A stretch of 64,000 nucleotides of DNA, from contig NZ_FOAP01000002.1 of assembly GCF_900109545.1 (NCBI RefSeq), positions 1 through 64,000 of the forward strand, read 5' to 3'. Below are positions 1 to 64,000 of the stretch, one piece after another. The notes beneath the pieces were generated by a model. That model saw nothing but the letters and a program-made list of their open reading frames with translations. It made no database searches and was not told the origin of the DNA. The stretch's first letter is position 1; each line of letters starts with the position of its first letter. The translations under genes were made by a program, and so were the position numbers. The stretch is from Stigmatella aurantiaca. GTDB lineage: Bacteria; Myxococcota; Myxococcia; Myxococcales; Myxococcaceae.

Positions 1-588
1 CGAGGCCGCCGGGTGTGCACCACGGACTCCAAGCATGGCTTGCCCGTGGCGCCCAATGTGCTCAACAGGAACTTCTGCCCCGAGGCCCCCAACCGTACCT
101 GGGCCACGGACATCACCTACGTGTGGACGGCCGAAGGCTGGCTGTACCTGGCGGTGGTGATGGACCTGTTCAGTCGCAAGGTGGTGGGCTGGGCCATGGG
201 CGAGCACATCGGCCGGCACTTGGTGCTCTCGGGCTTGCAGATGGCCCTGGAAGGGCGAGCGCCTCCCAAGGGCCTGCTGCACCACTCGGACAGGGGCAGC
301 CAGTACGCAAGCTCCGATTACCAGCAGGCCCTGGCCTCTGGGGGCATTGAGTGCAGCATGTCCAGGAAGGGCAACTGCTGGGACAACGCCGTGGTGGAGA
401 GCTTCTTCAGCAGCCTGAAGCAGGAGCTGGTCTACCGGACTGACTTCGCCACGCGTCAGCAGGCCCGCTCGGCCCTCTTCGAGTACATCGAGGTCTTCTA
501 CAATCGGCAGCGGCGGCACTCCACGCTGGGCTACTTGAGCCCCGTGGACTTTGAGAACGCCGCCCTACCTGTTACGTTGGCAGCTTAA
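1..588 (+). CDS. IS3-family transposase OrfB, 5' end outside window
   Basis: C-terminal 195 residues of an IS3-family DDE transposase (integrase core, rve), which cuts and joins the ends of its element. The frame is open from base 1, so the start lies upstream. The catalytic triad is visible: Asp in TDITYVW, Asp in HHSDRGSQY and Glu in NAVVESFFSSLK. The C-terminal motif FYNRQRRHSTLGYLSP is typical of IS3 OrfB. A likely right end of the element follows at 595-619. Whether the element is complete cannot be seen, since the OrfA part and the left end are outside the window. Confidence 0.93.
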   Translation, partial: RGRRVCTTDSKHGLPVAPNVLNRNFCPEAPNRTWATDITYVWTAEGWLYLAVVMDLFSRKVVGWAMGEHIGRHLVLSGLQMALEGRAPPKGLLHHSDRGSQYASSDYQQALASGGIECSMSRKGNCWDNAVVESFFSSLKQELVYRTDFATRQQARSALFEYIEVFYNRQRRHSTLGYLSPVDFENAALPVTLAA

Positions 589-594
589 GTCCTG

Positions 595-619
595 TGTCCA
601 CCAAATCGGGGCAAGCCCA
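595..619 (+). repeat. Probable right terminal inverted repeat of the IS3 element
   Basis: Six bases after the transposase stop the sequence reads TGTCCACCAAATCGGGG followed by CAAGCCCA. Read outward this ends in TGGTGGACA, the usual style of IS3-family ends. The matching left end is not in the window, so the exact boundary is inferred from position and resemblance only. Confidence 0.55.
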
Positions 620-1019
620 TGGCCACCTCAACGCGTGGAGCTACGGGCGCAAGCTCTCACCGGTGAAGAAGCGCGTGCTGGGACTGCTGCGGCTGGGAGC
701 TGTTCTGGCTCCCAGCCGTCCTTCACGTCAGTGCGCCGCTCTGCTCAAACTGTGGCCAGCGCTGTGGCGCTTCACGCGCTTGGAGGGGGTGGAGCCCACT
801 AACAACAAGGCGGAGCGGGACCTGCGGTTGGCAGTGCTGTGGAGAAAGGGCAGCTTTGGCACCCATAGCCCTCAGGGAAGTCGCTTCATCGAGCGATTGC
901 TCACAGTGACCGCCTCTCTGCGAGCTCAAGGCCGAAGTGTGCTGACCTTTCTGCGCGAGGCCATGCAGGCCTCCCTTCACTCTGCGCCTGCCCCCTCTCT
1001 GCTCCCCACTCAGACCTGA
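620..1019 (+). pseudogene. IS66-family transposase, C-terminal remnant
   Basis: The frame open to 1019 carries only the end of an IS66-type transposase. The motif GVEPTNNKAERDLR contains the conserved TNN-x-AER with the last catalytic Glu, and is followed by VLWRKGSFGTHSPQGSRF and a helical tail, the normal C-terminus of DDE_Tnp_IS66 proteins. Everything upstream (most of an approximately 500-residue protein) is missing. The IS3 element appears to have replaced or invaded it, because the IS3 right end lies directly upstream. The fragment cannot be an active transposase. Its far end abuts the truncated desulfurase gene. Confidence 0.8.
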
Positions 1020-1033
1020 ATCTCTCTCTTCCG

Positions 1034-1049
1034 GGGACTGAACGGTTAC
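1034..1049 (+). repeat. Probable terminus of the IS66-type element
   Basis: The sequence GGGGACTGAACGGTTAC sits exactly where the desulfurase-like reading frame on the minus strand loses homology: the TAA stop is supplied by this sequence. I infer that the IS66 element ended here. The other end is not available for comparison, so the call rests on the abrupt break in homology. Confidence 0.45.
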
Positions 1050-1660
1050 CACGCTTTCACATCGGGAAGTAGGTGAGGGCTGGAGTGCACCGCATCGATG
1101 ATGATCCAGGCGCCCACGGAGTGCGCGAGCTGCGCGGCCTCGATGACCTCTGGGGTTGTGCCTACCGAGTTGGCGGCGGCCGTCAGTGCCACCAGCCGCG
1201 TCCGGGGTGTGAGCAGCGCACGCAGATCCGCAAGCTCCAGCCGGCCCTCGGGCCAGCGGGCCTTCCAGAGCTTCACCTCCACCCCTTGTGCCTCCAATGC
1301 GCGCCAGGGACTGACGTTGGACTCGTGCTCCAGCTCGGAGACGATGATGTGGTCTCCCGGCTGGAACAACCGGCTGAAGGCCCGCCCGAGCTGGAAGGTG
1401 AGGGCGGTGGCGCTGGTGCCCAGGATGACCTCCCCGGGCTCGCAGTTCAGGAGGCTGGCGGTGGCGGTACGGGCCTGCGCCTTCAGCTCGGTGGCCACAC
1501 GGGAGGCCGGGTAGGGCTGGCCAACATTGCAGCTTCCCTGGGAGAGGAACTGGGAGATGGCCTCGATGACGTGAGTAGGCACCTGGGCGCCTGCGGCGTT
1601 GTCGAGGTAGCTGAAGCCGGACCGCAAAGCGGGAAAGTGCTGGGAGAACGTGAAAGTCAT
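1046..1660 (-). pseudogene. Cysteine desulfurase-like aminotransferase class V, truncated by IS
   Basis: N-terminal 204 residues of a PLP-dependent class V aminotransferase of the SufS-like 'cysteine desulfurase-like' subfamily (about 400 residues when whole). Visible family motifs are YLDNAAGAQVP near the start, GTSATALTFQL, the segment SELEHESNVSPWR and DAVHSSPH, with the Asp that pairs with the PLP ring. The protein stops three residues after this, so the PLP-binding lysine and the whole C-terminal domain are lost. The stop codon comes from the adjoining IS66-type sequence. The start at 1660 (MTFTFSQHF) fits the family N-terminus; ATG at 1675 is an alternative. It is almost certainly non-functional. 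Confidence 0.85.
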
Positions 1661-1721
1661 GTCGCGTGGGAGCATAGCGGCAAGGCCTCTGTGACGGCGC
1701 GATGACGTGCGTTGCGGGCCC

Positions 1722-1741
1722 TTGACGCAATTGATCGTCAA
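1722..1741. promoter_or_regulatory. Inverted repeat TTGACG-N8-CGTCAA in divergent intergenic region
   Basis: A perfect 6-base inverted repeat separated by 8 bases lies between the truncated desulfurase gene (minus) and the TonB receptor gene (plus). Its left arm also resembles a -35 box, but no good -10 element follows at the right distance. It could be an operator for either gene. Confidence 0.35.
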
Positions 1742-1788
1742 CTGTGACGACCCCCCGGCGGGCGGATCGACACACTGTGCCTCGTTTT

Positions 1789-1807
1789 CGCCCCACCTGT
1801 TGGGGCG
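1789..1807 (+). promoter_or_regulatory. GC hairpin in leader of the TonB receptor gene
   Basis: CGCCCCA and TGGGGCG form a perfect 7-bp stem around the 5-base loop CCTGT. The hairpin ends 13 bases before the ATG at 1821, just ahead of the GAGG ribosome-binding site. It could influence ribosome access; no riboswitch class was recognised. Confidence 0.35.
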
Positions 1808-1820
1808 GCTTCGAGGACAT

Positions 1821-4535
1821 ATGGTTCGCTCCACGTTTTCGCTGGTCATCGCCGCATTCGCAGGCACCGCGGCCGCTCAGGGCGGCTCCGGAATCCGCGG
1901 CAAGCTCACGGACGCCAAGACGGGTGAGCCCCTGCTGGTATGCCCCATCTCGGTCATCTCTGGGGGTAACACTTTCGTCGAGACGAACCTGGAAGGGTTC
2001 TACGAGCTGCCCCTGCCGCCGGGCACCTATGACGTCCGCTTCTGGTGCGACCAGTACGAGGGCGTGGATGTGAAGGGCATGCGGGTCGCCGAGGGCTTCG
2101 TGGCGCGCGACCTCGCGCTCAAGCCGGTGGAAGGCGCCTTCACCGAGGAAGTCGTCGTCATCGGCACCGTGGACACCAAGAGCGAGAGCGGCCTGCTGCT
2201 CCAGCGCAAGCTTGCGAACACCGTCCAGGACTCGATTGGCAGCGAGCAGATCTCCCGCTCTCCGGACTCCAATGCCGGGGATGCGGTCAAGCGGGTGACC
2301 TCGGCCACGGTGGTGGGGCGGAACGTGTTCCTGCGCGGGCTGGGTGGGCGCTACGCCGCCACCACCGTCAACGGCGTCTCCCTGCCCAGCACGGACCCGG
2401 ACGGCCACCAGGCCCCCCTGGACCTCTTCCCCAACTCGCTCCTGTCCACGCTGACGGTGCAGAAGACGTTCTCGGCGGAGATGGGCGGCGCCTTCGCGGG
2501 CGGCGTGCTCGGCATCGAGACCAACTCCTATCCCGCCACCCTGCAGACCCGGCTGCGCCTGTCGCTGGGTGCCAACTCCGAGTCCACCTTCCGCTCCCGC
2601 CGCACGTACTCCGGCGGCAGCCTGGACTTCCTGGGCATCGATGATGGCTCCCGCTCGCTGCCCTCCAGCGTTCCTTCGGACCGGCCGCTGACGACGCGCG
2701 ATGCGCAGGCGGAGCAGGTGAGTGAGAGCTTCTCCAACACCTGGTCGAGCCGGACGTCGAGCGGACTGCCCAATGGCAGCCTGAGCTTCTCGGTCGGCAA
2801 CACCCACTCCTGGGGCGATGGCCGGGCCTTCGGCTATCTGGCGAGCGCCCTCTACTCCCGGAGCGACGCGGTCACCAACGCCGACGCCCAGACGTTCCGC
2901 ATCAACGACCAGGACCTGATTCCCAAGGACCTCTACCGCTCGGAGTTCGGCGCCACGAACACGAACCTGGGCGCCCTGTTCAACGCGGGCTACCAGCTGG
3001 ATTCGCTGAACGATGTGAGCGTGCTGTCCCTCGTGAGCAGCTCCACCGAGGACTCGGCCCAGGTGTTGCGAGGCTTCTCCGACACCGACAACGCGGAGTT
3101 CGATGCCACGCGCTTGAAGTTCTCGCAGCGCTTCCTGAACTTCAACCAGCTCCGGGGCACCCACCGCTTCGGCGCGGAAGATGCCCTCACGCTGCGCTGG
3201 CAGGCGAACGTGTCGGTGACGCAGGCCAAGGAGCCGGACACCCGGGATCTGCTCTACCTCGATACCAACGGCGTGCGGCGCTTCCGCCAGGCCGCCAACA
3301 GCGGCGAGCGCTTCTTCTCCTCACTGGGCGACACGAGCGGGGGAGGCAGTGTGTCGCTGCGCTTCCCACTGGGCGCCGTGGAGATGAACGTGGGCGCGTC
3401 CGCGCAGATGTCGCAGCGCCGCTTCGACGCGCGCCGCTTCTCCTTCCTGTTCGTCGGGGAGGATCCGGAGATGCTGGGGCTGCCCGCGGAGGAGATGTTT
3501 TCGGGCGACAACATCGGCCCCTCGTTCCTTGCCGAGGAGCGGACGTTCCTGACCGACAGCTACGACGGCTTCCAGTCCATCTACGCCGGCTTCATCAGCG
3601 CGGAGGTCAGCCCCCTGGAGCGGTTGCGCCTCATCGCCGGAGCGCGCGTGGAGGCCTTCACCCAGCGGCTGGAGTCCGGCAGCAGCTTCGCCCAGGGACA
3701 GGCGCCCGCGTCCACGGACAACACCACGGTCAACCCGATGCCGTCGCTGAACGCGGTCTACGCCTTGACGGACAAGGCGAACCTGCGCGCCGGTTACAGC
3801 TTCACGGTGGCCCGGCCTCAGTTCCGCGAGGTGGCCCCCTTCCTCTATTACGACGCCATCCGCCGCCGCAGCGTGAGCGGCAATCCGGAGCTGCTCTCCT
3901 CGCGCATCCACAACGCCGACCTGCGGTGGGAGTTCTTCCCCACCGAGAGCGAGCTCTTCTCCGTGGGCGGCTTCTTCAAGCGCTTCATCGATCCCATCGA
4001 GCAGGTGGTGGTCAGCTCCATCCAGGGCGATGTCGGCTACCGCAACGCCGAGGGCGCCACCGCGCTGGGGCTCGAGCTGGAGGGCCGCGTCTCCCTGGGC
4101 CGCCTCAGCCCGGTGCTGAGCCCCCTGCGCGTCGGGGCCAACCTGAGCCTCATCCACTCCCGCGTGAGCCTGGGCCAGGGCCAGCAGATCAGCACCAGCG
4201 AGAGCCGCCCGCTCCAGGGCCAGTCGCCCTACGTGGCCAACGTGAATGCCACCTACACGCGGGAGAGCTCGGGCACCGAGGTGACGGTGCTCTACAACGT
4301 GTTCGGCAAGCGCATCTCGGAGGTCGGCTTCAACCGGCTGCCGGACACCTATGAGCAGCCGTTCCACCGCGTGGACGTGACGGTGTCCCAGCGGCTCTCG
4401 GAGGACCTGCGGCTGAAGCTGACGGGCACCAACCTGCTCAACCAGTCCTCCAACTTCCAGCAGATCGGTACCGACGTGTTCCGCTACCAGCCCGGCGTCA
4501 CCGCCGTGGCCCAGGTGGAGTGGAGCCCGTTCTGA
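1821..4535 (+). CDS. TonB-dependent outer-membrane receptor
   Basis: A 904-residue outer-membrane active transporter. A signal peptide (MVRSTFSLVIAAFAGTAAAQ) is followed by a carboxypeptidase-regulatory-like beta-sandwich (about residues 22-110), then the plug domain (EEVVVIGT, VFLRGLGGRYAATTVNG) and a beta-barrel ending in phenylalanine, the usual signal for the BAM machinery. The start at 1821 gives a proper signal peptide and has GAGG upstream; the frame is open further 5' but that part looks like leader. The substrate is unknown. The next gene encodes a beta-helix lipoprotein 35 bases downstream, suggesting a two-protein surface uptake or binding module. Plug plus regulatory domain is typical of polymer or siderophore receptors, but nothing here fixes the ligand. 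Confidence 0.9.
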   Translation: MVRSTFSLVIAAFAGTAAAQGGSGIRGKLTDAKTGEPLLVCPISVISGGNTFVETNLEGFYELPLPPGTYDVRFWCDQYEGVDVKGMRVAEGFVARDLALKPVEGAFTEEVVVIGTVDTKSESGLLLQRKLANTVQDSIGSEQISRSPDSNAGDAVKRVTSATVVGRNVFLRGLGGRYAATTVNGVSLPSTDPDGHQAPLDLFPNSLLSTLTVQKTFSAEMGGAFAGGVLGIETNSYPATLQTRLRLSLGANSESTFRSRRTYSGGSLDFLGIDDGSRSLPSSVPSDRPLTTRDAQAEQVSESFSNTWSSRTSSGLPNGSLSFSVGNTHSWGDGRAFGYLASALYSRSDAVTNADAQTFRINDQDLIPKDLYRSEFGATNTNLGALFNAGYQLDSLNDVSVLSLVSSSTEDSAQVLRGFSDTDNAEFDATRLKFSQRFLNFNQLRGTHRFGAEDALTLRWQANVSVTQAKEPDTRDLLYLDTNGVRRFRQAANSGERFFSSLGDTSGGGSVSLRFPLGAVEMNVGASAQMSQRRFDARRFSFLFVGEDPEMLGLPAEEMFSGDNIGPSFLAEERTFLTDSYDGFQSIYAGFISAEVSPLERLRLIAGARVEAFTQRLESGSSFAQGQAPASTDNTTVNPMPSLNAVYALTDKANLRAGYSFTVARPQFREVAPFLYYDAIRRRSVSGNPELLSSRIHNADLRWEFFPTESELFSVGGFFKRFIDPIEQVVVSSIQGDVGYRNAEGATALGLELEGRVSLGRLSPVLSPLRVGANLSLIHSRVSLGQGQQISTSESRPLQGQSPYVANVNATYTRESSGTEVTVLYNVFGKRISEVGFNRLPDTYEQPFHRVDVTVSQRLSEDLRLKLTGTNLLNQSSNFQQIGTDVFRYQPGVTAVAQVEWSPF

Positions 4536-4570
4536 GCAGTTCCCCTCGAATCACACCCAACGGAGAGATC

Positions 4571-5926
4571 ATGAAAGCAATGCGGACGTGGGCCAGCGTG
4601 TGCGCCCTTGCGGTACTTCCCGCGTGTGGCGATGACCAGGACGAGAACGTGGTGCCCCCGCCTCCGGCCAGCAGCGCGTGCGCCGAGGGCCAGGCGGTGT
4701 GCGAGGTGTCCCAGAACATCACCGAGGACACCACCTGGACGAAGGACCACACTTATGTCCTCACGACGAACGTGTTCGTCGAGCGGGGGACGCTGACGAT
4801 CGAGGCCGGCACGGTCATCCAGGGCCGGCTGAACTCCTCGCTGGCCATCACCCGGAACGCGAAGCTGGCCGCCCGCGGCACGGCGGCGGCGCCCATCGTG
4901 TTCACCAGCGCGGTGGACAAGGGCTCCCGTCAGGCGGGCAACTGGGGCGGGCTCGTCCTGCTGGGCAAGGCGCCCATCAACGTCCAGGGCGGCGAGGACA
5001 ACATCGAGGGCTACCCGGAGAGCGAGAACACCCGCTACGGCGGCACGGACGCGGCGCACAACTGCGGCACCCTCCAGTATGCGCGCATCGAGTTCGCGGG
5101 CTTCCGGCTGGGCGGCAACAATGAGTTGAACGGCCTGACGCTGGGGGCCTGTGGCACGGCGACCACCGTGGACTACGTGCAGGTGCACCGCGGCCTGGAT
5201 GACGGCGTCGAGATGTTCGGCGGCACCGCCAACCTCAAGCACATCGTCGTCACCCTGGCGGACGATGACGGGCTGGACTGGGATCAGGGCTGGCAGGGTA
5301 AGGCCCAGTTCGTCGCCATTCAGCTCAGCCGCCTGGCAGGCAACAACGGCATCGAGGCGGACAACAGCTCCGCCTCGCCGAACGCCACCCCGCGCTCGTC
5401 TCCCACGCTGTGGAACGTGACGCTCGTGGGCGCGGACCGTGCCGCGGGCGCTTCGGCCCAGACCCAGGGCGGCGCCATCCTGCGCGTGGGCTCCGCGGGC
5501 AGCATCAACAACTCCATCATCGCCTACTTCAATGACTTCGCCATCGACATCGCGGGGCCGGACTCCATCGCCGAGGCCAACGCGGGCCGGCTGATCGTGA
5601 GCAACAGCACCTTCTGGTCAAACAAGGTGGCCTACGGCGAGACGACCTTCGTGGTGAAGTCCAGCAGCGATGGCAGCGACTTCAGCGAGTACAACGTCTT
5701 CCTGGGCGAGTCGGGCCGGGGCAACAGCGTGGCGGACCCGAAGCTGGGCAAGGCTCTCTACAAGGATCCGACCCCGGAGGTTCCGGGCCCCAGCTTCAAG
5801 CCCGAGGTGGCCATCCCCGGCGGCACGCCGCCCAACGATGGTTTCTTCGACACCAACGCGGGCTTCCAGGGGGCCGTGGGAGAGACCGACTGGACGGCTG
5901 GTTGGACAGCTTACCCGGCGAGCTAG
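4571..5926 (+). CDS. Beta-helix-like outer-surface lipoprotein
   Basis: A 451-residue lipoprotein. The signal peptide ends in the lipobox LPAC with Cys about 18 residues in, and the start at 4571 has GGAGAG upstream. The mature part shows the pattern seen in large surface proteins of Bacteroidetes and myxobacteria: [65 protein letters not shown]. These short repeating strands suggest a right-handed parallel beta-helix. No catalytic residues were identified. It follows the TonB receptor at 35 bases and probably shares its transcript, so a role in presenting ligand to the receptor is plausible but inferred. A strong hairpin follows at 5945-5978. Confidence 0.75.
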
Positions 5927-5944
5927 AACTACGGTTTCCCCTCT

Positions 5945-5978
5945 GCCGCCCCGTCCGGATCCTACCGGATGGGGCGGT
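5945..5978 (+). terminator. Intrinsic terminator-like hairpin
   Basis: CCGCCCCGTCCGG and CCGGATGGGGCGG form a 13-bp stem with one G-U pair and a 6-base loop, starting 19 bases after the lipoprotein stop. Only a weak T-run follows (GTTTCGGGTT), so it may be only a partial terminator. Confidence 0.6.
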
Positions 5979-6038
5979 GCCGTTTCGGGTTGAGGCCCCT
6001 GGGACCCGGGGATCCGAAATTTGCTGAAACACTGTCCA

Positions 6039-6052
6039 CCACGATGTCGTGG
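6039..6052. promoter_or_regulatory. Perfect dyad CCACGA-TG-TCGTGG upstream of the POTRA gene
   Basis: A 14-base perfect dyad lies about 100 bases before the ATG at 6152. Its size and symmetry suit a dimeric regulator's operator. No convincing -35/-10 pair was found next to it. Confidence 0.35.
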
Positions 6053-6151
6053 CCAAATGCTACATGATGGCCATATGTCCTCTCGTGCCGCGCCCGCCGT
6101 GCCCGCTGAACCGTTGATGCCGCAGCCCTGGCCCCTCTGCTTCTGAGCGGT

Positions 6152-7765
6152 ATGGTGGGACGTTTCCGATGGCTCTGCGGGCTTCTTCTCCTGCTGCTGG
6201 CCAGCGTCGGCCTGGCGCAGGAGGCGGAGCAGCGCCGCGAACCCCTCGTCTTCAGCGGCAACGTCGTGTTGTCCGACGAGCTGTACCTCGCGATGCTCGA
6301 TCTGCCGTCGGACTTCAAGGTCAGCGCCGCCGAGGCGGGGCGGATCCGGGACCGGCTGCTCTCGTTCCTGCTGCAGGCGGGCTATGAGCTGGCACGGGTG
6401 GATGCGGTGGTGCAGGGCGAGCGCATCCTCGTGGACATCGATGAGGGGCAGGTCGAGAAGGTCATTCTTCGCGGCCAGGGCTCGCTGCGCACGGTGCAGT
6501 TGATCATCGGCCTGGGGCTTCCCAACAACGTCTTCAACCGTCCCTACCTCAAGCGTCAGTTCACCCAGCTGCGTGAGCGGAACGGGGTGGAGGTGGAGCG
6601 GTATGAGCTCGTCCGAAGGGACGATGTGTCCCACGTCGGGCCCCAGGTGAACACCCTCGAGCCCATTCCCCTCATCGACACCCGCAGCTGGTCGACGAAT
6701 CACCCCCTGCTTCCGCCGCGGGATGACTACCAGTTGCACATCCTCGTCCACCGCCGGGAGTGGGTGACGGGACTGGGCGTCATGGCGGGGCTCAACGGGG
6801 TAGACGGTCTGCTGCTGGGGCTCGAGTACAAGGGAGCGGATCTCCTGCTGAACACCGACCGGTGGCGCGCCTGGACGCAGCTCGGGGGGAAGATCCGTTC
6901 AGACGTGGTCGACATGCACGACTATCTGGCGCTCACCCGGGTCAGCACCGAGGTGCAGTGGCTCGCTCCGCGCCTGCACCTGGGCATCCGGCCCGCCCTG
7001 GCGCTGCGGGGGGAGCTCACGAGCCGCCAACGGCCCGATGTCGGCCTGGAGAGCTACTTCGCCACCCGGGCGCAGCTGGCGCTGGGGCTCCTCTACGATC
7101 GCATTCCCGGAATGCTCTTCGCGCTGGGGTTGGGGGCCGAGAAGCTCGATGTCTTCTCACTGCGCCGGGTGGAGGGAACGGGGGCTCGCGAGGGAATCGA
7201 GTCGAGTTCGACGTTCCAGCCCTACCTGGGGGGCACGGCGCAGATGATCTTCGATACCGATGAGATCCGCAGGGACCGCCGCCATGAGATCGCCATCCTG
7301 GGCCAGTACTCCCCGGACTCCACCGGGCGCAGCTACGGACAGCTGAGCTACCGCTACCAAAAGGTCTGCGAGATCGGCTGGCACGATGTGTGGGTCACCA
7401 GCAAGGGGGCCTATCTCTGGGGCAAGATGCCCTTCTCCGAGGAGCAGCCGGTGGGAGGGCCTCACGTCCGGGGCGTCTTCGACGACCGCTTCTTCACCCG
7501 CAGCGTTCTCAGCACGGGGTTGGAAGGGCGCTTCTCGCTCGTCCGGGATCTCTACAAGGTCGGTCTCTTCACCGATATGGCGCTGTTCGGCGAGCGGAAC
7601 CGCGCGGACGGGACGTCGAAGCCGCGGCTGGTGGGCGCCGTGGGCCCCAGCGTTCACCTGCTGCTCGCCGACACCTTCCAGTTCGATCTCTATTACAGCG
7701 TGGGGCTGGCCCGCGGTGGCGAGATCGAGAGCGGCTTCTCGGCCACCCTCAAGCAGGCCTTTTGA
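6152..7765 (+). CDS. POTRA/beta-barrel outer-membrane protein (BamA/TamA-like)
   Basis: A 537-residue exported protein. A signal peptide (cleavage near GLAQ, residue 23) is followed by one or two POTRA-like domains (about residues 30-170: FSGNVVLSDELYL, VEKVILRGQGSLRTVQLI, YLKRQFTQLRERNGV). A long beta-strand-rich region then ends in LKQAF; the terminal Phe is the BAM recognition signal. This is the Omp85 superfamily plan (BamA, TamA, ShlB). The barrel is too divergent to name the member. It is co-directional with the TonB receptor and lipoprotein but separated by a hairpin and about 220 bases. Its 3' end overlaps the convergent downstream gene by 17 bases. Confidence 0.7.
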   Translation: MVGRFRWLCGLLLLLLASVGLAQEAEQRREPLVFSGNVVLSDELYLAMLDLPSDFKVSAAEAGRIRDRLLSFLLQAGYELARVDAVVQGERILVDIDEGQVEKVILRGQGSLRTVQLIIGLGLPNNVFNRPYLKRQFTQLRERNGVEVERYELVRRDDVSHVGPQVNTLEPIPLIDTRSWSTNHPLLPPRDDYQLHILVHRREWVTGLGVMAGLNGVDGLLLGLEYKGADLLLNTDRWRAWTQLGGKIRSDVVDMHDYLALTRVSTEVQWLAPRLHLGIRPALALRGELTSRQRPDVGLESYFATRAQLALGLLYDRIPGMLFALGLGAEKLDVFSLRRVEGTGAREGIESSSTFQPYLGGTAQMIFDTDEIRRDRRHEIAILGQYSPDSTGRSYGQLSYRYQKVCEIGWHDVWVTSKGAYLWGKMPFSEEQPVGGPHVRGVFDDRFFTRSVLSTGLEGRFSLVRDLYKVGLFTDMALFGERNRADGTSKPRLVGAVGPSVHLLLADTFQFDLYYSVGLARGGEIESGFSATLKQAF

Positions 7766-8627
7766 CGGAGCCTGGGGACGCGAGCCGTGCGGCCAGGGCG
7801 GTGCGCGCTTCTTCCGGAAGGCGGGGCCCGGCCAGTACCAGGGCGCGCTGGGACAGCTGCCGGTAAAGCTCCGCGATGTCTGGTGGCAGCGCTGCCAGGT
7901 GGCGGGCCACGATCTCCGCGTCTCCCCGGGCGATGGGGCCCGTGAGGCCTCCGGCCAGCCCGCGGGCTTCCATGCCCCGCACCGCCGAGCGGGTCAGCGG
8001 CAGCAGGGCCGTGAGCGCCTCTGAAGGGGAGATGCCCGCGCAGCCCAGCGCCTCCACCGCCGCGGACAGGAGCGCCACCACGCAGCCCGCGCTCAGCACC
8101 GCCCCCGCGTGGTAGGCGGCCCGCTGGGATTCGGGCACTTCCAGGACGTGCAGGCCCAGATCATCCGCCATCCGGCGCAGCACCGCCTTCAGGGTGCGTG
8201 AGCGGGTACTGAGGGCCACCGAGTGTCCGGCCAGCGCATCCCGCGGATCCGAGACCGCGCAGAGCGGATGGAACGAGCCAAGGGGTCGTGCCCGGGGAGC
8301 CCCCAGCGCGTCCAGGGACAGCGCTCCCGCGCAATGCACCAGGGCCGCGCCCCGTCCCAGTTGACCGTCCAGCTCCTGGGCCATCCCGGGGATGGCGGGG
8401 TCAGGAACGCAGAGCAGGCACACGCGGGCCTGACGCACGTCCTTGTCCGTGGCGGGCTTCAGCCCGAGCGCCTTCACCCGGGCACGTCCGGCCTCCGTCC
8501 GGCTCAGCACGCGCACGGGCCAACGCCGTGCGGACAGGGACAGCGCCAGGGCGCCTCCCAACCGGCCCGCGCCGGCGATGAGGAGGGGAGGGCGCCGGGA
8601 TGGGGGAGGGGAGGAGCGTGGGGCCAC
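7749..8627 (-). CDS. Rossmann/DUF2520 NAD(P)-binding protein
   Basis: A 292-residue cytoplasmic protein with an N-terminal dinucleotide-binding fold (LLIAGAGRLGGALALSLS, GxGxxG type) and the C-terminal helical DUF2520 domain (CVVALLSAAVEALGCAGI, LTGPIARGD). The family resembles ketopantoate reductases and F420-dependent NADP oxidoreductases, but its substrate is unknown. Typical family length is 280-300. It lies just downstream of the Clp-type gene on the same strand (14-base gap) and may be co-transcribed with it. It converges on the Omp85-like gene with a 17-base overlap of coding ends. Confidence 0.8.
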   Translation of the reverse strand: MAPRSSPPPSRRPPLLIAGAGRLGGALALSLSARRWPVRVLSRTEAGRARVKALGLKPATDKDVRQARVCLLCVPDPAIPGMAQELDGQLGRGAALVHCAGALSLDALGAPRARPLGSFHPLCAVSDPRDALAGHSVALSTRSRTLKAVLRRMADDLGLHVLEVPESQRAAYHAGAVLSAGCVVALLSAAVEALGCAGISPSEALTALLPLTRSAVRGMEARGLAGGLTGPIARGDAEIVARHLAALPPDIAELYRQLSQRALVLAGPRLPEEARTALAARLASPGSVKRPA

Positions 8628-8641
8628 GGAGGGATGGGCGG

Positions 8642-11170
8642 TCAGACCGCGTCGAGCTGGAAGGCGAGCTGGCTGTTGCGCACGGCGACCCGGACCCGGT
8701 CGCCCGCGACGAACTCGCCCGCGAGGATCCGCTCGGCCAGGGGCGCTTCCACCAGGCGCTGCACCACCTGGCGCATGGGCCGCGCGCCGAGCTGCGGATC
8801 GAACCCGCCCGACTTCAGCAGGTGGCTCACCACATCCTCGCCCGCGACGTACGCGATGCCCCGCTCGGTCACCAGGCGCTTGCTGCTCTCGTTCAGCAGC
8901 AGCGTGGCGATCTTCGCGACCTCCACCTCCTTGAGGGGGTGGAACGGCAGCCGCTCATCGATGCGGTTCCACAGCTCCGGGGGCAGGGCCTTGCGGGCCG
9001 CCGCGCTCGCCGCATCCGTGTCGGACTTGGCACCCGCCTGCGCTTCCGAGCCGAAGCCCAGCGTCCTGTTCACGCGCGAGAAGGCCTCCGCGCCCAGGTT
9101 CGTCGTCATCACGATGACCGTGTTCGAGAAGTCGATGTGCCGGCCCTTGCCGTCCGTCAGCCGGCCCTCTTCCAGCACCTGGAGGAGCAGCATCTGCACC
9201 TCGCGGTGCGCCTTCTCGATCTCATCCAGCACCACCACGGATGAGGGCTTGCGGCGGACGGGCTCGGTGAGCTGGCCTCCCTCGCCATAGCCTACGTAGC
9301 CCGCGGGCGAGCCGATGAGGCGGGAGACGCCATGCGACTCGGCCATCTCGCTCATGTCCAGCCGTACGAGCGCCTCCCGGTTGCCGAAGAGCACCTCCGC
9401 CAGCGCCCGCGCCATCTCCGTCTTGCCTACGCCCGTGGGGCCCAGGAACAGGAACGAGCCCATGGGCCGCCGCGACGCGAAGCCCGCGTAATTGCGGCGG
9501 ATGACCCGGGCGATGCGCGTCACGGCCTCCTCGTGGCCGATGACCCGCTGGCCCAGGTCCGCTTCCAGGCTCAGCAGCCGCTCCGAGTCCTTGAGCAGCA
9601 GCCGCTCCTCGGGCACCCCGGCCAGCTTGGCCACCACCCGCGCCACGTCCGCGGGCTCCACCGACGTCTTGCCCTCGCGATGGCAGCGCGAGCCGGCCAG
9701 GTCCGCCACCGAGATGGCCTTGTCCGGCATGAAGCGGTCCGTCACGTACCGGGACGCCAGCGAGGCGGCCGCCACCAGGGACTCCGGTGAGTAGCGCAGC
9801 CCGTGGTGCTCCTCGTACCGGCCGATGACGCCCTTGAGGATCTCCACCGTGTCCGGCACTGACGGCTCGTTCACCACCACGGGCGTGAAGCGGCGCTCCA
9901 GCGCCGGGTCCGCCGTGATGAACTTCCGGAACTCGTCGTGGGTGGTGGCGCCAATGCAGGGGAACTCCCCGCGCGCCATCGCCGTCTTCAGCTCGTTGGA
10001 CGCGTCCTGGGGCCCTTCGCCCGTGGAGCCCGCGCCCACCAGCGTGTGAATCTCGTCGATGAAGACCACCACGCGCCCGTCGGCCCGCCGCACCTCGTCC
10101 TTCAGTGCGTTCAGCTTCTCCGAGAAGGCGCCGCGCAGCTGCGTGCCCGCCACCAGGCTCGCCATGTCCAGCTCGATGAGCACCTTGGCGGCCAGGGTGC
10201 CGCGCAGGCTCACCAGCTGCTGGGCCACGCCTTCCACCACCGCCGTCTTGCCCACCCCGGCTTCACCGAGCAGGCAGGGGTTGTTGGTGCGGCGCTTGCC
10301 CAGCACGTCGATGACTTCTTCGATCTCCTTGGCGCGCCCCACCACGGGGTCCAGCTTGCCTTCCTGGGCCAGCAGGCTCAGGTTCCGGCCGATGGAGGTC
10401 AGCAGGGGATAGATCTTGGGATCCAGCGTCAGCGGGACCGCGCGTGCCGCCGGGAGCGGGGCCGGGGCGGGCGCGGGACGCGGCGGCGGCACGGACAGGG
10501 GGGCGGCAGCCTTCGCGACGGGAGCCGCCGGAGCAGGGAGCGGAGGCTCAGCGACCGGGGCGGCCACCTCGTCATGGCCCTCATCCGCGTCGATCAGCTC
10601 GCGCGGCGAGAGGGCGGGCAGCGAGGGCCGGGAAGGGGCAGGCCGCGGAAGGCTCACGGCGATGGCGGCCTGGGGCAGCGGCGACGGCGGCGCGCCCAGG
10701 GGCCGGCCCATGGGGTAGCGGCCCCCGGCCGAGGGGGAGGACATCGGCGCGCGGCTGGCCTGAAGCTTGCGCGGCATACGGCCGCTCGTGAAATACGAGA
10801 AGGCGACGGTGCCCAGCTTGAGCAGGTCCACCCCTGAGCGGGCCAGCAGATCGTTGGCCGCGCAGCGCACGCGGGAAAACGCGATGAGCAGGTGCAGGCA
10901 GTCGGCCTCCCGCGAGTCGCACTGCTGGGCGATCGCCCGGGCCCGCTCGCAGAGGTTGCGGACGAGGAACTCCTCCTCGGCCGGCGCCTCGGTCATCAAC
11001 TCGAGGAGGGTGTCCTCGTCGATGCCCTTCTCCTTGAGAAGGACCTGCGCGGGGTTGTCCACCGTGTAGAGCGCCAGCAACACGTGGGCCGAGCTGAGCT
11101 TCTGTGTGACGCTCTGGGCAATGTCCTTCGCCTCGTGGAGAACCTGCGCGAGATCGCTGCTGTCGACCAT
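8642..11170 (-). CDS. ClpA/ClpC-type AAA+ unfoldase
   Basis: An 842-residue ATP-dependent unfoldase. Layout: a Clp_N repeat domain (residues 1-130), an unusual Pro/Ala-rich linker (about 140-245), AAA D1 with Walker A GEAGVGKT (about 302-309) and an ALERRFTPV arginine finger, and AAA D2 with Walker [10 protein letters not shown] and sensor MTTNLGAE. The long coiled-coil M domain of ClpB disaggregases is absent, so it is not ClpB. A tripeptide LGF occurs in NRTLGFGSE, matching the [LIV]-G-[FL] loop used to dock ClpP, so a proteolytic role is possible. ATG at 11170 follows GGAG at good spacing, and a promoter is visible at 11194-11222. Substrates and adaptor are unknown. Confidence 0.88.
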
Positions 11171-11193
11171 TAGAACTCCGGCAAGCAGCCGAG

Positions 11194-11222
11194 CAAATAC
11201 ACCCTTCGGATCGTACGGGCAA
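11194..11222 (-). promoter_or_regulatory. Sigma-70-type promoter of the Clp-type gene
   Basis: On the minus strand TTGCCC (11222-11217), 17 bases, then TATTTG (11199-11194). Transcription would start about 15-20 bases before the ATG at 11170, leaving a short leader with GGAG. Confidence 0.5.
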
Positions 11223-11378
11223 AATTTCCACTACAGGCTGCTACAGGACTGCTGTAACCCCCTTGAATCCTGGGGAATTCGCGCCGCCGTCCGCTGTTCG
11301 CTTCCCCAACGCCCAGGGTTGCAGGCAATACCTCGGGTTTCTCGTCGTAGAGTGAACGACACCTCTCGACCCTCTCTT

Positions 11379-12104
11379 ATGACTTCTCTTGCTCAACCTG
11401 CTCGCGTTCTCGTCGATCCCATTGACGGGATGGGGGCTGCCATCGAAGCGCGCCGCTGGGGCTGGCCCCTGGTGTTGCTGTGCCTGTGCGTGTCCCTGTC
11501 CGGGGCCGTGTTCGCCCTGAAGTGGGATGCGGCCGCGGCGACCGTCCAACAGCTGCAGATGGGCGGGGAGCTTGGCGGGCTCTCGGAGAGCGAGATCGCC
11601 GACAAGATCCAGATCGCCTCGCGCAAGGGGCTGGTGGGGGGCATCGCCAAGGGCGTCTTCGTCATGCCGGTGATGGTGTTGCTGCTGTCCGCGGTGCTGT
11701 GGTTCAGCGCATGGCTCTTCGGCATGCGTGCACCCTTCGGCCGCATGATGGCCGTGGCGGCCATCGCGATGATGCCCATCGCGCTCTACCACCTGCTCTT
11801 CACCTTATGTGTCTCCGCGCAGCACACGATGACCCTGGAGCGCGTGCAGACCCTGCTTCCCACCCACCTGGGGTTGCTGAAAGGCCTGTCCCCGAAGATG
11901 AAGACCCTGCTGAGCGCGGTGGACTTCTTCAAGCTGTGGAGCGTGGGGCTGCTGGGGCTGGGCTTCTCCGCCGCGACGGGCATGCGCCGGGGACGCGCGC
12001 TGCTGCTCATGGGGGTGCTCTACCTGATGTACTTCGGCGTGTTCTCCGTGGGCCTTCCGGCCATGGGCGGTGGGCCGGGTGCTTCCATGGCGGGTGGCAA
12101 GTGA
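11379..12104 (+). CDS. Yip1-like multi-pass membrane protein
   Basis: A 241-residue inner-membrane protein with about five hydrophobic segments (GWPLVLLCLCVSLSGAVFA, FVMPVMVLLLSAVLWFSAWLF, MAVAAIAMMPIALYHLLF, and two near the C-terminus), matching the bacterial YIP1/DUF1282 plan. ATG at 11379 is the first sensible start; the frame is open further upstream but that part is leader. The stop overlaps the GTG of the TolC-like gene (GTGA), so it is the first gene of the exporter operon. Its role there is unknown; assembly or regulation of the exporter is a guess. Confidence 0.7.
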   Translation: MTSLAQPARVLVDPIDGMGAAIEARRWGWPLVLLCLCVSLSGAVFALKWDAAAATVQQLQMGGELGGLSESEIADKIQIASRKGLVGGIAKGVFVMPVMVLLLSAVLWFSAWLFGMRAPFGRMMAVAAIAMMPIALYHLLFTLCVSAQHTMTLERVQTLLPTHLGLLKGLSPKMKTLLSAVDFFKLWSVGLLGLGFSAATGMRRGRALLLMGVLYLMYFGVFSVGLPAMGGGPGASMAGGK

Positions 12105-13438
12105 ACGCACTGCTCTTTGCCGCTTGGGTGGCCATGGTGCCCGCCGCCACCCCCATTTCCCTGGAGGAGGCGCGGGCCCAGGGGCGCCAGAACACCCAGG
12201 CGCTGGTGTCGCTGCTGGAGGCCACGCGCTCGGCGGAGGATGTCCGGCTGGCGCGCTCACCGCTGTTGCCCCAGCTGTCCCTGTCCAGCTCCGTGGGCGG
12301 AGAACTCATCGGCCGGCAGCGTGGCCCCGCCATCTTGTGCAACGCGGATCGTACGGTCTGCGAACAGCGGACAGTCGAGACGGACTCTCAGGACCGCGGC
12401 AACTTCCGGTTGTCCTTGGACCTCACGCAGGTCATCTATGACCGGGTGCGCTGGAAGCAGCTGGAGCAGAGCGGCGCGGTGTTCGAGGCGGCGCGGGGCC
12501 AGGCCCAGGAGCAGGCGGACACCTCCGAGCTGGAGGCCATCAACCGCTTCTTCACCCTGTACCGGAGTCAGGCCACCCTCCAGGTGCTGGAGGCCACCGT
12601 GCGCCGCAGCGAGGAGCAGCTCGAGAGGGCCCAGGCGCTCTTCGAGGCCGGCCGGGTGAACCGGGGCGAGGAGCTGTCCGCGCGGGTGAACCTCGGCAAT
12701 GACCGCATCAACCTGCTGCTGCGCCAGGCGCAGCTTGTCCAGGACCGGGGCCTGCTCGCGGTGTGGTTGGCCCGTCCGGGCTCCGAGCCTCTGGAGGCCC
12801 AGGCGCCCGAGAGTCTCTTGCAGCCGCCCTCGCCGCCGCCTTCCTTCGAGCAGGCGATTGCCGAGGCCCGCCGCCACCGGCCGCTGCTCGTGGCGCTTCA
12901 GCAGCAGGTGCGTGCCGCCTCGCTAGGCCGGGAGGTGGCCAGCGCGGGCTACTGGCCCCGGCTGTTTGCTCAGGGCTCCTACTCACGCAGCGGCCCCGAG
13001 GCCCGTCCCGTGTTCGCCACGCCGCGCCTGCAGAACACGCTGTCGGGCGCCGTGGTGCTGCAGTGGGATCTCTTCACCGGGTTGTCGACCGATGCCCAGG
13101 TGAACCAGGCCCGGGCGCAGCTGCGGACCGCGGAGCTGAACCTGGCGCAGACCGATCGGGAGGTGGAGGCCGAGGTGCAGCGCACCCTTCAGCTCCTGGC
13201 GACGCAGATCGCCACCGCGCAGCTGGCCGCGGAGAACCGGGAGACCGCCGCGCGGAGCCTGTCGCTGGCCGAGGAACGCTTCAAGGCGGGGGCGGGCTCC
13301 ACGCTGGAGGTGCGCGACGCGCAGCTCAAGCTCACGCAGTCGGAGCTGACCCTGCTGGAGAACCGAGTGAACGTGGAGACCGCCCGCTTTGCCATGATGA
13401 GGGCCATGGGCACCCTGAGTCCGGGAGAGTCGAAATGA
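12101..13438 (+). CDS. TolC-family outer-membrane efflux protein
   Basis: A 445-residue outer-membrane channel of a tripartite exporter. It has an N-terminal signal-like segment and two OEP domains, with the long helical pairs that build the periplasmic tunnel (residues about 110-215 and 320-430) and strand segments between them (NFRLSLDLTQVIYDR, LSGAVVLQWDLFTG). A GTG start at 12101 overlaps the previous stop; no ATG fits. It is followed by the membrane-fusion gene through an ATGA overlap, so the complex components are made together. Substrate not deducible. Confidence 0.9.
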   Translation: MNALLFAAWVAMVPAATPISLEEARAQGRQNTQALVSLLEATRSAEDVRLARSPLLPQLSLSSSVGGELIGRQRGPAILCNADRTVCEQRTVETDSQDRGNFRLSLDLTQVIYDRVRWKQLEQSGAVFEAARGQAQEQADTSELEAINRFFTLYRSQATLQVLEATVRRSEEQLERAQALFEAGRVNRGEELSARVNLGNDRINLLLRQAQLVQDRGLLAVWLARPGSEPLEAQAPESLLQPPSPPPSFEQAIAEARRHRPLLVALQQQVRAASLGREVASAGYWPRLFAQGSYSRSGPEARPVFATPRLQNTLSGAVVLQWDLFTGLSTDAQVNQARAQLRTAELNLAQTDREVEAEVQRTLQLLATQIATAQLAAENRETAARSLSLAEERFKAGAGSTLEVRDAQLKLTQSELTLLENRVNVETARFAMMRAMGTLSPGESK

Positions 13439-14700
13439 AGTGGTGGAAGGGAGTCATTGCTGGCGGGCTGTTCCTGGGCGCGGCGGGCATCACGGTGGCA
13501 GGCCTGCGGGACCGGCCCCCTCCGTCCGTGGAGGTGCAGCTCGCCAAGGTGCACAAGGGCACCATCACCCGCACCATCACGGGCGCGGGCAAGGTGCAGG
13601 CGGCCACCACGGTGAAGATCTCCTCCAACCTCTCCGGCGAGCTCATCGAGCTGCTGGTGAAGGACGGGGAGCCGGTGAAGAAGGGCCAGGTGCTCGGGCG
13701 CATCGACCGCCGGCGGTTCGAGGCAACCGTGAAGCAGGCGCTGGCGGCCCAGAGCGCCTCCAAGGCCGAGGTCCAGGTCTCCGAGGTGGAGGCCCAGCGC
13801 ACCCTGGCCGAGCATGCGCGCGTGAAGGGGCTGGTGGACAAGGGGCTGTCCTCGGGCGCCGAGCTGGAGCAGTCCCAGGCGCGCCTGGACACGGCCAACG
13901 CCCAGGTCGCGGCGGCCCGGCAGCGGCTGTCCCAGGCGTCCGCCGTCTACGAGGAGGCGGCGAGCAACCTGGCGCAGACGACGCTGGTCTCGCCCATCGA
14001 CGGCAACGTCATCGAGCTGTCCCGCGAGGTGGGTGAGCGCGTGCGCGGCTCGGACCTGTCCGAGGACATCGTGATGATCATCGCCGCCCTGAACGCCATG
14101 GAGGTGAAGATCGAGGTGGGCGAGCACGAGGTGGTCCACCTGAAGACGGGCCAGCCCGCGGAGGTCGCCCTGGACGCGCTGGACGGGGAGTCCTTCCAGG
14201 GCGCGGTGGTGGAGATCGCCCAGAAGGCGCTCATCAAGAACGAGGGCACGGAGGCGGAGGTGACGACGTTCCCCATCACCGTGGCGCTGGAGACGCGCCC
14301 CACGGGCGTGTTGCCGGGCATGAGCGCCGAGGTGCGCATCGCCGCAGAGACGCACAACGACGCGTTGCTGGTCCCCATCCAGGCGGTGACGGTGCGCTCG
14401 GAGAAGACCCTGCCGGATTACCAGGCCCCGGTGGAGGGCGGCGCGCTGCAGGCCAAGCGCAAGACGGAGTCGCTGGCCAAGGTCGTCTTCGTGGTGGACG
14501 CGGACAACAAGGCCCAGGTGCGCCGCGTGCGCACGGGGATCGCCTCCGACACGGAGCTGGAGATTCTCGAGGGCCTGCGGGAGGGGGACCGCGTGGTGGA
14601 GGGGCCCTACCGCACGCTCTCCAAGGATCTCAGCCACGGGAACGTCGTGAGCGAGCCCTCGCAGGGCGGCCCTGGGACGAAGGGTGGGCAAAAGTCGTGA
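13435..14700 (+). CDS. MacA-like periplasmic adaptor (membrane-fusion protein)
   Basis: A 421-residue HlyD/MacA-type adaptor anchored by an N-terminal membrane helix (residues 5-22). It shows a biotinyl-lipoyl-like half ([20 protein letters not shown]), a helical hairpin (about 95-180), the second lipoyl half ([13 protein letters not shown]), a beta-barrel region and a membrane-proximal domain near the C-terminus ([19 protein letters not shown]). It links the TolC-like channel with the ABC permeases downstream. The start overlaps the TolC stop (ATGA) and its own stop overlaps the ATPase GTG. Confidence 0.9.
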
Positions 14701-15461
14701 GTCACGGCGGCGAGGCGGGGACGCGCCCGCTCATCGAGGTGGTGAACATCACCCGCGTCTTCAGCGTGGGCGGCGAGGAGGTGCGCGCCCTGCGGGGTGT
14801 CTCCTTTGGCATCGGCCGGGGCGAGTGGGTGGCCATCATTGGCCAGTCCGGCTCCGGGAAGACGACGCTGATGAACGTGCTGGGCTGTCTGGATACGCCC
14901 TCCAGCGGTAGCTACATCCTCAACGGCAAGGATGTGGCGCGGATGAACGACGACGAGCTGGCGCTCATCCGCAATAAAGAGATCGGCTTCATCTTCCAGA
15001 CCTTCCAGCTGCTGCCCCGCGAGACGGCGCTCGCCAACGTGGAGCTGCCGCTGGTGTACCGGGGCATGGGCGCGCGCGAGCGCCGGGAGCGGGCGAAGGC
15101 GGCGCTGGAGAAGGTGCAGCTGGGCCACCGCATGCACCACCGGCCCAACGAGCTGTCCGGCGGCCAGCGCCAGCGCGTGGCCATTGCCCGGGCGCTGGTG
15201 GCCGAGCCCTCCATGCTCCTCGCCGACGAGCCCACGGGAAACCTGGACTCGGCCACGGGCGAGGAGATTGTCCGGCTCTTCGAGGAGCTGCACCGGGCGG
15301 GGCACACGCTGGTGCTCGTCACCCACGAGCCCAAGCTGGCGGCGCGCTGCCCCCGGGCCGTCCGCCTCAGCGATGGGGAAGTGGTGGCGGATGGGCCCGG
15401 CCGGGAGGTGGCGCTCGGGAACCTCGTCATTCCCTCGGCCCAGGGGGCGGGCGGGCTATGA
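14697..15461 (+). CDS. MacB-type ABC transporter ATPase
   Basis: A 254-residue ATP-binding subunit of the MacB/LolD type. Walker [10 protein letters not shown] (about residues 46-54), Q-loop FQTFQLLP, signature [15 protein letters not shown], Walker [12 protein letters not shown] and a switch His in VTHEPK are all intact. E. coli MacB carries this domain fused to the permease; here it is separate. GTG start at 14697 in a GTGA overlap with the adaptor gene. It probably powers both downstream permeases. Confidence 0.93.
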
Positions 15462-16684
15462 GCTTCCGCGTGGACGTGGTGGAGGGGGGACGCATCGCGC
15501 TCTTCTCGCTGAAGGCCAACCGGATGCGCACGGTGCTCACGACGGTGGGCATCGGCATCGGGGTGGCCACCCTGCTGGCCATCGTCGGCATCATCCAGGG
15601 GCTCAACGCGTCCTTCGACCGCCAGCTGGCCACCATCGGCTCCAACAACCTCTTCATCTCCAAGTTTCCCTGGGTGATGGCGGGCGACTGGTGGGTGTAC
15701 CGCAACCGCAAGAACTTCACCCTGGCGCAGCTGGAGCAGATCCGCGCGCAGTCCACCTACCTCACCGCCATCTCCCCCGTGGTGGGGCGCGCGGCGGACG
15801 TGGCCCACGGGGAGGAGCAGCTCTCCACCGTGACCATCAACGGGGTGACGAACGAGTACCTGTCCATCTCTGGCTTCGAGGTCACCTCGGGCCGCTTCCT
15901 CACCGAGGCGGACAACGAGACGACGCGAGCCGTGGCCGTGCTCGGGGCGGATGTGGCCTCGGGGCTCTTTCCCGGGGTCAGCCCCGTGGGGCAGACGGTG
16001 CGCATCGACGGGCGGCCCTTCCTGGTGGTGGGCACGCTGTCGCGCAAGGGCATGATGCTGGACAACAACCAGGATCTGACCGTGATGGTGCCGTTCAAGA
16101 CGTTCTACGCCCTGTTCGGCAAGCAGCGCTCCTTCAGCATGGCGCTCTCCGTGCGGAGCACGGAGGACGTGAACCGCGCGGAGGATCAGCTCATCGGCAT
16201 CCTGCGGCGGGTGCGCAACACGCCGCCCGGAGCGCCGGACGACTTCTCCATCAACCGTCCGGAGATGCTGGCCAACACCTACCAGCAGCTCACCGGCGCG
16301 CTCTATGGCGTGGCGGTGGGGGTGGGCTTCATCACGCTGCTGGTGGGAGGCATCGGCATCATGAACATCATGCTGGTGTCCGTGCGCGAGCGGACGCGGG
16401 AGATCGGCATCCGCCGGGCGCTCGGGGCCCGCAAGCGCACCATCGTGCTGCAGTTCCTGATGGAGGCCTCGGCCGTGTCGGCGGTGGGCGGCGCGCTGGG
16501 CACGCTCGTGGGGCTGGGCACGGCGAAGGTCGTCTCCCTTATCACCCCGCTGGCGGCGGAGGTGCAACTCGTCACCGTGGTGGCGGGCGTGGGCTTCGCC
16601 GCGCTGGTGGGCTTGCTGTTTGGCATCTGGCCGGCGGCCCGCGCGGCCAACCTCGACCCGGTGGAAGCGTTGCGCTACGAGTAG
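15458..16684 (+). CDS. MacB-type ABC permease 1
   Basis: A 408-residue FtsX/MacB permease. One N-terminal transmembrane helix ([20 protein letters not shown]), a large periplasmic MacB_PCD domain (residues about 45-250), then three C-terminal helices including [22 protein letters not shown] and the cytoplasmic motif [12 protein letters not shown]. It couples ATP hydrolysis to force transmission through the periplasm rather than direct membrane transport. ATG overlaps the ATPase stop (ATGA). It differs clearly from permease 2, so the two probably form a heterodimer. Confidence 0.92.
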
Positions 16685-16693
16685 GCCCTGCCC

Positions 16694-17923
16694 ATGCGCG
16701 CCTTTCTCGACAACCTTCGTCTGGCCCTGGGAACGTTCCTGGGTAACCCGCTGCGCTCGCTGCTGACGCTGCTGGGCATCGTCATTGGCGTCACCACCGT
16801 CATCACGATGATGGCCCTCATCGAGGGGCTGCGCCTCAAGGTGAACAAGGACCTGTCGCAGCTGGGCGCCAACACCTTCATGGCCACGAAGTGGCCCACG
16901 GGTTTTGGACGGTTCAACTGGCAGAAGTATGCCCGGCGCCCCGCGCTCACCTCGGAGGATGCCCACGCCATCGAGCTGTCGTGTCCCTCGGTGATGTCGG
17001 TGGCGGCCTCCGATGACGAGGGAGGCCAGAAGATCGTCACCTCCACCCAGGAGACGCGGCCGTCGGTGCGCGTCTACGGCGCGACGCCCGAGTACCTGGA
17101 CACCAGCGGCATCACCGTGGCCTCCGGCCGGTTCTTCGGCGAGTCCGAGGCCGTGGATGGGCGCCACGTCGCGGTGGTGGGGCTGGATGTGGCGGATGCG
17201 CTGTTCCCCGGGCAGAACCCCCTCGGCCACGAGGTTCGCGTGAAGGGGCGGCCCTTCACCATCATCGGGGTGTTGCAGCGGCGCGGCAGCTTCCTGGGGA
17301 TGATGAGCATGGACAACCTCGTCATCGTGCCGCTGCGCTCCTTCCAGCAGCTCTATGGGAAGGCGCGCTCCCTGGACCTCAACATCCAGGCGCAGGGCGC
17401 GGACCTGGTGAACAAGGCGAAGGACGAGGTGGAAACGCTGCTGCGCCGCCGGCGCGACGTGGCGCCGCTCGCGGAGAACGACTTCGAGCTGCACACCAAC
17501 GAGTCGATGACGCAGACCTTCAACCAGCTCTCGCAGGTCATCACCATCGCGGGCTTTGGCGTGTGTCTGCTGTCGCTGGTGGTGGGCGGCATCGGCATCC
17601 TGAACATCATGCTGGTGTCGGTGACGGAGCGGACCAAGGAGATTGGCATCCGCAAGGCCCTGGGGGCTCGCAAGCGGCGCATCCTCGGCCAGTTCGCCAC
17701 CGAGGCGGTGCTGCTGTCGCTGGTGGGCGGGGCCATCGGCGTGGGGCTGGGGTTCGGCCTGGCCTTCCTGGGCCGGTGGATGCTTGGCTTTCCCACGCTG
17801 GTGCCGCCCTGGGCGGTGGCGCTCTCGCTGGGCATGAGCTCCGGGGTGGGGCTCATCTTCGGCATCTACCCCGCGGTACGCGCGGCCCGGTTGGATCCCG
17901 TGGAGGCCATGCGCTCGGACTGA
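16694..17923 (+). CDS. MacB-type ABC permease 2
   Basis: A 409-residue paralogue of the preceding gene, 9 bases downstream. Same plan: N-terminal helix (TLLGIVIGVTTVITMMALI), periplasmic MacB_PCD domain, and C-terminal FtsX helices with GGIGILNIMLVSVTERTKEIGIRKALGAR. Last gene of the exporter operon; it ends one base before the stop of the convergent methyltransferase gene. Two different permeases with a single ATPase suggest an asymmetric exporter. Confidence 0.92.
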   Translation: MRAFLDNLRLALGTFLGNPLRSLLTLLGIVIGVTTVITMMALIEGLRLKVNKDLSQLGANTFMATKWPTGFGRFNWQKYARRPALTSEDAHAIELSCPSVMSVAASDDEGGQKIVTSTQETRPSVRVYGATPEYLDTSGITVASGRFFGESEAVDGRHVAVVGLDVADALFPGQNPLGHEVRVKGRPFTIIGVLQRRGSFLGMMSMDNLVIVPLRSFQQLYGKARSLDLNIQAQGADLVNKAKDEVETLLRRRRDVAPLAENDFELHTNESMTQTFNQLSQVITIAGFGVCLLSLVVGGIGILNIMLVSVTERTKEIGIRKALGARKRRILGQFATEAVLLSLVGGAIGVGLGFGLAFLGRWMLGFPTLVPPWAVALSLGMSSGVGLIFGIYPAVRAARLDPVEAMRSD

Positions 17924-17924
17924 G

Positions 17925-18659
17925 TCACCGCTTGGTGGCGACGACGATGCAGTAGCCGAAGAAGGGGCGGGGCAGCAGGCCTTCGCGCACCTCCACCTCG
18001 AAGCCGTGCGCCTCCAGCAGCTCCCGGGCGCGGGGGACGAGGAACATCAGGTAGTACATGATGAAGGGGGGCTTCCGGAGCGCGTTGCGCACGTGCATCG
18101 CCGCGTTGAAGCCCCGGCCAATCCAGTAGCTGGCGCTGAGCACCGGAGGCGGCTTGGCGGTGACGAAGACGAAGCGGCCCCCCGGCCGCAGGGCCCGGGC
18201 GATGCACCGCACCAGCCGGGGCTGGTCTTCCTCCAGGAAGTGGCCAAAGGCGCCGAAGCTCGTCACGGCGTCGAACTCCGCCTCGTAGGTCATCTCCAGC
18301 GCGTTGCCCTGGACGAAGGTCAGCGAGGCCTCGCCGGGGGCATCCGCCTGGCGGCGGCGGGCTTCCTCCAACATTCCGCGGCTGAGGTCCACGCCCACCA
18401 CCTCCTGGCGGCACAGCGGGCGCAGGTGGCGCATCGCCGACCCCGTGCCGCACCCCACGTCCAACGCCCGATCGATGGAGCCCGGGGGGCCCACCTGCTC
18501 CAGGGTCTTTTGCAGCACCACCTCCGGGGTCCGGAAGGGTGTGTGGTCGAACTTGGGCGCGAGCAGATCGTACCCGTGCTCGACGGAGGACAGACACTGG
18601 TGGGCCAGCTCGAAAAAGGTAGGGCCCCTGCGATGGAACATGGCGTCCGGGTGTAGCAT
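17925..18659 (-). CDS. SAM-dependent class I methyltransferase
   Basis: A 244-residue soluble methyltransferase. Motif I DVGCGTGSAMRHL binds S-adenosylmethionine, followed by the acidic VVGVDLSRGML and an ALRPGGRFVFVTAK segment, the usual Methyltransf_11/25 fold. The substrate is not deducible. ATG at 18659 is chosen because AGGAGG lies 6 bases upstream; the ATG at 18641 has no such site. It is divergent from the DUF692 gene with only 12-42 bases between starts, so the two promoters overlap neighbouring coding sequence. Confidence 0.8.
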   Translation of the reverse strand: MLHPDAMFHRRGPTFFELAHQCLSSVEHGYDLLAPKFDHTPFRTPEVVLQKTLEQVGPPGSIDRALDVGCGTGSAMRHLRPLCRQEVVGVDLSRGMLEEARRRQADAPGEASLTFVQGNALEMTYEAEFDAVTSFGAFGHFLEEDQPRLVRCIARALRPGGRFVFVTAKPPPVLSASYWIGRGFNAAMHVRNALRKPPFIMYYLMFLVPRARELLEAHGFEVEVREGLLPRPFFGYCIVVATKR

Positions 18660-18671
18660 CCCCGCCCTCCT

Positions 18672-20348
18672 ATGGGCGAGACGATGGCAAGAGGAGGGGT
18701 GGTGCGTTCCCAAGAAGCATGGACGCTGCCGTGGCGGGGCTTGGGCTTGAGCAGCAACCTGAATGCCAGCGATTCGCCCCATCCCTACCGGCTGCTCGAC
18801 GCGTCTCCCGGGCTCTTCGACTTCGTGGAGTACAGCGCTCCGCTGTCGCTGGAGGAGACCCGGGCGCACGCCACGCTGTACCCCGAGATGGCCGGGCGCC
18901 TGGGGCAGGTGCCAGTGCTCTTCCACCCGGTGCACCTCAACCTCTATGGCCCCGAGCGTGAGAGCGCCCAGGCCCTGGCGGACCTGGAGGCGCACGCGCA
19001 GGCCGTGGGCAGTGCCTGGGTGGGCAACGATGTGGGCTGGTGGCACGCGGGCGGCCAGTCCTTTCCGGGCTACCTCTACCTGCCCCCGCCGCTTACCCTG
19101 GAGGGCCTGGAGGACTGTGTGGCGCACGCCCTCCATGTCCAGGCGGGGCTCGGCCGGCCGCTGGCGCTGGAGAACCCCGCGGTCTTTGCCCGGCGCGGGG
19201 ACATGCACGTGCTCGACTTCATGGCCGGGCTGCACGCGCGCACGGGGCTCCCGCTCCTCATTGATGTGGGGCACCTCTTCAGCTACCAGCTCTCCGCGGG
19301 CCTGCCCCTGGAGGTGGGATGGGACGGCTTTCCCTTCGAGCAGGTCATCGAGCTGCACCTTGCCGGCGGGGTGGTGACGCGCCGGGGCTCCCGCGGCTTC
19401 TACGTGGATGACCACACCCAGCCGGTGCGTGACGAGCTGTTCACCCTGCTGGAGCGCCTCCTGGCGCGCTGCCCCTCGCTGCGTGCGGTCACCTTCGAGG
19501 GGGATGGCCACCCGCCCGAGGTGGCCCGGCTGACCCTGGAGCGCCTGCGCCGGTGGATTCCCGCGGAGCCCCGTCCCCCCTTGGCCCTCAAGCCCCCGGC
19601 GGAGGTGCCCGTCCCCGCGCTGCGCAACGCCAGCAAGCCCTGGGAGCTGTTCGAGCTGGGCTACGGCGCCCGGCCTCCGGAGCCCCGCGATGATCCCGAG
19701 GGCAGCGTGGCGGAGACGGACTTCCGGCTGGCGGTGGTGGCCGAGCAGCTCGACCGCACCTACCCGTTGAGCCGCCTGCTGCTGGCGGGGACGCGCGACA
19801 CCCTCCGGGCTTTCACGGCGTCCCCGGAGTTCCGGGAGCTGTTCCAGGGCCTGGGCCGTTCCCTGGAGCATGCGTTCCTGAGCTATGCCCGGCGGCACCT
19901 GCGGGCCCAGCCGGACGAGGGGGGCTCGGCGGCGCTGTCCTTCGAGGTGTTCCTGCCCAGCGTGATGCAGCGGCCCCATGCCCCTCCGGGGCCCGGAGAG
20001 GTGGGGCTGGCGGCCGACGCCGGGGTGGGGGCCTTCGCGGCGGACCTGTCCGAGCTCGTCTACACGGCCCGGGCGCTCCGGCGGCACCTCACCGGGCGGG
20101 CGTGGGCCTGCGAGGTGCTGGAGGTGAGCGGGTTGGAGTCCCTGGCCCAGACGGCCCGGCGGGTGGTGCTCCGGCCGTGGCGCTTCGCCGTGCGCCGGAG
20201 GGCCGGGCACCTGGAGGTGCAGACGGCCCCGGCCCCCCTGCTGGAGATGCTGCGCACCCTGGCCGCCGGGCCCCTCCAGGAGGCGGCGCTGCCTCCGGCG
20301 CTGCTTGCCGAGGCCCTGGGCCGTGGGTGGGTGCGCCGGGGCGCCTGA
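18672..20348 (+). CDS. DUF692 (MbnB/TglH-like) protein with long C-terminal extension
   Basis: A protein of up to 558 residues. The first ~300 residues match the DUF692 TIM-barrel family of multinuclear iron oxidases that modify cysteines in ribosomal peptides (MbnB, TglH). Conserved ligand-bearing segments are seen: PLALENPAVF, LLIDVGHLFSY, ELHLAGG, YVDDHTQP and TFEGDGHPPE. The usual SEH motif is replaced by NDVGWWH. Residues about 310-558 form a helical extension (SKPWELFELGYG to the end) that may replace the separate partner protein (MbnC/TglI/DUF2063-like); this is inferred. Starts: ATG 18672, ATG 18684, or GTG 18699/18702, the last placed just after GAGGAGG. No small Cys-rich precursor gene was recognised next to it. 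Confidence 0.8.
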   Translation: MGETMARGGVVRSQEAWTLPWRGLGLSSNLNASDSPHPYRLLDASPGLFDFVEYSAPLSLEETRAHATLYPEMAGRLGQVPVLFHPVHLNLYGPERESAQALADLEAHAQAVGSAWVGNDVGWWHAGGQSFPGYLYLPPPLTLEGLEDCVAHALHVQAGLGRPLALENPAVFARRGDMHVLDFMAGLHARTGLPLLIDVGHLFSYQLSAGLPLEVGWDGFPFEQVIELHLAGGVVTRRGSRGFYVDDHTQPVRDELFTLLERLLARCPSLRAVTFEGDGHPPEVARLTLERLRRWIPAEPRPPLALKPPAEVPVPALRNASKPWELFELGYGARPPEPRDDPEGSVAETDFRLAVVAEQLDRTYPLSRLLLAGTRDTLRAFTASPEFRELFQGLGRSLEHAFLSYARRHLRAQPDEGGSAALSFEVFLPSVMQRPHAPPGPGEVGLAADAGVGAFAADLSELVYTARALRRHLTGRAWACEVLEVSGLESLAQTARRVVLRPWRFAVRRRAGHLEVQTAPAPLLEMLRTLAAGPLQEAALPPALLAEALGRGWVRRGA

Positions 20349-20414
20349 GCCGGGTTTGTCCGGTTTCAGACGCGGCCTTGCGCTGGCCGTGCCGCTGCGG
20401 TAGGTGGGCCGGCC

Positions 20415-21050
20415 ATGTCGTCACCCCTCGTCGTTGGAATCGCGGGCGGAACCGCGTCCGGCAAGACGACCGTCGCCCGGAAGGTTCGCGAGGCGCTGGC
20501 CGACTGCCGGGTGGCCTTCATCGATCAGGACTCGTACTACCGGGACCTGAAGGACATGCCGCTGGAGGACCGGCGGCAGGTGAACTTCGATCACCCGGAT
20601 GCCTTCGACACGGAGCTGCTCGTCGAGCACCTGAAGCAGCTGCGCTCCGGCCAGGCCATCCAGAAGCCCGCCTATGACTTCCGGACGTCCTCCCGTCTGG
20701 AGAGCACCGTGCTGGTGGAGCCCGGGGACATCATCCTCATCGAGGGCATCCTCGTGCTCCACATGAAGGAGGTGCGCGACCAGATGGGCGTGAAGATCTA
20801 CGTCGATGCCGACGATGACCTTCGCATCCTCCGGCGGCTCACCCGCGACATCAAGGACCGCGGCCGGGACTTCGATCACGTGGTGGGCCAGTACCTGCGG
20901 CACGTGCGCCCCATGCACATGGGCTTCGTGGAGCCCTCCAAGCACTTCGCCGACATCATCATCCCGCACGGCGGCAACAACGACATCGCCATCGGGATGC
21001 TGGTGGGCGCGCTCCGGGCACGGCTCGCCGCGCCCCCCCCATCGCGGTAG
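20415..21050 (+). CDS. udk: Uridine kinase
   Basis: A 211-residue cytoplasmic kinase that phosphorylates uridine or cytidine to the monophosphate (pyrimidine salvage). P-loop GGTASGKTTVA near the N-terminus, the nucleoside-binding segment FIDQDSYYRD, FDHPDAFD and the PAYDFRTSSR loop, then IEGILVLH and RRLTRDIKDRGR of the lid. Length and motifs agree with the Udk family. It is convergent with the MetX-like gene: the two stop codons are directly adjacent. Confidence 0.93.
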   Translation: MSSPLVVGIAGGTASGKTTVARKVREALADCRVAFIDQDSYYRDLKDMPLEDRRQVNFDHPDAFDTELLVEHLKQLRSGQAIQKPAYDFRTSSRLESTVLVEPGDIILIEGILVLHMKEVRDQMGVKIYVDADDDLRILRRLTRDIKDRGRDFDHVVGQYLRHVRPMHMGFVEPSKHFADIIIPHGGNNDIAIGMLVGALRARLAAPPPSR

Positions 21051-22085
21051 TCAGCGCAACCGGCGCAGGAAGTCCCGCACGGGGCCGTGCAGGCGCCGGG
21101 TCTCGGTGAGCAGGGCCCCGTGGTCTCCGGCGCCCTGTAGCTCGTGGTAGCGCGTCTGGATGCCCGAGGCGCTCAGCAGGTGGTACGTCTCCCGCACCCG
21201 CGCGGGCGGCGCCAGCAGGTCCGAGGCCCCGGTGATGAGCAGCACCTGGGCCTGAATCTTGGGCAGGAACTCCGTCAAGTCGCACCCCGCGTAGGCGGTG
21301 CACAGCAGCGACCAGGCGTTCGCATCGAAGGTGGCCGCGAACGCCTCGGCGTCCGCCTCCAGCGCCTGCTCGGCGGCGGCGATGTCCCGGTACCGCGCGG
21401 TGAGCAGCTCGCGGCCATACAGCAGCCGCAGGTACTCCAGCCGCAGCTTGCGCAGCGTCCGGCGAGGCCCGGCGTCCGGGGTGTAGAAGCCCTCGCGGAA
21501 CTCCGGATCCATCCAGAGCATCTGGTGGAACATGCCCATCCGGTCCCGCAGCGGCTCGGGCAGCGCCCGCGCCGCGCCGATGACGACCACCCCGGCGGTC
21601 AGCTCGGGGAACAGGGCCGCGAGCCGCAGCGCCACCAGGCCCCCCAGCCCCACGCCCACCAGGGCCCGGACCCGCTTGAGCCCCACGCCGCGCATGAACG
21701 CGGAGAGCACGCGCGCCATGTCCATCACCGTCAGCAGGGGCAGCGCGGGCCCCAGCCGCTGGCCGGTGTAGGGGTCCTCCGTGAGCGGCGAGGTGGTGCC
21801 AAAGGGGCTGCCGAGCAGGTTCGGGGAGAGGATGTGCAGGCTGGAGGGATCCAGCGGGCGGCGGTCGCCGATCAGCTCCCGGCCCCACCCCGAGGGCTGA
21901 TACGCGGAGTCCTCCACGGGCCCGAGCGCGCGGTGCGACTGGGCGAGATCATGCAGCAACACCACCGAGTTCTCGCCGGACGGTTCGCCGTAGCTCTCGT
22001 AGGCCACCTGGGTGCCGTCCAGCAGCCCGCCCTCTTCGAGGGGGAGCGGTATTGTCAACAGGTAGGTGCCCGTGGCCTGGATCAC
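21051..22085 (-). CDS. MetX-like alpha/beta-hydrolase lacking the nucleophile serine
   Basis: A 344-residue alpha/beta-hydrolase related to homoserine/serine O-acyltransferases (MetX): VAYESYGE, VVLLHDLAQSHRA, LGSPFGTTSP and a C-terminal ITGASDLLAPP and GAGDHGALL that supply Asp and His of the triad. The nucleophile elbow, GxSxGG in the family, reads GVGLGG (residues 144-149): serine 146 is glycine (codon at 21648-21650). The enzyme should therefore be unable to form the acyl-enzyme and may be a pseudoenzyme with a structural or regulatory job. Start is GTG at 22085. It is divergent from the next gene, with a 53-base gap. Confidence 0.8.
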   Translation of the reverse strand: MIQATGTYLLTIPLPLEEGGLLDGTQVAYESYGEPSGENSVVLLHDLAQSHRALGPVEDSAYQPSGWGRELIGDRRPLDPSSLHILSPNLLGSPFGTTSPLTEDPYTGQRLGPALPLLTVMDMARVLSAFMRGVGLKRVRALVGVGLGGLVALRLAALFPELTAGVVVIGAARALPEPLRDRMGMFHQMLWMDPEFREGFYTPDAGPRRTLRKLRLEYLRLLYGRELLTARYRDIAAAEQALEADAEAFAATFDANAWSLLCTAYAGCDLTEFLPKIQAQVLLITGASDLLAPPARVRETYHLLSASGIQTRYHELQGAGDHGALLTETRRLHGPVRDFLRRLR

Positions 22086-22138
22086 GCAGGGAAGTTCTCA
22101 TATCACTGGATGCCCGTACGCATCAGGAGACTCTCTGC

Positions 22139-23053
22139 GTGAAGCGCTACTTTGGTGTCATCGTCCTCTTCGTGGGTGTGCTGGTCGGCTCGGTGATGTT
22201 CTACCGGAAGCTGAGCGCCCAGACCCACGAGGCGCAGCGCGAGGCGGATCTGGCCCGCATCCAGAAGGAGTACCTGGAGCGCGTGGGCTGGATGCGCAAC
22301 AACCCCGACGACAAGGCCTACCGCGAGGAGGTGGCCCCGTTCTTCAAGACGTACTTCGAGCAGATCGACGCGCACCTGAACCGCTATGGAGGGAACAAGG
22401 AGTTCGACGCGTACCTCCAGGAAGTCGAGCGGCGGGCGGAGAGCGGCAAGGAGGACCGGGCGGACGACCGGAAGGCCTTCTACCAATACACGCGTAAGGT
22501 CTTCGACAGATTCCGGGGCGGGCGCTACCACCCGGAATGGACGGCCACGGACAAGGGGATGCGGCTGGATGTGGTGTCCTCGGACGTGGTGATGGTGCTG
22601 GGCAAGCCGCAGGTGCGGCTGCAGCTGGCGCTGTGGGGCGCGCAGCGCGAGATGAAGGAGGAGGGCAAGCTGAAGAAGATGATGACCAGCGCCGCCTTCG
22701 ACACCGCCTGGCGGCTCACCGATGCCAAGGGCAAGCTCGTGGGAGAGATGCGGGGCGCGGATCCATCGATGAAGATCGACTTCCCGGAGCGCTTCATCGC
22801 CGAGTTCCCGCCGCAGATGGTGCTGGGCCACTACGACATGGACCTGGTGCCCTCGGAGGTGGCGAAGATGGACATCACCTTCAAGGTGACCTCCCGCGCC
22901 TCCACGGGCGGCATCGCCTCGTCCACGTACACGTGGAAGCTGGATGTGCCCGGGGAGTGGCGGCTGGGCGCGGGCGAGAAGTGGGAAGGGGCCACGGAAG
23001 AGGAGCGCCCCGAGGAAGAGATCGACCCGGCCAAGGCGAGCGCCCAGGAGTAG
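22139..23053 (+). CDS. Membrane-anchored protein of unknown function
   Basis: A 304-residue protein not assigned to a family. A GTG start at 22139 follows AGGAGA and is directly followed by one hydrophobic helix (FGVIVLFVGVLVGSVMFY), then a charged helical stretch (about residues 30-130) and a beta-rich domain (about 150-280) likely in the periplasm. It ends in an acidic tail. The upstream open frame is rejected because it lacks a ribosome site and would bury the helix. The matrixin gene starts 54 bases downstream, so it may be the first gene of that cluster. Confidence 0.6.
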   Translation: MKRYFGVIVLFVGVLVGSVMFYRKLSAQTHEAQREADLARIQKEYLERVGWMRNNPDDKAYREEVAPFFKTYFEQIDAHLNRYGGNKEFDAYLQEVERRAESGKEDRADDRKAFYQYTRKVFDRFRGGRYHPEWTATDKGMRLDVVSSDVVMVLGKPQVRLQLALWGAQREMKEEGKLKKMMTSAAFDTAWRLTDAKGKLVGEMRGADPSMKIDFPERFIAEFPPQMVLGHYDMDLVPSEVAKMDITFKVTSRASTGGIASSTYTWKLDVPGEWRLGAGEKWEGATEEERPEEEIDPAKASAQE

Positions 23054-23107
23054 GCGCCGCTCACAAAGGGGGTGCCCAATTTCGGCGCTGCGCCGGTCTT
23101 GGAGGAA

Positions 23108-24487
23108 ATGACCCCCATTTCCTCTTTGAGACTGTCGTGGAGGCGCCTGTGGCTGGCGGCCTTCTTGCTGTTCACGCCCGCCGCCTGGGCCTCGACCCAG
23201 ATGGCACTGGATGTGCCCGCCCTGACGCAGGGGGCGGATTGGGTGGTCCAGGGCCGGGTGCTGCGCACCCAGCCCCACTGGATTCCCGGCACGGGGCGCC
23301 TCGTCACCACCGTCGAGGTGTCCGTGGGGGAGGTGCTGAAGGGCACCGTGACGCACCCCTCGGTCCAGGTGCTCTTGCCGGGCGGCACCCTGGGCGGCAT
23401 CCGCCAGCACGTCAGCGGCGCGCCCGCCTTTGCTCCCAGTGAGGAGGTGGTGGTCTTCCTGAAGCAGGGGAGCGAGGGCCCCCACCTGGTGGGGCTGTCC
23501 CAGGGCAGCTTCCGGGTGCTTCGCTCCGCCCCGGACGGCCATGTGAAGGCCACCTCGATGCTCGCGGCGGACTTGCAGTTGATCGATCCGCTGTCGCTCC
23601 AGCCCGTTTCCCCGGCGCCGAGGACGGTGGACCTCCAGACGCTTCGGAAGGAGGTGCTCGCGGTGGCGGCAGCGGAGGACTCCCCGGCCCTCCAGCCCTT
23701 TCAGTCCTCCCCCGGGGAAGATGGGCCGGTGCCTTTCGTTAGAACCCGTGTGCCCCAGGAGCCTGGGGCCGGGGAGGAGCACTGCTTGTGGTGGCCTGGG
23801 GGCAGCACGCTCACGTTTCATCAGCAGGTCTGCATGCCGGGGGAGCCGGACTGCGCGGCCCGCCAGGCGGCGGTGGCGCTGGCCCTGAAGCGCTGGGATG
23901 ACGCCCTCGTGGCGTGTGCGAGCCTCCGGCTGGCCGATGGACCCGCCACCTCCTCGCGGCAGGTGGGCTACAGCCCCGGGGGAACGAACGAGAACATCAT
24001 CGTCCTGCGGGACCGGACCTGCACGCAGCCGGAGGAGCCGGACTGCTGGGAGCACCACGCGGAGACCCTGGCGCTGACGACGGTTACCTTCCGGATGCCC
24101 AGTGGTGAAGTGCTCGACGCGGACATCGAACTCGCCCCCTGGGCCTTCGTGCCCAACAGCCCCCTGTCGCTCCAGGGGGTGGTGACGCACGAGCTGGGTC
24201 ACGCGCTGGGGTTGGACCACTCGCCCGATTCGCGCTCGACGATGTACGCCACGGTGACGCCCGGCGAGCCTCCCCGGCTCACCCTCGATGAGGGCTCTCA
24301 ACAGGCCCTGTGCACCATCTATCCCAGCGGTGCCCCGGCGGTGGACTGCGGCCAGCAAGTTCAGGAGCAGCCGTTGCGGCCTGGCGACTCGGGGTGCGGT
24401 GTGGCCACGGGCGGAGGAATGCCCGCCCTGGTGGCGGGAGGGGTCTTGCTGGCGCTGAGGCGCCGCCGGAGCCGGAGCACGCCATGA
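23108..24487 (+). CDS. Matrixin-family zinc metalloprotease with MYXO-CTERM tail
   Basis: A 459-residue secreted protease. A signal peptide (RRLWLAAFLLFTPAAWAS) precedes an N-terminal beta domain (about 30-200) and a metalloprotease domain with the zinc motif HELGHALGLDHS (HExxHxxGxxH) and a downstream Met (STMYATV) as in metzincins. The C-terminus has the MYXO-CTERM plan: a GCG motif, a hydrophobic helix (GMPALVAGGVLLALR) and an Arg cluster, a signal for surface sorting in myxobacteria. ATG 23108 follows GGAGG with short spacing; GTG 23072 is an alternative. The stop overlaps the next ATG (ATGA). Confidence 0.85.
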   Translation: MTPISSLRLSWRRLWLAAFLLFTPAAWASTQMALDVPALTQGADWVVQGRVLRTQPHWIPGTGRLVTTVEVSVGEVLKGTVTHPSVQVLLPGGTLGGIRQHVSGAPAFAPSEEVVVFLKQGSEGPHLVGLSQGSFRVLRSAPDGHVKATSMLAADLQLIDPLSLQPVSPAPRTVDLQTLRKEVLAVAAAEDSPALQPFQSSPGEDGPVPFVRTRVPQEPGAGEEHCLWWPGGSTLTFHQQVCMPGEPDCAARQAAVALALKRWDDALVACASLRLADGPATSSRQVGYSPGGTNENIIVLRDRTCTQPEEPDCWEHHAETLALTTVTFRMPSGEVLDADIELAPWAFVPNSPLSLQGVVTHELGHALGLDHSPDSRSTMYATVTPGEPPRLTLDEGSQQALCTIYPSGAPAVDCGQQVQEQPLRPGDSGCGVATGGGMPALVAGGVLLALRRRRSRSTP

Positions 24488-25182
24488 ACCTTCGGGGCAC
24501 ACGCGTGGGGTGGATGGCGCTGGGGTGGGGACTCCTGGCGCAGGGCACGGGGGGCTGTGGGGAGTACGGCCTGGCGGATGAGACGTACCGCGTCGATCCG
24601 GTGGCGGTCCTGGACGGACAACTGCGCGCCCCCCTGGAAGCGGGCCGGGGCCCCACGGCGATGGCCCTGGCGTGGGCCCCGGGGCTGTCTTCCCTGGAGG
24701 AACTCTCCGTGGCCTTGCTGGCCGGGAACAGCGCGTGTGGCCTGGAGCAGGGCGCCCTCCTGCAGCCGATGCCTCATGAGGAGCACTTCCCGGTGAACTT
24801 CGTGCTGCCCCTGTCCACGGTTCCGCCTCCGGCGGCCCAGCATGTGTTGGCGTCCCGGGGAGGACAGGGGCGTCTGGCCCTCGGGTGGGTCCTCTCCTTC
24901 CAGGATGCCAATCGCAACGGCCGCTTGGACTTGGCGCCGGAGGAAGGCCCGCCCGAGCGCGTGATGGCCACGTCCCTCGACTCGGGCATGGCCGTGCTCT
25001 TCGTGGATGGGGAGCTGCCGCGTGAGCGCGAGGGCATCTGGCGGCAGTGGCCCGGAAGGCTGCCGCTGGGGTTCAGCCTTCTGCAGGGAAGTGCCTCTCC
25101 CGAGGGGGGGGCCTCGCTCCGATCGCTCCCGGCGGACTCCACCTCCTTGACGCTGGAGGGCGCCCGGCGAGTGTGTCCGTGA
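24484..25182 (+). CDS. Putative lipoprotein of unknown function
   Basis: A 232-residue exported protein. The N-terminus has a short hydrophobic stretch ending in TGGC, an imperfect lipobox, so lipid attachment is likely but unproven. A segment reading FQDANRNGRLDLAPEEGP resembles a calcium-binding DxNxNGxxD loop. No family was recognised. The ATG overlaps the matrixin stop and the sigma-factor gene begins 9 bases after its stop, which places it firmly in the same operon. Confidence 0.65.
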   Translation: MNLRGTRVGWMALGWGLLAQGTGGCGEYGLADETYRVDPVAVLDGQLRAPLEAGRGPTAMALAWAPGLSSLEELSVALLAGNSACGLEQGALLQPMPHEEHFPVNFVLPLSTVPPPAAQHVLASRGGQGRLALGWVLSFQDANRNGRLDLAPEEGPPERVMATSLDSGMAVLFVDGELPREREGIWRQWPGRLPLGFSLLQGSASPEGGASLRSLPADSTSLTLEGARRVCP

Positions 25183-25191
25183 GCGAGCGCA

Positions 25192-25692
25192 ATGGACGCG
25201 TCGGCGATCGAGCAATGGTATGCGTTGTATGGGTATGCCGTGCATCGGCGGTGCGTCCGTTTGCTCCAGTCCGAGGCCGAGGCGGATGATGCCTTGCACG
25301 AGGTCTTCCTGCGCGCCTGGCGCTACGCGCACACCCTCCGGGACGGGCAGCCGCTGCCCTGGCTCTACCGCATCGCGGACCGGCATTGCATGGACCTGCT
25401 GAGCCGCCGGGCGCGGCATGTGTCCACGGAGGAGGGGAAGGTGCCCCATTCGGAGGAGGCCGTGGCCTCGGAGACGCCGGAGCAGATGTACCTCTTCGGC
25501 CAGGTGCTCGCGGCCTGCAAGGAGCGCGTGCGGGACACCGCCGTCCTCTACTACCTGGATGAGCTGACGCAGGAAGAGGTGGCCGAGCACCTGGGGTGCT
25601 CACGCAAGACGGTGAAGGAGCGGCTGGCCCAGTTCAAGGAGGTGGCCCTCCGGCTGCTATCAGGCGTGCGGCCCCAGCGAGGAACGGGATGA
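25192..25692 (+). CDS. ECF-type RNA polymerase sigma factor
   Basis: A 166-residue sigma-70-family factor. Region 2 (about residues 10-75) contains EAEADDALHEVFLRAWRYA and PWLYRIADRHCMDLLSR; region 4 (about 110-155) contains an HTH, LTQEEVAEHLGCSRKTVKERL. Regions 1 and 3 are absent, as in ECF factors. The stop overlaps the ATG of a zinc-finger membrane protein (ATGA), a standard sigma/anti-sigma pairing. Its target promoters are unknown but probably include this operon. Confidence 0.88.
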   Translation: MDASAIEQWYALYGYAVHRRCVRLLQSEAEADDALHEVFLRAWRYAHTLRDGQPLPWLYRIADRHCMDLLSRRARHVSTEEGKVPHSEEAVASETPEQMYLFGQVLAACKERVRDTAVLYYLDELTQEEVAEHLGCSRKTVKERLAQFKEVALRLLSGVRPQRGTG

Positions 25693-26486
25693 ACCGCTTC
25701 GATACCCTGCGTGCCTCCCGTGAGGCGGGCCACCCTCCGGGGCGGGTTCTCGATGAGCTGGCCTTCGCGCCCGGGGAAGCGATCCGGGCCTCCGAGCCTG
25801 CGCGCCACGTGAGCGCCTGTGCGGCCTGCCAGGCCCGGATCGCGGCCTTGCGAGAAGAACGTGCCCGTTTCCTACGGGCCCGTCCCGCGCGGGCTTTCGC
25901 TGCCCGGGTGCTGGAGCAGGCCGCACGTCCGTCCTGGTGGGAGCGCCCCAGGCTGTGGGCGTTGGCGATGGTGCCCGCGCTGGCGCTCGTTGCCCTGGCG
26001 CTTCAAGGCGCGCTTCCCGGGCCCGGTGCCTCCAGCGGGTCCGCGTCCATTCGATACAAGGGCGCGGCCCCGGTGCGCTGGGAGGTGCTCGTCAGCCGCG
26101 AGGGACAGCCTGCGGTGGCCTTCCCGGAGGGCATGCCCTTGCGTGAGGGAGACGTGTTGCGCTTCCGGGTGGTGCTGCCGGAGCGGGGCTACGTCTTCAT
26201 CGCCAACCTGGACGAGGCGGGGCAGTTCACCCGCTATTACCCCGCGGACAGCGCGCACGCGGTGGCCCTGGAGCCTGGCGAGCATGTTTTGCCGGGCAGT
26301 GTCGTCCTGGATGACGTGCAGGGCGAAGAGCGGGTGATGGTGTTTGTCAGCCCCACGCCGCTGGAGGCCCAGGAGGTCGAGGCCGCGGTGCGCCAGGCCT
26401 TCGAGCGGGCGGGGGGCTTGAGGTTCGAGGATCCCGGGCTGCCGGTTCCGTCGGCGTCGCATGTCCACGTCAAGGAGGCGCGATGA
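25689..26486 (+). CDS. Zinc-finger anti-sigma-like membrane protein with DUF4384
   Basis: A 265-residue single-pass membrane protein. The N-terminal cytoplasmic part has H40-x3-C44-x2-C47 (HVSACAAC), the zf-HC2 ligand spacing of ZAS anti-sigma factors. One helix follows (about residues 91-110, LWALAMVPALALVALALQ). The outer part (about 120-240) matches DUF4384, a beta domain often found with caspase-like proteins: LREGDVLRFRVVLPERGYVFIANLDEAGQFTRYYP. It is between the sigma and caspase genes with 4-base overlaps on both sides, so it probably restrains the sigma factor and senses something outside the membrane. Confidence 0.8.
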   Translation: MNRFDTLRASREAGHPPGRVLDELAFAPGEAIRASEPARHVSACAACQARIAALREERARFLRARPARAFAARVLEQAARPSWWERPRLWALAMVPALALVALALQGALPGPGASSGSASIRYKGAAPVRWEVLVSREGQPAVAFPEGMPLREGDVLRFRVVLPERGYVFIANLDEAGQFTRYYPADSAHAVALEPGEHVLPGSVVLDDVQGEERVMVFVSPTPLEAQEVEAAVRQAFERAGGLRFEDPGLPVPSASHVHVKEAR

Positions 26487-28060
26487 GGGGATGGGTGCTG
26501 GCGGTGTTGCTGTGCTCCGGAGCCTCCTCGGCCCAGGGCGAAGGGGCGCTGCGGGTGGCGGTGGTGGTGGGCAGCAACATCGGTCTGAAGGAAGAGGCGG
26601 CCCTCGACTACGCGGAGGCGGATGCCCGGCGCTTCCATGCGCTGATCCGGGAGGCGGGCCAGGTGGCCCCGGGCCATGCCTTCCTGGTGACGGAAGGGGG
26701 CGCGGAGGCGGTCCGGAGCGCGCTGTCCAGGGCCCAGCGGTTGCTGGCCCAGGCGCGTCTCCGGGGGAGCGGCACGTTGATCTTCTATGCGTCCGCCCAC
26801 GCGGATGAGGAGTCGCTGCACCTGGAGGGCACGAAGCTCCCCCTCGCGGAGCTGACCCAGGTGCTGGAGGACACACCGGCCACGTTGCGGGTGGCCCTCC
26901 TCGATGCGTGCCGGACGCCGGTGCGGACCCGTGCGAAGGGAGGCGTGCCTCGCGCCGTGGAGGTTCCCGTGCAGTTGGAGGTGCCCGCCCAGGTGGAGGG
27001 GATGGTGGTGCTCCGGTCGGCGGGGGAGGGGGAGCCCGCCCAGGAGTGGTCCGCCCTACGGGGCTCGCTCTTCACGCACCACCTGCTGGCGGCGTTGCGC
27101 GGACTGGCGGATGGGAACGGGGATGGGGCCGTCACGCTGGCGGAGCTCTACGCGTACACCTGGCGCCACACGCTGGCCAGCTCCACCCAGGGAGGGGCGG
27201 GGCTCCAGCACCCGAGCTTCGACATCCGCCTGAAGGGCTGGGGAGAGTGGGTGCTGGCGCGCCCGGCGCGGCTCGGGGCCCAGTTGGTGCTCGGGGAGGA
27301 CGTGGAGGGCAGCCTCTGGGTCACGGACCCGCAGAACGGGCTGGTGGCGGAGGTGCGCAAGTCCCGGGGCGAGGTCCTGCGGCTGGCGGTGCGGCCTGGA
27401 CGGTACCAGGTGGTTCGCCCCGAGGGCGCGTTCGCCGAGGCGGCCGAGGTGCTCCTGGGCTGGAACGCGGAGCGGGTTCTGACCCGGGCTGGCTTCCTGA
27501 GCGTGCCCCGGCAGCACGCCCGTCTCCGCGGGGGGGCGCCGCTGGTGCTGCGCCCGTGGGCCCTGAGCGCCGGGTATGCCCTGTCCTCGGGCTCGGTGCG
27601 GGGCCTGGGCCTGGAGCACTTCGCGGAAGTGGGGGTGCGGCGCCGGTGGTCACGGGCCCTGGTGGGAGCGCGGCTGGGCTTCACGCGCGCCCGGAGGGCG
27701 TGGGAAGACCTCCACCTGGTCCAGACCGGAGTGCAGGCCTCCCTGAGCGTGGGCTTCCCGTTTCCCCTGGGGCCCGTGGAGGTGACGGTGGGGGCAGAGG
27801 GCCGTGGGACGTGGGTGTCCCAGTCCTTCACACGGGTGGATGCGGAACAGGCCGGCCGGCTCTTCGGCATCGAGGAGCCCCGGCGCTGGGGGCTCATTCC
27901 GGGCGTGGGGCCGTTCGCGTCCGTGACGTACCCCTTGGCGGAGCCGCTGCTGGTGGGGGTGGAGGGCACCGTGGGCGTCATGCGGACGCCCCGGTACGAG
28001 GGCAGGGCGGAGCTGCTGCCTTCCGCCCAGTGGCGCATGGCGCTGCACTGGGCGCTTTGA
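26483..28060 (+). CDS. Caspase-family (peptidase C14) protein with C-terminal beta domain
   Basis: A 525-residue exported protein. A signal peptide (cleavage near SAQG) is followed by a caspase p20-like domain (residues 23-250): VAVVVGSNIG, the catalytic His106 in YASAHADE and Cys143 in LLDACRTP, both at expected positions. The residues around His differ from the usual SGHG. The rest (about 260-525) is beta-rich, with alternating aromatic/Gly strands such as LSAGYALSSGSV and VEVTVGAEGRGTWVSQSF, suggesting an outer-membrane barrel or large beta sheet. Last gene of the sigma operon (ATGA overlap). Substrate unknown; activity is inferred from the intact dyad. Confidence 0.82.
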   Translation: MRGWVLAVLLCSGASSAQGEGALRVAVVVGSNIGLKEEAALDYAEADARRFHALIREAGQVAPGHAFLVTEGGAEAVRSALSRAQRLLAQARLRGSGTLIFYASAHADEESLHLEGTKLPLAELTQVLEDTPATLRVALLDACRTPVRTRAKGGVPRAVEVPVQLEVPAQVEGMVVLRSAGEGEPAQEWSALRGSLFTHHLLAALRGLADGNGDGAVTLAELYAYTWRHTLASSTQGGAGLQHPSFDIRLKGWGEWVLARPARLGAQLVLGEDVEGSLWVTDPQNGLVAEVRKSRGEVLRLAVRPGRYQVVRPEGAFAEAAEVLLGWNAERVLTRAGFLSVPRQHARLRGGAPLVLRPWALSAGYALSSGSVRGLGLEHFAEVGVRRRWSRALVGARLGFTRARRAWEDLHLVQTGVQASLSVGFPFPLGPVEVTVGAEGRGTWVSQSFTRVDAEQAGRLFGIEEPRRWGLIPGVGPFASVTYPLAEPLLVGVEGTVGVMRTPRYEGRAELLPSAQWRMALHWAL

Positions 28061-28110
28061 GCGCTTACTCGAGCATCTTCACGAGGTGGGCGGGCTCCGC
28101 GCGTCCAGCC

Positions 28111-30294
28111 TCAATCCACGACGGTGAAGTGAGACACCAGCCGGTAGGCACTGAGGGTCCCGCTGTCGTCCAGCAGGTAGAGGCCGAGCCGCGCGTCCAC
28201 CTGGAGCGCGACGAGTCCGGCCCCCGCGCGCACCTGGCCCAGCACCTGGCCTCCCTTGGGGTCCACGGCGCGCACCTGATCGCCGGCCAGGAGGGTGACG
28301 CCGCGCGAGGTCCGGGCGGGCAGGGCGGCGGGGAGGGCCTCTCCCACGGCGCCCACGCGCCAGCTCAGCTCGCCGGAGGTCTCCACCCGGGCCGCCGCGC
28401 CGCTGGCGGAGGTGACCAGCACCGCGCCCGGCAGCGCGGCCAGTGCATAGGGGCCCGTGCCCAGGTGCAGCGCGCGCTCCCACAGGAGCTTCCCCTTCGC
28501 GTCCAGGCAGAGCAGCATGCCCTCGCGGTCCCGCTCTCCGGCGACGTACAGGCGCGTGCGTGAAGTCAGCGGGGCCGAGGGCATGGCCAGGTGGAACTCA
28601 CGCGTCCACGCCACGTCTCCGGAGTGTGCATCCGCCATCAACAGCGCGTGGTGCGAGCCCCGCCCCAGCAGCGCCACGAAGTGCTTGCCCCAGGGCACCG
28701 GCGTGCCGTGGAAGGGCTGCGGCGCCCGCATCCGGTAGCGCACCTGCCCGTCCGTGATGTCCAGCCCGTACAGGTAGCCCGAGTCCGTGGCCAGCATGGC
28801 CCGGTGGCCCTGCATCGCCAGCCAGCTGCGCTGGGTGCGCGGCGGTGCCAGGCGCCAGATTTCCCGGCCGGTCACCTCCGCGTAGGCGAGCACCGTCCGG
28901 TCCTCCGCCAGGGTGATGAGCAGTCCGTCCTGGCGCACCAGTTGCGGCCCCAGCGTCAGCCCGTCGTGGTCGTGCAGCCACCGGGCGCTGGGGCCCGAGC
29001 CCATGAAGCCGAGGACGCGGTCCAGGTCCGCCGTCACCACGTGGCCTTCCGCCGTCGCCGCCACGCCATGGCTCGACGCCCGCCGCCACAGGATCTCCCC
29101 ATCCTTGCGGGACACGGCGCAGGCCATCTCCCGCGAGCAGAACACCGCCTCCTGGCGCCCCAGGTGGAGCTGGCCGAACTCCGCGCCCGTCAGCCCCTTC
29201 TGCGACCAGCGCTTCTCGAAGCGCAACCGGCGCAGGCGCCCGGGTACCGGCAGGGGCTTGCCCGTGCCCGCCGCACGCCCCCGTCCCCGGGCCTGGGCCT
29301 CGCCTTCGGAAGGGGGAACGGCCTCGCGCAGGTGCGACAGCCCCTCCCGGCACCGGTCCGTCAGCTCCACCAGATAGGGGTTCGAAACCTGGGTGCGCTC
29401 ACGCTCCGAGAGGGCCAGCGCCAGCGACTGCCCCAGGTGGAACATCGCCGCCACCAGCGCCTCGCCCTTCACCTCGAAGGCGGCGCCCGCGCCCAGCTTT
29501 CCCCGCCCCGCGGCCAGCTCCAGGGAGAGCCCCGGCTTCACCCCGGCCAGCTCCAGGGAGAAGCGGGGCTCGCCGAGCTCCACCGCCCGGGCCAGCTCCA
29601 CCGCCTGCCGGGACAGCTCCAACGCGGTGAGGAAAGGAGGGCCCGGAGCCCGCCACGCCGTGGGCTGGCCCGGCAGGGAGAGCCAGACCTCGCCCGCGCA
29701 CAGCAGGCTTCCCAGGGCCGCGCCCGGGTCCTTTCCCCGGGACCGCAGCAGGTCCGTGGCGTCTTTCAGCTCGAAGCCGAAGCCGGGCGTCTCCGGGGGC
29801 TCCACCCGGCGGACGAAGGGCTCGGGGCGGGGCGCTTTCTGCACCACCCCCGGGCCGCTGAGCTGGCGCAGGGCCTCCTTCAACTCCCGGGCCGGGGGGG
29901 TGGAGAGCGTGCCGGGGGCCACCCGGGTGAGGTCCGCCAGGAAGCCCCGGCCGCACTCCCGCGCCGCCTCGGCCAGATCCTCCAGGTCCACCCGCACGGG
30001 CGGCCGCAGCAGCCGCGCCGGGCGCCCCAGGCTCGCCACGGACAGGGCCACCTCGGTCCCGGTGCGCCGCATCACCAGCTCCAGCCCGGCCTCCACCAGG
30101 GATACCTGGACCAGCCCCTCTTTTCCGGAGTGCAAAGCCGCCGCCGCGCGCGTCAGGGCGGACACCACTTCCACGAGCGGTTCTTCCACCGCCCCAGAAA
30201 GAAGGTTGACGCCATCCAATTCCAAGGCGATGGAATCCAACGGCGGAGCCGAGGGTTCGCGCTTCCAGCGCTGTCCAAGACGAAAGCGGGTCAT
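28111..30294 (-). CDS. PQQ-like beta-propeller protein
   Basis: A 727-residue protein. The C-terminal half (about residues 370-727) is a chain of PQQ/BamB-like blades: SRKDGEILWRR, EVTGREIWRLAPP, LDITDGQVRYRMR, AHSGDVAWTREF, LDAKGKLLWERAL, VETSGELSWRVG. The first ~350 residues are helical/beta and unassigned. No signal peptide is visible with the ATG at 30294, so it looks cytoplasmic, unusual for this blade type. GAAGGGA precedes the start. It is divergent from the HARE-HTH gene and convergent with the caspase gene (50-base gap). Confidence 0.75.
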   Translation of the reverse strand: MTRFRLGQRWKREPSAPPLDSIALELDGVNLLSGAVEEPLVEVVSALTRAAAALHSGKEGLVQVSLVEAGLELVMRRTGTEVALSVASLGRPARLLRPPVRVDLEDLAEAARECGRGFLADLTRVAPGTLSTPPARELKEALRQLSGPGVVQKAPRPEPFVRRVEPPETPGFGFELKDATDLLRSRGKDPGAALGSLLCAGEVWLSLPGQPTAWRAPGPPFLTALELSRQAVELARAVELGEPRFSLELAGVKPGLSLELAAGRGKLGAGAAFEVKGEALVAAMFHLGQSLALALSERERTQVSNPYLVELTDRCREGLSHLREAVPPSEGEAQARGRGRAAGTGKPLPVPGRLRRLRFEKRWSQKGLTGAEFGQLHLGRQEAVFCSREMACAVSRKDGEILWRRASSHGVAATAEGHVVTADLDRVLGFMGSGPSARWLHDHDGLTLGPQLVRQDGLLITLAEDRTVLAYAEVTGREIWRLAPPRTQRSWLAMQGHRAMLATDSGYLYGLDITDGQVRYRMRAPQPFHGTPVPWGKHFVALLGRGSHHALLMADAHSGDVAWTREFHLAMPSAPLTSRTRLYVAGERDREGMLLCLDAKGKLLWERALHLGTGPYALAALPGAVLVTSASGAAARVETSGELSWRVGAVGEALPAALPARTSRGVTLLAGDQVRAVDPKGGQVLGQVRAGAGLVALQVDARLGLYLLDDSGTLSAYRLVSHFTVVD

Positions 30295-30306
30295 CCGTTC
30301 CCTTCG

Positions 30307-30336
30307 TTGACAAGCCAGAATACAGGTGGCTAGCAT
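30307..30336 (+). promoter_or_regulatory. Consensus sigma-70 promoter of the HARE-HTH gene
   Basis: TTGACA (30307-30312), 18-base spacer, TAGCAT (30331-30336). The start point would be near 30343, giving a leader of about 50 bases with GGGGA before the ATG at 30395. The -35 box is a perfect match to the housekeeping consensus. Confidence 0.7.
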
Positions 30337-30394
30337 CCGCCGCCCATACGGACCTACATTTTTGTAACCGTCTGAAATTCTTGGGGAATACTCG

Positions 30395-32335
30395 ATGACA
30401 TTTTACGAGGCCGCGCTCCGAATCCTGGAGAGCGAAGGTCGTCCCCTCCACTTTCTCGAAATTACCGAGAAGTCCATCGCTCAGAACCTCCTGTCCCATG
30501 TTGGAAAGACGCCAGAAATCACGATGCTGTCGCGGCTGGCCGCGATGGCACGGCGGACGCGGGATCGCAAGGTGGTCGTGACCTCCAAGGACACGTTTGC
30601 CTTGGTGGACTGGGCTTTGCAGGAGGATCTGGAAGCATTGGCACAGACCGGGGTGGTGGAGCCGAACCCGGAAGAGGATCTGCCGCCGCTGCGCCCCGCG
30701 GAGCGCCACCCGGAGCCGCGCACGGACAACGTGCGGGCCACGGGCCGGGGCAGCGAGCGCAAGCGCCGCCGGGAGGACGAGGAGGAGCGCGGTGGCCGCA
30801 AGCGCCGGTTCCCGCCCCTGCCGGAGGTGGTGTTCGAGATCCTCAGCGAGGCGGAGGCGGGCCTGCGGGCCGAGCAGCTCATCGAGCGCGCCCGGACGCG
30901 GGAGCTGGCCCCCGAGGACATCACCGTGGAGGCGGTGCTCACCGCGCTCCTGGAGGACAACCAGCGGCGCATCGACGCGGGGCGCCGTCCCCAGTTCTCC
31001 TTCAACAAGCAGTCGAGCGAGGTGAGCCTGGAGCGCGCGGGCTCGCCCAGCGAGGCGCCTCCCCTGGAGCTGCAGGCGGCGTTCGCCGCGGCCCTGGGCA
31101 TTCCCCTGGAGGGGGGACGGCCCCTCCTGGCGCGCCCCGCAGCCGCCGCGGGAACGGCCGAGACGCTGGTGGACCCGGCGCAGCTGGCCACGCTCAAGAC
31201 GGCGCTCAAGGACGTGCGCCGCACGGTGGCGCGGGGCCTGCGCAAGCGCCTGGGCGAGCTGGAGGTGGGCACGTTCGAGAAGTCCGTCGTGAAGATGATG
31301 CACGCGCTGCACTTCCGGGAGCTGAAGGTCGCCAAGCGCTCCAAGGAAGGCCCCCTGCTCACCGCGCGCAAGCGCGAGGGCAGCGTGGAGCTGCGCTACG
31401 CGGTGCGGCTGCTCAAGGGCACCTCCACCGTGGACCGCAAGATGGTGCAGGAGCTGCGCAGGGACCTGGGCCACTACTCGGCGCAGGTGGGCCTGCTGGT
31501 GAGCGCGGGCGAGGCGCGCGGCGATGCGCGCACCGAGGCGCAGGCCAGCGGCGCGCTGGTGATGCTGTGGTGCGGCGACGCGCTCGGCGAGAAGTTCCTC
31601 GAGGCGAAGACGGCGGTGTCCATCACCCAGGTGGAGCTGTTCGACATCGACGAGCGCTTCTTCGAGGCGGCGAAGCTCGATGCCGACGAGGCCCAGCGCC
31701 GGCGCGAGGAGCGTCAGCGCGAGAAGCAGAAGGGCGAGCCGGGCGGCAAGGAGACCTCCTCCCGGCGTGCCGACGAGTCCGAGCAGGACAAGGAGCAGGA
31801 CCTCGCCGAGGAGCCCAAGCCCATCGAGGTGGAGGTGCGCGAGAGCAGCCTCTCCGCGGTGCCGCCCCCGCCGCCCCCGGAGGACGAGGAGCAGGGCGAG
31901 GAGGGTGACGACGAAGGGGACGATGAGGATCTCGAGGCCGCGAGTGCCTTCGTGGGAGGCACCCCCGAGGGAGGCGCGTCCGCGGAGGGCGGCTCCCCAT
32001 CCGAGCGCAAGCGCCGCCGCCGCCGTCGCCGTGGGCGCCGGGGCCGTGGCAACAAGCCCGAGGCCGGCGCCCCGGGTGCGGCGCCGGCAGGGGAGGCGGC
32101 TCCTGAGGGAGCGCCTGCCGTGGGCGCAGTGGCCGCCGTCGAGGCCGCCGCCGTGGCCGCAGAGGCACTGCAGCCTGCGGAGGAGGCACCCCAGCCTGCC
32201 GGGGAGGCCCCACAGCCTGCTGGAGAGGCACCCCAGCCTGCTGGGGAGGCACCCGCCGCCGCGGAGCCGCCGCCTGCCCCGCCCACCGAGGAGGAATCTT
32301 CCGAGGGAGGCACTTCCGAGGGGAACCCGAGCTAA
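30395..32335 (+). CDS. HARE-HTH protein with Mrr-like nuclease fold and charged tail
   Basis: A 646-residue DNA-binding-type protein. Residues 1-75 match the HARE-HTH domain (MTFYEAALRILESEGRPLHF), which links DNA to RNA polymerase or chromatin factors; a second similar unit may lie at about 145-205. Residues about 280-440 resemble an Mrr/restriction-endonuclease fold, but the expected D...(E/Q)xK active site is degenerate (RKREGSVELRYAVRLL), so cleavage is unlikely. The C-terminal ~200 residues are low complexity: acidic blocks, an Arg-rich run, and four 7-residue repeats of EAPQPAG type. A role in transcription or nucleoid organisation is inferred, not shown. Confidence 0.7.
   Translation: MTFYEAALRILESEGRPLHFLEITEKSIAQNLLSHVGKTPEITMLSRLAAMARRTRDRKVVVTSKDTFALVDWALQEDLEALAQTGVVEPNPEEDLPPLRPAERHPEPRTDNVRATGRGSERKRRREDEEERGGRKRRFPPLPEVVFEILSEAEAGLRAEQLIERARTRELAPEDITVEAVLTALLEDNQRRIDAGRRPQFSFNKQSSEVSLERAGSPSEAPPLELQAAFAAALGIPLEGGRPLLARPAAAAGTAETLVDPAQLATLKTALKDVRRTVARGLRKRLGELEVGTFEKSVVKMMHALHFRELKVAKRSKEGPLLTARKREGSVELRYAVRLLKGTSTVDRKMVQELRRDLGHYSAQVGLLVSAGEARGDARTEAQASGALVMLWCGDALGEKFLEAKTAVSITQVELFDIDERFFEAAKLDADEAQRRREERQREKQKGEPGGKETSSRRADESEQDKEQDLAEEPKPIEVEVRESSLSAVPPPPPPEDEEQGEEGDDEGDDEDLEAASAFVGGTPEGGASAEGGSPSERKRRRRRRRGRRGRGNKPEAGAPGAAPAGEAAPEGAPAVGAVAAVEAAAVAAEALQPAEEAPQPAGEAPQPAGEAPQPAGEAPAAAEPPPAPPTEEESSEGGTSEGNPS
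32162..32254 (+). repeat. 21-bp tandem repeat, four copies plus a partial
   Basis: Units at 32162, 32183, 32204 and 32225 with a partial copy at 32246 have the form GAGGCACCCCAGCCTGCTGG plus one base. They encode EAPQPAG-type heptads near the C-terminus of the HARE-HTH protein. The exact 3n period allows copy number to change without frameshift. Confidence 0.9.
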
Positions 32336-32383
32336 CGGTTCGCGGGGACGGGCAGGGGGGGAGTGAGGTACGGTGAGGGGGTC

Positions 32384-33301
32384 ATGAAGCCGTTCTTGCT
32401 CCTCACCACCAGTCTCCTGCTGCTGGGCGCCTGCCGTTCCCAGGCGCCCCGCTACCCGGTGGGAGAGGTCCGGCTGTCGGGAGAGACGGTGACGGACAAC
32501 GCCCAGCTCGCGCTGGAGCCCGATCAAATCCGGGAGCTCTTCCAGCAGGCCCTCCAGGGCAGCAAGCGCTTCGAGCTGCTCCAGGAGAAGAAGGCCGGTG
32601 AGGTGCGCCCGTGGCGGCTGACGCTGGAGCTGCCCTTCACCCGGGAGATCCTCAAGGACGACAGCAAGCACACCTATGCCGAGGTCGGCGCCACGCTGGT
32701 GCTGGAGCGCTTCGGCGGGGAGCTCCCCGAGCGCTACGAGGTGGTCGGTCTGGGAGAGACCCGGGTGGCCGCGGAGACGCCCGAGGCCCGGCGCAAGGCC
32801 CTGCGGGCCTCGCTCGACGCCGCGCTCCGCCAGGTGACCGATCTGGCGCAGCTCCAGCTCTCCTCGCTGGATCGGGACAGCGGCGCGCTCGTGCAGGATC
32901 TCCAGTCGTCGGATTCACGGGTCCGCGAGTTCGCCCTGCGCACGCTGGCCGAGCGCCGCCACCCGGCCGCGGCGCCCCTGCTCATCGAACAGCTCAAGTC
33001 GAGTGACGCCACCACGGTGCGGCAGGCCATCGGGGCGCTGGTGGAGATGCGCGCCCCGGCCGCCGTGCCGGCCCTCATCGATCTGTCCCGGGGCAAGGAG
33101 GTGGGCTTCCTGCAGGAGCTCGTCTTCGCGCTGGGGGAGATCGGCGGCAGCGAGGCGGAGGCGTACCTCTACACCGTGGCGGAGGGGCATGATCAGCCCG
33201 CCATCCAGGCCGCCGCGCAGCAGGCCCTGGAAACGCTTCACGCATCACGCAAGCACGGCTCACCGGAGGCGCGTGGGACGCTGTCCCCCGCGAACCATTG
33301 A
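32384..33301 (+). CDS. HEAT-repeat lipoprotein
   Basis: A 305-residue lipoprotein. The signal peptide ends at lipobox LGAC (Cys 17) and GGTGAGGGG precedes the ATG at 32384. The N-terminal domain (about 20-170) is beta-rich and unassigned. The C-terminal part (about 175-285) holds HEAT/PBS-lyase-like helical repeats (SRVREFALRTLAERRHPAAAP, TVRQAIGALVEMRAPAAVPAL), which mediate protein binding. It is 4 bases upstream of another lipoprotein gene, which in turn overlaps hom, so the three are co-transcribed. Confidence 0.8.
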   Translation: MKPFLLLTTSLLLLGACRSQAPRYPVGEVRLSGETVTDNAQLALEPDQIRELFQQALQGSKRFELLQEKKAGEVRPWRLTLELPFTREILKDDSKHTYAEVGATLVLERFGGELPERYEVVGLGETRVAAETPEARRKALRASLDAALRQVTDLAQLQLSSLDRDSGALVQDLQSSDSRVREFALRTLAERRHPAAAPLLIEQLKSSDATTVRQAIGALVEMRAPAAVPALIDLSRGKEVGFLQELVFALGEIGGSEAEAYLYTVAEGHDQPAIQAAAQQALETLHASRKHGSPEARGTLSPANH

Positions 33302-33305
33302 ACGT

Positions 33306-33911
33306 ATGAAGGTCTCTCTCGTTGGGGGCTGGGCGCTGGTGTCCGCTGCCCTGGTCTGGAGCGGTTGTGCCAAGCGGGTCGCGGCGGAGGAGCCCTCCCC
33401 GGGCCCTGCCTCGCTGGCCGCCTATTACCCCCTCGCCGTGGGCAATGCATGGACGTACCGGCTCAATGGCCGGGACGACAAGCGCGTGGAGGTGAAGATC
33501 ACCGGTGAGGAGGACGGCTACTTCATCGACAACCGGAACAGCCAGCTCACCGTGGACAGCTTCGGCGTCCGGGACCAGAAGCGCTACCTGCTGCGGGGCC
33601 CCGTCGAGGCGGGCCACTCGTGGACGAACGTGGTCTCGGTCTCCTCCACCGAGCGCTACCGCATCCTCTGGGCGGGCAGCCCCTGCGAGGTCCCGGCGGG
33701 CACCTTCCCGGACTGCGTCCAGGTCGAGGCGCGCAACCGCGTGGATGCGGACACCACGCTCGTCAACACGCTCACCTTCGCCGCGGGCGTGGGGCTGGTC
33801 CGCATCCAGGTGGAGGCGGAGCGGCAGGGGCAGCGCATTCCGCAGACGTGGCTGGAGCTGCTCGCGTACGAGGTGAAGCCGCCCCCGCCGGGTGCAGGGA
33901 GGAGCGAATGA
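33306..33911 (+). CDS. Small lipoprotein of unknown function
   Basis: A 201-residue exported protein. The N-terminal hydrophobic stretch ends in SGC (Cys 21), an acceptable lipobox with Trp at -3. The mature domain is beta-rich: YYPLAVGNAWTYRLNG is a motif common in small myxobacterial secreted proteins, and a Cys pair occurs around SPCEVPAGTFPDC. No enzyme motif was seen. It begins 4 bases after the HEAT lipoprotein and its stop overlaps the hom start (ATGA). Confidence 0.75.
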   Translation: MKVSLVGGWALVSAALVWSGCAKRVAAEEPSPGPASLAAYYPLAVGNAWTYRLNGRDDKRVEVKITGEEDGYFIDNRNSQLTVDSFGVRDQKRYLLRGPVEAGHSWTNVVSVSSTERYRILWAGSPCEVPAGTFPDCVQVEARNRVDADTTLVNTLTFAAGVGLVRIQVEAERQGQRIPQTWLELLAYEVKPPPPGAGRSE

Positions 33912-35233
33912 AAGAGATCGGCATCGCGCTGCTGGGCATGGGCAACGTCGGGCTGGGCACGTACCGGATCCTCGCGGACCACGCCCGGGACATCGAGCGC
34001 CGCCTGGGCGCGCGCGTGCGCGTGCGCCACATCCTCGTGCGGGAGGAGGGCAGGGCCCGGCCCGAGGATGTCCCGGCCGAGCTCGTCACCCGGAGCATCG
34101 ACCCGATCCTCGCCGACCCCGAAGTGGCCGTGGTCGTCGAGGTGATGGGCGGCCTGTCGCCCGCGCGCGAGTACCTGGAGCGCGCCATCGCCTCGGGGCG
34201 GCATGTCGTCACCGCCAACAAGGCCCTGCTCACCGCGCACGGCGAGGCGCTCTTCTCCCAGGCCCTCGCCCGGGGCGTGGACCTGCACTTCGAAGCGGCC
34301 GTGTGCGGCGGCATCCCCATCATCCGCACCCTGCGCGAGGCGCTCGCCTCGGACCGGGTCTCCTCCATCCACGGCATCGTCAACGGGACGACCAACTTCA
34401 TCCTCTCGGCCATGTCCGATGAGGGGGCGGCCTACGGGGATGCGCTCGCGCAGGCCCAGAAGCTGGGGTTCGCGGAGGCCGATCCCACCCTGGACGTGAG
34501 CGGCATGGACGCGGCGCAGAAGCTCTGCCTGCTGGCCTCGCTGGCGTTCGCCACGCGCGTCTCGCCGCAGGATGTCCACGTGGAGGGCATCACCTCGCTG
34601 TTGCCGGTGGACATCAGCCTGGGGCGCGAGGCGGGCTATGTCCTCAAGCTGCTGGCCATCGCCCAGCGCTCCTCCGAGGGGCTGGACGTGCGGGTCCACC
34701 CGGCCTTCATCCCGTCGGCGAGCCCCCTGGCGGATGTGCGCGGCGCCTTCAACGCGGTGCTGCTCCAGTCGGCGGCGCTCGGCGCCTCGCTGTTCTCCGG
34801 GCTGGGGGCGGGCTCGCTGCCCACCGGCAGCGCGGTGGTGGCGGACACCATCGACATCTGCCGCAACCTGCTGGCGGGGGTCTCCGGCCGGCTGCCCATG
34901 CTCTGCCCGCCCTACCTCCAGGAGGCACCGCGCGTGCCCACCGTCCAGCGGCGGGGGCCCTTCTACCTGCGCTTCTCCGTGAGCGACGAGCCCGGCGTCC
35001 TGGGCCGCATCGCCACCGTGCTCGGCGAGAAGGGCGTGAGCCTGGCCTCCGTGCTCCAGCGCCCGGCCCGCCCCGAGGATCCGCACGCCACCATTGTCGT
35101 CTTCACGCACACCACCCGCGAGCAGGACATACAGGCCGCGGTGCAGTGGATCGACGCGCTGAAGAGCACGCGGGCGCCCACCCAGGTCATTCGCATCGAG
35201 GAAGGGCCCGGGGTGCTGCGGGCAGGCGGGTAG
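33908..35233 (+). CDS. hom: Homoserine dehydrogenase
   Basis: A 441-residue enzyme that reduces aspartate semialdehyde to homoserine with NAD(P)H, at the branch to threonine and methionine. N-terminal Rossmann domain (IALLGMGNVGLGTYRIL), catalytic domain with VTANKALL, GGIPIIRTLREAL, GIVNGTTNFIL and FAEADPTLDVSGMDAAQKL, and a C-terminal ACT domain (FYLRFSVSDEPGVLGRIATV) for allosteric control by threonine. Full family length. ATG at 33908 overlaps the stop of an unrelated lipoprotein gene, an odd operon partner. A hairpin follows at 35252. Confidence 0.95.
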   Translation: MKEIGIALLGMGNVGLGTYRILADHARDIERRLGARVRVRHILVREEGRARPEDVPAELVTRSIDPILADPEVAVVVEVMGGLSPAREYLERAIASGRHVVTANKALLTAHGEALFSQALARGVDLHFEAAVCGGIPIIRTLREALASDRVSSIHGIVNGTTNFILSAMSDEGAAYGDALAQAQKLGFAEADPTLDVSGMDAAQKLCLLASLAFATRVSPQDVHVEGITSLLPVDISLGREAGYVLKLLAIAQRSSEGLDVRVHPAFIPSASPLADVRGAFNAVLLQSAALGASLFSGLGAGSLPTGSAVVADTIDICRNLLAGVSGRLPMLCPPYLQEAPRVPTVQRRGPFYLRFSVSDEPGVLGRIATVLGEKGVSLASVLQRPARPEDPHATIVVFTHTTREQDIQAAVQWIDALKSTRAPTQVIRIEEGPGVLRAGG

Positions 35234-35251
35234 GCCGGCCGGCCGGGTTGC

Positions 35252-35271
35252 ACGGAGGGGGAGCCCTCCGT
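35252..35271 (+). terminator. Hairpin after hom
   Basis: ACGGAGGG and CCCTCCGT form a perfect 8-bp stem with the loop GGAG, 18 bases after the hom stop. There is no T-run, so termination is likely but not certain. Confidence 0.45.
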
Positions 35272-35306
35272 ACCCTGCGGGCAACTCGACCCCCGAGGCT
35301 GCCCCG

Positions 35307-36317
35307 ATGCCCGAAACGTCCGAGACACAGGAAGAACTCATCCTGGGCTTCTTGCTCGAAGGGGGCGAGGACTTCACCTCCGGAGAGGCGCTCTCCAGCA
35401 AGCTGGGGCTGTCGCGCACCGCCGTGTGGAAGCACGTGGAGGGCTTGCGCGGCAAGGGCTACCGCATCGAGGCCATCCCCGCGCGGGGCTACCGGCTGGT
35501 GGCGGTGCCCGACCGGCTGACGCCGCTGGAGCTCAACCCCCTGCTCACCACCCGGGAGCTGGGCCGCACCCTGCATTGCCACGGCACGCTGGCCTCCACG
35601 AACGAGCTGGCGTTCCGGCTCGCCCACGAGGGCGCGGAGCATGGCGAGGTGGTGGTGGCCGAGCAGCAGACGGCCGGCAAGGGGCGGCGGGGCCGGGCGT
35701 GGGTGTCTCCGCCGGGGCTCAACCTCTACTTCTCGGCCATCCTGCGGCCGGAGCTGCCCCCGCAGCACGCCCCGGAGCTGACGCTGGTGGCGGCCGTGGC
35801 GCTGGCGGAGGCGCTGCGCGAGGCCGGGGCCGAGGCCGCCATCAAGTGGCCCAATGACGTGCAGATCAACGGGCGCAAGGTGGCGGGCATCCTCACGGAG
35901 CTGTCCGCCGAGCCCGAGCGCGTGCACTTCGTGGTGCTGGGGGTGGGCGTGAACCTCAACGCCCAGCGGGAGCACTTCCCCGAGGAGCTCCAGGAGACGG
36001 CCACCTCGGTGGCCCTGGAGCTCGGCCGGCCGGTCCCCCGGGCCGCCTTCGCCACGGCGCTGTGGCTGCGGCTGGAGGAGTGGCTGGCCCGGCACCAGGA
36101 GGCGGGCTTCGGCCCCGTGCGCCAGCGCTGGAAGGAGCTGTCCTGCACGCTGGGCCAGGAGGTGCTGGTGCGCACCGCCCGCCTGGAGTTCCAGGGAAGG
36201 GCGGAGGATGTGGATGCGTCGGGGGCCCTGATGGTGCGCACGGCCGGCGGCGTGCTCGAGCGGGTCCTGGCGGGGGATGTGGAGCAGCTGCGGCCCCGGC
36301 GCAAGGCGGGCGCCTGA
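35307..36317 (+). CDS. birA: Biotin-[acetyl-CoA-carboxylase] ligase / repressor
   Basis: A 336-residue bifunctional BirA. The N-terminal winged HTH (LSSKLGLSRTAVWKHVEGLR, about residues 25-60) binds DNA; the ligase domain carries STNELAF, the biotinyl-AMP loop GKGRRGRAW, KWPNDVQINGRKVAGIL and VLGVGVNLN; a C-terminal SH3-like domain follows. It makes biotinyl-AMP, attaches biotin to carboxylases, and with the HTH probably represses biotin genes. It is followed by coaX after 42 bases. Confidence 0.95.
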   Translation: MPETSETQEELILGFLLEGGEDFTSGEALSSKLGLSRTAVWKHVEGLRGKGYRIEAIPARGYRLVAVPDRLTPLELNPLLTTRELGRTLHCHGTLASTNELAFRLAHEGAEHGEVVVAEQQTAGKGRRGRAWVSPPGLNLYFSAILRPELPPQHAPELTLVAAVALAEALREAGAEAAIKWPNDVQINGRKVAGILTELSAEPERVHFVVLGVGVNLNAQREHFPEELQETATSVALELGRPVPRAAFATALWLRLEEWLARHQEAGFGPVRQRWKELSCTLGQEVLVRTARLEFQGRAEDVDASGALMVRTAGGVLERVLAGDVEQLRPRRKAGA

Positions 36318-36359
36318 AGCCGCCCCCGCGGACGGCCTTCGCGCTAGAGTAGTGGCGTG

Positions 36360-37130
36360 ATGCTGCTCGCCATCGACGTCGGGAACACGAACACCGTCCT
36401 GGGCGTGTTCGAGGGGCGCAGGCTCCTGGCGCACTGGTACCTGGAGACCCGTGCCCGCCGCACCGCCGACGAGTCCGGCGCCCTCGTGCGCCAGCTGTTC
36501 GCCGGCAGCGGCATCGACGCGGGCCATGTGTCCGCGGTGATCGTCTCCAGCGTGGTGCCGCCGCTCCAGTCCACCCTGGAGAAGATGAGCGAGACCTACT
36601 TCAAGACGGCCCCGGTGTTCGTCGGGCCGGGCGTGAAGACGGGCATGCCCATCCTCTATGACAACCCGCGCCAGGTGGGCGCCGACCGCATCGTCAACGC
36701 GGTGGCGGCCTTCGAGAAGCACCACGCCGGGCTCATCGTCGTGGACTTTGGCACGGCGACCACCTTCGACGCGGTGTCGCCCAAGGGCGAGTACCTGGGG
36801 GGCGCCATCTGCCCCGGCATCTCCATCTCCATGGAGGCGCTCTTCCAGAATGCCTCCAAGCTGCCCCGGGTGGAGTTCGCCCGGCCCCCGCACGTGGTGG
36901 GCCGCAACACGGTGCACGCCATGCAGTCGGGCCTCGTCTACGGCTTCGTGAGCATGGCCGATGGCATGTGCGAGCGCATGCGGGAGGAGCTGGGCTTCCC
37001 CGCGAAGATCATCGCCACCGGGGAGATGGCCCCCCTGGTGGCGGGCGAGTCGAAGGTCATCCAGGAAGTGGACGAGCTCCTCATGCTCGAGGGGCTGCGC
37101 ATCATTTACGGAAGGAACTACGCGACATGA
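36360..37130 (+). CDS. coaX: Type III pantothenate kinase
   Basis: A 256-residue CoaX that phosphorylates pantothenate, the first step of coenzyme A synthesis. The ASKHA-fold motifs are intact: LLAIDVGNTNTVLGV (phosphate 1), GADRIVNAVAAFE (pantothenate/cation site), VVDFGTATTFDAVS (phosphate 2) and TGEMAPLV. The BirA-CoaX order is common in bacteria. ATG at 36360 gives the family N-terminus; the GTG at 36357 directly before it is an alternative. The stop overlaps the next gene (ATGA). A type I enzyme is encoded about 1.1 kb downstream. Confidence 0.95.
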   Translation: MLLAIDVGNTNTVLGVFEGRRLLAHWYLETRARRTADESGALVRQLFAGSGIDAGHVSAVIVSSVVPPLQSTLEKMSETYFKTAPVFVGPGVKTGMPILYDNPRQVGADRIVNAVAAFEKHHAGLIVVDFGTATTFDAVSPKGEYLGGAICPGISISMEALFQNASKLPRVEFARPPHVVGRNTVHAMQSGLVYGFVSMADGMCERMREELGFPAKIIATGEMAPLVAGESKVIQEVDELLMLEGLRIIYGRNYAT

Positions 37131-38260
37131 CCACTGCTGCCCCTGTTCCCGAGGCCCCTCCGGGCTGTCCCTTCAATGCGGAGTTCCTTCCGCCCAACAT
37201 GCGCAAGCACGTGGATCCGGCCGCGCCGGTGCCCCTGCGGATGATGGCGGCCAAGGGGCTCGTGCCGCTCAACCCCTCGGACATGCTGGGCGTGCTGTAC
37301 ATGCTCACGTTCGACACGGAGCAGGCGGTGCGCGACACGGCGCCCAAGACGGCCGCCGGGCTGCCGGACCGGATTCTGGGCTCCGGGCTCCGGGACGAGG
37401 GCGTGCAGGCGCCGGTGCTGGGCTGGTTCCTGGGGCTGCTGCGCGGCAAGGACGTCTACGCGGAGATGCTGGTGCTCAACCCCACCACGCCCGACGAGGC
37501 GGTGGCCGACGTGGCGCGGGATTGCAGCCCCAAGGTGGCGGAGATCATCGGCCAGAACCAGCTGCGGCTCCTGCGCCACGAGAACATCATCCGCAACCTC
37601 TGCGTCAATGCCCAGGTGGGTGGGGCGCTCATCGACTCGGTGTGTGACTTCGCGGTCCGCAGCGGGCTGATGCTGGCGGACGTTCCGCAGATGCAGGCGG
37701 CCCGGGTGCGCCTCTTTGGCCCCCAGGCGGTGGCGGCCCCGCCGGACCCCGGCCCCACGGCCGAGGAGGTGATGCAGGAGTTCAAGGAGGAGGACAAGGC
37801 GGAGACCGAGGCGCCCATGGAGGAGGGCAAGCGCATGACGCTCACCCAGCGCATCCTCAAGATGAGCATCTCGGAGAAGATCAAGCTGGCGACGCTGGGG
37901 AACAAGGAAGCGCGCTCGGCGCTGATCCGGGACTCGAACAAGCTGGTGTGCACGGCGGTCATCCGCAGCCCCCGCATCACCGATGGCGAGGTGCTGCTGT
38001 CCGCCGGCAACAAGGCCGCGAACGACGAGGTGCTGCGCGTCATCTACGGCAACCGGGAGTGGACGAAGAACCTGAAGATCAAGCTGGCCCTGGTGAAGAA
38101 CCCCAAGGTGCCGCTCACGGTGGTGATGAAGTTCCTCAACTCGCTGCGGGACACGGAGCTGAAGGACTTGTCCCGCGACCGCAACGTCCCCCAGGGCGTG
38201 CAGAGCTTCGCCAAGAAGCTGCTGGAGAAGAAGACGGCACCCAAGAAGGAGGGGGGCTGA
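37127..38260 (+). CDS. Conserved helical protein of unknown function
   Basis: A 377-residue cytoplasmic, mostly helical protein. No enzyme family was recognised. It has two helical halves (about residues 35-190 and 230-370) joined by an acidic linker ([22 protein letters not shown]). The helical units, such as [23 protein letters not shown] and [21 protein letters not shown], recall HEAT- or DUF2336-like repeats. It lies between the two pantothenate kinase genes, overlapping coaX by 4 bases and ending 4 bases before coaA, so it is part of that operon. Confidence 0.75.
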
Positions 38261-38264
38261 GCGG

Positions 38265-39215
38265 ATGTTCACCTCGAGCTCGAGCCCGTCCCTGTTCGTC
38301 GATTTTGGACGGGAGGAGTGGCGGGCCCTTCGCGCCGCCACGCCGCTGCCGCTCTCGGAGGAGGAAATCGAGGGGTTGCGGGGCCTGGGAGAGCAGCTCG
38401 ACCTCAACGAGGTCGTCGATGTGTACCTGCCGCTCTCGCGCCTGCTCAACCTCTACGTCGCCGGCACGCAGAACCTGTGGGCCGCCCAGCAGTCCTTCCT
38501 GGGCGGGTTCGCCCAGAAGGTCCCCTTCGTCATCGGCATCGCGGGCAGCGTGGCGGTGGGCAAGAGCACCACGGCGCGCATCCTCCAGGCGCTGCTGGCG
38601 CGCTGGCCGGACCACCCGCGCGTGGAGCTGGTCACCACCGACGGGTTCCTGTTTCCCAACAGCGTGCTGACCAAGCGCGGCCTGATGAAGCGCAAGGGCT
38701 TCCCCGAGAGCTACGACCGGCGCGCCCTGGTGCGCTTCCTGGCCGAGCTGAAGTCCGGGCGGCCCGAGGTCACCACCTCCATCTACTCGCACCACATCTA
38801 CGACATCATTCCGGACGAGGTGAAGACGATCCGCCAGCCGGACATCCTCATCCTGGAGGGGCTCAACGTATTGCAGACAGGGCCCACGGATGCCGATGCC
38901 ATGCCGCGCATCTTCCTGTCCGACTTCTTCGACTTCTCCATCTACGTGGACGCCAGCGAGCAGGACATCCGCCGCTGGTACGTCAACCGCTTCCTGCGGC
39001 TGTGGGACACGGCCTTCCACGACGAGAAGTCCTTCTTCCGCTCGTTCACGAAGCTGACGCGGGAGGAGGCCATCGCCCGGGCCGAGACGCTGTGGGAGGA
39101 GATCAACGGGCCGAACCTGGCGCAGAACATCGCGCCCACCCGTTCCCGGGCCCGCCTCATCCTGGCCAAGGGGCCCGACCACAAGGTGAGCCGCATCCGG
39201 ATGCGCAAACTCTGA
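38265..39215 (+). CDS. coaA: Type I pantothenate kinase
   Basis: A 316-residue bacterial CoaA (PanK-I), unrelated in fold to CoaX but with the same reaction. P-loop [17 protein letters not shown] (about residues 90-105), [41 protein letters not shown] and [11 protein letters not shown] are all typical, as is the length. In E. coli this enzyme is feedback-inhibited by CoA. It closes the birA-coaX-377aa-coaA operon and converges on frzS across a short hairpin. Confidence 0.95.
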
Positions 39216-39220
39216 AGGAC

Positions 39221-39238
39221 GCGGCCCGCGGGGGCCGC
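39221..39238. terminator. Shared hairpin between coaA and frzS
   Basis: GCGGCCC and GGGCCGC form a 7-bp stem with a 4-base loop in the 27-base gap between two convergent genes. It could act in both directions; no T-runs flank it. Confidence 0.4.
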
Positions 39239-39242
39239 CCGC

Positions 39243-41036
39243 TCAGGCCGCGGCCTCGTCCGCGTCCAGCGAGGAGGCAGGCTCCTCCAGGAGCTGCTGC
39301 GCGATGCCCAGCGCCTTCTTGGCGCGCTCGCGCAGCTTCTCGTCGTTCTTGATGCGGGAGTAGAGCTTCGTGACGCGCTCCTCGCTGCGCACCGCGGCCT
39401 CCTCCAGCTCGGTGATGCGCTTGCGCAGGCCCTCGGCCTCGTCGGCCGCCTGGGCCGCCTGGCTGGAGAGCTCCGCCTGGGCCTGCTCGAGCTGGGCGCG
39501 CACCTCGTTCGTCTCCTGCTGAGCGGCCTCCAGCTGGCCGCGCAGCTCGTCGGCCTCGCCCTGGGCCGCCTGGTGCGCGGCTTCGAGCTGATCGGACCGG
39601 CCGCGCAGCTCCTCCAGCTCCGCCTGGGTGGCGCTCTGCTGCTCCTGGTGCGCATCCACCTCGGCCTGCAGGGCGGTGAGCTTCGAGGTGGCGCCGCGCG
39701 CCTCCTCCTTGGCGGCGAGCAGCTGCTGGTCCACCTTCTTGCGGTCGGCGGTGAGCTGATCGGCCTTGGTGGTCAGCGTCTTGATCTGCGCGTCCCGGCG
39801 CGCCAGCTCCGCGGCGGAGTCGGTGGACTGCCGCTCCAGCTCGAGCTGCTTGTCCTGCAGCTCGACGAAGTCGTGCTCCTTCTGGGACAGCTCGGCCTTG
39901 AGGCGGGAGATCTCCCGGTCCTTCTCCTGCTCGCGGAGGTTCAGCTCGCTCTTGAGCCGGAGGATCTCCTTGTCCTTCTTGTTGACCGCATCGCGCAGCG
40001 CGAAGGTGTCCTTGTCGTTCTTGCCGGCGGAGGCGCGGACCGTCTCCAGCTCCGCCGACTGCGTCTCCAGCTGGGACTCCAGCTCCTGCACCCGGCCCTC
40101 CGCCGAGGAGGCCTGGGACTGGGCATCGGAGAGGGCACTCTGGAGCTCCGCGACGCGGGCGCGCAGGGTGCGCAGCTCGGCGGCATCCGCCGCGGACGTC
40201 ACGGGGGCCGTGGGGGCGGCGCGGGCCGGGGGAGGTGCCACGGGGGTGGCGGCGCGAGGGGGCGGGGCCGGGGGAGGGGCCCTGGGCGCGGGCCGCTCGG
40301 GCTCGGGCTCCACGGGCGAGAGGAAGCCGATCTGGGTCTTCTCTTCCTGCTCGTCGTCTCCCAGGGAGTCGAGGGCGGACTCGGTGTCCATGCCGAGGCT
40401 GTCGAGGGACGAGAGATCCTCCTCGCCCTCGGTGTCCGCGGGCGCCACGACGGGCTCCTCGGAGGCGGAGAGGCCCCCATCGGACATGTCGTTGAACGCC
40501 TCATCGAGCATGTCCAGGTCCTCGCCGGAGGAGCTGGCGGACTCCTCGACGGCGATCTCCTCGGCGCCTTCCTCGCTGACGATGGGCTCGTCCTCGGACA
40601 TGGGCTCATCGGCCAGGCCATCGAGCGTGAGGCCCTCGTTCTCCACCACCTCGCCCATCACCGTGTCCGGAAAGCCGATGAGCGCACCCACGCGCTCCAC
40701 GAGCAGCTCCGTGTCCACGGGCTTGGCCACGTACTCGTCCGCGTGGGCCTTGAGCTTGCGGTGGGCGGCGAAGCCGTCCGGGTTGCCGATGATGACGATG
40801 GGGACGTTCTTGAGATCGTCGTCCTTCTTCAGCTTGCCGCAGATGAGGTAGCCGTTCTGGCCGCCGGACAGATCCACCGCCAGCACCACCAGGTCCGGGC
40901 GGTCCCGGCGGATCTGCTCCACGCTGCCCTTGCCGTCGGCCGTCTCGTCCACCCCAAAGCCCCGGGAGTCCAGGGCCTCGCGCAAGGCCGCGGAAAGGGT
41001 GGTGTCACTTTCGACAATCAGAATTCTCTTGGACAT
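39243..41036 (-). CDS. frzS: FrzS-like polar motility protein (pseudo-receiver plus coiled coil)
   Basis: A 597-residue protein with the FrzS layout: an N-terminal receiver-like domain (residues 1-125), an acidic Pro/Ala-rich linker (about 135-290) and a long coiled coil (about 290-570). In M. xanthus FrzS moves between cell poles and supports type IV pilus motility. The receiver lacks normal chemistry: Ala53 stands where the phospho-acceptor Asp is expected in VVLAVDLSGGQNG, though Asp55 is close and the KP of YVAKPVD is kept. The atypical receiver is a known FrzS trait. It sits downstream of rpoE1-like and anti-sigma genes, has its own promoter at 41118-41146, and lies about 5.5 kb from the frz operon. 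Confidence 0.85.
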   Translation of the reverse strand: MSKRILIVESDTTLSAALREALDSRGFGVDETADGKGSVEQIRRDRPDLVVLAVDLSGGQNGYLICGKLKKDDDLKNVPIVIIGNPDGFAAHRKLKAHADEYVAKPVDTELLVERVGALIGFPDTVMGEVVENEGLTLDGLADEPMSEDEPIVSEEGAEEIAVEESASSSGEDLDMLDEAFNDMSDGGLSASEEPVVAPADTEGEEDLSSLDSLGMDTESALDSLGDDEQEEKTQIGFLSPVEPEPERPAPRAPPPAPPPRAATPVAPPPARAAPTAPVTSAADAAELRTLRARVAELQSALSDAQSQASSAEGRVQELESQLETQSAELETVRASAGKNDKDTFALRDAVNKKDKEILRLKSELNLREQEKDREISRLKAELSQKEHDFVELQDKQLELERQSTDSAAELARRDAQIKTLTTKADQLTADRKKVDQQLLAAKEEARGATSKLTALQAEVDAHQEQQSATQAELEELRGRSDQLEAAHQAAQGEADELRGQLEAAQQETNEVRAQLEQAQAELSSQAAQAADEAEGLRKRITELEEAAVRSEERVTKLYSRIKNDEKLRERAKKALGIAQQLLEEPASSLDADEAAA

Positions 41037-41117
41037 GGACGGACGGCCCGACCTGGAAGCGGCGCACGCGGAAGGCCTCGCACAGGCGATGGCGGGCGAC
41101 GGGAAAAATCTTCAGCG

Positions 41118-41146
41118 AGGCTATCGGCCAGCGTGGGGACCGTCAA
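41118..41146 (-). promoter_or_regulatory. Sigma-70-type promoter of frzS
   Basis: Minus strand: TTGACG (41146-41141), 17-base spacer, TAGCCT (41123-41118). The start point would lie about 75 bases before the frzS ATG. The spacer is ideal and the -35 box matches five of six positions. Confidence 0.6.
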
Positions 41147-41233
41147 TGATCGGGCCCGGCGTCCGGGCGCCTCGGCAAGAGGCCTGTCACAAGCCGTCGC
41201 CTGGAGGGCAGTCAGACACCCGCGCCCGAGGGG

Positions 41234-42061
41234 CTACGGCGCGTGGGACGCGGGGAGGATGGGCAAGGACGGCGTCTGGGGGGGCGGCACGTTGCCCAGG
41301 CGCAGCTCCTTCTCCTGCAGCATCTTGCGGATGTCCGCCTCGTCCAGATCGGACACCAGCTCATAGACGATCTCGCCCTCGCGCCACACGGCCACGTTGT
41401 AGCCGTTGCTCGAGTCCACCTGCACGGCGGGCAACGCTTCGGCATCCAGGTCCTGCCGCGCATCGTCGAAGACGAAGACGCCGATGCGGCGGCCCTCTTC
41501 GCCTTCCTTGGCGGGCTGCGTCTCGTAGCTGATGTAGGCGGCCGGCCGGTCCTTGATGTTGGAGATGCGCGCGCCGGACAGGCTCACGTTGCGCAGGCGG
41601 GGCACGGGGACCGGGTGATCCAACTTCCCGTCGAACCAGGCCTCCACGTGCTCGGGGGCCACGTTGGCGATCTCGAAGGGAAGCTGCTTGGAGTGGCGCC
41701 GGACCGCGTCTTCCACGAACCGCTGGCGCTCCTCGGGGCGGGTCGTCACCCATGCGCCGCCAACCGCCGCCACCACCAGGGCCGCCGCCCCCATGCGCAG
41801 CCACTGGACTTGCTGGGCGCGGCGGTGCTCCTGTTTCATTCCCAGCTGAATTCCAGCGCGGAGCGACTCAGGGGCCCGGCGCGACTGGACGGAGAGGTTC
41901 GCCGCGCGCCGGAGGGCCTGCCGGATGGCGGTCTCCTCCTCGACCCGCCCGGTGCAGGCCTCGCACTCGGCGAGGTGGGTCTCGACTTCAATCCGCTCCT
42001 CGGGCTGAAACTCGCCGTCGAGGTACGGGTAGAGCAACCGATCGAGTTCCTGGCAGGTCAT
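41234..42061 (-). CDS. Zinc-finger anti-sigma factor
   Basis: A 275-residue single-pass membrane protein. The N-terminal cytoplasmic domain has H29-x3-C33-x2-C36 (HLAECEAC), the zf-HC2 motif of ZAS anti-sigma factors. One helix (about residues 90-106, MGAAALVVAAVGGAWV) is followed by a ~165-residue periplasmic part with beta strands. It lies 71 bases downstream of the ECF sigma gene on the same strand and should hold that sigma factor at the membrane until signalled. Confidence 0.88.
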   Translation of the reverse strand: MTCQELDRLLYPYLDGEFQPEERIEVETHLAECEACTGRVEEETAIRQALRRAANLSVQSRRAPESLRAGIQLGMKQEHRRAQQVQWLRMGAAALVVAAVGGAWVTTRPEERQRFVEDAVRRHSKQLPFEIANVAPEHVEAWFDGKLDHPVPVPRLRNVSLSGARISNIKDRPAAYISYETQPAKEGEEGRRIGVFVFDDARQDLDAEALPAVQVDSSNGYNVAVWREGEIVYELVSDLDEADIRKMLQEKELRLGNVPPPQTPSLPILPASHAP

Positions 42062-42132
42062 GAGCGCTCTGGGAGAGGGCCACCGGGTGACGGGCCCTGG
42101 GCAAAAATGCCTTTGGGCCCGTCAACCTCCTA

Positions 42133-42774
42133 CTACCCCGTCTTCTTCCTGTGACGGTACTCTTCGAGATCCGCGGGAGCCTTCACGGGCTCTCCGTCAT
42201 GACGGAAAACGCCCTGGCCCTCGGCGTACTCGCGCAGCGTCTTCTGCAGGAGCTTGCGGCCCCGGAACAGGCGGCTCATCACCGTGCCCACAGGGCACTC
42301 GAGGATCTCGGCGATCTCCTTGTAGGAGAACTCCTGCAAATCCGCGAGGATGACCACCAGCCGGAAGTCGATGGGCAACGAGTCGATGGCCCGGAGCACA
42401 TCATCCGACAGCAGCCGGTCGAAGAAGTATTGCTCGGGGTTGGCGGCGAAGTCCGTCGCGTCCCGGCTGACGAAGCGCTCGTGGACCGCCTCGCGCTCGA
42501 CCCCCTCCACCACGGTGCGCTCCTTCACCTTGCGCCGGTAGCGGTTGATGAAGGTGTTGGTGAGGATCTTGAAGAGCCAGGCCTTGATGTTGGTGCCACG
42601 CTCGAACTTGTCGAAGAAGCGGTAGGCCCGCATGCAGGTGTCCTGCACCAGGTCTTCCGCATCGCGCTCGTTCTTGGTCAGCCGCAGGGCGGCCGAGTAG
42701 AGCGGGTCGAGGTGGGCCAGGGCCAGCTCTTCGAATTCCTGTTTCGTCCGATTCGGTTGCCTGAAGTCCAACAT
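42133..42774 (-). CDS. rpoE1: ECF sigma factor, RpoE1-like
   Basis: A 213-residue ECF sigma factor. Region 2: [35 protein letters not shown] and [20 protein letters not shown]; region 4: [42 protein letters not shown] contains the -35-binding HTH. In M. xanthus an ECF factor called RpoE1 was linked to motility behaviour; the context beside frzS and the frz operon supports the same identity here. It pairs with the downstream anti-sigma gene. Upstream, a large dyad overlaps a good promoter (42811-42865), suggesting regulated or self-controlled expression. Confidence 0.82.
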
Positions 42775-42810
42775 GTCCCGCCTTCCTAAAGGCCCGAGAT
42801 TACAGGCGAA

Positions 42811-42865
42811 AGTGTTGTTATCTGTTGATTAATGTATGCACGGGAACAGATTGGTCAACAACACT
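42811..42865. promoter_or_regulatory. Nested inverted repeat over the rpoE1 promoter
   Basis: Outer arms AGTGTTGTT (42811-42819) and AACAACACT (42857-42865) are perfect; inner arms ATCTGTT (42820-42826) and AACAGAT (42845-42851) are also perfect. The left arms are contiguous (16 bases); the right arms are split by five bases. The block is AT-rich compared with its surroundings and spans the -35 and -10 boxes and likely start of rpoE1, so it is a good operator candidate. Confidence 0.7.
42831..42858 (-). promoter_or_regulatory. Sigma-70-type promoter of rpoE1
   Basis: Minus strand: TTGACC (42858-42853), 16-base spacer, TACATT (42836-42831). Transcription would start near 42824, about 50 bases before the ATG at 42774. 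Both boxes fall inside the nested dyad described separately. Confidence 0.6.
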
Positions 42866-42996
42866 GTGCCACTTCGCGCCGTACGCACGGTTGCTCTTAA
42901 GGACGAGGGACACTTCGGGACAATGTTTATTCCAACGCGTCCCCAGAGGCAGGCAGGAGGGCAGGCAACCGGCCTCCGGGGGTAGGACAGGGTGGG

Positions 42997-44130
42997 CTAG
43001 CGGGCGGATTTGCCGCCGAGCGCGTCGTGGATGGGCACGTAGTCGTAGCCCAGGTCCTTGGCGACGGCCTCGTAGGTGACCTTGCCATCGTAGGTGTTCA
43101 GGGCGCGCGCCAGGGCGCGGTCCGACTTGATGGCCTCCACGAGCCCCATCTCGGCGATCTTCCGGGCGTAGGGGCGGGTGGTGTTCGTCAGCGCGTAGGT
43201 GGACGTCTGGGGCACCGCGCCGGGCATGTTGGCCACGCAGTAGTGGACGACGCCGTGCACCGTGTAGGTGGGGTTGTCGTGGGTGGTGGGGCGGCACGTC
43301 TCGATGCAGCCGCCCTGGTCCACGGCCACGTCCACCACGACGGAGCCGGGCTCCATCTCCTTGAGCAGGGCCTCGGGGACGAGCTTGGGGGCCTTGCCGC
43401 CGGGGATGAGCACCGCGCCGATGACGAGGTCCGCCTCGCGCACGGCGCGGGCGATGGTCTCGCTGTCCGAGTTCAGGGTGGCCACGCGGCCCAGGAACAC
43501 GTCATCCAGGTAGGTGAGCCGGTCCAGGTTCACGTCGAGCAGCGTCACCTCGGCGCCCATGCCCACGGCGACCTTGGCCGCGCAGGTGCCCACCACGCCG
43601 CCGCCGATGACGGCCACGCGGCCCCGGCGCACGCCGGGCACGCCGCTCAGGAGGATGCCCTTGCCGCCGTGCGCCTTCTCCAGGCAGGTGGCGCCCACCT
43701 GGATGGCCATCTTCCCGGCCACCTCGCTCATGGGCTTGAGCAGGGGCAGGCCGCCATCGTCCGTCTGCAGCGTCTCGTAGGCCACCGCCGCCGCCTTCTT
43801 CTTCACGAGCGTGCGGGTCAGCTCCGGGTCCACGCCGGCCAGGTGGAAATAGGTGTAGATGATCTGCCCGTTCTGGATGCGCTCGTACTCGGGCGCGATG
43901 GGCTCCTTCACCTTGACGATCATCTCCGCGCGCGACCACACCTCGTCCGCGCTCTTGACGATCTGCGCACCGACGCGCTGGTACTCGGAATCCGGGATGC
44001 CGGAGCCCACCCCCGCGTTCGTCTCGATCAGCACCGTGTGGCCCGCGGCCGTCAGGGCGCGCGCTCCCGCGGGAACCATGCCGACACGGTACTCACGGGT
44101 TTTGATCTCTTTGGGAACTCCGACGATCAC
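42997..44130 (-). CDS. ald: Alanine dehydrogenase
   Basis: A 377-residue NAD-dependent enzyme that interconverts L-alanine and pyruvate plus ammonia. N-terminal signature [18 protein letters not shown] with Arg for substrate, catalytic-region VKVKEPI and YFHLA, nucleotide fold [22 protein letters not shown], and [19 protein letters not shown] with [19 protein letters not shown] near the end. Normal family length. A GTG start at 44130 with GGAGG six bases upstream is preferred. It is divergent from the radical SAM gene and transcribed toward rpoE1. Confidence 0.95.
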
Positions 44131-44162
44131 GACGTGCCTCCAGGGCAAGACAAGCGGGGCGG

Positions 44163-44190
44163 ACCATACCAGTGGACTTTTGGGAATCAA
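44163..44190 (-). promoter_or_regulatory. Sigma-70-type promoter of ald
   Basis: Minus strand: TTGATT (44190-44185), 16-base spacer, TATGGT (44168-44163), about 35 bases before the ald GTG. The -10 box is close to consensus. Confidence 0.5.
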
Positions 44191-44256
44191 GGCGCCCCAG
44201 GGGGCCCCTCCGCGTGCCCCGAGCGTGGCGCGGCGCGGCGTGATAGGGAGAGGGAC

Positions 44257-45561
44257 ATGAAGCCGGCGCCCAAGCTGCTGTTCGCGGATCCCCAGGGGCG
44301 GGTGATGGAACACCCCTACCTGATCGCCACCCTGCGCAGTGGGGAGGAGCTCGTGCCCCCGCAGGACCGTCCCATCCCCCTGCCAGCCACCGGGAGGCTC
44401 GTCCATCTGCCTGGGCGCCTGCCCGTGGGGTTGGACCCCGAGACGGGCGAGCTGGAGCTGGTGCGCGAGATGAAGGTGGGGGGCAAGACGTTCGTGCCCA
44501 ACGCCGTGGGCGCGCTGCTGCCGCCGGGCTACACCCGGACGTTTCTGCCCGGCGAGGTGAAGGGCGACGGGCCCATCCTGCCGCAGTGGGCGTACACCGC
44601 CGCGGCGTGGGGCAAGGACGGGCCGGTGGCCTGGGCCATCCACACCGACAAGCGCTCGCACTGGGATCCGGAGAACTACTCGACGCCGGAGATGCGCAAG
44701 CTCGTGGATGAGCACCTGCGGCGCTTCCCGGACAACCGCGTCCTCAAGCAGCTCAAGACGTGCGCGCTGCTCTACCGCTGCTTCACCTCGCAGAACGTCT
44801 TCTACGTGCGCGACGAGGGGGCCATCCCCGCCTCGGTCATGTGCAACGCGCGCTGCGTGGGGTGCATCTCGGATCAGCCCGCGGACGGCCCTCCGGCCTC
44901 CCATGAGCGCATGGAGGATGGCCCCTCGGGCGAGGAGATGGGCGCCATTGGCGTCTACCACCTGGAGAACGCGCCGGGCCGGACGATGATCAGCTTCGGC
45001 CAGGGGTGCGAGGGCGAGCCGCTCACGCGCCACAAGGCCATCGCCGAGGCCATCCGCTACATGCGGGCGCGCACGGACCGGGGCTCCATCAACATCAACA
45101 CCAACGCGAGCCTGACGCACGGGCTGGTGGCGCTGTTCGACGCGGGGCTGGATGCGATCCGCGTCTCGCTCAACTCGGCGGTGAAGGACCTCTACGAGGC
45201 CTACTACAAGCCGGTGAAGTACTCCTGGGAGGACGTGGAGGCCTCGATCGCGCTCGCCCGCGAGCGGGGGGCCTACCTGGCGCTCAACCTGCTGCTGTTC
45301 CCGGGCGTCACCGACCGCGAGGGCGAAGTCCAGGCCCTGGAGCGCCTGGTGAGCAAATACCAGGTGAACCAGGTGCAGACGCGCTCGCTGTGTATCGATC
45401 CGCTCCAGTACCTGGAGGTTGCCCGGGACCGGGGCGCCGGGGGCGAGCCGGTGGGCATCCGCGAGCTCCTTCAGCGGCTGAAGGCGGCCCGGCCTGGGCT
45501 CGTCATCGGCAACTTCGCCCGGGGGCTGGAGGAGCGGGCGGTGCCAGCGGGCCGCAAGTAG
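44257..45561 (+). CDS. Radical SAM protein
   Basis: A 434-residue radical SAM protein. The 4Fe-4S motif is C196-x3-C200-x2-C203 (MCNARCVGC), which cleaves S-adenosylmethionine to a 5'-deoxyadenosyl radical. The following TIM-barrel part shows [12 protein letters not shown] and [12 protein letters not shown]-type motifs. About 190 residues precede the cluster, a longer N-terminus than usual and without a recognised domain. AGGGAGAGGG precedes the ATG at 44257. The substrate is unknown. It is divergent from ald and convergent with frzZ (15-base gap). Confidence 0.85.
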
Positions 45562-45576
45562 GGCGGCCTTCGGGGA

Positions 45577-46468
45577 CTACTCCTGGGGCGCGGCGGGGGA
45601 GGGGCTCAGCTCGCGCGCCACCAGGCTGCTCATCACCGCGTCCTTGGGCACGTACCCGTCGGCCCCGGCCTCGCGGCAGATGCGCTGCAGCTCCTCGACG
45701 TTCTCCCCGGAGCACAGCAGGACCTTGATGCCCTTGAAGAGGCTGTTGCTCTTGATGAAGCGGCAGAACTGCTCGCCGTTCACGTTGGGCATCCGCACGT
45801 CCAGCAGCACCAGGTCCGGCCGCGTCTGCTTCTTGAGGATGATCTTCGTCGCCTTGTCCGCCGTGTCCGCGACGTGGACCTCGAAGCCCTTGGTGACCAG
45901 GTCCGCCTCGATGATGCGGGCTGTCATCTCGCTGTCATCGACGATCAGGATGCGCGGCTTGCGCCCCCCCGTCACCTTGGCGGAGGGCAGCCCCCCCACG
46001 CTGGGGGCGGGCGCGGCGGTGGGGGCAGGGGGGGGCGGGGGTGGGAGCGGGCGCTGCGGCGGCGGCGGCCGCCAGGGCCTCTTGCGCGGCGATGACGTCG
46101 GGGGCGGGCAGGCCGATGAGCTTCGTCACCCCGTCGAGCACCGCCTCCAGGCCGCCACCCTTGAGGATGTAGCCGTCGGCGCCCGAGGCCCGGGCCTTGG
46201 TGGCCAGCTCCGCCTCGGAGATGTCCGAGTAGAGCACCAGCTTGGAGGTGACCTTCTTCTGGCTGCGGAGGTACTCGACGACGTCGTCGCCGAACATCTC
46301 CGGCATGTTCACGTCCATGAGGATGAGCGCGAACGGCCCCTCCGCGAGCTTCTGCTCCAGACTCGCCAGGTCCATTGCGCCGCTTGCCTGGTAGCCGGCC
46401 GCGGTAAGCGCCCGGACGGTGAGTTCCACCAGCATCGGGCTATCGTCAATGACCAGTACGCGGGACAT
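45577..46468 (-). pseudogene. frzZ: FrzZ dual response regulator, interrupted by a +1 frameshift
   Basis: Two receiver domains joined by an Ala/Pro linker, the FrzZ plan; in M. xanthus FrzZ is the phosphorylated output of FrzE. Receiver 1 (46468 to about 46100) has VLVIDDSPML, Asp52 in LILMDVNMP and a terminal Lys in YILKGG. Receiver 2 (about 45950 to 45577) has ILIVDDSEM, LVLLDVRMPNVNG and YVPKDA. The frame breaks in the linker at a run of eight C on the coding strand (46035-46028): the span is 892 bases, one more than a multiple of three, and removing one base restores a 296-residue protein with a continuous PA-rich linker. ATG 46468 follows GGGGAGG. Sequencing error and real slippage are both possible. 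Confidence 0.82.
46028..46035. repeat. Eight-base G/C homopolymer at the frzZ frameshift
   Basis: A run of eight G on the plus strand (eight C in the gene) lies where the two FrzZ half-frames must join. Further 7-base C runs on the plus strand at 45964-45970 and 45991-45997 fall inside the second frame and do not break it. Confidence 0.75.
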
Positions 46469-46561
46469 CTGCCTCCCCAAGAATCCTAAAGCTACCCTAC
46501 ACTGGTTACCCGGTCCGGGACCATCGAAACGGTGGCCGGCCAGGCGTTCGCAGTCCTCCCC

Positions 46562-46590
46562 TTGACCCGTTTTGAACGCCTCCGGATACT
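46562..46590 (+). promoter_or_regulatory. Sigma-70-type promoter of the frz operon
   Basis: TTGACC (46562-46567), 17-base spacer, GATACT (46585-46590). Start would fall near 46597. This overlaps the upstream part of the open frame of frzA and argues that translation starts further downstream. Confidence 0.6.
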
Positions 46591-46598
46591 TTGGCGCC

Positions 46599-47114
46599 TT
46601 GACTTCGACTCCTCTTCAACGTGCGCTGCGGATTGCTCCGGACCGGGCTCTCGCCGTTCAGGCCCGTCCCGAGCAAGAGTTCTTCTGCTTCCGTGTAGGC
46701 GGGCTCCGCTTGGGCGTGCCCAGCGAGAACGTCCTGGAAGTGCTCCGGGCGGGGCTGATGACGCCCCTGCCACGCTCCCCCTCGTTCCTGCTGGGGGTGA
46801 CCGGGCACCGGGGCGAGGTGCTCCCGGTGCTGGATCTGCTGCGTTTCCTGGCCAAGGGCGAGGCGCGCATCATGCCCCGGACCCGCATTTTCGTGGGCGT
46901 CAGCGGCAACTACGTCGCCGGCGTGGTGGCCGACACCGTGCTGGGGCTGCGCCGCATCCTCGTCTCCGACATCCTTCCGCCGCCGGTGGGCGCCGATGCC
47001 GCCACCGAGCACCTCCTGGGGGTGGTGCAGGGGCCCACGGCCGAGGAGACCGTGAACCTGCTCAACTTCGCCAAGCTCCTCCAGACAGCGCGTCAGCGGG
47101 CGGTGGCCCGATGA
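46599..47114 (+). CDS. frzA: FrzA, CheW-like coupling protein
   Basis: A CheW-domain protein that couples the receptor FrzCD to the kinase FrzE. The domain is clear: EFFCFRVGGLRLGVPSENVLEVLR, FLLGVTGHRGEVLPVLDLLRFL and the C-terminal GPTAEETVNLLNFAKLL. No ATG or GTG precedes the domain in frame. TTG at 46599 is given as start (171 residues); TTG at 46572 would lie inside the promoter, and the known FrzA length (about 160) would put the start even later, at a non-standard codon. Its stop overlaps the frzB ATG. Confidence 0.85.
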   Translation: MTSTPLQRALRIAPDRALAVQARPEQEFFCFRVGGLRLGVPSENVLEVLRAGLMTPLPRSPSFLLGVTGHRGEVLPVLDLLRFLAKGEARIMPRTRIFVGVSGNYVAGVVADTVLGLRRILVSDILPPPVGADAATEHLLGVVQGPTAEETVNLLNFAKLLQTARQRAVAR

Positions 47115-47491
47115 TCGACGTGGACGGTCTGGTCCGCACCGAGGAGGAAGTGGACGTCCTCTTCTTCGAGGTGGGCGTGCACGTCTATGGCGTGGATGCC
47201 TCGCAGGTGCAGCGCATCGAGCGGGCCCTGCCGGGAGATCTCGTCCGGCCCGAGCTGGGGGCGCTCCACCAGGGCCGCCGGGCCCTCGTCTTCGACACCC
47301 CCGAGGGCGAGGCGCACCTCAAGGTGGATGTCGTGCGAGGGGTGCGCCCCATCAACGTCGCGGACCTGCGGCGGCTGCCCGCCGCCGTCACCGCGTCCTC
47401 CTTCGCCATTGGGGTGTGCCTGGAAGAAGAGGCCCACCCCATTCTGCTCATCGATTTGGTCGAAACCGCAAAGACTCAAGGAAGGCACTGA
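47111..47491 (+). CDS. frzB: FrzB, second CheW-like protein
   Basis: A 126-residue short CheW-like protein, the second coupling protein of the Frz pathway. It shows VDVLFFEVGVHVYGVDASQVQRIE and SSFAIGVCLEEEAHPILLIDL, but is shorter than a full CheW domain and lacks part of its second half. In M. xanthus FrzB acts as an extra adaptor. The start is in an ATGA overlap with frzA and the frzCD ATG follows 5 bases after its stop. Confidence 0.88.
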   Translation: MIDVDGLVRTEEEVDVLFFEVGVHVYGVDASQVQRIERALPGDLVRPELGALHQGRRALVFDTPEGEAHLKVDVVRGVRPINVADLRRLPAAVTASSFAIGVCLEEEAHPILLIDLVETAKTQGRH

Positions 47492-47496
47492 CCGCA

Positions 47497-48741
47497 ATGT
47501 CCCTGGACACCCCGAACGAGAAGTCCGTGAAGCCCCGCGCTCCGAAGAAGGCCGCGGTGGCCAAACCCCCGGCCAAGTCCAACACCCCGGCCCTCAAGCC
47601 CCTGACGGACACGCTCCGGTCGGTGCTGGCCGGCAATCTCCAGGCGCGCATCACCCCGGAGATCGTCAGCGGGGAGCTGGCCGACGTGGCCCTCCTGCTC
47701 AACCAGGTGCTGGAGCGCTTCTCCGACTCCGAGCACCGCAAGCAGGTCGCCGCCCAGGAGATCGATCAGGCGCTCGACTCGCTCATCGCCCTGGTGCGCG
47801 AAGGAGACCTGTCGCGCTGGACGACCACCACCGAGGACCCGCAGCTCGCGCCGCTGCTGGAGGGCTTCGGCAAGGTCATCGAGACGCTGCGCACCTTCGT
47901 GCGGGAGATCAACGAGGCGGCCCTGCGGCTGTCCTCCTCCGCCAACCAGGTGCTCGCCGCCTCCACGCAGCACGAGACGTCCTCCACCGAGCAGGCCGCG
48001 GCCATCCATGAGACGACCGCGACCATGGAGGAGCTCAAGCACGCCTCCGCGCAGATCGCCGAGAACGCGGGCGCGGTGGCCCGTGTGGCCGAGGAGACGC
48101 TCGGGGCCGCGCGCGCGGGCCGGGGCGCCATCGCCGAGTTCATCCAGGCCATGCAGCAGATCCGCAGCGATGGGATCGCCGTGGCCGACGCCATCACCAA
48201 GCTGTCCAAGCGCGTGGAGCGCATCGGCACCGTGGTGGAGGTGATCGACGAGATCGCCGACCGCTCGGACCTCCTGGCGCTCAACGCGGCGCTCGAGGGC
48301 AGCCGCGCCGGTGAGGCCGGCAAGGGCTTCTCCATCGTCGCCGCGGAGATGCGGCGCCTGGCGGAGAACGTCCTGGACTCCACCAAGGAGATCAAGAGCC
48401 TCATCACCGAGATCCGCGAGGCCACAGCCGCCGCGGGCGGCGCGGCGGATGCCTCCAAGGTGGCCACCGAGTCCGGTGAGAAGCTGGGCTCCGTGGCGGC
48501 CACCGCCGTGGAGGGCATCCTCGCGGGCGTCCAGGAGACCAGCGACGCGGCACGCGTCATCAACCTGGCCACCCAGCAGCAGCGCACCGCCACCGAGCAG
48601 GTGGTGGCCTCCATGGCCGAAATCGAGGACGTGACGCGCCAGACGACGCAGGCCTCCAAGCAGGCCACGGGTGCCTCCGCCGAGCTGACGCAGCTGGCCA
48701 GCCGCCTGGCCGAACTCATCAAGCGCTTCAAGGCCGACTAA
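47497..48741 (+). CDS. frzCD: FrzCD, cytoplasmic chemoreceptor
   Basis: A 414-residue methyl-accepting chemotaxis protein without transmembrane segments. It senses and relays signals that set cell-reversal frequency in M. xanthus. The basic N-terminal tail (KSVKPRAPKKAAVAKPPAKS) fits the known nucleoid binding of FrzCD. The long coiled coil ends in a signalling hairpin with IDEIADRSDLLALNAALEGSRAGEAGKGFSIVAAEMRRLAE, and methylation helices flank it. ATG at 47497 is supported by an AAGGAAGG sequence upstream and by the family length (about 417). Confidence 0.93.
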   Translation: MSLDTPNEKSVKPRAPKKAAVAKPPAKSNTPALKPLTDTLRSVLAGNLQARITPEIVSGELADVALLLNQVLERFSDSEHRKQVAAQEIDQALDSLIALVREGDLSRWTTTTEDPQLAPLLEGFGKVIETLRTFVREINEAALRLSSSANQVLAASTQHETSSTEQAAAIHETTATMEELKHASAQIAENAGAVARVAEETLGAARAGRGAIAEFIQAMQQIRSDGIAVADAITKLSKRVERIGTVVEVIDEIADRSDLLALNAALEGSRAGEAGKGFSIVAAEMRRLAENVLDSTKEIKSLITEIREATAAAGGAADASKVATESGEKLGSVAATAVEGILAGVQETSDAARVINLATQQQRTATEQVVASMAEIEDVTRQTTQASKQATGASAELTQLASRLAELIKRFKAD

Positions 48742-48804
48742 GCCCAACCCGGGAGGAGAGGGGCAAGTCCGTGCGGCCTCATCCGCCCGGAGACAACCCC
48801 GGCC

Positions 48805-51102
48805 ATGGATACCGAGGCCCTCAAGAAGTCCCTCCTGAAGAAGTTTCAGGAGGTCACCGCAGACCGGCTCCAGAAGATCCAACTCGGGGTGCTCGACCTC
48901 GAGAAGGACAACGCGGACCAGGCCGCGGACGACGTCGCGCGCGAGCTGCACACGATGAAGGGCGAGGCCCGCATGCTGGGGCTCGCCGCCATCGGGCAGC
49001 TGGCGCACGCCGCCGAGGACATGCTGCGCGCGGAGCGGGACGGAAAGACGGCCACCGAGGTGGCCACCGATCTGCTCCTGCGCGCGTGCGACGTCCTGTC
49101 GGATCTCACCGACGATCTGGCCGGCGCCCACACGGGCACGGAAGCCAGCGAGGAGATGTGCAAGACGCTCGCGAGCGCCTCCGGCCATCCCCTGCCGCCG
49201 CTGGGCAACAAGCCGCCCCAGCCCCGGCCGGCGCCCGCCCCGTTGCCCCCGGCCCGTGCCGCCGCGCCGCCCCCGCCCGTGGCACCGCCCGCCCCCGTGG
49301 TGCAGCCTCCGCCGGCCCCCGCCGCGGCGGCGGTGGCTCCAGTGCCCGGGGCCGCCAAGCCCGAGGAGGAGGCGCCCGCCGCCGCCGTCGCCAAGCCGTC
49401 CATCGCCGATCGCAGCATCCGCGTGAACGTGGAGATCCTCGACTCGCTCGGGCTGCTCGCGGGCGACCTGCTCGTGGAGAGCGCCCGGGGGCGGCTGCGG
49501 GGCTCGGAGACGGCCACGCTGTTCGAGCGTTTCTCGCGCCTGGGCGACCGCTTCCTGCACCTGGGCGAGCGGCTGCACCTGGTCAACGAGCTGCGCGCGG
49601 AGCTGGAGGGCATCGAGAGCGACCTGCACCGGCTGCGCGACGATGCGTTCCGCTTCGTGCGGCGCAACGAGGACGGCATCAACACCCTCCACGGCAACCT
49701 GGCCAAGATGGCCGACTCCGTGGCGGAGGCGCGCCTGGTGCCGCTGTCCACCGTGTTCGACGCCTTCCCCCGGGCGGTGCGCGAGCTGTCACGCGCCCAG
49801 GGCAAGGATGTGGACCTCATCATCGAGAACGCGGATGTCGGCGTGGACCGCTCCATGCTCGCCGACGTGCGCGACGCGCTGGTCCACCTGCTGCGCAACT
49901 CGGTGGATCACGGCCTGGAGGTGCCCGAGGCCCGCCAGCAGCTCGGCAAGCCCGCCATGGGCCGGCTGCGCATCCGCGTCCGCATCGATGGGGACATGCT
50001 CCAGATCGACGTGGAGGATGACGGCCGGGGCATCGATCCCGAGCGGCTGAAGCAGGTGGCCCTCAACAAGCGGCTCATCACCCAGACCCAGGCCGCCGCG
50101 CTCTCCGAGCGCGAGACGATCGATCTCATCTTCCGGCCCGGCTTCTCCACGCGCGACCAGGTGAGTGAAATCTCCGGCCGCGGCGTGGGCATGGACGTGG
50201 TGAAGCGCAAGGTGGAGTCCCTGGGGGGCTCGGTGGGCGTCGTCAGCCGCCAGGGCCGGGGCACCACCATCAGCCTGCGCCTGCCGCAGTCGCTGGCGTT
50301 GATGAAGGTCCTCCTGGTGCGCCTGGGGGATGACGTCTACGGCATCCCCGCGGCGGACGTGGTGGCCGTCACGCGCGTCAAGCCGGAGGACCGCATGGAG
50401 GTCTTCGGCACGCTGGCGGTGAAGCACCGCAACAAGCCCACCGCGCTGGTGGCGCTCGGGCCGCTGCTGGGCGTCAACGGCGGCAACCGCTTCGACAAGC
50501 CGCCCGCCGTGGTGGTGCGTCACGGGGATGATCACGCCGCCCTGGTGGTGGACGGCTTCGTGGACGAGCGCGAGGTGGCGGTGAAGCCTTGCGGCGGGGA
50601 GTTCCTCAAGGGCGCCGCCTTCATCGCGGGCACCGCGGCGCTGGAGGATGGGCGCATCGCGGTGCTGTGCCACGTGCCGGACATCATGGCCGAGGTGCGC
50701 CGCATGGCCCGCCCCGTCACCCAGCAGCCCCAGGCCAAGCGCCTGCGCGTGCTGCTGGTGGACGACTCACCCATCGCCCGGGCCACCGAGGGGGCCCTGG
50801 TCAAGGCGCTCGGCCACACCGTGGAAGAGGCCCAGGATGGTGAGGAGGCGTACGCGAAGGTTCAGCACAACACGTATGATCTCATCCTCACCGACGTGCA
50901 GATGCCCCGGCTGGATGGCTTCTCGTTCACGCGGCGGTTGAAGACCACACCGGCGGTGGCCCGCATCCCGGTCATCATCCTGTCCTCGCTGGCCTCGCCC
51001 GAGGACAAGCGGCGGGGACTGGAAGCCGGCGCGGACGGATACCTTGTCAAAGGTGAGCTGGGCGTGGAGAGTTTGGCTCAGACCATCGAGCGGCTGACAT
51101 GA
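48805..51102 (+). CDS. frzE: FrzE, CheA-CheY fusion histidine kinase
   Basis: A 765-residue kinase. Order: Hpt domain with phospho-acceptor His49 (ARELHTMKGEARMLG), an Ala/Pro-rich linker (about 130-205), dimerisation and HATPase domains (HLLRNSVDHGLEVPEARQ, IDVEDDGRGIDPERL, GRGVGMDVVKRKVESLGG), a CheW-like domain, and a C-terminal receiver (VLLVDDSPIAR, YDLILTDVQMPRLDG). It takes signal from FrzCD through FrzA/FrzB and phosphorylates FrzZ; the receiver modulates its activity. The start at 48805 lies 63 bases after frzCD; residue numbering of His49 agrees with the M. xanthus protein. Confidence 0.95.
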   Translation: MDTEALKKSLLKKFQEVTADRLQKIQLGVLDLEKDNADQAADDVARELHTMKGEARMLGLAAIGQLAHAAEDMLRAERDGKTATEVATDLLLRACDVLSDLTDDLAGAHTGTEASEEMCKTLASASGHPLPPLGNKPPQPRPAPAPLPPARAAAPPPPVAPPAPVVQPPPAPAAAAVAPVPGAAKPEEEAPAAAVAKPSIADRSIRVNVEILDSLGLLAGDLLVESARGRLRGSETATLFERFSRLGDRFLHLGERLHLVNELRAELEGIESDLHRLRDDAFRFVRRNEDGINTLHGNLAKMADSVAEARLVPLSTVFDAFPRAVRELSRAQGKDVDLIIENADVGVDRSMLADVRDALVHLLRNSVDHGLEVPEARQQLGKPAMGRLRIRVRIDGDMLQIDVEDDGRGIDPERLKQVALNKRLITQTQAAALSERETIDLIFRPGFSTRDQVSEISGRGVGMDVVKRKVESLGGSVGVVSRQGRGTTISLRLPQSLALMKVLLVRLGDDVYGIPAADVVAVTRVKPEDRMEVFGTLAVKHRNKPTALVALGPLLGVNGGNRFDKPPAVVVRHGDDHAALVVDGFVDEREVAVKPCGGEFLKGAAFIAGTAALEDGRIAVLCHVPDIMAEVRRMARPVTQQPQAKRLRVLLVDDSPIARATEGALVKALGHTVEEAQDGEEAYAKVQHNTYDLILTDVQMPRLDGFSFTRRLKTTPAVARIPVIILSSLASPEDKRRGLEAGADGYLVKGELGVESLAQTIERLT

Positions 51103-51112
51103 CGAGGGCGGC

Positions 51113-52129
51113 GTGCGCATTGCTCCAGGGAGTCCGTGCCGGGTGTTGCTGGTGGGAAGCGGACTGCGCCTCCTGGCACGTCACCTCTTTCAAGGCGACC
51201 TGCTCGTCTCCGCCGGCGAGAGCAACTTCGCCGACGCCCTGGACACCGTAGAGGACCAGACCCCGGACGTCCTGCTCGTCGACCTGACGTCGATGGACGC
51301 CCTGGAGGCCATCGCGCAGGTGATGGCGGAGCGGCCCACCCCCATTCTCGCCATGAGCTCGGGGGTGCTGACGCGCGACCAGGCCTTCAAGGCCCTGGCG
51401 CTCGGAGCGCTCGACGTGGTGGAGCGCACGCCCGTGCCCGGCGCGGAGTTCTGGCAGGGCATCGCGCGCCAGCTGGTGATGCTCTCGCAGGTGCGCGTGG
51501 TGCGGCACGTTCAGGGCAAGGTGCGCCGCCGGCCGCCGCCGCCCGTCGATGGGGCCGAGCCCCCGTTCCCCCTGGTGGCCATCGCCTCGTCGCTGGGCGG
51601 GCCCCGGGCCCTGTCCATCCTGCTGCGCAGCATCCCCAAGGACTTCCCGGCGGCGGTCTGCATCTGTCAGCACATCAGCGTGGGCTTCACCGAGGGCCTG
51701 GCGCACTGGCTGGCCTCGGAGACGGGCCTGCGGGTGATGGAGGCGCCCAACGAGGAGAAGATGGTGCCGGGCACGGCCTACATTGCCCCCTCGGGCGCCC
51801 ACCTGGTGGTGCGGCCGGACGGGCGGCTGCTCTTGGATCCTCGTCCCCCGGTACGAGGTTTCCGGCCTTCGTGTGATCTCCTGCTATCCTCGGCCGCGGA
51901 GTCGTTTGGGCGGCGATGTATCGGCGTCATTCTCACGGGCATGGGCAAGGACGGGGCGCGCGGGCTGAAGGAAATCCGTGAGCGGGGTGGAAGAACCATC
52001 GCCCAGAACGCGGAAACATGTGTTGTTTACGGAATGCCGCGTGAGGCGGTGCAGCTGGGCGCCGCGGAAGAGATCCTTCCGCTGGATCGGATCGGGCCAA
52101 CACTCCTGGAGTGGGTGGAGACGTGCTGA
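51113..52129 (+). CDS. frzG: FrzG, CheB-type methylesterase
   Basis: A 338-residue CheB homologue that removes methyl groups from FrzCD. The C-terminal catalytic domain has Ser in IASSLGGP, His in ICQHISVGF and Asp in [12 protein letters not shown]. The N-terminal receiver is degenerate: the acidic pair expected after the first strand is missing ([11 protein letters not shown]), though an Asp is kept in VLLVDL, so normal phosphorylation is doubtful. GTG start at 51113. The stop overlaps the possible starts of frzF. Confidence 0.92.
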
Positions 52130-53802
52130 ACGTGAGCCAAAAGGCTTTGCAGCAGCTCGCCGCCCTCCTGCTGGAGCGGGCCGGTCTGAAGATCACCCCG
52201 GACGGTTACCACAGCCTCCGGCTGGCGCTGGCCACGCGCATGCCCGTGGCGGGCATCAGTGATCCCGAGGTGTATGTGCAGCGGCTCCGGGACGTCGGCG
52301 GAGAGCAGGAGCTGCGCTCGCTGGTGCCGCTGGTCACCGTGGGCCACACGGAGTTCTTCCGGGACCCCAAGCAGTTCCGGGCGCTGGAGCGCTTCATCTT
52401 GCCGCAGCTGCTGGCCAAGGCGCGGCGGGAGATGCGCCGGGTGTGCATCTGGTCCGCCGGGTGCGCCACGGGCGAGGAGCCGTACAGTGTCGCCATGGTC
52501 ATGGCGGAGCTGGGGGCGCTGGCGGTCGAGGTGGACCTGTGGGCCACGGATCTCAACCTCGCCGCGGTGGAGGCCGCCCGGCTGGGGCGCTTCTCGGTGC
52601 GGCGCTCCTCGGGCATCTCCTCCGAGCGCCTGGAGCGCTTCTTCCACCCCGTGGAGGACGGGATGGAAGTGCAGTCCACGCTGCGCGAGTACGTGCGCTT
52701 CGAGGGGCAGAACCTCGCCGCGCCCTCGTTCGACGCGGTGACGCCGGGCTCGCTGGATCTCATCCTCTGCCGCAACGTCATCATCTACTTCGACCTGCCC
52801 ACCATCCGCAGCCTGATGGACCGCTTCCTGGTGGCGCTGCGGCCCGGAGGGCTGCTCTTCCTGGGGTACTCGGAGAGCCTCTTCAAGGTCTATGACCGCT
52901 TCGAGATGATCGAGGTGGATGGGGCGTTCGTCTACCGGCGGCCCCTGCTGGGCGTGGCCCGTGCCGCGGCGGCGGCGGCGCCCGCGCCGATCACCACGCC
53001 GGTGCCGATGAGCGTCTCCTCACCCGGCATTCCCGCCACCGTCGTGACGCCGGCGGGAGGCTCCCTGCCGCGGCCCGCGCCCTCCTTGAGCCGCCTGCGT
53101 CCGCCGGATGCGCCCATGCCGATGAGCCCTGCGCCCCGGGCCTCGGTGCAGGAGCCTGCCGCCAGCCTGGCGAGCCGCGGTACCACCGAGCCGGTGCGCC
53201 CCGCGCGGCTCACGCTGGAGGGGACCTCCACGGATCCCCGCGGGGTGCGCACCACCGAGGTGCCCGGAGGGGCCAAGGCGTTTCCGCCCTCCGAGCGGCT
53301 GAAGCAGGCGGTGCGCAAGATGATGCAGAGCGACTTCACGGCCGCCATCCACGACGTGGAGAAGCTGCTCATCGACGAGCCGGGCCACCTGGATGCGCTC
53401 TTGACGCTGGGCAACCTCTACTCGCTCACGGGCCGCATCTCCGAGGCGCGCGAGGCCTTTGCCCAGGCGCTGGTGCGCGAGCCGCTGTGCGTGGAGGCGC
53501 GGATCTTCGGCGGCGTGGCCGCGCTCCAGGCCGGCAACCTGGTGGAGGCGCGCTCCGAGCTGGGCAAGGCCCTGTTCCTGGAGCCCACGCTGGCATTGGG
53601 CCACTACCTGCTCGCCCAGGTGCAGGAGCGGACCCAGGATCGCGAGGGGGCCCGGCGCAGCTACCGCAACGCCATTGCCCAGCTGCGCTTCCCCCAGCGT
53701 CCGCTCGCGGGCCACTACCCGGACATCCCGGACTCAGCCGATGCCATTGCCCGGGTGGCCCGCTACGCGCTCGCGGCGCTGGAGGAGGAGGCGGGACACT
53801 AG
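52123..53802 (+). CDS. frzF: FrzF, CheR-type methyltransferase with TPR region
   Basis: A protein of about 560 residues that methylates glutamates of FrzCD. The CheR domains occupy the first ~280 residues: [32 protein letters not shown] (SAM binding), [23 protein letters not shown] and [14 protein letters not shown] Pro/Ala-rich linker leads to TPR repeats (about 410-530: [23 protein letters not shown]), characteristic of FrzF. Starts at GTG 52111, 52123 or 52132 are all in frame; 52123 is given because it overlaps the frzG stop. The 3' end overlaps the convergent PHA-related gene by 4 bases. Confidence 0.93.
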
Positions 53803-54119
53803 TCCAGGGTGCTCTTCAGGTCCGTCAGGCTCTTGCCCGGATCCAGCACGGCCCCGAACTTCTTCTGCAGGTAGCTCTTCGCCTGGCTGCGCAGGAGCAT
53901 GCCCGGGTCGGTGCCCTCGCCCTGCACGGCCTTGTCGGTGATGGTGAAGCTGGCATCCAGGTTGATGCCCATCACCTTGCCCATGAGCTTGGCGCCGTCA
54001 CCGGCCCAGTCCGCCTTCACGCCGTACTTGCTGCCCCAGTACTGCAGGAGCTGCTCGACGCGCTTCTTCACTTCGTCCTTCGGCAGGGAGTGGGGAACCT
54101 CGAACTTCATCGTGCCCAT
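53799..54119 (-). CDS. Polyhydroxyalkanoic-acid-system family protein
   Basis: A 106-residue small protein matching the PHA_gran_rgn family: [41 protein letters not shown], and a terminal helix [11 protein letters not shown]. The family was named for PHA granule-region genes, but its function in most bacteria is unproven and no PHA genes are nearby. It converges on frzF with a 4-base overlap of the coding ends. Confidence 0.75.
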
Positions 54120-54284
54120 TGCGTATGGCTCCTGATCTATGGCTCGTCTTGCCGGTTTAATGACGATGCGGCCAGAAGGGAACCGCCGTTTGCAGCAGGA
54201 CGTGGGAAGTCAACAGCCCCCGGTTTCCCCCACGGGGAGTGGGGGGCGCTGAACGCATGAGGCCCCGGACGCGACAATTCGGCC

Positions 54285-54311
54285 TTGACGGGCAGGGGAG
54301 TGGACTAGGGT
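54285..54311 (+). promoter_or_regulatory. Possible promoter of the membrane protein gene
   Basis: TTGACG (54285-54290) and TAGGGT (54306-54311) with a short 15-base spacer, 20 bases before the GTG at 54332. Spacing is poor, so support is weak. Confidence 0.3.
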
Positions 54312-54331
54312 GAACGCAGGAAGGAGTTTGC

Positions 54332-55474
54332 GTGCCACACCTGAGAACCTGGAGTTGTCTCGCCTTCGCCATCGCCGTCCTGCTGCTGCCGGGAGCCGCC
54401 CGGGCCCAGCTGGAGTCCTTGCCTCCGCCCCCCCCGGACACGGGCTTTGCCCCCGAGGACACGGGCGTGCAGACCTCGCCCTCCGAGGACCCGGCGTACC
54501 TGCCCCCGCCTCCCGCGGAGCCGCAGGACGCGCCCCTGGCGCAGCCGCCGGACTCCAGTGCCCTGCGCACCGTTCCCCAGCCGCCCCTGACGGAGGACGG
54601 AACCGGGGCCCAGGCCTCCGCCCTGCGGCCCCCTCCGCCCCCGGAGACCCGGGGGCCGTTGCTGGATGGCCGGCCGCGTCAAGGCCCCTTCCTGTCCGGG
54701 CCGGGCAGCCTGACCTTCCTGCTGCACCACTCCTTGCTGGGCGCGGCGGGCGGGCTCTTCACCCAGGGCTTCGCCAACGACTTCGACTTCGACCGGGGCT
54801 CGCGCGAGGCCATGCTCGCGGGCACGCTCATCGGCGCGGGCCTGGGCTTTGGCGCCGCCGCCTGGTGGCAGTTCAACAACTGGGTGGACTACCCCACGGC
54901 CTACTTCGGGGTTCCCCACTCGGTGGTGGGTGGGGCGTTCCTGGGCGGGTTCATGCACCTGCTCTCGGATGACAAGGACGTGCTGGCCTGGTCCACCTTC
55001 GTGGGCGCGGAGCTGGGCGCGTGGCTCACCGCCACCGTGGGCGGCGGGCAGATGCCCCTCAACCATGGCCTGATGGTGACCTCTGGCGCCGGCTGGGGCC
55101 TGGCGTACAGCGCGCTGCTCTTGGCCATCGTTCACTTCTCCGGCTCGGACGTGAAGGGCGACACCTGGACGAACACCCTGCTCATCGCCCCGGGCATCGG
55201 GGCTGGGGCGCTGGCGCTGGCGACGCTGCAGTACAACCCGACGCCCGGGCAGATCCTCCGCGCGGACCTGTTCGGAGGCGGCGTGGGCGCCGTGGTGCTG
55301 CTGCTGTCCGGGCTCGTGCTCGGGGGCTTCGACCAGCCCACGCCGTACGTCCTGTCCTTCCTGGGCTCCGTGGGCGCCATCACCACCGTGAGCCTCCTGT
55401 GGGAGGAGAGCGTGGACCGGACCGCCATCTCCTCGTCGTCCCGGAAGCGGCCGTACAAAAACGTCTGGTGGTAG
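54332..55474 (+). CDS. Multi-pass membrane protein with Pro-rich exported N-terminus
   Basis: A 380-residue protein not assigned to a family. A signal peptide (FAIAVLLLPGAARAQ) is followed by ~100 Pro-rich residues and then about seven hydrophobic segments (LLGAAGGLFTQGF, GTLIGAGLGFGAAAWW, VVGGAFLGGFMHLL, SAGAGWGL-like and three more). GTG at 54332 is supported by AAGGAG five bases upstream. The segments are Gly-rich and could be membrane helices. Nothing points to a function; neighbours are unrelated. Confidence 0.65.
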   Translation: MPHLRTWSCLAFAIAVLLLPGAARAQLESLPPPPPDTGFAPEDTGVQTSPSEDPAYLPPPPAEPQDAPLAQPPDSSALRTVPQPPLTEDGTGAQASALRPPPPPETRGPLLDGRPRQGPFLSGPGSLTFLLHHSLLGAAGGLFTQGFANDFDFDRGSREAMLAGTLIGAGLGFGAAAWWQFNNWVDYPTAYFGVPHSVVGGAFLGGFMHLLSDDKDVLAWSTFVGAELGAWLTATVGGGQMPLNHGLMVTSGAGWGLAYSALLLAIVHFSGSDVKGDTWTNTLLIAPGIGAGALALATLQYNPTPGQILRADLFGGGVGAVVLLLSGLVLGGFDQPTPYVLSFLGSVGAITTVSLLWEESVDRTAISSSSRKRPYKNVWW

Positions 55475-55541
55475 TCCCCCTGGGGAGCGGACGGCCAGAC
55501 GGGCTGGCAGGAGGGAGCAGTCGGCCCCACCTTCACCCGGT

Positions 55542-56681
55542 ATGGCGCGAGTCCTTCCGTTTCCCGCTCTTCTGTCGACGCTGGGTTCCCATCTGGAAAC
55601 GGATGGGCCCCACTCCCGGGGTGTTCCCCGTCCCACGCACGTCCGGCCGTTGCTGGAAGCGCCCAACCCGGATGCCGAGTTGGGCCGCTGGCGCATGTCG
55701 GGGGCCGTCCTCAAGGACCCTCGTCCCGCGCTCTATGTCGTTGAAATCCAGGGGCCTGCGGGCGTCCTGGAGGGGCCTCCGGTCCGCTTCCTGCTGTGCT
55801 CGCTGACGCCGGACGCGGCGCCCCCGCTGGAGCACGAGCCCTACCGCCCACGCTCCTGGTGTGCCGAGCCCACCGTCACCCTGGCGGCGGATGACCATGG
55901 CCTCCTGAGGGGGCTGCTGGCCGAGGCCGCCGCGCATGGCAGCCTGGTGTGGGAGGGGGCCCTGGACCGCTCACGCGTGGTGCTGCGGCGCATCGAGCCC
56001 TCGCCGGTGTCCAAGCGCATCCAGGCCGTGCTCGACGAGGCGCCCATCCGCCCGCTGGCGGCGCTGGACGAGCAGCGCCCGACCCTGGCCGCGGTGGTGC
56101 CGCTGTCCGAGCCGGGGCTCCAGCTGGAGCCCATCCACCGTGCCCTCAAGGGCGTGGAGACCTTCAAGGAGGAGACATTCCTCACCCTGGTGGCTGCCTA
56201 CGCCCGTATCTATGACCTGGACGAGCCGTTGACGTCGCCGCGAGGGCTGGCCACGGCGCGCGAGCGGCTGGGCACGCTCATCACCGGCCACCATGCGGTG
56301 CTGCTGGTGCTTCCGGAGGGGCGGGGGAAGATTCTCCGGTTCCGGCAAGGGTTGGATTTGGCACACCTGAAGGGTGCCCCGCGCAACCCCACGCTGCGCA
56401 GCCTGGACCTGGCGCTGCTCAACTCGCTGGTGCTGCGCACGGTGCTGGGCATCCGGGAGCCGGAGGAGGCGGGCCACCCGCAGGTGTTCCCCATCCGTGA
56501 ACTTGGGGAGCTGGTGCAAGGGGTGGAGTCCGGGCTCTTCCAGGCGGGCTTCGCGCTCAATCCGCCCCCGGTGTGGGAGGTGAGGGCGGTCATGGAGGCA
56601 GCCGCCACGTTGCCGCCTCGCACGTTGCGCGTTGAACCCCAGCCGCCCGCAGGCCTCCTGTTCCTGGATCCCGAAGCCTAG
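55542..56681 (+). CDS. DUF1015 family protein
   Basis: A 379-residue cytoplasmic protein that fits DUF1015 in order of motifs: a start like MARVLPFPAL, a DPRPALYVVEIQG segment, KRIQAVLDEAPIRPLAALDE, ITGHHAVLLVL, LNSLVLRTVLGI and the C-terminal sequence LFQAGFALNPPPVWEVRAVMEAA followed by PPRTLRVEPQPPAGLLFL. The usual GHHRYE is changed to GHHAVL. The family has no settled function. The TrmN6-like gene begins 9 bases after its stop, so they are probably co-transcribed. Confidence 0.75.
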   Translation: MARVLPFPALLSTLGSHLETDGPHSRGVPRPTHVRPLLEAPNPDAELGRWRMSGAVLKDPRPALYVVEIQGPAGVLEGPPVRFLLCSLTPDAAPPLEHEPYRPRSWCAEPTVTLAADDHGLLRGLLAEAAAHGSLVWEGALDRSRVVLRRIEPSPVSKRIQAVLDEAPIRPLAALDEQRPTLAAVVPLSEPGLQLEPIHRALKGVETFKEETFLTLVAAYARIYDLDEPLTSPRGLATARERLGTLITGHHAVLLVLPEGRGKILRFRQGLDLAHLKGAPRNPTLRSLDLALLNSLVLRTVLGIREPEEAGHPQVFPIRELGELVQGVESGLFQAGFALNPPPVWEVRAVMEAAATLPPRTLRVEPQPPAGLLFLDPEA

Positions 56682-56690
56682 ACTTTTCTG

Positions 56691-57488
56691 GTGAGGCTTC
56701 CGTCGCCACAGCAGCTGCTGGAGTTTCCCCAGAGCGTGCGGCTTGCCCTGAAGCCCATGCCCGGGGAGACGCTGGATGCGATCTGCGGTGGCGAGGTGCA
56801 GGTGCTCCAACGGCGCGCGGGCTACCGCTTCTCGTTGGATCCCATCCTGCTGGCGCACTTCGCGGTCTTCGAGGCGGGGGCGCACCGGGGGCGGTTGATC
56901 GACTTGGGGACGGGCAGCGGCATCATTCCGCTCGTCCTGGCCAAGCGCCTGGGGCTGCGCGACGTGACGGGGCTGGAGCTGCAGCCGCGGCTGTACGCGC
57001 TGGCCGAGCGCAACGTGTACCTGAACCGCTGTGAGCAGCAGGTGACGCTGGTGCAGGGAGACCTGCGGCAGGTGTCCCAGTTCTTCGCCGCGGGGAGCTT
57101 CGGCCACGTGCTGTGCAATCCGCCGTACCGGGCCTGCACCACGGGGCGCAGCAGCATGACGCTGGAGAAGGCCCTCGCGCGGCACGAGGTGGCGTGCTCG
57201 CTGCAGGATGTGGCGGGGGCGGCCCGGCACCTGCTGACGCCCCGGGGAGGCCTGTCGCTGGTGTATCCATCGGCGCGGTTCGCGGAGCTGGTGGCGGTGC
57301 TGCGCGAGCACCGGCTGGAGCCGAAGACGGTGCGCATGGTGCATCCACGTGCCGAGCGCCCCGCGAAGCTCGTGCTCCTGCACGCGGTGAAGGGGGGGCG
57401 CGCGGATCTGAGGGTGCTGCCGCCCTTGGTGCTCCATGCCGAGGACGAGCACGCGTTCACCGAAGAGGTGAGCGCCATGGTGGGGTAG
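56691..57488 (+). CDS. TrmN6-like tRNA/N6-adenine methyltransferase
   Basis: A 265-residue SAM-dependent methyltransferase of the YfiC/TrmN6 group, which in E. coli methylates A37 of tRNA-Val. Motif I LIDLGTGSGIIPLVLA, acidic LELQPRLYALAERN, and the N6-adenine catalytic motif NPPY (CNPPYRACTTGR) are intact. GTG start at 56691. The substrate assignment is from family likeness only. The 3' end overlaps the convergent small gene by 32 bases. Confidence 0.82.
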   Translation: MRLPSPQQLLEFPQSVRLALKPMPGETLDAICGGEVQVLQRRAGYRFSLDPILLAHFAVFEAGAHRGRLIDLGTGSGIIPLVLAKRLGLRDVTGLELQPRLYALAERNVYLNRCEQQVTLVQGDLRQVSQFFAAGSFGHVLCNPPYRACTTGRSSMTLEKALARHEVACSLQDVAGAARHLLTPRGGLSLVYPSARFAELVAVLREHRLEPKTVRMVHPRAERPAKLVLLHAVKGGRADLRVLPPLVLHAEDEHAFTEEVSAMVG

Positions 57489-57966
57489 GGAGAATTCCAG
57501 CCGCTTCCGCGATGGCTCGGGCATGCGTGACGGCCTGTGTGCCCTCCTTGCGAAGTGAGTGGCGTTTGGGGAGATGGCGCAACTTCCGCTCGACCTCGTC
57601 CAGCATCGCGAATGCCTCCCGGGCCTTCTTCGGGAAGTACGGCAACGACTGCACGAAGAGGCAGGCCACATGGACTTCGTGCGTGATGTCCGCGAAGCCA
57701 AGGCGCTGGCAGCGCCGCAGGAGCGGGCCAAACTCCGCCCAGGTGACGCCAGGGGTATAGGCCTCGGTCAGGAGGGTTTTGGCGTTGATCTGCTGAATTT
57801 CCCGGCGAGCCGCAGGATTGGGTGCCTCGCGCAGCAGCTGCCTCTCCTGCGAGAGAATCTCCCGCGCGAACTCCTTGAGCGGTACTTTCGCCTTGAGCAG
57901 TTGGAGGATGAGACCATCCCGCCTGTCCCGGACGGAACGCCACCAATCCTCGCGTCTGATTCGCAT
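57457..57966 (-). CDS. Possible SitI-like immunity/partner protein
   Basis: A 169-residue soluble, helical, charged protein of no recognised family. It starts at ATG 57966, only 2 bases after the lipoprotein stop, so the two are translated together. There is no signal peptide, so it is probably cytoplasmic. Gene order (lipoprotein, then a small cytoplasmic protein) and the lipoprotein's features resemble the SitA toxin/SitI immunity pairs of myxobacteria; the immunity role is inference from context only. The gene is less GC-biased at third positions than its neighbours, as expected of a mobile module. Confidence 0.5.
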   Translation of the reverse strand: MRIRREDWWRSVRDRRDGLILQLLKAKVPLKEFAREILSQERQLLREAPNPAARREIQQINAKTLLTEAYTPGVTWAEFGPLLRRCQRLGFADITHEVHVACLFVQSLPYFPKKAREAFAMLDEVERKLRHLPKRHSLRKEGTQAVTHARAIAEAAGILPTPPWRSPLR

Positions 57967-57968
57967 GG

Positions 57969-58430
57969 TCAGCCTCCCGGGCACGGTTTCTCGTTGGCTT
58001 CGGCGGGCCAGCTCCCGATCCGGCGGCAGTACTCCCAGCACGCCTGACATTGGCTCTCGCCCCACTTGCGGCCCCAGTTACCCCACTTGTTACCCCGCGC
58101 TTCGTCTTTACAACGGCTGTAGTGGTCCAAGCATCGATCGTCCCACTGCGCTTTCTCCTCCGGTGTGGGAATGCGCGGCAGGAGCGGGTTGGGCCTGTTC
58201 TTGCGAGGGGGCTTCAACCCGCATCGCTCGTACTGACCGGGGAACGTCTTGATGCAGCAGGTTTCCGAGTTGTCTCCAGGCTGGCACTGGCCCTGTGCAA
58301 TGACGTCCCCGGAGCCACCCGTTCCCTTGGCGGCCTGGGTTGTGCCGCATCCGGTCAGGACAAATATCCCTGCGGTGAGAAGGACCGCTTTCCATGCGTC
58401 CCATCTTCCGCCGCACGTTCGTTGCGCCAT
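57969..58430 (-). CDS. Small Cys-rich lipoprotein, possible SitA-like polymorphic toxin
   Basis: A 153-residue lipoprotein with lipobox LTGC (Cys28) and an excellent GGGAGGA ribosome site at ATG 58430. The mature part has several Cys (CQPGDNSETCC, CLDHYSRC) and a C-terminal region rich in Cys/Trp (WGESQCQACWEYCRRIGSWP). In myxobacteria, SitA toxins are lipoproteins passed between cells by TraA/TraB outer-membrane exchange, each encoded directly before its immunity gene. Size, lipobox, variable Cys/Trp-rich C-terminus and a tightly linked partner fit that pattern, but I cannot confirm the family. Lower GC bias than neighbours suggests transfer. Confidence 0.5.
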   Translation of the reverse strand: MAQRTCGGRWDAWKAVLLTAGIFVLTGCGTTQAAKGTGGSGDVIAQGQCQPGDNSETCCIKTFPGQYERCGLKPPRKNRPNPLLPRIPTPEEKAQWDDRCLDHYSRCKDEARGNKWGNWGRKWGESQCQACWEYCRRIGSWPAEANEKPCPGG

Positions 58431-58445
58431 GAGTCCTCCCGGGTT

Positions 58446-58461
58446 CCTAAAGCCGGTTAGG
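58446..58461. promoter_or_regulatory. Inverted repeat CCTAA-N6-TTAGG between divergent genes
   Basis: A perfect 5-base dyad with a 6-base spacer in the 79-base gap between the lipoprotein and LysR genes. It could be a LysR-type or other operator; no matched promoter was found. Confidence 0.3.
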
Positions 58462-58509
58462 TTCGCACTCCTGGGTGTCTGCGCCCATGGATTTGCGCCA
58501 GGAGGTCTC

Positions 58510-59424
58510 TTGTCTCCCCGTCTTGATCCGCGCCGGCTGGAAACCTTCCGGGTCGTGGCCCTTACGGGGCAGGTGTCCGCGGCCTCGCGGTTGCTGCATT
58601 TGTCCCAGCCCGCCGTCACCGCGCAGGTGCGTCAGCTCGAACGGGAGTGTGGCCAGCCCTTGCTGATCCGCACCGCCCGGGGGGTTCAGGTCAATGACGC
58701 GGGGCGGGCCTTGCTCGAATATGCCCAGCGGCTCCACCAGCTATTGGAGGAGGCTTCGCTGGCGGTCGCGGGAGAGGAGGCGCTGCAAGGCGAGCTGGTT
58801 CTGGCGGCGAGCACCACCATCGCCAGCTACGTCGTACCGGAGCTGCTGGCCTCCTTCGTCCGGGGACATCGGGGCTTGCAGGTGCGATTGGAGGTGGGCA
58901 ACACCGCGCAGGTGCTTGGCTGGGTGGCCGAAGGCCAGGTCCCGCTAGGGCTGGTGGAAGGGCACGCGCGGGCGGCCCACATCCGGCTCGAGCGCTACCT
59001 GGAGGATGAGCTCGTGCCGGTGGTGTCCTCACGCGCCCCCGCGGAGCTGCTCCGGATCCGGACCGTGGAGGCACTCCAACGGGTTCCCCTCATCTGGCGG
59101 GAGCCGGGCTCGGGCACCCGCGCCGTGCTGGAGCGTGCTCTGAGAAAAGCGGGGGTGCGCCGGGGACTTCAGGCAGGCGATCTCCAGATGGGCAGCACCG
59201 AGGCCATCAAAGGCGCGGTGGCACTGGGCCTTGGGGTGGGATTCCTGTCGCGGTGGAGCATCCAGGAGGAACTGGCTTCCGGCCGGCTCCAGCGCCTGGC
59301 CGTGCCGGGGCTGACCGTGGCCCGTGCCTTCTCCTGGGTCTTGCCGGTGGAGGCACCCTCGGGGCTCGCGGGCCACTTCCTGCGCCATGCCCGTGCCGTG
59401 ACAAGCGTCGGTCCGGCCTGGTAG
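58510..59424 (+). CDS. LysR-family transcriptional regulator
   Basis: A 304-residue LysR-type regulator. The N-terminal winged HTH (LETFRVVALTGQVSAASRLLHLSQPAVTAQVRQLERE) is followed by a co-inducer-binding domain (about residues 90-300). The best start is TTG at 58510, placed after AGGAGG at normal spacing; no ATG is suitable and the upstream open frame lacks a ribosome site. E. coli YeiE, a LysR protein, is encoded beside the exporter YeiH, and a YeiH homologue lies just downstream here with a GST gene between, so it may be YeiE-like. Confidence 0.88.
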   Translation: MSPRLDPRRLETFRVVALTGQVSAASRLLHLSQPAVTAQVRQLERECGQPLLIRTARGVQVNDAGRALLEYAQRLHQLLEEASLAVAGEEALQGELVLAASTTIASYVVPELLASFVRGHRGLQVRLEVGNTAQVLGWVAEGQVPLGLVEGHARAAHIRLERYLEDELVPVVSSRAPAELLRIRTVEALQRVPLIWREPGSGTRAVLERALRKAGVRRGLQAGDLQMGSTEAIKGAVALGLGVGFLSRWSIQEELASGRLQRLAVPGLTVARAFSWVLPVEAPSGLAGHFLRHARAVTSVGPAW

Positions 59425-59433
59425 ACGCGACGC

Positions 59434-60060
59434 ATGGGCGATCTCGTTCTCACCACCTACGACTGGGTTCCTCCACCGCCGCGCGGGTTCGTGCGGGACA
59501 TCCGCGTGCGCTGGGCATTGGAGGAGGCGAAGCTCCCGTATCGCGTCGAGCGCGTGTCGTTCAAGGAACGTGGCCCCGAGCACCTTGCGCACCAGCCGTT
59601 CGGGCAGGTGCCGTGGTTGACGGACGGTGACATCTCGATCTTCGAGAGTGGCGCGATCCTGCTGCACCTTGGCGAGCGGAGCGAGGCGCTGATGCCTCGC
59701 GATCCGAAGGGGCGCGCGGAGGTGATCGAGTGGATCTTCGCCGCGCTCAACTCCGTCGAGATGGCGAGCCTCCCGTGGTCGCTCTTCAAGTTCTCGGGGC
59801 AGAGCGAGAAGCGCTTCGACGACTTCCTGAAGCTGCGCCTCGATCGCCTTGAGCCGGTGGTAGCGAAGCGCGAGTGGCTCGCGGGCTCCTTCTCCGTCGC
59901 CGACATCCTCATGGCGGACGTGCTGCGCCTCGTCGATCGCTTCGAAGGGCTTGCGGCGCATCCCGCAGCGCGTGACTACCTCAAGCGTGCGACGGCGCGG
60001 CCCGCGTTCGTGAAGGCTCACGCCGATCAGATCGCTCATTTCGCCGAGGCCGACCCTTAG
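59434..60060 (+). CDS. Glutathione S-transferase family protein
   Basis: A 208-residue cytosolic GST. The N-terminal thioredoxin-fold part has FGQVPWLTDGDISIFESGAILLHL, including the cis-Pro and the ESGAI glutathione-binding motif; the C-terminal helical part has SFSVADILMADVL, the usual SxAD fold element. The substrate is unknown. It starts 9 bases after the LysR stop, so both may share a transcript. Its 3' end overlaps the YeiH-like gene by 4 bases on the opposite strand. Codon choice (more CGC/CTC/TCG) looks a little different from its neighbours. Confidence 0.88.
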   Translation: MGDLVLTTYDWVPPPPRGFVRDIRVRWALEEAKLPYRVERVSFKERGPEHLAHQPFGQVPWLTDGDISIFESGAILLHLGERSEALMPRDPKGRAEVIEWIFAALNSVEMASLPWSLFKFSGQSEKRFDDFLKLRLDRLEPVVAKREWLAGSFSVADILMADVLRLVDRFEGLAAHPAARDYLKRATARPAFVKAHADQIAHFAEADP

Positions 60061-61031
60061 CTTTGGACCGCGCCCAGGCTCAGGCCGGCCATACACACCC
60101 AGAGCCCCACGCCCAGGGCCAGGGGCCTCAGCCCCACGGCGCGCAGCGTCCCCGAGGTGAGGTTCGCGCCCAGGAGAAACAGCGTCAGGACCAGGACCTG
60201 TTTGGACACCAGGGCCACCGTGTGGCCCACCGGCTGGAGCGGGGGAATCCACGTCACCAGGGCCGAGGCCAGGACGAAGCCGAGGATGAACCAGGGCTTG
60301 CGCGCCTTGCCCGGGTTCTCCTGTCCCTGGGTCCTGCGTTGCCAGGCTTCGAGCGCCAGCGCCAGCGGGGCAATCCACAAGGCGCGTGCCAGCTTCACCG
60401 TCGTGGCTACCTCCAGCGCCTCGGCGCCGTATTGCAGGGCCGCGCCCACCACGGAGCTGGTGTCGTGGATGGCCAGCGCGCACCAGCGTCCAAACTGGAT
60501 CGCGTCCAGTCCCACCGCGTGTCCCACGGCAGGAAAGACGAAGAGCGCCACCGCGTTGAGCAGGAACACCGTGCCCAGCGCCACGGACACTTCCTGCTCC
60601 TTCGGGCGAAGCACGGGAACCACGGCGGCGATCGCGCTGCCCCCACAGATGGCCGTGCCGATGCTGATGAGCAGGCCCACGCTCCGGGACACCCGGAACA
60701 TCCGGGCCAGCACCGTCCCCAGGAGCAGGCACACGCTGATGCTCACCAGCGTGGTGACAAGGCCCTGGGCCCCTGCGTGGACCACCGCCCGCAGGTCCAT
60801 TCCCGCCCCCAGTCCCACGACGGCGAGCGACAGCAGCACGGGCATGGCCCGCCGGGTGTGCTTCGCGTAGGGGTTGCCCACCGTGAGCGCCACCGCGCCT
60901 CCGCCCACCAGCGCGAGGCCCGTGGAGGCGAAGGGCAGGAGGCTGAGGGCCGCGCCCAGCGGCACCAGCACATGCCCCAGGCTCCAGCGTCTCTGGGTCT
61001 CCGAGGAAGGGGAGGGGGCGGAAGGATTCAC
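60057..61031 (-). CDS. YeiH/UPF0324 family putative membrane exporter
   Basis: A 324-residue integral membrane protein with about ten hydrophobic helices. The family signature GTAICGGSAIAAVVPVLRP is present, as are AIHDTSSVVGAALQYG and the C-terminal LTLFLLGANL. The family is annotated as putative sulfate exporters; the transported substrate is not established. Its neighbours are a LysR regulator and a GST in convergent orientation. It has its own ATG at 61031. Confidence 0.88.
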   Translation of the reverse strand: MNPSAPSPSSETQRRWSLGHVLVPLGAALSLLPFASTGLALVGGGAVALTVGNPYAKHTRRAMPVLLSLAVVGLGAGMDLRAVVHAGAQGLVTTLVSISVCLLLGTVLARMFRVSRSVGLLISIGTAICGGSAIAAVVPVLRPKEQEVSVALGTVFLLNAVALFVFPAVGHAVGLDAIQFGRWCALAIHDTSSVVGAALQYGAEALEVATTVKLARALWIAPLALALEAWQRRTQGQENPGKARKPWFILGFVLASALVTWIPPLQPVGHTVALVSKQVLVLTLFLLGANLTSGTLRAVGLRPLALGVGLWVCMAGLSLGAVQS

Positions 61032-61115
61032 CCTCCCAAGATGTGCCAGGACCTATCCACGGACCAGACGGAAGAACCGATGAGCCATCCGTTTTTTGGA
61101 TGGCTCGCCCGTGCG

Positions 61116-61601
61116 TCAGCGGCGCCGCTGCCGTCCCCGGAAGTGCCGGTCGAGCCAGTCCTCCGCCCGCGTCCAGGCGTCCCGGGCCTCGGGGGAGAGT
61201 GACCCGGCAAGCTCCTGCTGCCGGGCCCGTTTCAGCACGGCCCGGGGGGCCTCCGGTGCGGGCGTGGGCAACAGGGCCTCCACCGCCTGGATGCGCGCGT
61301 GCGCTTCATCGATTACCGGAAGGGCTTCCTTCAGGGACACCTCGCCCTCGGCAAGGGCGCCGAAGAGGGTGCAGTGGTAACGGCGGCAGCCCGCGGGCCG
61401 GTCCCCGTAGATGGTGCACACGCGCCCCTGGAGCGCGTCGCAGTGTTGGGCCAGTGCCGGGGAGCCATCCTTCCGGGTCACCACCGTCAGCGACAGCCGG
61501 CGCATCGTGTCCACCTCGGGACCTTGCAAGGGAACGTGGTCAAAGAGGTTCCCGTCGCAGCACAGGCCACAGTGCAGGCAGAGCGCTGACAGGTCCGTCA
61601 C
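61116..61601 (-). CDS. YkgJ-type cysteine-cluster protein
   Basis: A 161-residue soluble protein of the YkgJ/CxxCxxCC family, which binds zinc or an Fe-S cluster. The motif is clear: LCLHCGLCCDGNLF, then CDALQGRVCTIYGDRPAGCRRYHC. The function in bacteria is unsettled. A GTG start at 61601 overlaps the stop of the upstream gene (GTGA). A longer open frame exists but its extension is Arg/Gly-rich leader. It is the last gene of the ABC operon. Confidence 0.85.
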   Translation of the reverse strand: MTDLSALCLHCGLCCDGNLFDHVPLQGPEVDTMRRLSLTVVTRKDGSPALAQHCDALQGRVCTIYGDRPAGCRRYHCTLFGALAEGEVSLKEALPVIDEAHARIQAVEALLPTPAPEAPRAVLKRARQQELAGSLSPEARDAWTRAEDWLDRHFRGRQRRR

Positions 61602-62716
61602 GGCTGCGGTCCCGCGTCCTGCTCCACGGGCTTGTCTTCCCGGCACGCAGCGAGCCGCTCTTCGAGGACTTGCAGCGGCAGCGCCACCTCCAGCTTGAAC
61701 TCGGAGCCGTCAGGTTGCACCCGAGCGAAGTCCAGCAGCCGGGCCAGGTCCTCCTCACCTTCGGCCTGAGCCTTGATTCGTGCCATCGACAGCATGCCTC
61801 CCAGGGACTTGCCCAGGTCTTTCACCTTCGCCTCATCGGCGCCCCGGATGTTCGCCACCATCGCCACGTCCGAGCGGGCATCCAGGTGGAGCTCCACCGT
61901 GTCGGCCAGCTCCTTCAGCCGTCCGGCCAGCTCCTGCTGCTCCGGGGGCAGCAGCCGGGCGAGCTGCTCCACCGCGAGCACCCCATACATCTCTCCGTAG
62001 GTGTTCTCCTCGGAGATGATGGAGGGCTCGTCCGGGCCTCGCCCTTCGACCTGGTCGATGAGGCCCTTCAGGACATCCGGCGACTTGCCCACCATGAGGA
62101 GCTGGTTGTTCCAGGTGGCCAGGGACCGGGAGAACCGCCCCCGGGCCACCCCGCCGTCCTCCTGGGGCATGACCCACGTGCCCGGCTCGTAGACCCGGGC
62201 ATCGGCGCCGTAGTCCATGGAGACGTTCTCCTGGAGCACCTCCTGGAAGCGTGCCTTCGAGAAGTCCCCCGACAGCATGATGCCGTCATCCGTGATGACC
62301 AGCCGATCCAGGTCTTTCAGGGGGTCGATGCCGCTGAACTGCTTGAACTGCTCCAGGTCCTTGCCCCCATCGCGCATCAGGCAGGCCAGCAGCAGCTCCC
62401 CGATGGGGGAGTGGCGCAGGGCGTTGGTCTCGATGACCACCGCGGAGCGGCCCTTGCCCCGGGGCAGGGCGGCGAGCAGCGGATCCCGGGGCCGGGCGGG
62501 CCTTGCCGGCTCCACGCCCGCGGCCACCACGGGGGCCGCTTGCGTCCGGCGCTTCTCGGCGCGCTGCCAGTCCTCGTGCCGCATGCGGCGCGGGAAGGTG
62601 ACCTGGGGGGCCTCCGCCTGGGGGATTTCGTCGCCCGAGCCCGTGAACATCAGTCCCGCGCCCAGCGCCAACAGCACCAAGGCCAGGGCCAGCCATATGC
62701 CACGCCGCCGGTTCAT
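61598..62716 (-). CDS. Membrane-anchored protein of unknown function in ABC operon
   Basis: A 372-residue protein with one N-terminal helix (IWLALALVLLALGAGLMF, after an Arg-rich start) and a large periplasmic region. The body has mixed helices and strands, including IETNALRHSPIGELLLACL, ITDDGIMLSGDF and LHLDARSDVAMVANIRG; it recalls DUF3352-type proteins but a family is not certain. The start at 62716 shares one base with the stop of the ABC permease, so it is translationally coupled to the exporter. Confidence 0.65.
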   Translation of the reverse strand: MNRRRGIWLALALVLLALGAGLMFTGSGDEIPQAEAPQVTFPRRMRHEDWQRAEKRRTQAAPVVAAGVEPARPARPRDPLLAALPRGKGRSAVVIETNALRHSPIGELLLACLMRDGGKDLEQFKQFSGIDPLKDLDRLVITDDGIMLSGDFSKARFQEVLQENVSMDYGADARVYEPGTWVMPQEDGGVARGRFSRSLATWNNQLLMVGKSPDVLKGLIDQVEGRGPDEPSIISEENTYGEMYGVLAVEQLARLLPPEQQELAGRLKELADTVELHLDARSDVAMVANIRGADEAKVKDLGKSLGGMLSMARIKAQAEGEEDLARLLDFARVQPDGSEFKLEVALPLQVLEERLAACREDKPVEQDAGPQP

Positions 62717-63552
62717 CAGTAGTCCTTCCCTTCGAAGTGCCAGAAGCCCACCGCCAGGATGCCCAGCCCGAACACGAAGACGCCCGCGAGCAGCATCCCC
62801 AGGGACTTCACCTCCAGGGGCTGCGAGGTGGCCAGGTCCGCGGAGGCATTCGCCAGGGACGACAGCCGGGGCAGCGCCAGCGTCACCGCCTGGAAGATCT
62901 CCCGGCTCGCCCCCTCTTCGAACACCGGGGCGATGGAGGTGCGGAACCCCGCGATGATTCCGCCCACCAGCGCCAGGCCCCCCGTGGCCGCGCACAACGC
63001 GGCGCTGCGCACCACCGTGGCCGTGGTCAACATCACCGCGTACACCGCCGCGAAGCTCACGCACGCCAGCAGCGCCGCGATCAACGGCCCCGCCGTCCAG
63101 TAGCCCGTCTTCACCCCGAGGATGAGCACCAATCCTCCCGAGCCATAGAGCGCCCCGCACAGCATCATCGTCAGCACCCCGAGGAAGGTGCCCGCGAGGA
63201 TGTGCCAGCGCTGGAGGGGCAGGGCGAGCAGGTGCTCGATGCGGCCCGGGGACATCAGGCTGGGCGCGAAGTCCGAGCAGGCGACGATGCCGAAGAGCAT
63301 GCCTCCATAGAAGACGGCATAGGCGGAGGCCTGGAACAGCGGCCGCAGCGCCACATCCACCGCGCGGATGCTGGTGCCGATGTCCTGGCCAAAGAGGCGC
63401 GTCGCGGCCAGGGCCCCATCCAGCACCTCCAGCCGGAGGCTCAGCGACAGGACGAGCAGCAGCAGGGTGATGCCGATGACGAAGGCCAGGATGAACTTGC
63501 GCGAGGCGGCCTCCCGCAGCACGTAACCAGCGATTCCGAGGATGGGACTCAT
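62716..63552 (-). CDS. ABC-2 type transporter permease
   Basis: A 278-residue integral membrane protein with about six helices (FILAFVIGITLLLLVLSLSL, ASAYAVFYGGMLFGIVAC, GTFLGVLTMMLCGALYGSGGLVL and three more). It matches ABC-2 exporters. ATG at 63552 overlaps the stop of the ATPase gene (ATGA). The upstream open frame is a shadow of the ATPase gene. The exported substrate is unknown. Confidence 0.82.
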   Translation of the reverse strand: MSPILGIAGYVLREAASRKFILAFVIGITLLLLVLSLSLRLEVLDGALAATRLFGQDIGTSIRAVDVALRPLFQASAYAVFYGGMLFGIVACSDFAPSLMSPGRIEHLLALPLQRWHILAGTFLGVLTMMLCGALYGSGGLVLILGVKTGYWTAGPLIAALLACVSFAAVYAVMLTTATVVRSAALCAATGGLALVGGIIAGFRTSIAPVFEEGASREIFQAVTLALPRLSSLANASADLATSQPLEVKSLGMLLAGVFVFGLGILAVGFWHFEGKDY

Positions 63553-64000
63553 GCCGCTTCTCCCAGGGTGGACGCCAGCACGGACTCGAGATCCTGCCCA
63601 TCGCGCTTGAGTTCCAGCAGCAGCGCCCCGGCCGCGCGCGCCCGGTCCAGCGCGGAGTTCAGCACCACCGGATCCTCCGCTTCGAGCTGGTACACGCCCT
63701 CGGTGCCGCTTCGCTGGAAGCCCGAGGCCAGCACCGCCTCCTCCGGGCCCGGGGCGAAGCGCACCATCCACCGCGGCCGGGGCCGCGCCAGCTCGTCGAG
63801 CCGTCCCTCGCGCATCACCCGTCCATTCGCGAGGATGGCCACCCGGTCACACACCCGCTCCGTCTCCGCCAGCAGGTGCGAGTTGAGGAACAGCGTGGTG
63901 CCGCGCCGCACCTCTTCCTGGAGAATCCCTCGCACCTCCACCCGGCCCAGGGGATCAATCCCGTCGGTGGGCTCGTCCAGCACCAGCAGGGCAGGGGCGC
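63549..64000 (-). CDS. ABC transporter ATPase, 5' end beyond window
   Basis: C-terminal 150 residues of an ABC ATPase, open to the window edge. Walker B and D-loop (LLVLDEPTDGIDP), a switch His in LNSHLLAETERVCDRV, and the terminal ABC-2-type segment VAILANGRVMREGRLDEL are seen. The P-loop and signature are outside the window. It forms one operon with the permease, the membrane-anchored protein and the YkgJ-type protein. Confidence 0.92.
   Translation of the reverse strand, partial: APALLVLDEPTDGIDPLGRVEVRGILQEEVRRGTTLFLNSHLLAETERVCDRVAILANGRVMREGRLDELARPRPRWMVRFAPGPEEAVLASGFQRSGTEGVYQLEAEDPVVLNSALDRARAAGALLLELKRDGQDLESVLASTLGEAA

Follow-up and report, generated by a model that had tools for sequence, protein, structure and literature searches.

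A caspase homologue encoded with an ECF σ factor and its membrane anti-σ factor in Stigmatella aurantiaca: a candidate site-1 protease

To our knowledge, few prokaryotic caspase homologues have a known natural substrate, and a conserved operon partner carrying a predicted scissile bond would turn the substrate question into a simple test. Such a partner may be encoded in Stigmatella aurantiaca, where genes for a matrixin, a lipoprotein, an ECF σ factor, a membrane anti-σ factor and an exported caspase homologue adjoin one another in a 64,000-nucleotide stretch (the window; contig NZ_FOAP01000002.1, positions 1 to 64,000). The question raised by this locus is whether one of its two proteases frees the σ factor by cutting the anti-σ factor, and at which bond. 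The original prediction had seen one signalling unit, in which both proteases might cut the anti-σ factor or each other, and as a whole it is partly supported by the analysis described here.

A five-gene cassette with a widespread three-gene core

The open reading frames at 23108-28060 and their spacings, with 4-base overlaps or a 9-base gap, agree with the earlier description (Table 1). The complete five-gene order, whose conservation had been proposed as a check, recurs in six further genomes of the Myxococcaceae, spread over three genera (L067-L072, about 52-98% identity), which is far beyond chance and supports the view of one signalling unit. A promoter-like block is kept 5' of the matrixin gene in 7 of 7 orthologous cassettes. 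Across the whole genome, its pattern occurs without mismatch once, at the operon itself, and no wider regulon is claimed because matches with one mismatch did not rise above the reversed control. A looser, cross-phylum pattern showed enrichment, with 30 of 110 compared with a mean of 7.9 and a maximum of 14 after shuffling; as this pattern is specific to lineages and was scored on related sequences, it is taken as supporting evidence only.

Table 1. Features of the cassette (window coordinates)
Feature	Position	Strand	Remarks
Promoter-like block, -35-like GGTGCCcaATTT, -10-like CGGTC	23071..23098	+	directly 5' of matrixin gene
Matrixin	23108..24487	+	Peptidase_M10 E 1.5e-9, HELGHALGLDH
Lipoprotein	24484..25182	+	4-base overlap with matrixin gene
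ECF σ factor (regions 2 and 4)	25192..25692	+	9-base gap after lipoprotein gene
Membrane anti-σ factor, zinc-finger/DUF4384 protein	25689..26486	+	4-base overlap with σ gene
Zinc motif H40-x3-C44-x2-C47 (anti-σ)	25806..25829	+	sequence motif; family-wide in about half
Predicted TM helix, residues 89-108 (anti-σ)	25953..26012	+	AlphaFold2 model
K124-G125 (anti-σ), proposed site-1 cleavage site	26058..26063	+	predicted disordered stalk just outside membrane
DUF4384 domain, residues 151-224 (anti-σ)	26139..26360	+	E 1.7e-7
Exported caspase homologue (C14), predicted C-terminal 8-stranded outer-membrane barrel	26483..28060	+	4-base overlap with anti-σ gene
Catalytic His106 (caspase)	26798..26800	+	invariant 73/73
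Catalytic Cys143 (caspase)	26909..26911	+	invariant 73/73
K152-G153 (caspase), proposed self-processing site	26936..26941	+	predicted disordered p20/p10 linker
Predicted eight-stranded outer-membrane barrel, residues 359-524 (caspase)	27557..28054	+	AlphaFold2, Foldseek

The core formed by the ECF σ factor, the DUF4384 anti-σ factor and the exported caspase is spread much more widely than the five-gene set, the caspase gene lying directly behind the other two in at least five bacterial phyla. When 80 loci from Myxococcota, Fibrobacterota, Gemmatimonadota and others were collected by caspase sequence alone, 72 carried the σ and anti-σ genes upstream on the same strand; conversely, 40 loci collected by anti-σ sequence all had the σ factor, and 39 the caspase. 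Within the S. aurantiaca genome, each clear caspase homologue adjoins σ and anti-σ genes, and no relative was found in the viral contigs searched.

The σ factor (166 residues) matches Sigma70_r2 (E 5.9e-12), Sigma70_r4 (E 2e-7), sigma70-ECF (E 3.7e-20) and TIGR02937 (72.2 bits, cut-off 42.9), and is an ECF or group 4 σ70 factor, in which regions 2 and 4 are present but region 3 is lacking. Its partner combines a cytoplasmic HxxxCxxC domain, one TM helix and a periplasmic Ig-like DUF4384 domain. The anti-σ family profile matches RslA (3hug, E 1.6e-4), ChrR (2q1z), DdvA (8rlz) and RsiW, and by sequence the protein classes as a class I (membrane) anti-σ factor whose N-terminal domain is related to known anti-σ factors. 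Despite the zinc motif, the anti-σ factor of this window taken alone gave no match to zf-HC2 of Pfam, and a PDB search with the periplasmic domain returned no clear single relative, at most an Ig-like sandwich. The earlier prediction of an anti-σ factor with an outer DUF4384 domain is supported.

The exported caspase-like protein was likewise correctly anticipated (Peptidase_C14, E 3.2e-6), as was its intact His106/Cys143 dyad. Its model has a predicted caspase-haemoglobinase fold, which aligns with AtMC4 (6w8r; VIA-align Z 22.0, rmsd 2.7, 203 residues aligned) and for which Foldseek finds MALT1, legumain and metacaspase 9. D47 and D141, invariant in all 73 relatives, fall in the alignment on the NDA and D-x-C positions of metacaspases, and correspond, by motif only, to Asp95 and Asp211 of TbMCA2, described as S1 residues (PMC4357240); the caspase thus appears to have an acidic S1 pocket of the metacaspase type. 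A basic P1 residue is preferred by characterised C14 enzymes other than caspases (PMC5756287). In this subtype the predicted barrel probably tethers the protein in the outer membrane, with a periplasmic protease domain; the C-terminal parts of caspases from other lineages differ. In the lipoprotein, Cys25 is lipobox-like and a DxNxNGxLD-like motif, resembling a calcium loop, is invariant; the protein corresponds to no Pfam family and has homologues 3' of the caspase gene in many other loci.

A Lys-Gly motif common to the anti-σ factor and the caspase

Metacaspases cleave after Lys or Arg. A Lys-Gly pair is found both in the anti-σ factor (K124-G125) and in the caspase (K152-G153), where K152 lies nine residues past the catalytic Cys143. 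Among 73 triples from several phyla, the set used for all column counts, K124 and K152 are each Lys in 72 and Arg in one, G125 is Gly in 72 and Ser in one, and G153 is Gly in all; K124 and G125 are the two lowest-entropy columns of the anti-σ factor, the zinc motif being retained in about half only. Both sites sit in low-confidence stretches of otherwise confident models (AlphaFold2 confidence only low to intermediate at K124; pLDDT below 50 for caspase residues 147-166). Across 16 lineages whose caspases share less than 50% identity, K-G stands at both sites in 15 and R-G in the remaining one, and P3 is Arg at the two sites in 10 and 13 of the 16, respectively. None of nine TM-bearing controls among other zinc-finger anti-σ factors has the K-G pair, one of these controls adjoining a divergently oriented caspase. 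The motif is almost invariant and common to both proteins; therefore, the caspase probably cuts the anti-σ factor.

Several loci speak against this reading. P1 differs between the anti-σ factor and the caspase in L093 (R/K), L121 (K/R) and L270 (K/R); the L170-type subfamily has K-S instead of K-G in the caspase linker while its anti-σ factor still has K-G; and the L169 anti-σ factor has R-A in place of K-G. Partners with Arg at both sites, which occur in a divergent subfamily, speak for it, and the covariation of P1 (K/K versus R/R; Fisher p 0.015, hand-picked clusters) is only suggestive, because these members look like largely one clade. Three caspases without an adjacent σ factor retain K-G, which is expected for self-processing and not specific to the anti-σ factor.

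The K-G pair could alternatively be a docking or folding motif. If the stalk were a docking site or pseudo-substrate, the anti-σ factor would restrain the caspase, or the caspase would shield the stalk, and a DegS/Prc-type serine protease would make the cut. Binding, too, conserves short motifs, the known site-1 proteases of regulated intramembrane proteolysis (RIP), namely DegS/DegP, SipS/SipT and Prc, are all serine proteases (PMC7593790), and the orphan pair L196 keeps K-G with no caspase within the 10 kb examined, though others are present in its genome. However, the invariance of the dyad and of both S1 acids (73/73) means that catalysis is under selection, the anti-σ motif resembles that of the caspase linker down to the P3 Arg, and the K-to-R exchanges agree with a basic P1 specificity, so that docking is an unlikely explanation.

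Somewhat less likely still is that the σ and anti-σ factors serve only to regulate the caspase gene, and that the true targets of the protease are found elsewhere (cell death, lysis or processing of secreted proteins), the anti-σ factor not being one of them. The apparently single transcription unit with its conserved promoter-like block would fit, programmed cell death is the usual context for caspase homologues, and a 2012 account reads the Myxococcus xanthus metacaspase operons in this way (PMC3501461). Yet this would leave unexplained both the conserved periplasmic DUF4384 domain and the invariant K-G of an otherwise divergent anti-σ factor, in a stalk resembling the caspase linker.

The matrixin is exported, has an intact zinc site, may start at TTG 23126 instead of ATG 23108, and ends in a Cys/hydrophobic/Arg-rich tail like MYXO-CTERM, which suggests a location at the cell surface. 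It is related to the NF041905 (MXAN_2677/MXAN_2678) metalloprotease family, scoring 176.4 bits and so below the curated cut-off of 250, and is probably a fusion of that gene pair, which is separate elsewhere. Being limited to this sub-lineage and near-absent from search matches at other σ/anti-σ/caspase loci, it is a lineage-specific accessory. That it cuts the anti-σ factor or activates the caspase, alone or with the caspase, is therefore very improbable, even though it belongs to the operon and directly follows the promoter-like block, for its close relatives are a separate gene pair, its tail points to the cell surface, and almost no other core locus gives a match to it. Of the two proteases originally proposed, the caspase thus stands as the likely cutter, with a concrete candidate site, because the core spans phyla while the matrixin is confined to one sub-lineage.

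Proposed mechanism and relation to known systems

We consider it likely that the caspase processes itself after K152 and, as site-1 protease, cuts the anti-σ factor after K124, freeing the σ factor. The cytoplasmic anti-σ domain would hold the σ factor at the inner membrane; upon a signal, the exported caspase, here probably barrel-tethered, its protease domain lying in the periplasm, would mature and cut the flexible stalk between the TM helix and DUF4384. With the periplasmic domain lost, an RseP-type protease, for which candidates are present, would make the intramembrane (site-2) cut, and the freed σ factor would drive expression of its own operon, raising its own level and yielding the lipoprotein and, in this lineage, the probably surface-anchored matrixin. 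With a little less assurance, we favour the view that, in several phyla, caspase homologues are devoted to the site-1 step of ECF σ pathways, the R-x-K↓G-like anti-σ site imitating their own processing site. If true, a caspase-type protease, in some lineages outer-membrane-tethered, would act throughout a large signalling family as a transcription switch and not a killer, giving caspase-family proteases a non-death role in multicellular, predatory bacteria.

The same genomic pairing of metacaspase and σ70 factor was already reported in 2012 for M. xanthus, Anaeromyxobacter, Haliangium, Sorangium, Ralstonia and Fibrobacter (Asplund-Samuelsson 2012, PMC3501461); the available part of that account does not mention the anti-σ factor, DUF4384, the shared K/R-G, the barrel, the lipoprotein and matrixin or the mechanism, and the anti-σ factor, shared site and mechanism appear to be undescribed. 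With metacaspases and orthocaspases (MEROPS C14B; AtMC4, TbMCA2 and MaOC1, the last being the sole biochemically characterised orthocaspase as of 2017, PMC5756287), the S. aurantiaca caspase shares the fold, the His/Cys dyad, an acidic S1 and a basic linker residue after Cys, but it is exported, has a predicted outer-membrane barrel and has fixed σ/anti-σ partners. ECF54 σ factors, with CHAT/protease neighbours, also have a caspase-fold protein nearby, yet they are described without an anti-σ factor, proteolysis being proposed on the σ factor itself (PMC8999054).

In the type III-E CRISPR Craspase, the caspase-fold protease Csx29 cuts the anti-σ factor Csx30 and frees the ECF σ factor CASP-σ (PMC10028731), which parallels our proposal. 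That system is cytoplasmic, RNA-activated and CHAT-type, with an unrelated anti-σ factor, whereas the present one is exported and membrane-linked without CRISPR, the five genes giving no match to the Cas7-11, Csx29 CHAT or Csx30 families. The RseA/RpoE-DegS-RseP pathway likewise has an ECF σ factor and a single-pass anti-σ factor with a periplasmic domain, cut first by a periplasmic site-1 protease and then at site 2, as proposed here. The cassette would work like DegS-type RIP without being a member of it: in place of a serine protease with a PDZ domain, the candidate site-1 protease is a clan CD (C14) cysteine protease that comes from the operon itself and is proposed to cut after a basic P1. 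If this holds, a cysteine protease would join the site-1 proteases of RIP, and a caspase homologue would find its place in the bacterial envelope.

Composition and inheritance of the cassette

The five open reading frames and their spacing match the original prediction for this 9.37 Mb Myxococcaceae genome, and family assignments identify a matrixin (with HELGHALGLDH), an ECF σ factor, a DUF4384 protein (with HxxxCxxC) and a caspase; a family search with the lipoprotein matched no family. The matrixin may truly start at a downstream TTG, which aligns with the start used in other genera.

The predicted conservation of gene order in related genomes was borne out, as the complete order occurs in one genome of the genus itself, at about 88-97% identity, in three of the Archangium group, including Archangium lansinium, and in two of the Myxococcus/Pyxidicoccus group, including Pyxidicoccus caerfyrddinensis. 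In two same-genus genomes lacking the cassette (L238 and L239), the flanking genes are separated by about 46 bp; the cassette is therefore present or absent as a unit, and is gained or lost as one block. One Archangium-group genome carries a decayed remnant, in which matrixin, σ and caspase pieces are fused through internal deletions.

A promoter-like block in front of the matrixin gene is conserved in 7/7 cassettes and, with no mismatch allowed, occurs nowhere else in the genome, so that the operon itself is the only supported target. The matrixin is taken to be an accessory on two grounds. Elsewhere its relatives come as a pair of neighbouring genes, one for the N-terminal and one for the C-terminal half; this split pair occurs across the family, and the cassette matrixin thus looks like a fusion. 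In addition, its tail is MYXO-CTERM-like.

Features of the cassette and of related loci
Feature	Location	Strand
Flanking gene, upstream	window 22139-23053	
Promoter-like block	window 23071-23098	
Matrixin	window 23108-24487	+
Alternative matrixin start (TTG)	window 23126	+
Lipoprotein	window 24484-25182	+
ECF σ factor	window 25192-25692	+
Anti-σ factor	window 25689-26486	+
Caspase	window 26483-28060	+
Flanking gene, downstream	window 28111-30336	
Split matrixin pair (N-half and C-half genes)	G000:C10:157276-158744	
Cassette remnant, Archangium-group genome	L073:11079-12448	
σ/anti-σ pair	L196:4411-5181	
CotH-like lipoprotein gene	L088:6139-7446	

The σ/anti-σ/caspase core

When only the caspase profile was run against a collection of 84,980 species genomes, 80 loci were kept, spread over Myxococcota, Fibrobacterota, Gemmatimonadota, Latescibacterota and Goldiibacteriota. 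The expected co-occurrence was recovered in 72 of them, with σ and DUF4384-type anti-σ genes directly upstream of the caspase on the same strand, a property of this caspase clade and not of all bacterial caspases, since the query profile was itself made from such loci; three of the other eight are interrupted by contig ends. Anti-σ-first sampling (n=40 loci) found σ in 40/40 and caspase in 39/40, and the other clear caspase homologues of the window genome likewise adjoin σ and anti-σ genes.

The second frequent partner of the core is the lipoprotein, mostly downstream of the caspase. In the lipoprotein homologues the lipobox Cys is invariant, and a motif of the DxNxNGxLD type is present. Three loci (L122, L148 and L150) have caspase and lipoprotein with the adjacent σ or anti-σ absent, and retain an R-V-K-G linker. 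The σ/anti-σ pair at L196 has an intact K-G stalk, with no caspase in the 10 kb covered there. At L088, a CotH-like lipoprotein gene (assigned by eye) precedes lipoprotein-σ-anti-σ-caspase, in the matrixin's place.

A shared Lys-Gly dipeptide

Across 73 loci containing all three core genes, overall anti-σ conservation is poor and the zinc motif is present in about half, and the two lowest-entropy columns are K124 (72 K, one R) and G125 (72 G, one S). The caspase carries the same dipeptide nine residues past the catalytic Cys, at K152 (72 K, one R) and G153 (73 G), at the position of the p20/p10 linker in caspases and metacaspases. Sixteen lineages with caspases less than 50% identical give the same Lys-Gly pattern, and Arg is frequent at P3 (10/16 anti-σ factors, 13/16 caspases), so that both sites look like R-x-K|G. 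Among anti-σ-first loci, K-G follows the membrane helix in 38/40 and R-G in 2/40; as controls, nine zinc-finger proteins with a TM helix were taken from the same genome, and none has K-G at the corresponding position.

Divergent subfamilies vary: the L168 type has R-G in both partners, its relatives L265-L268 have K-G in both, and the L170 type has K-S in the caspase linker and retains K-G in the anti-σ factor. A caspase subfamily beside K-G anti-σ factors (loci L275-L304) reads Thr/Ser-Cys-His-Ser-Gly, with K-S replacing K-G after the catalytic Cys.

In the anti-σ model (pLDDT 84.9), a helix (89-108) is followed by a disordered segment (112-123) and, from 130, a folded Ig-like domain; K124-G125 lies within a still low-confidence stretch. 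A stalk predicted to be flexible and without its own fold would offer little structural reason for an invariant dipeptide. The caspase model (pLDDT 87.3, pTM 0.83) has a single internal disordered stretch, 147-166, which contains K152-G153. For its protease domain the structural matches are AtMC4, caspases and MALT1 (Z about 22). Residues 359-524 are predicted to fold into eight long strands, for which the matches are OmpA/OmpX/Ail barrels; many relatives share a C-terminal aromatic pattern typical of outer-membrane proteins.

Proposed caspase cleavage of the anti-σ factor and known systems

The best reading of these data is that the caspase probably cuts the anti-σ factor at K-G, for several reasons. 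The invariant stalk dipeptide repeats the site at which the neighbouring caspase presumably processes itself. The catalytic and S1 residues of the caspase show no variation in the 73 loci, whereas degenerate dyads are common (16%) among prokaryotic caspase homologues at large, and, among the C14 enzymes that have been characterised, those that are not animal caspases favour a basic P1 (PMC5756287). Finally, RseP-type site-2 protease candidates are present in the genome, and Craspase provides a precedent in which a caspase-fold protease cuts an anti-σ factor, freeing an ECF σ factor (PMC10028731).

The open-access literature yielded nothing on the anti-σ factor, DUF4384 or a caspase as site-1 protease; the operon association of σ factors with metacaspases was already published in 2012 (PMC3501461). 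The cassette would be a variant of ECF signalling through regulated intramembrane proteolysis.
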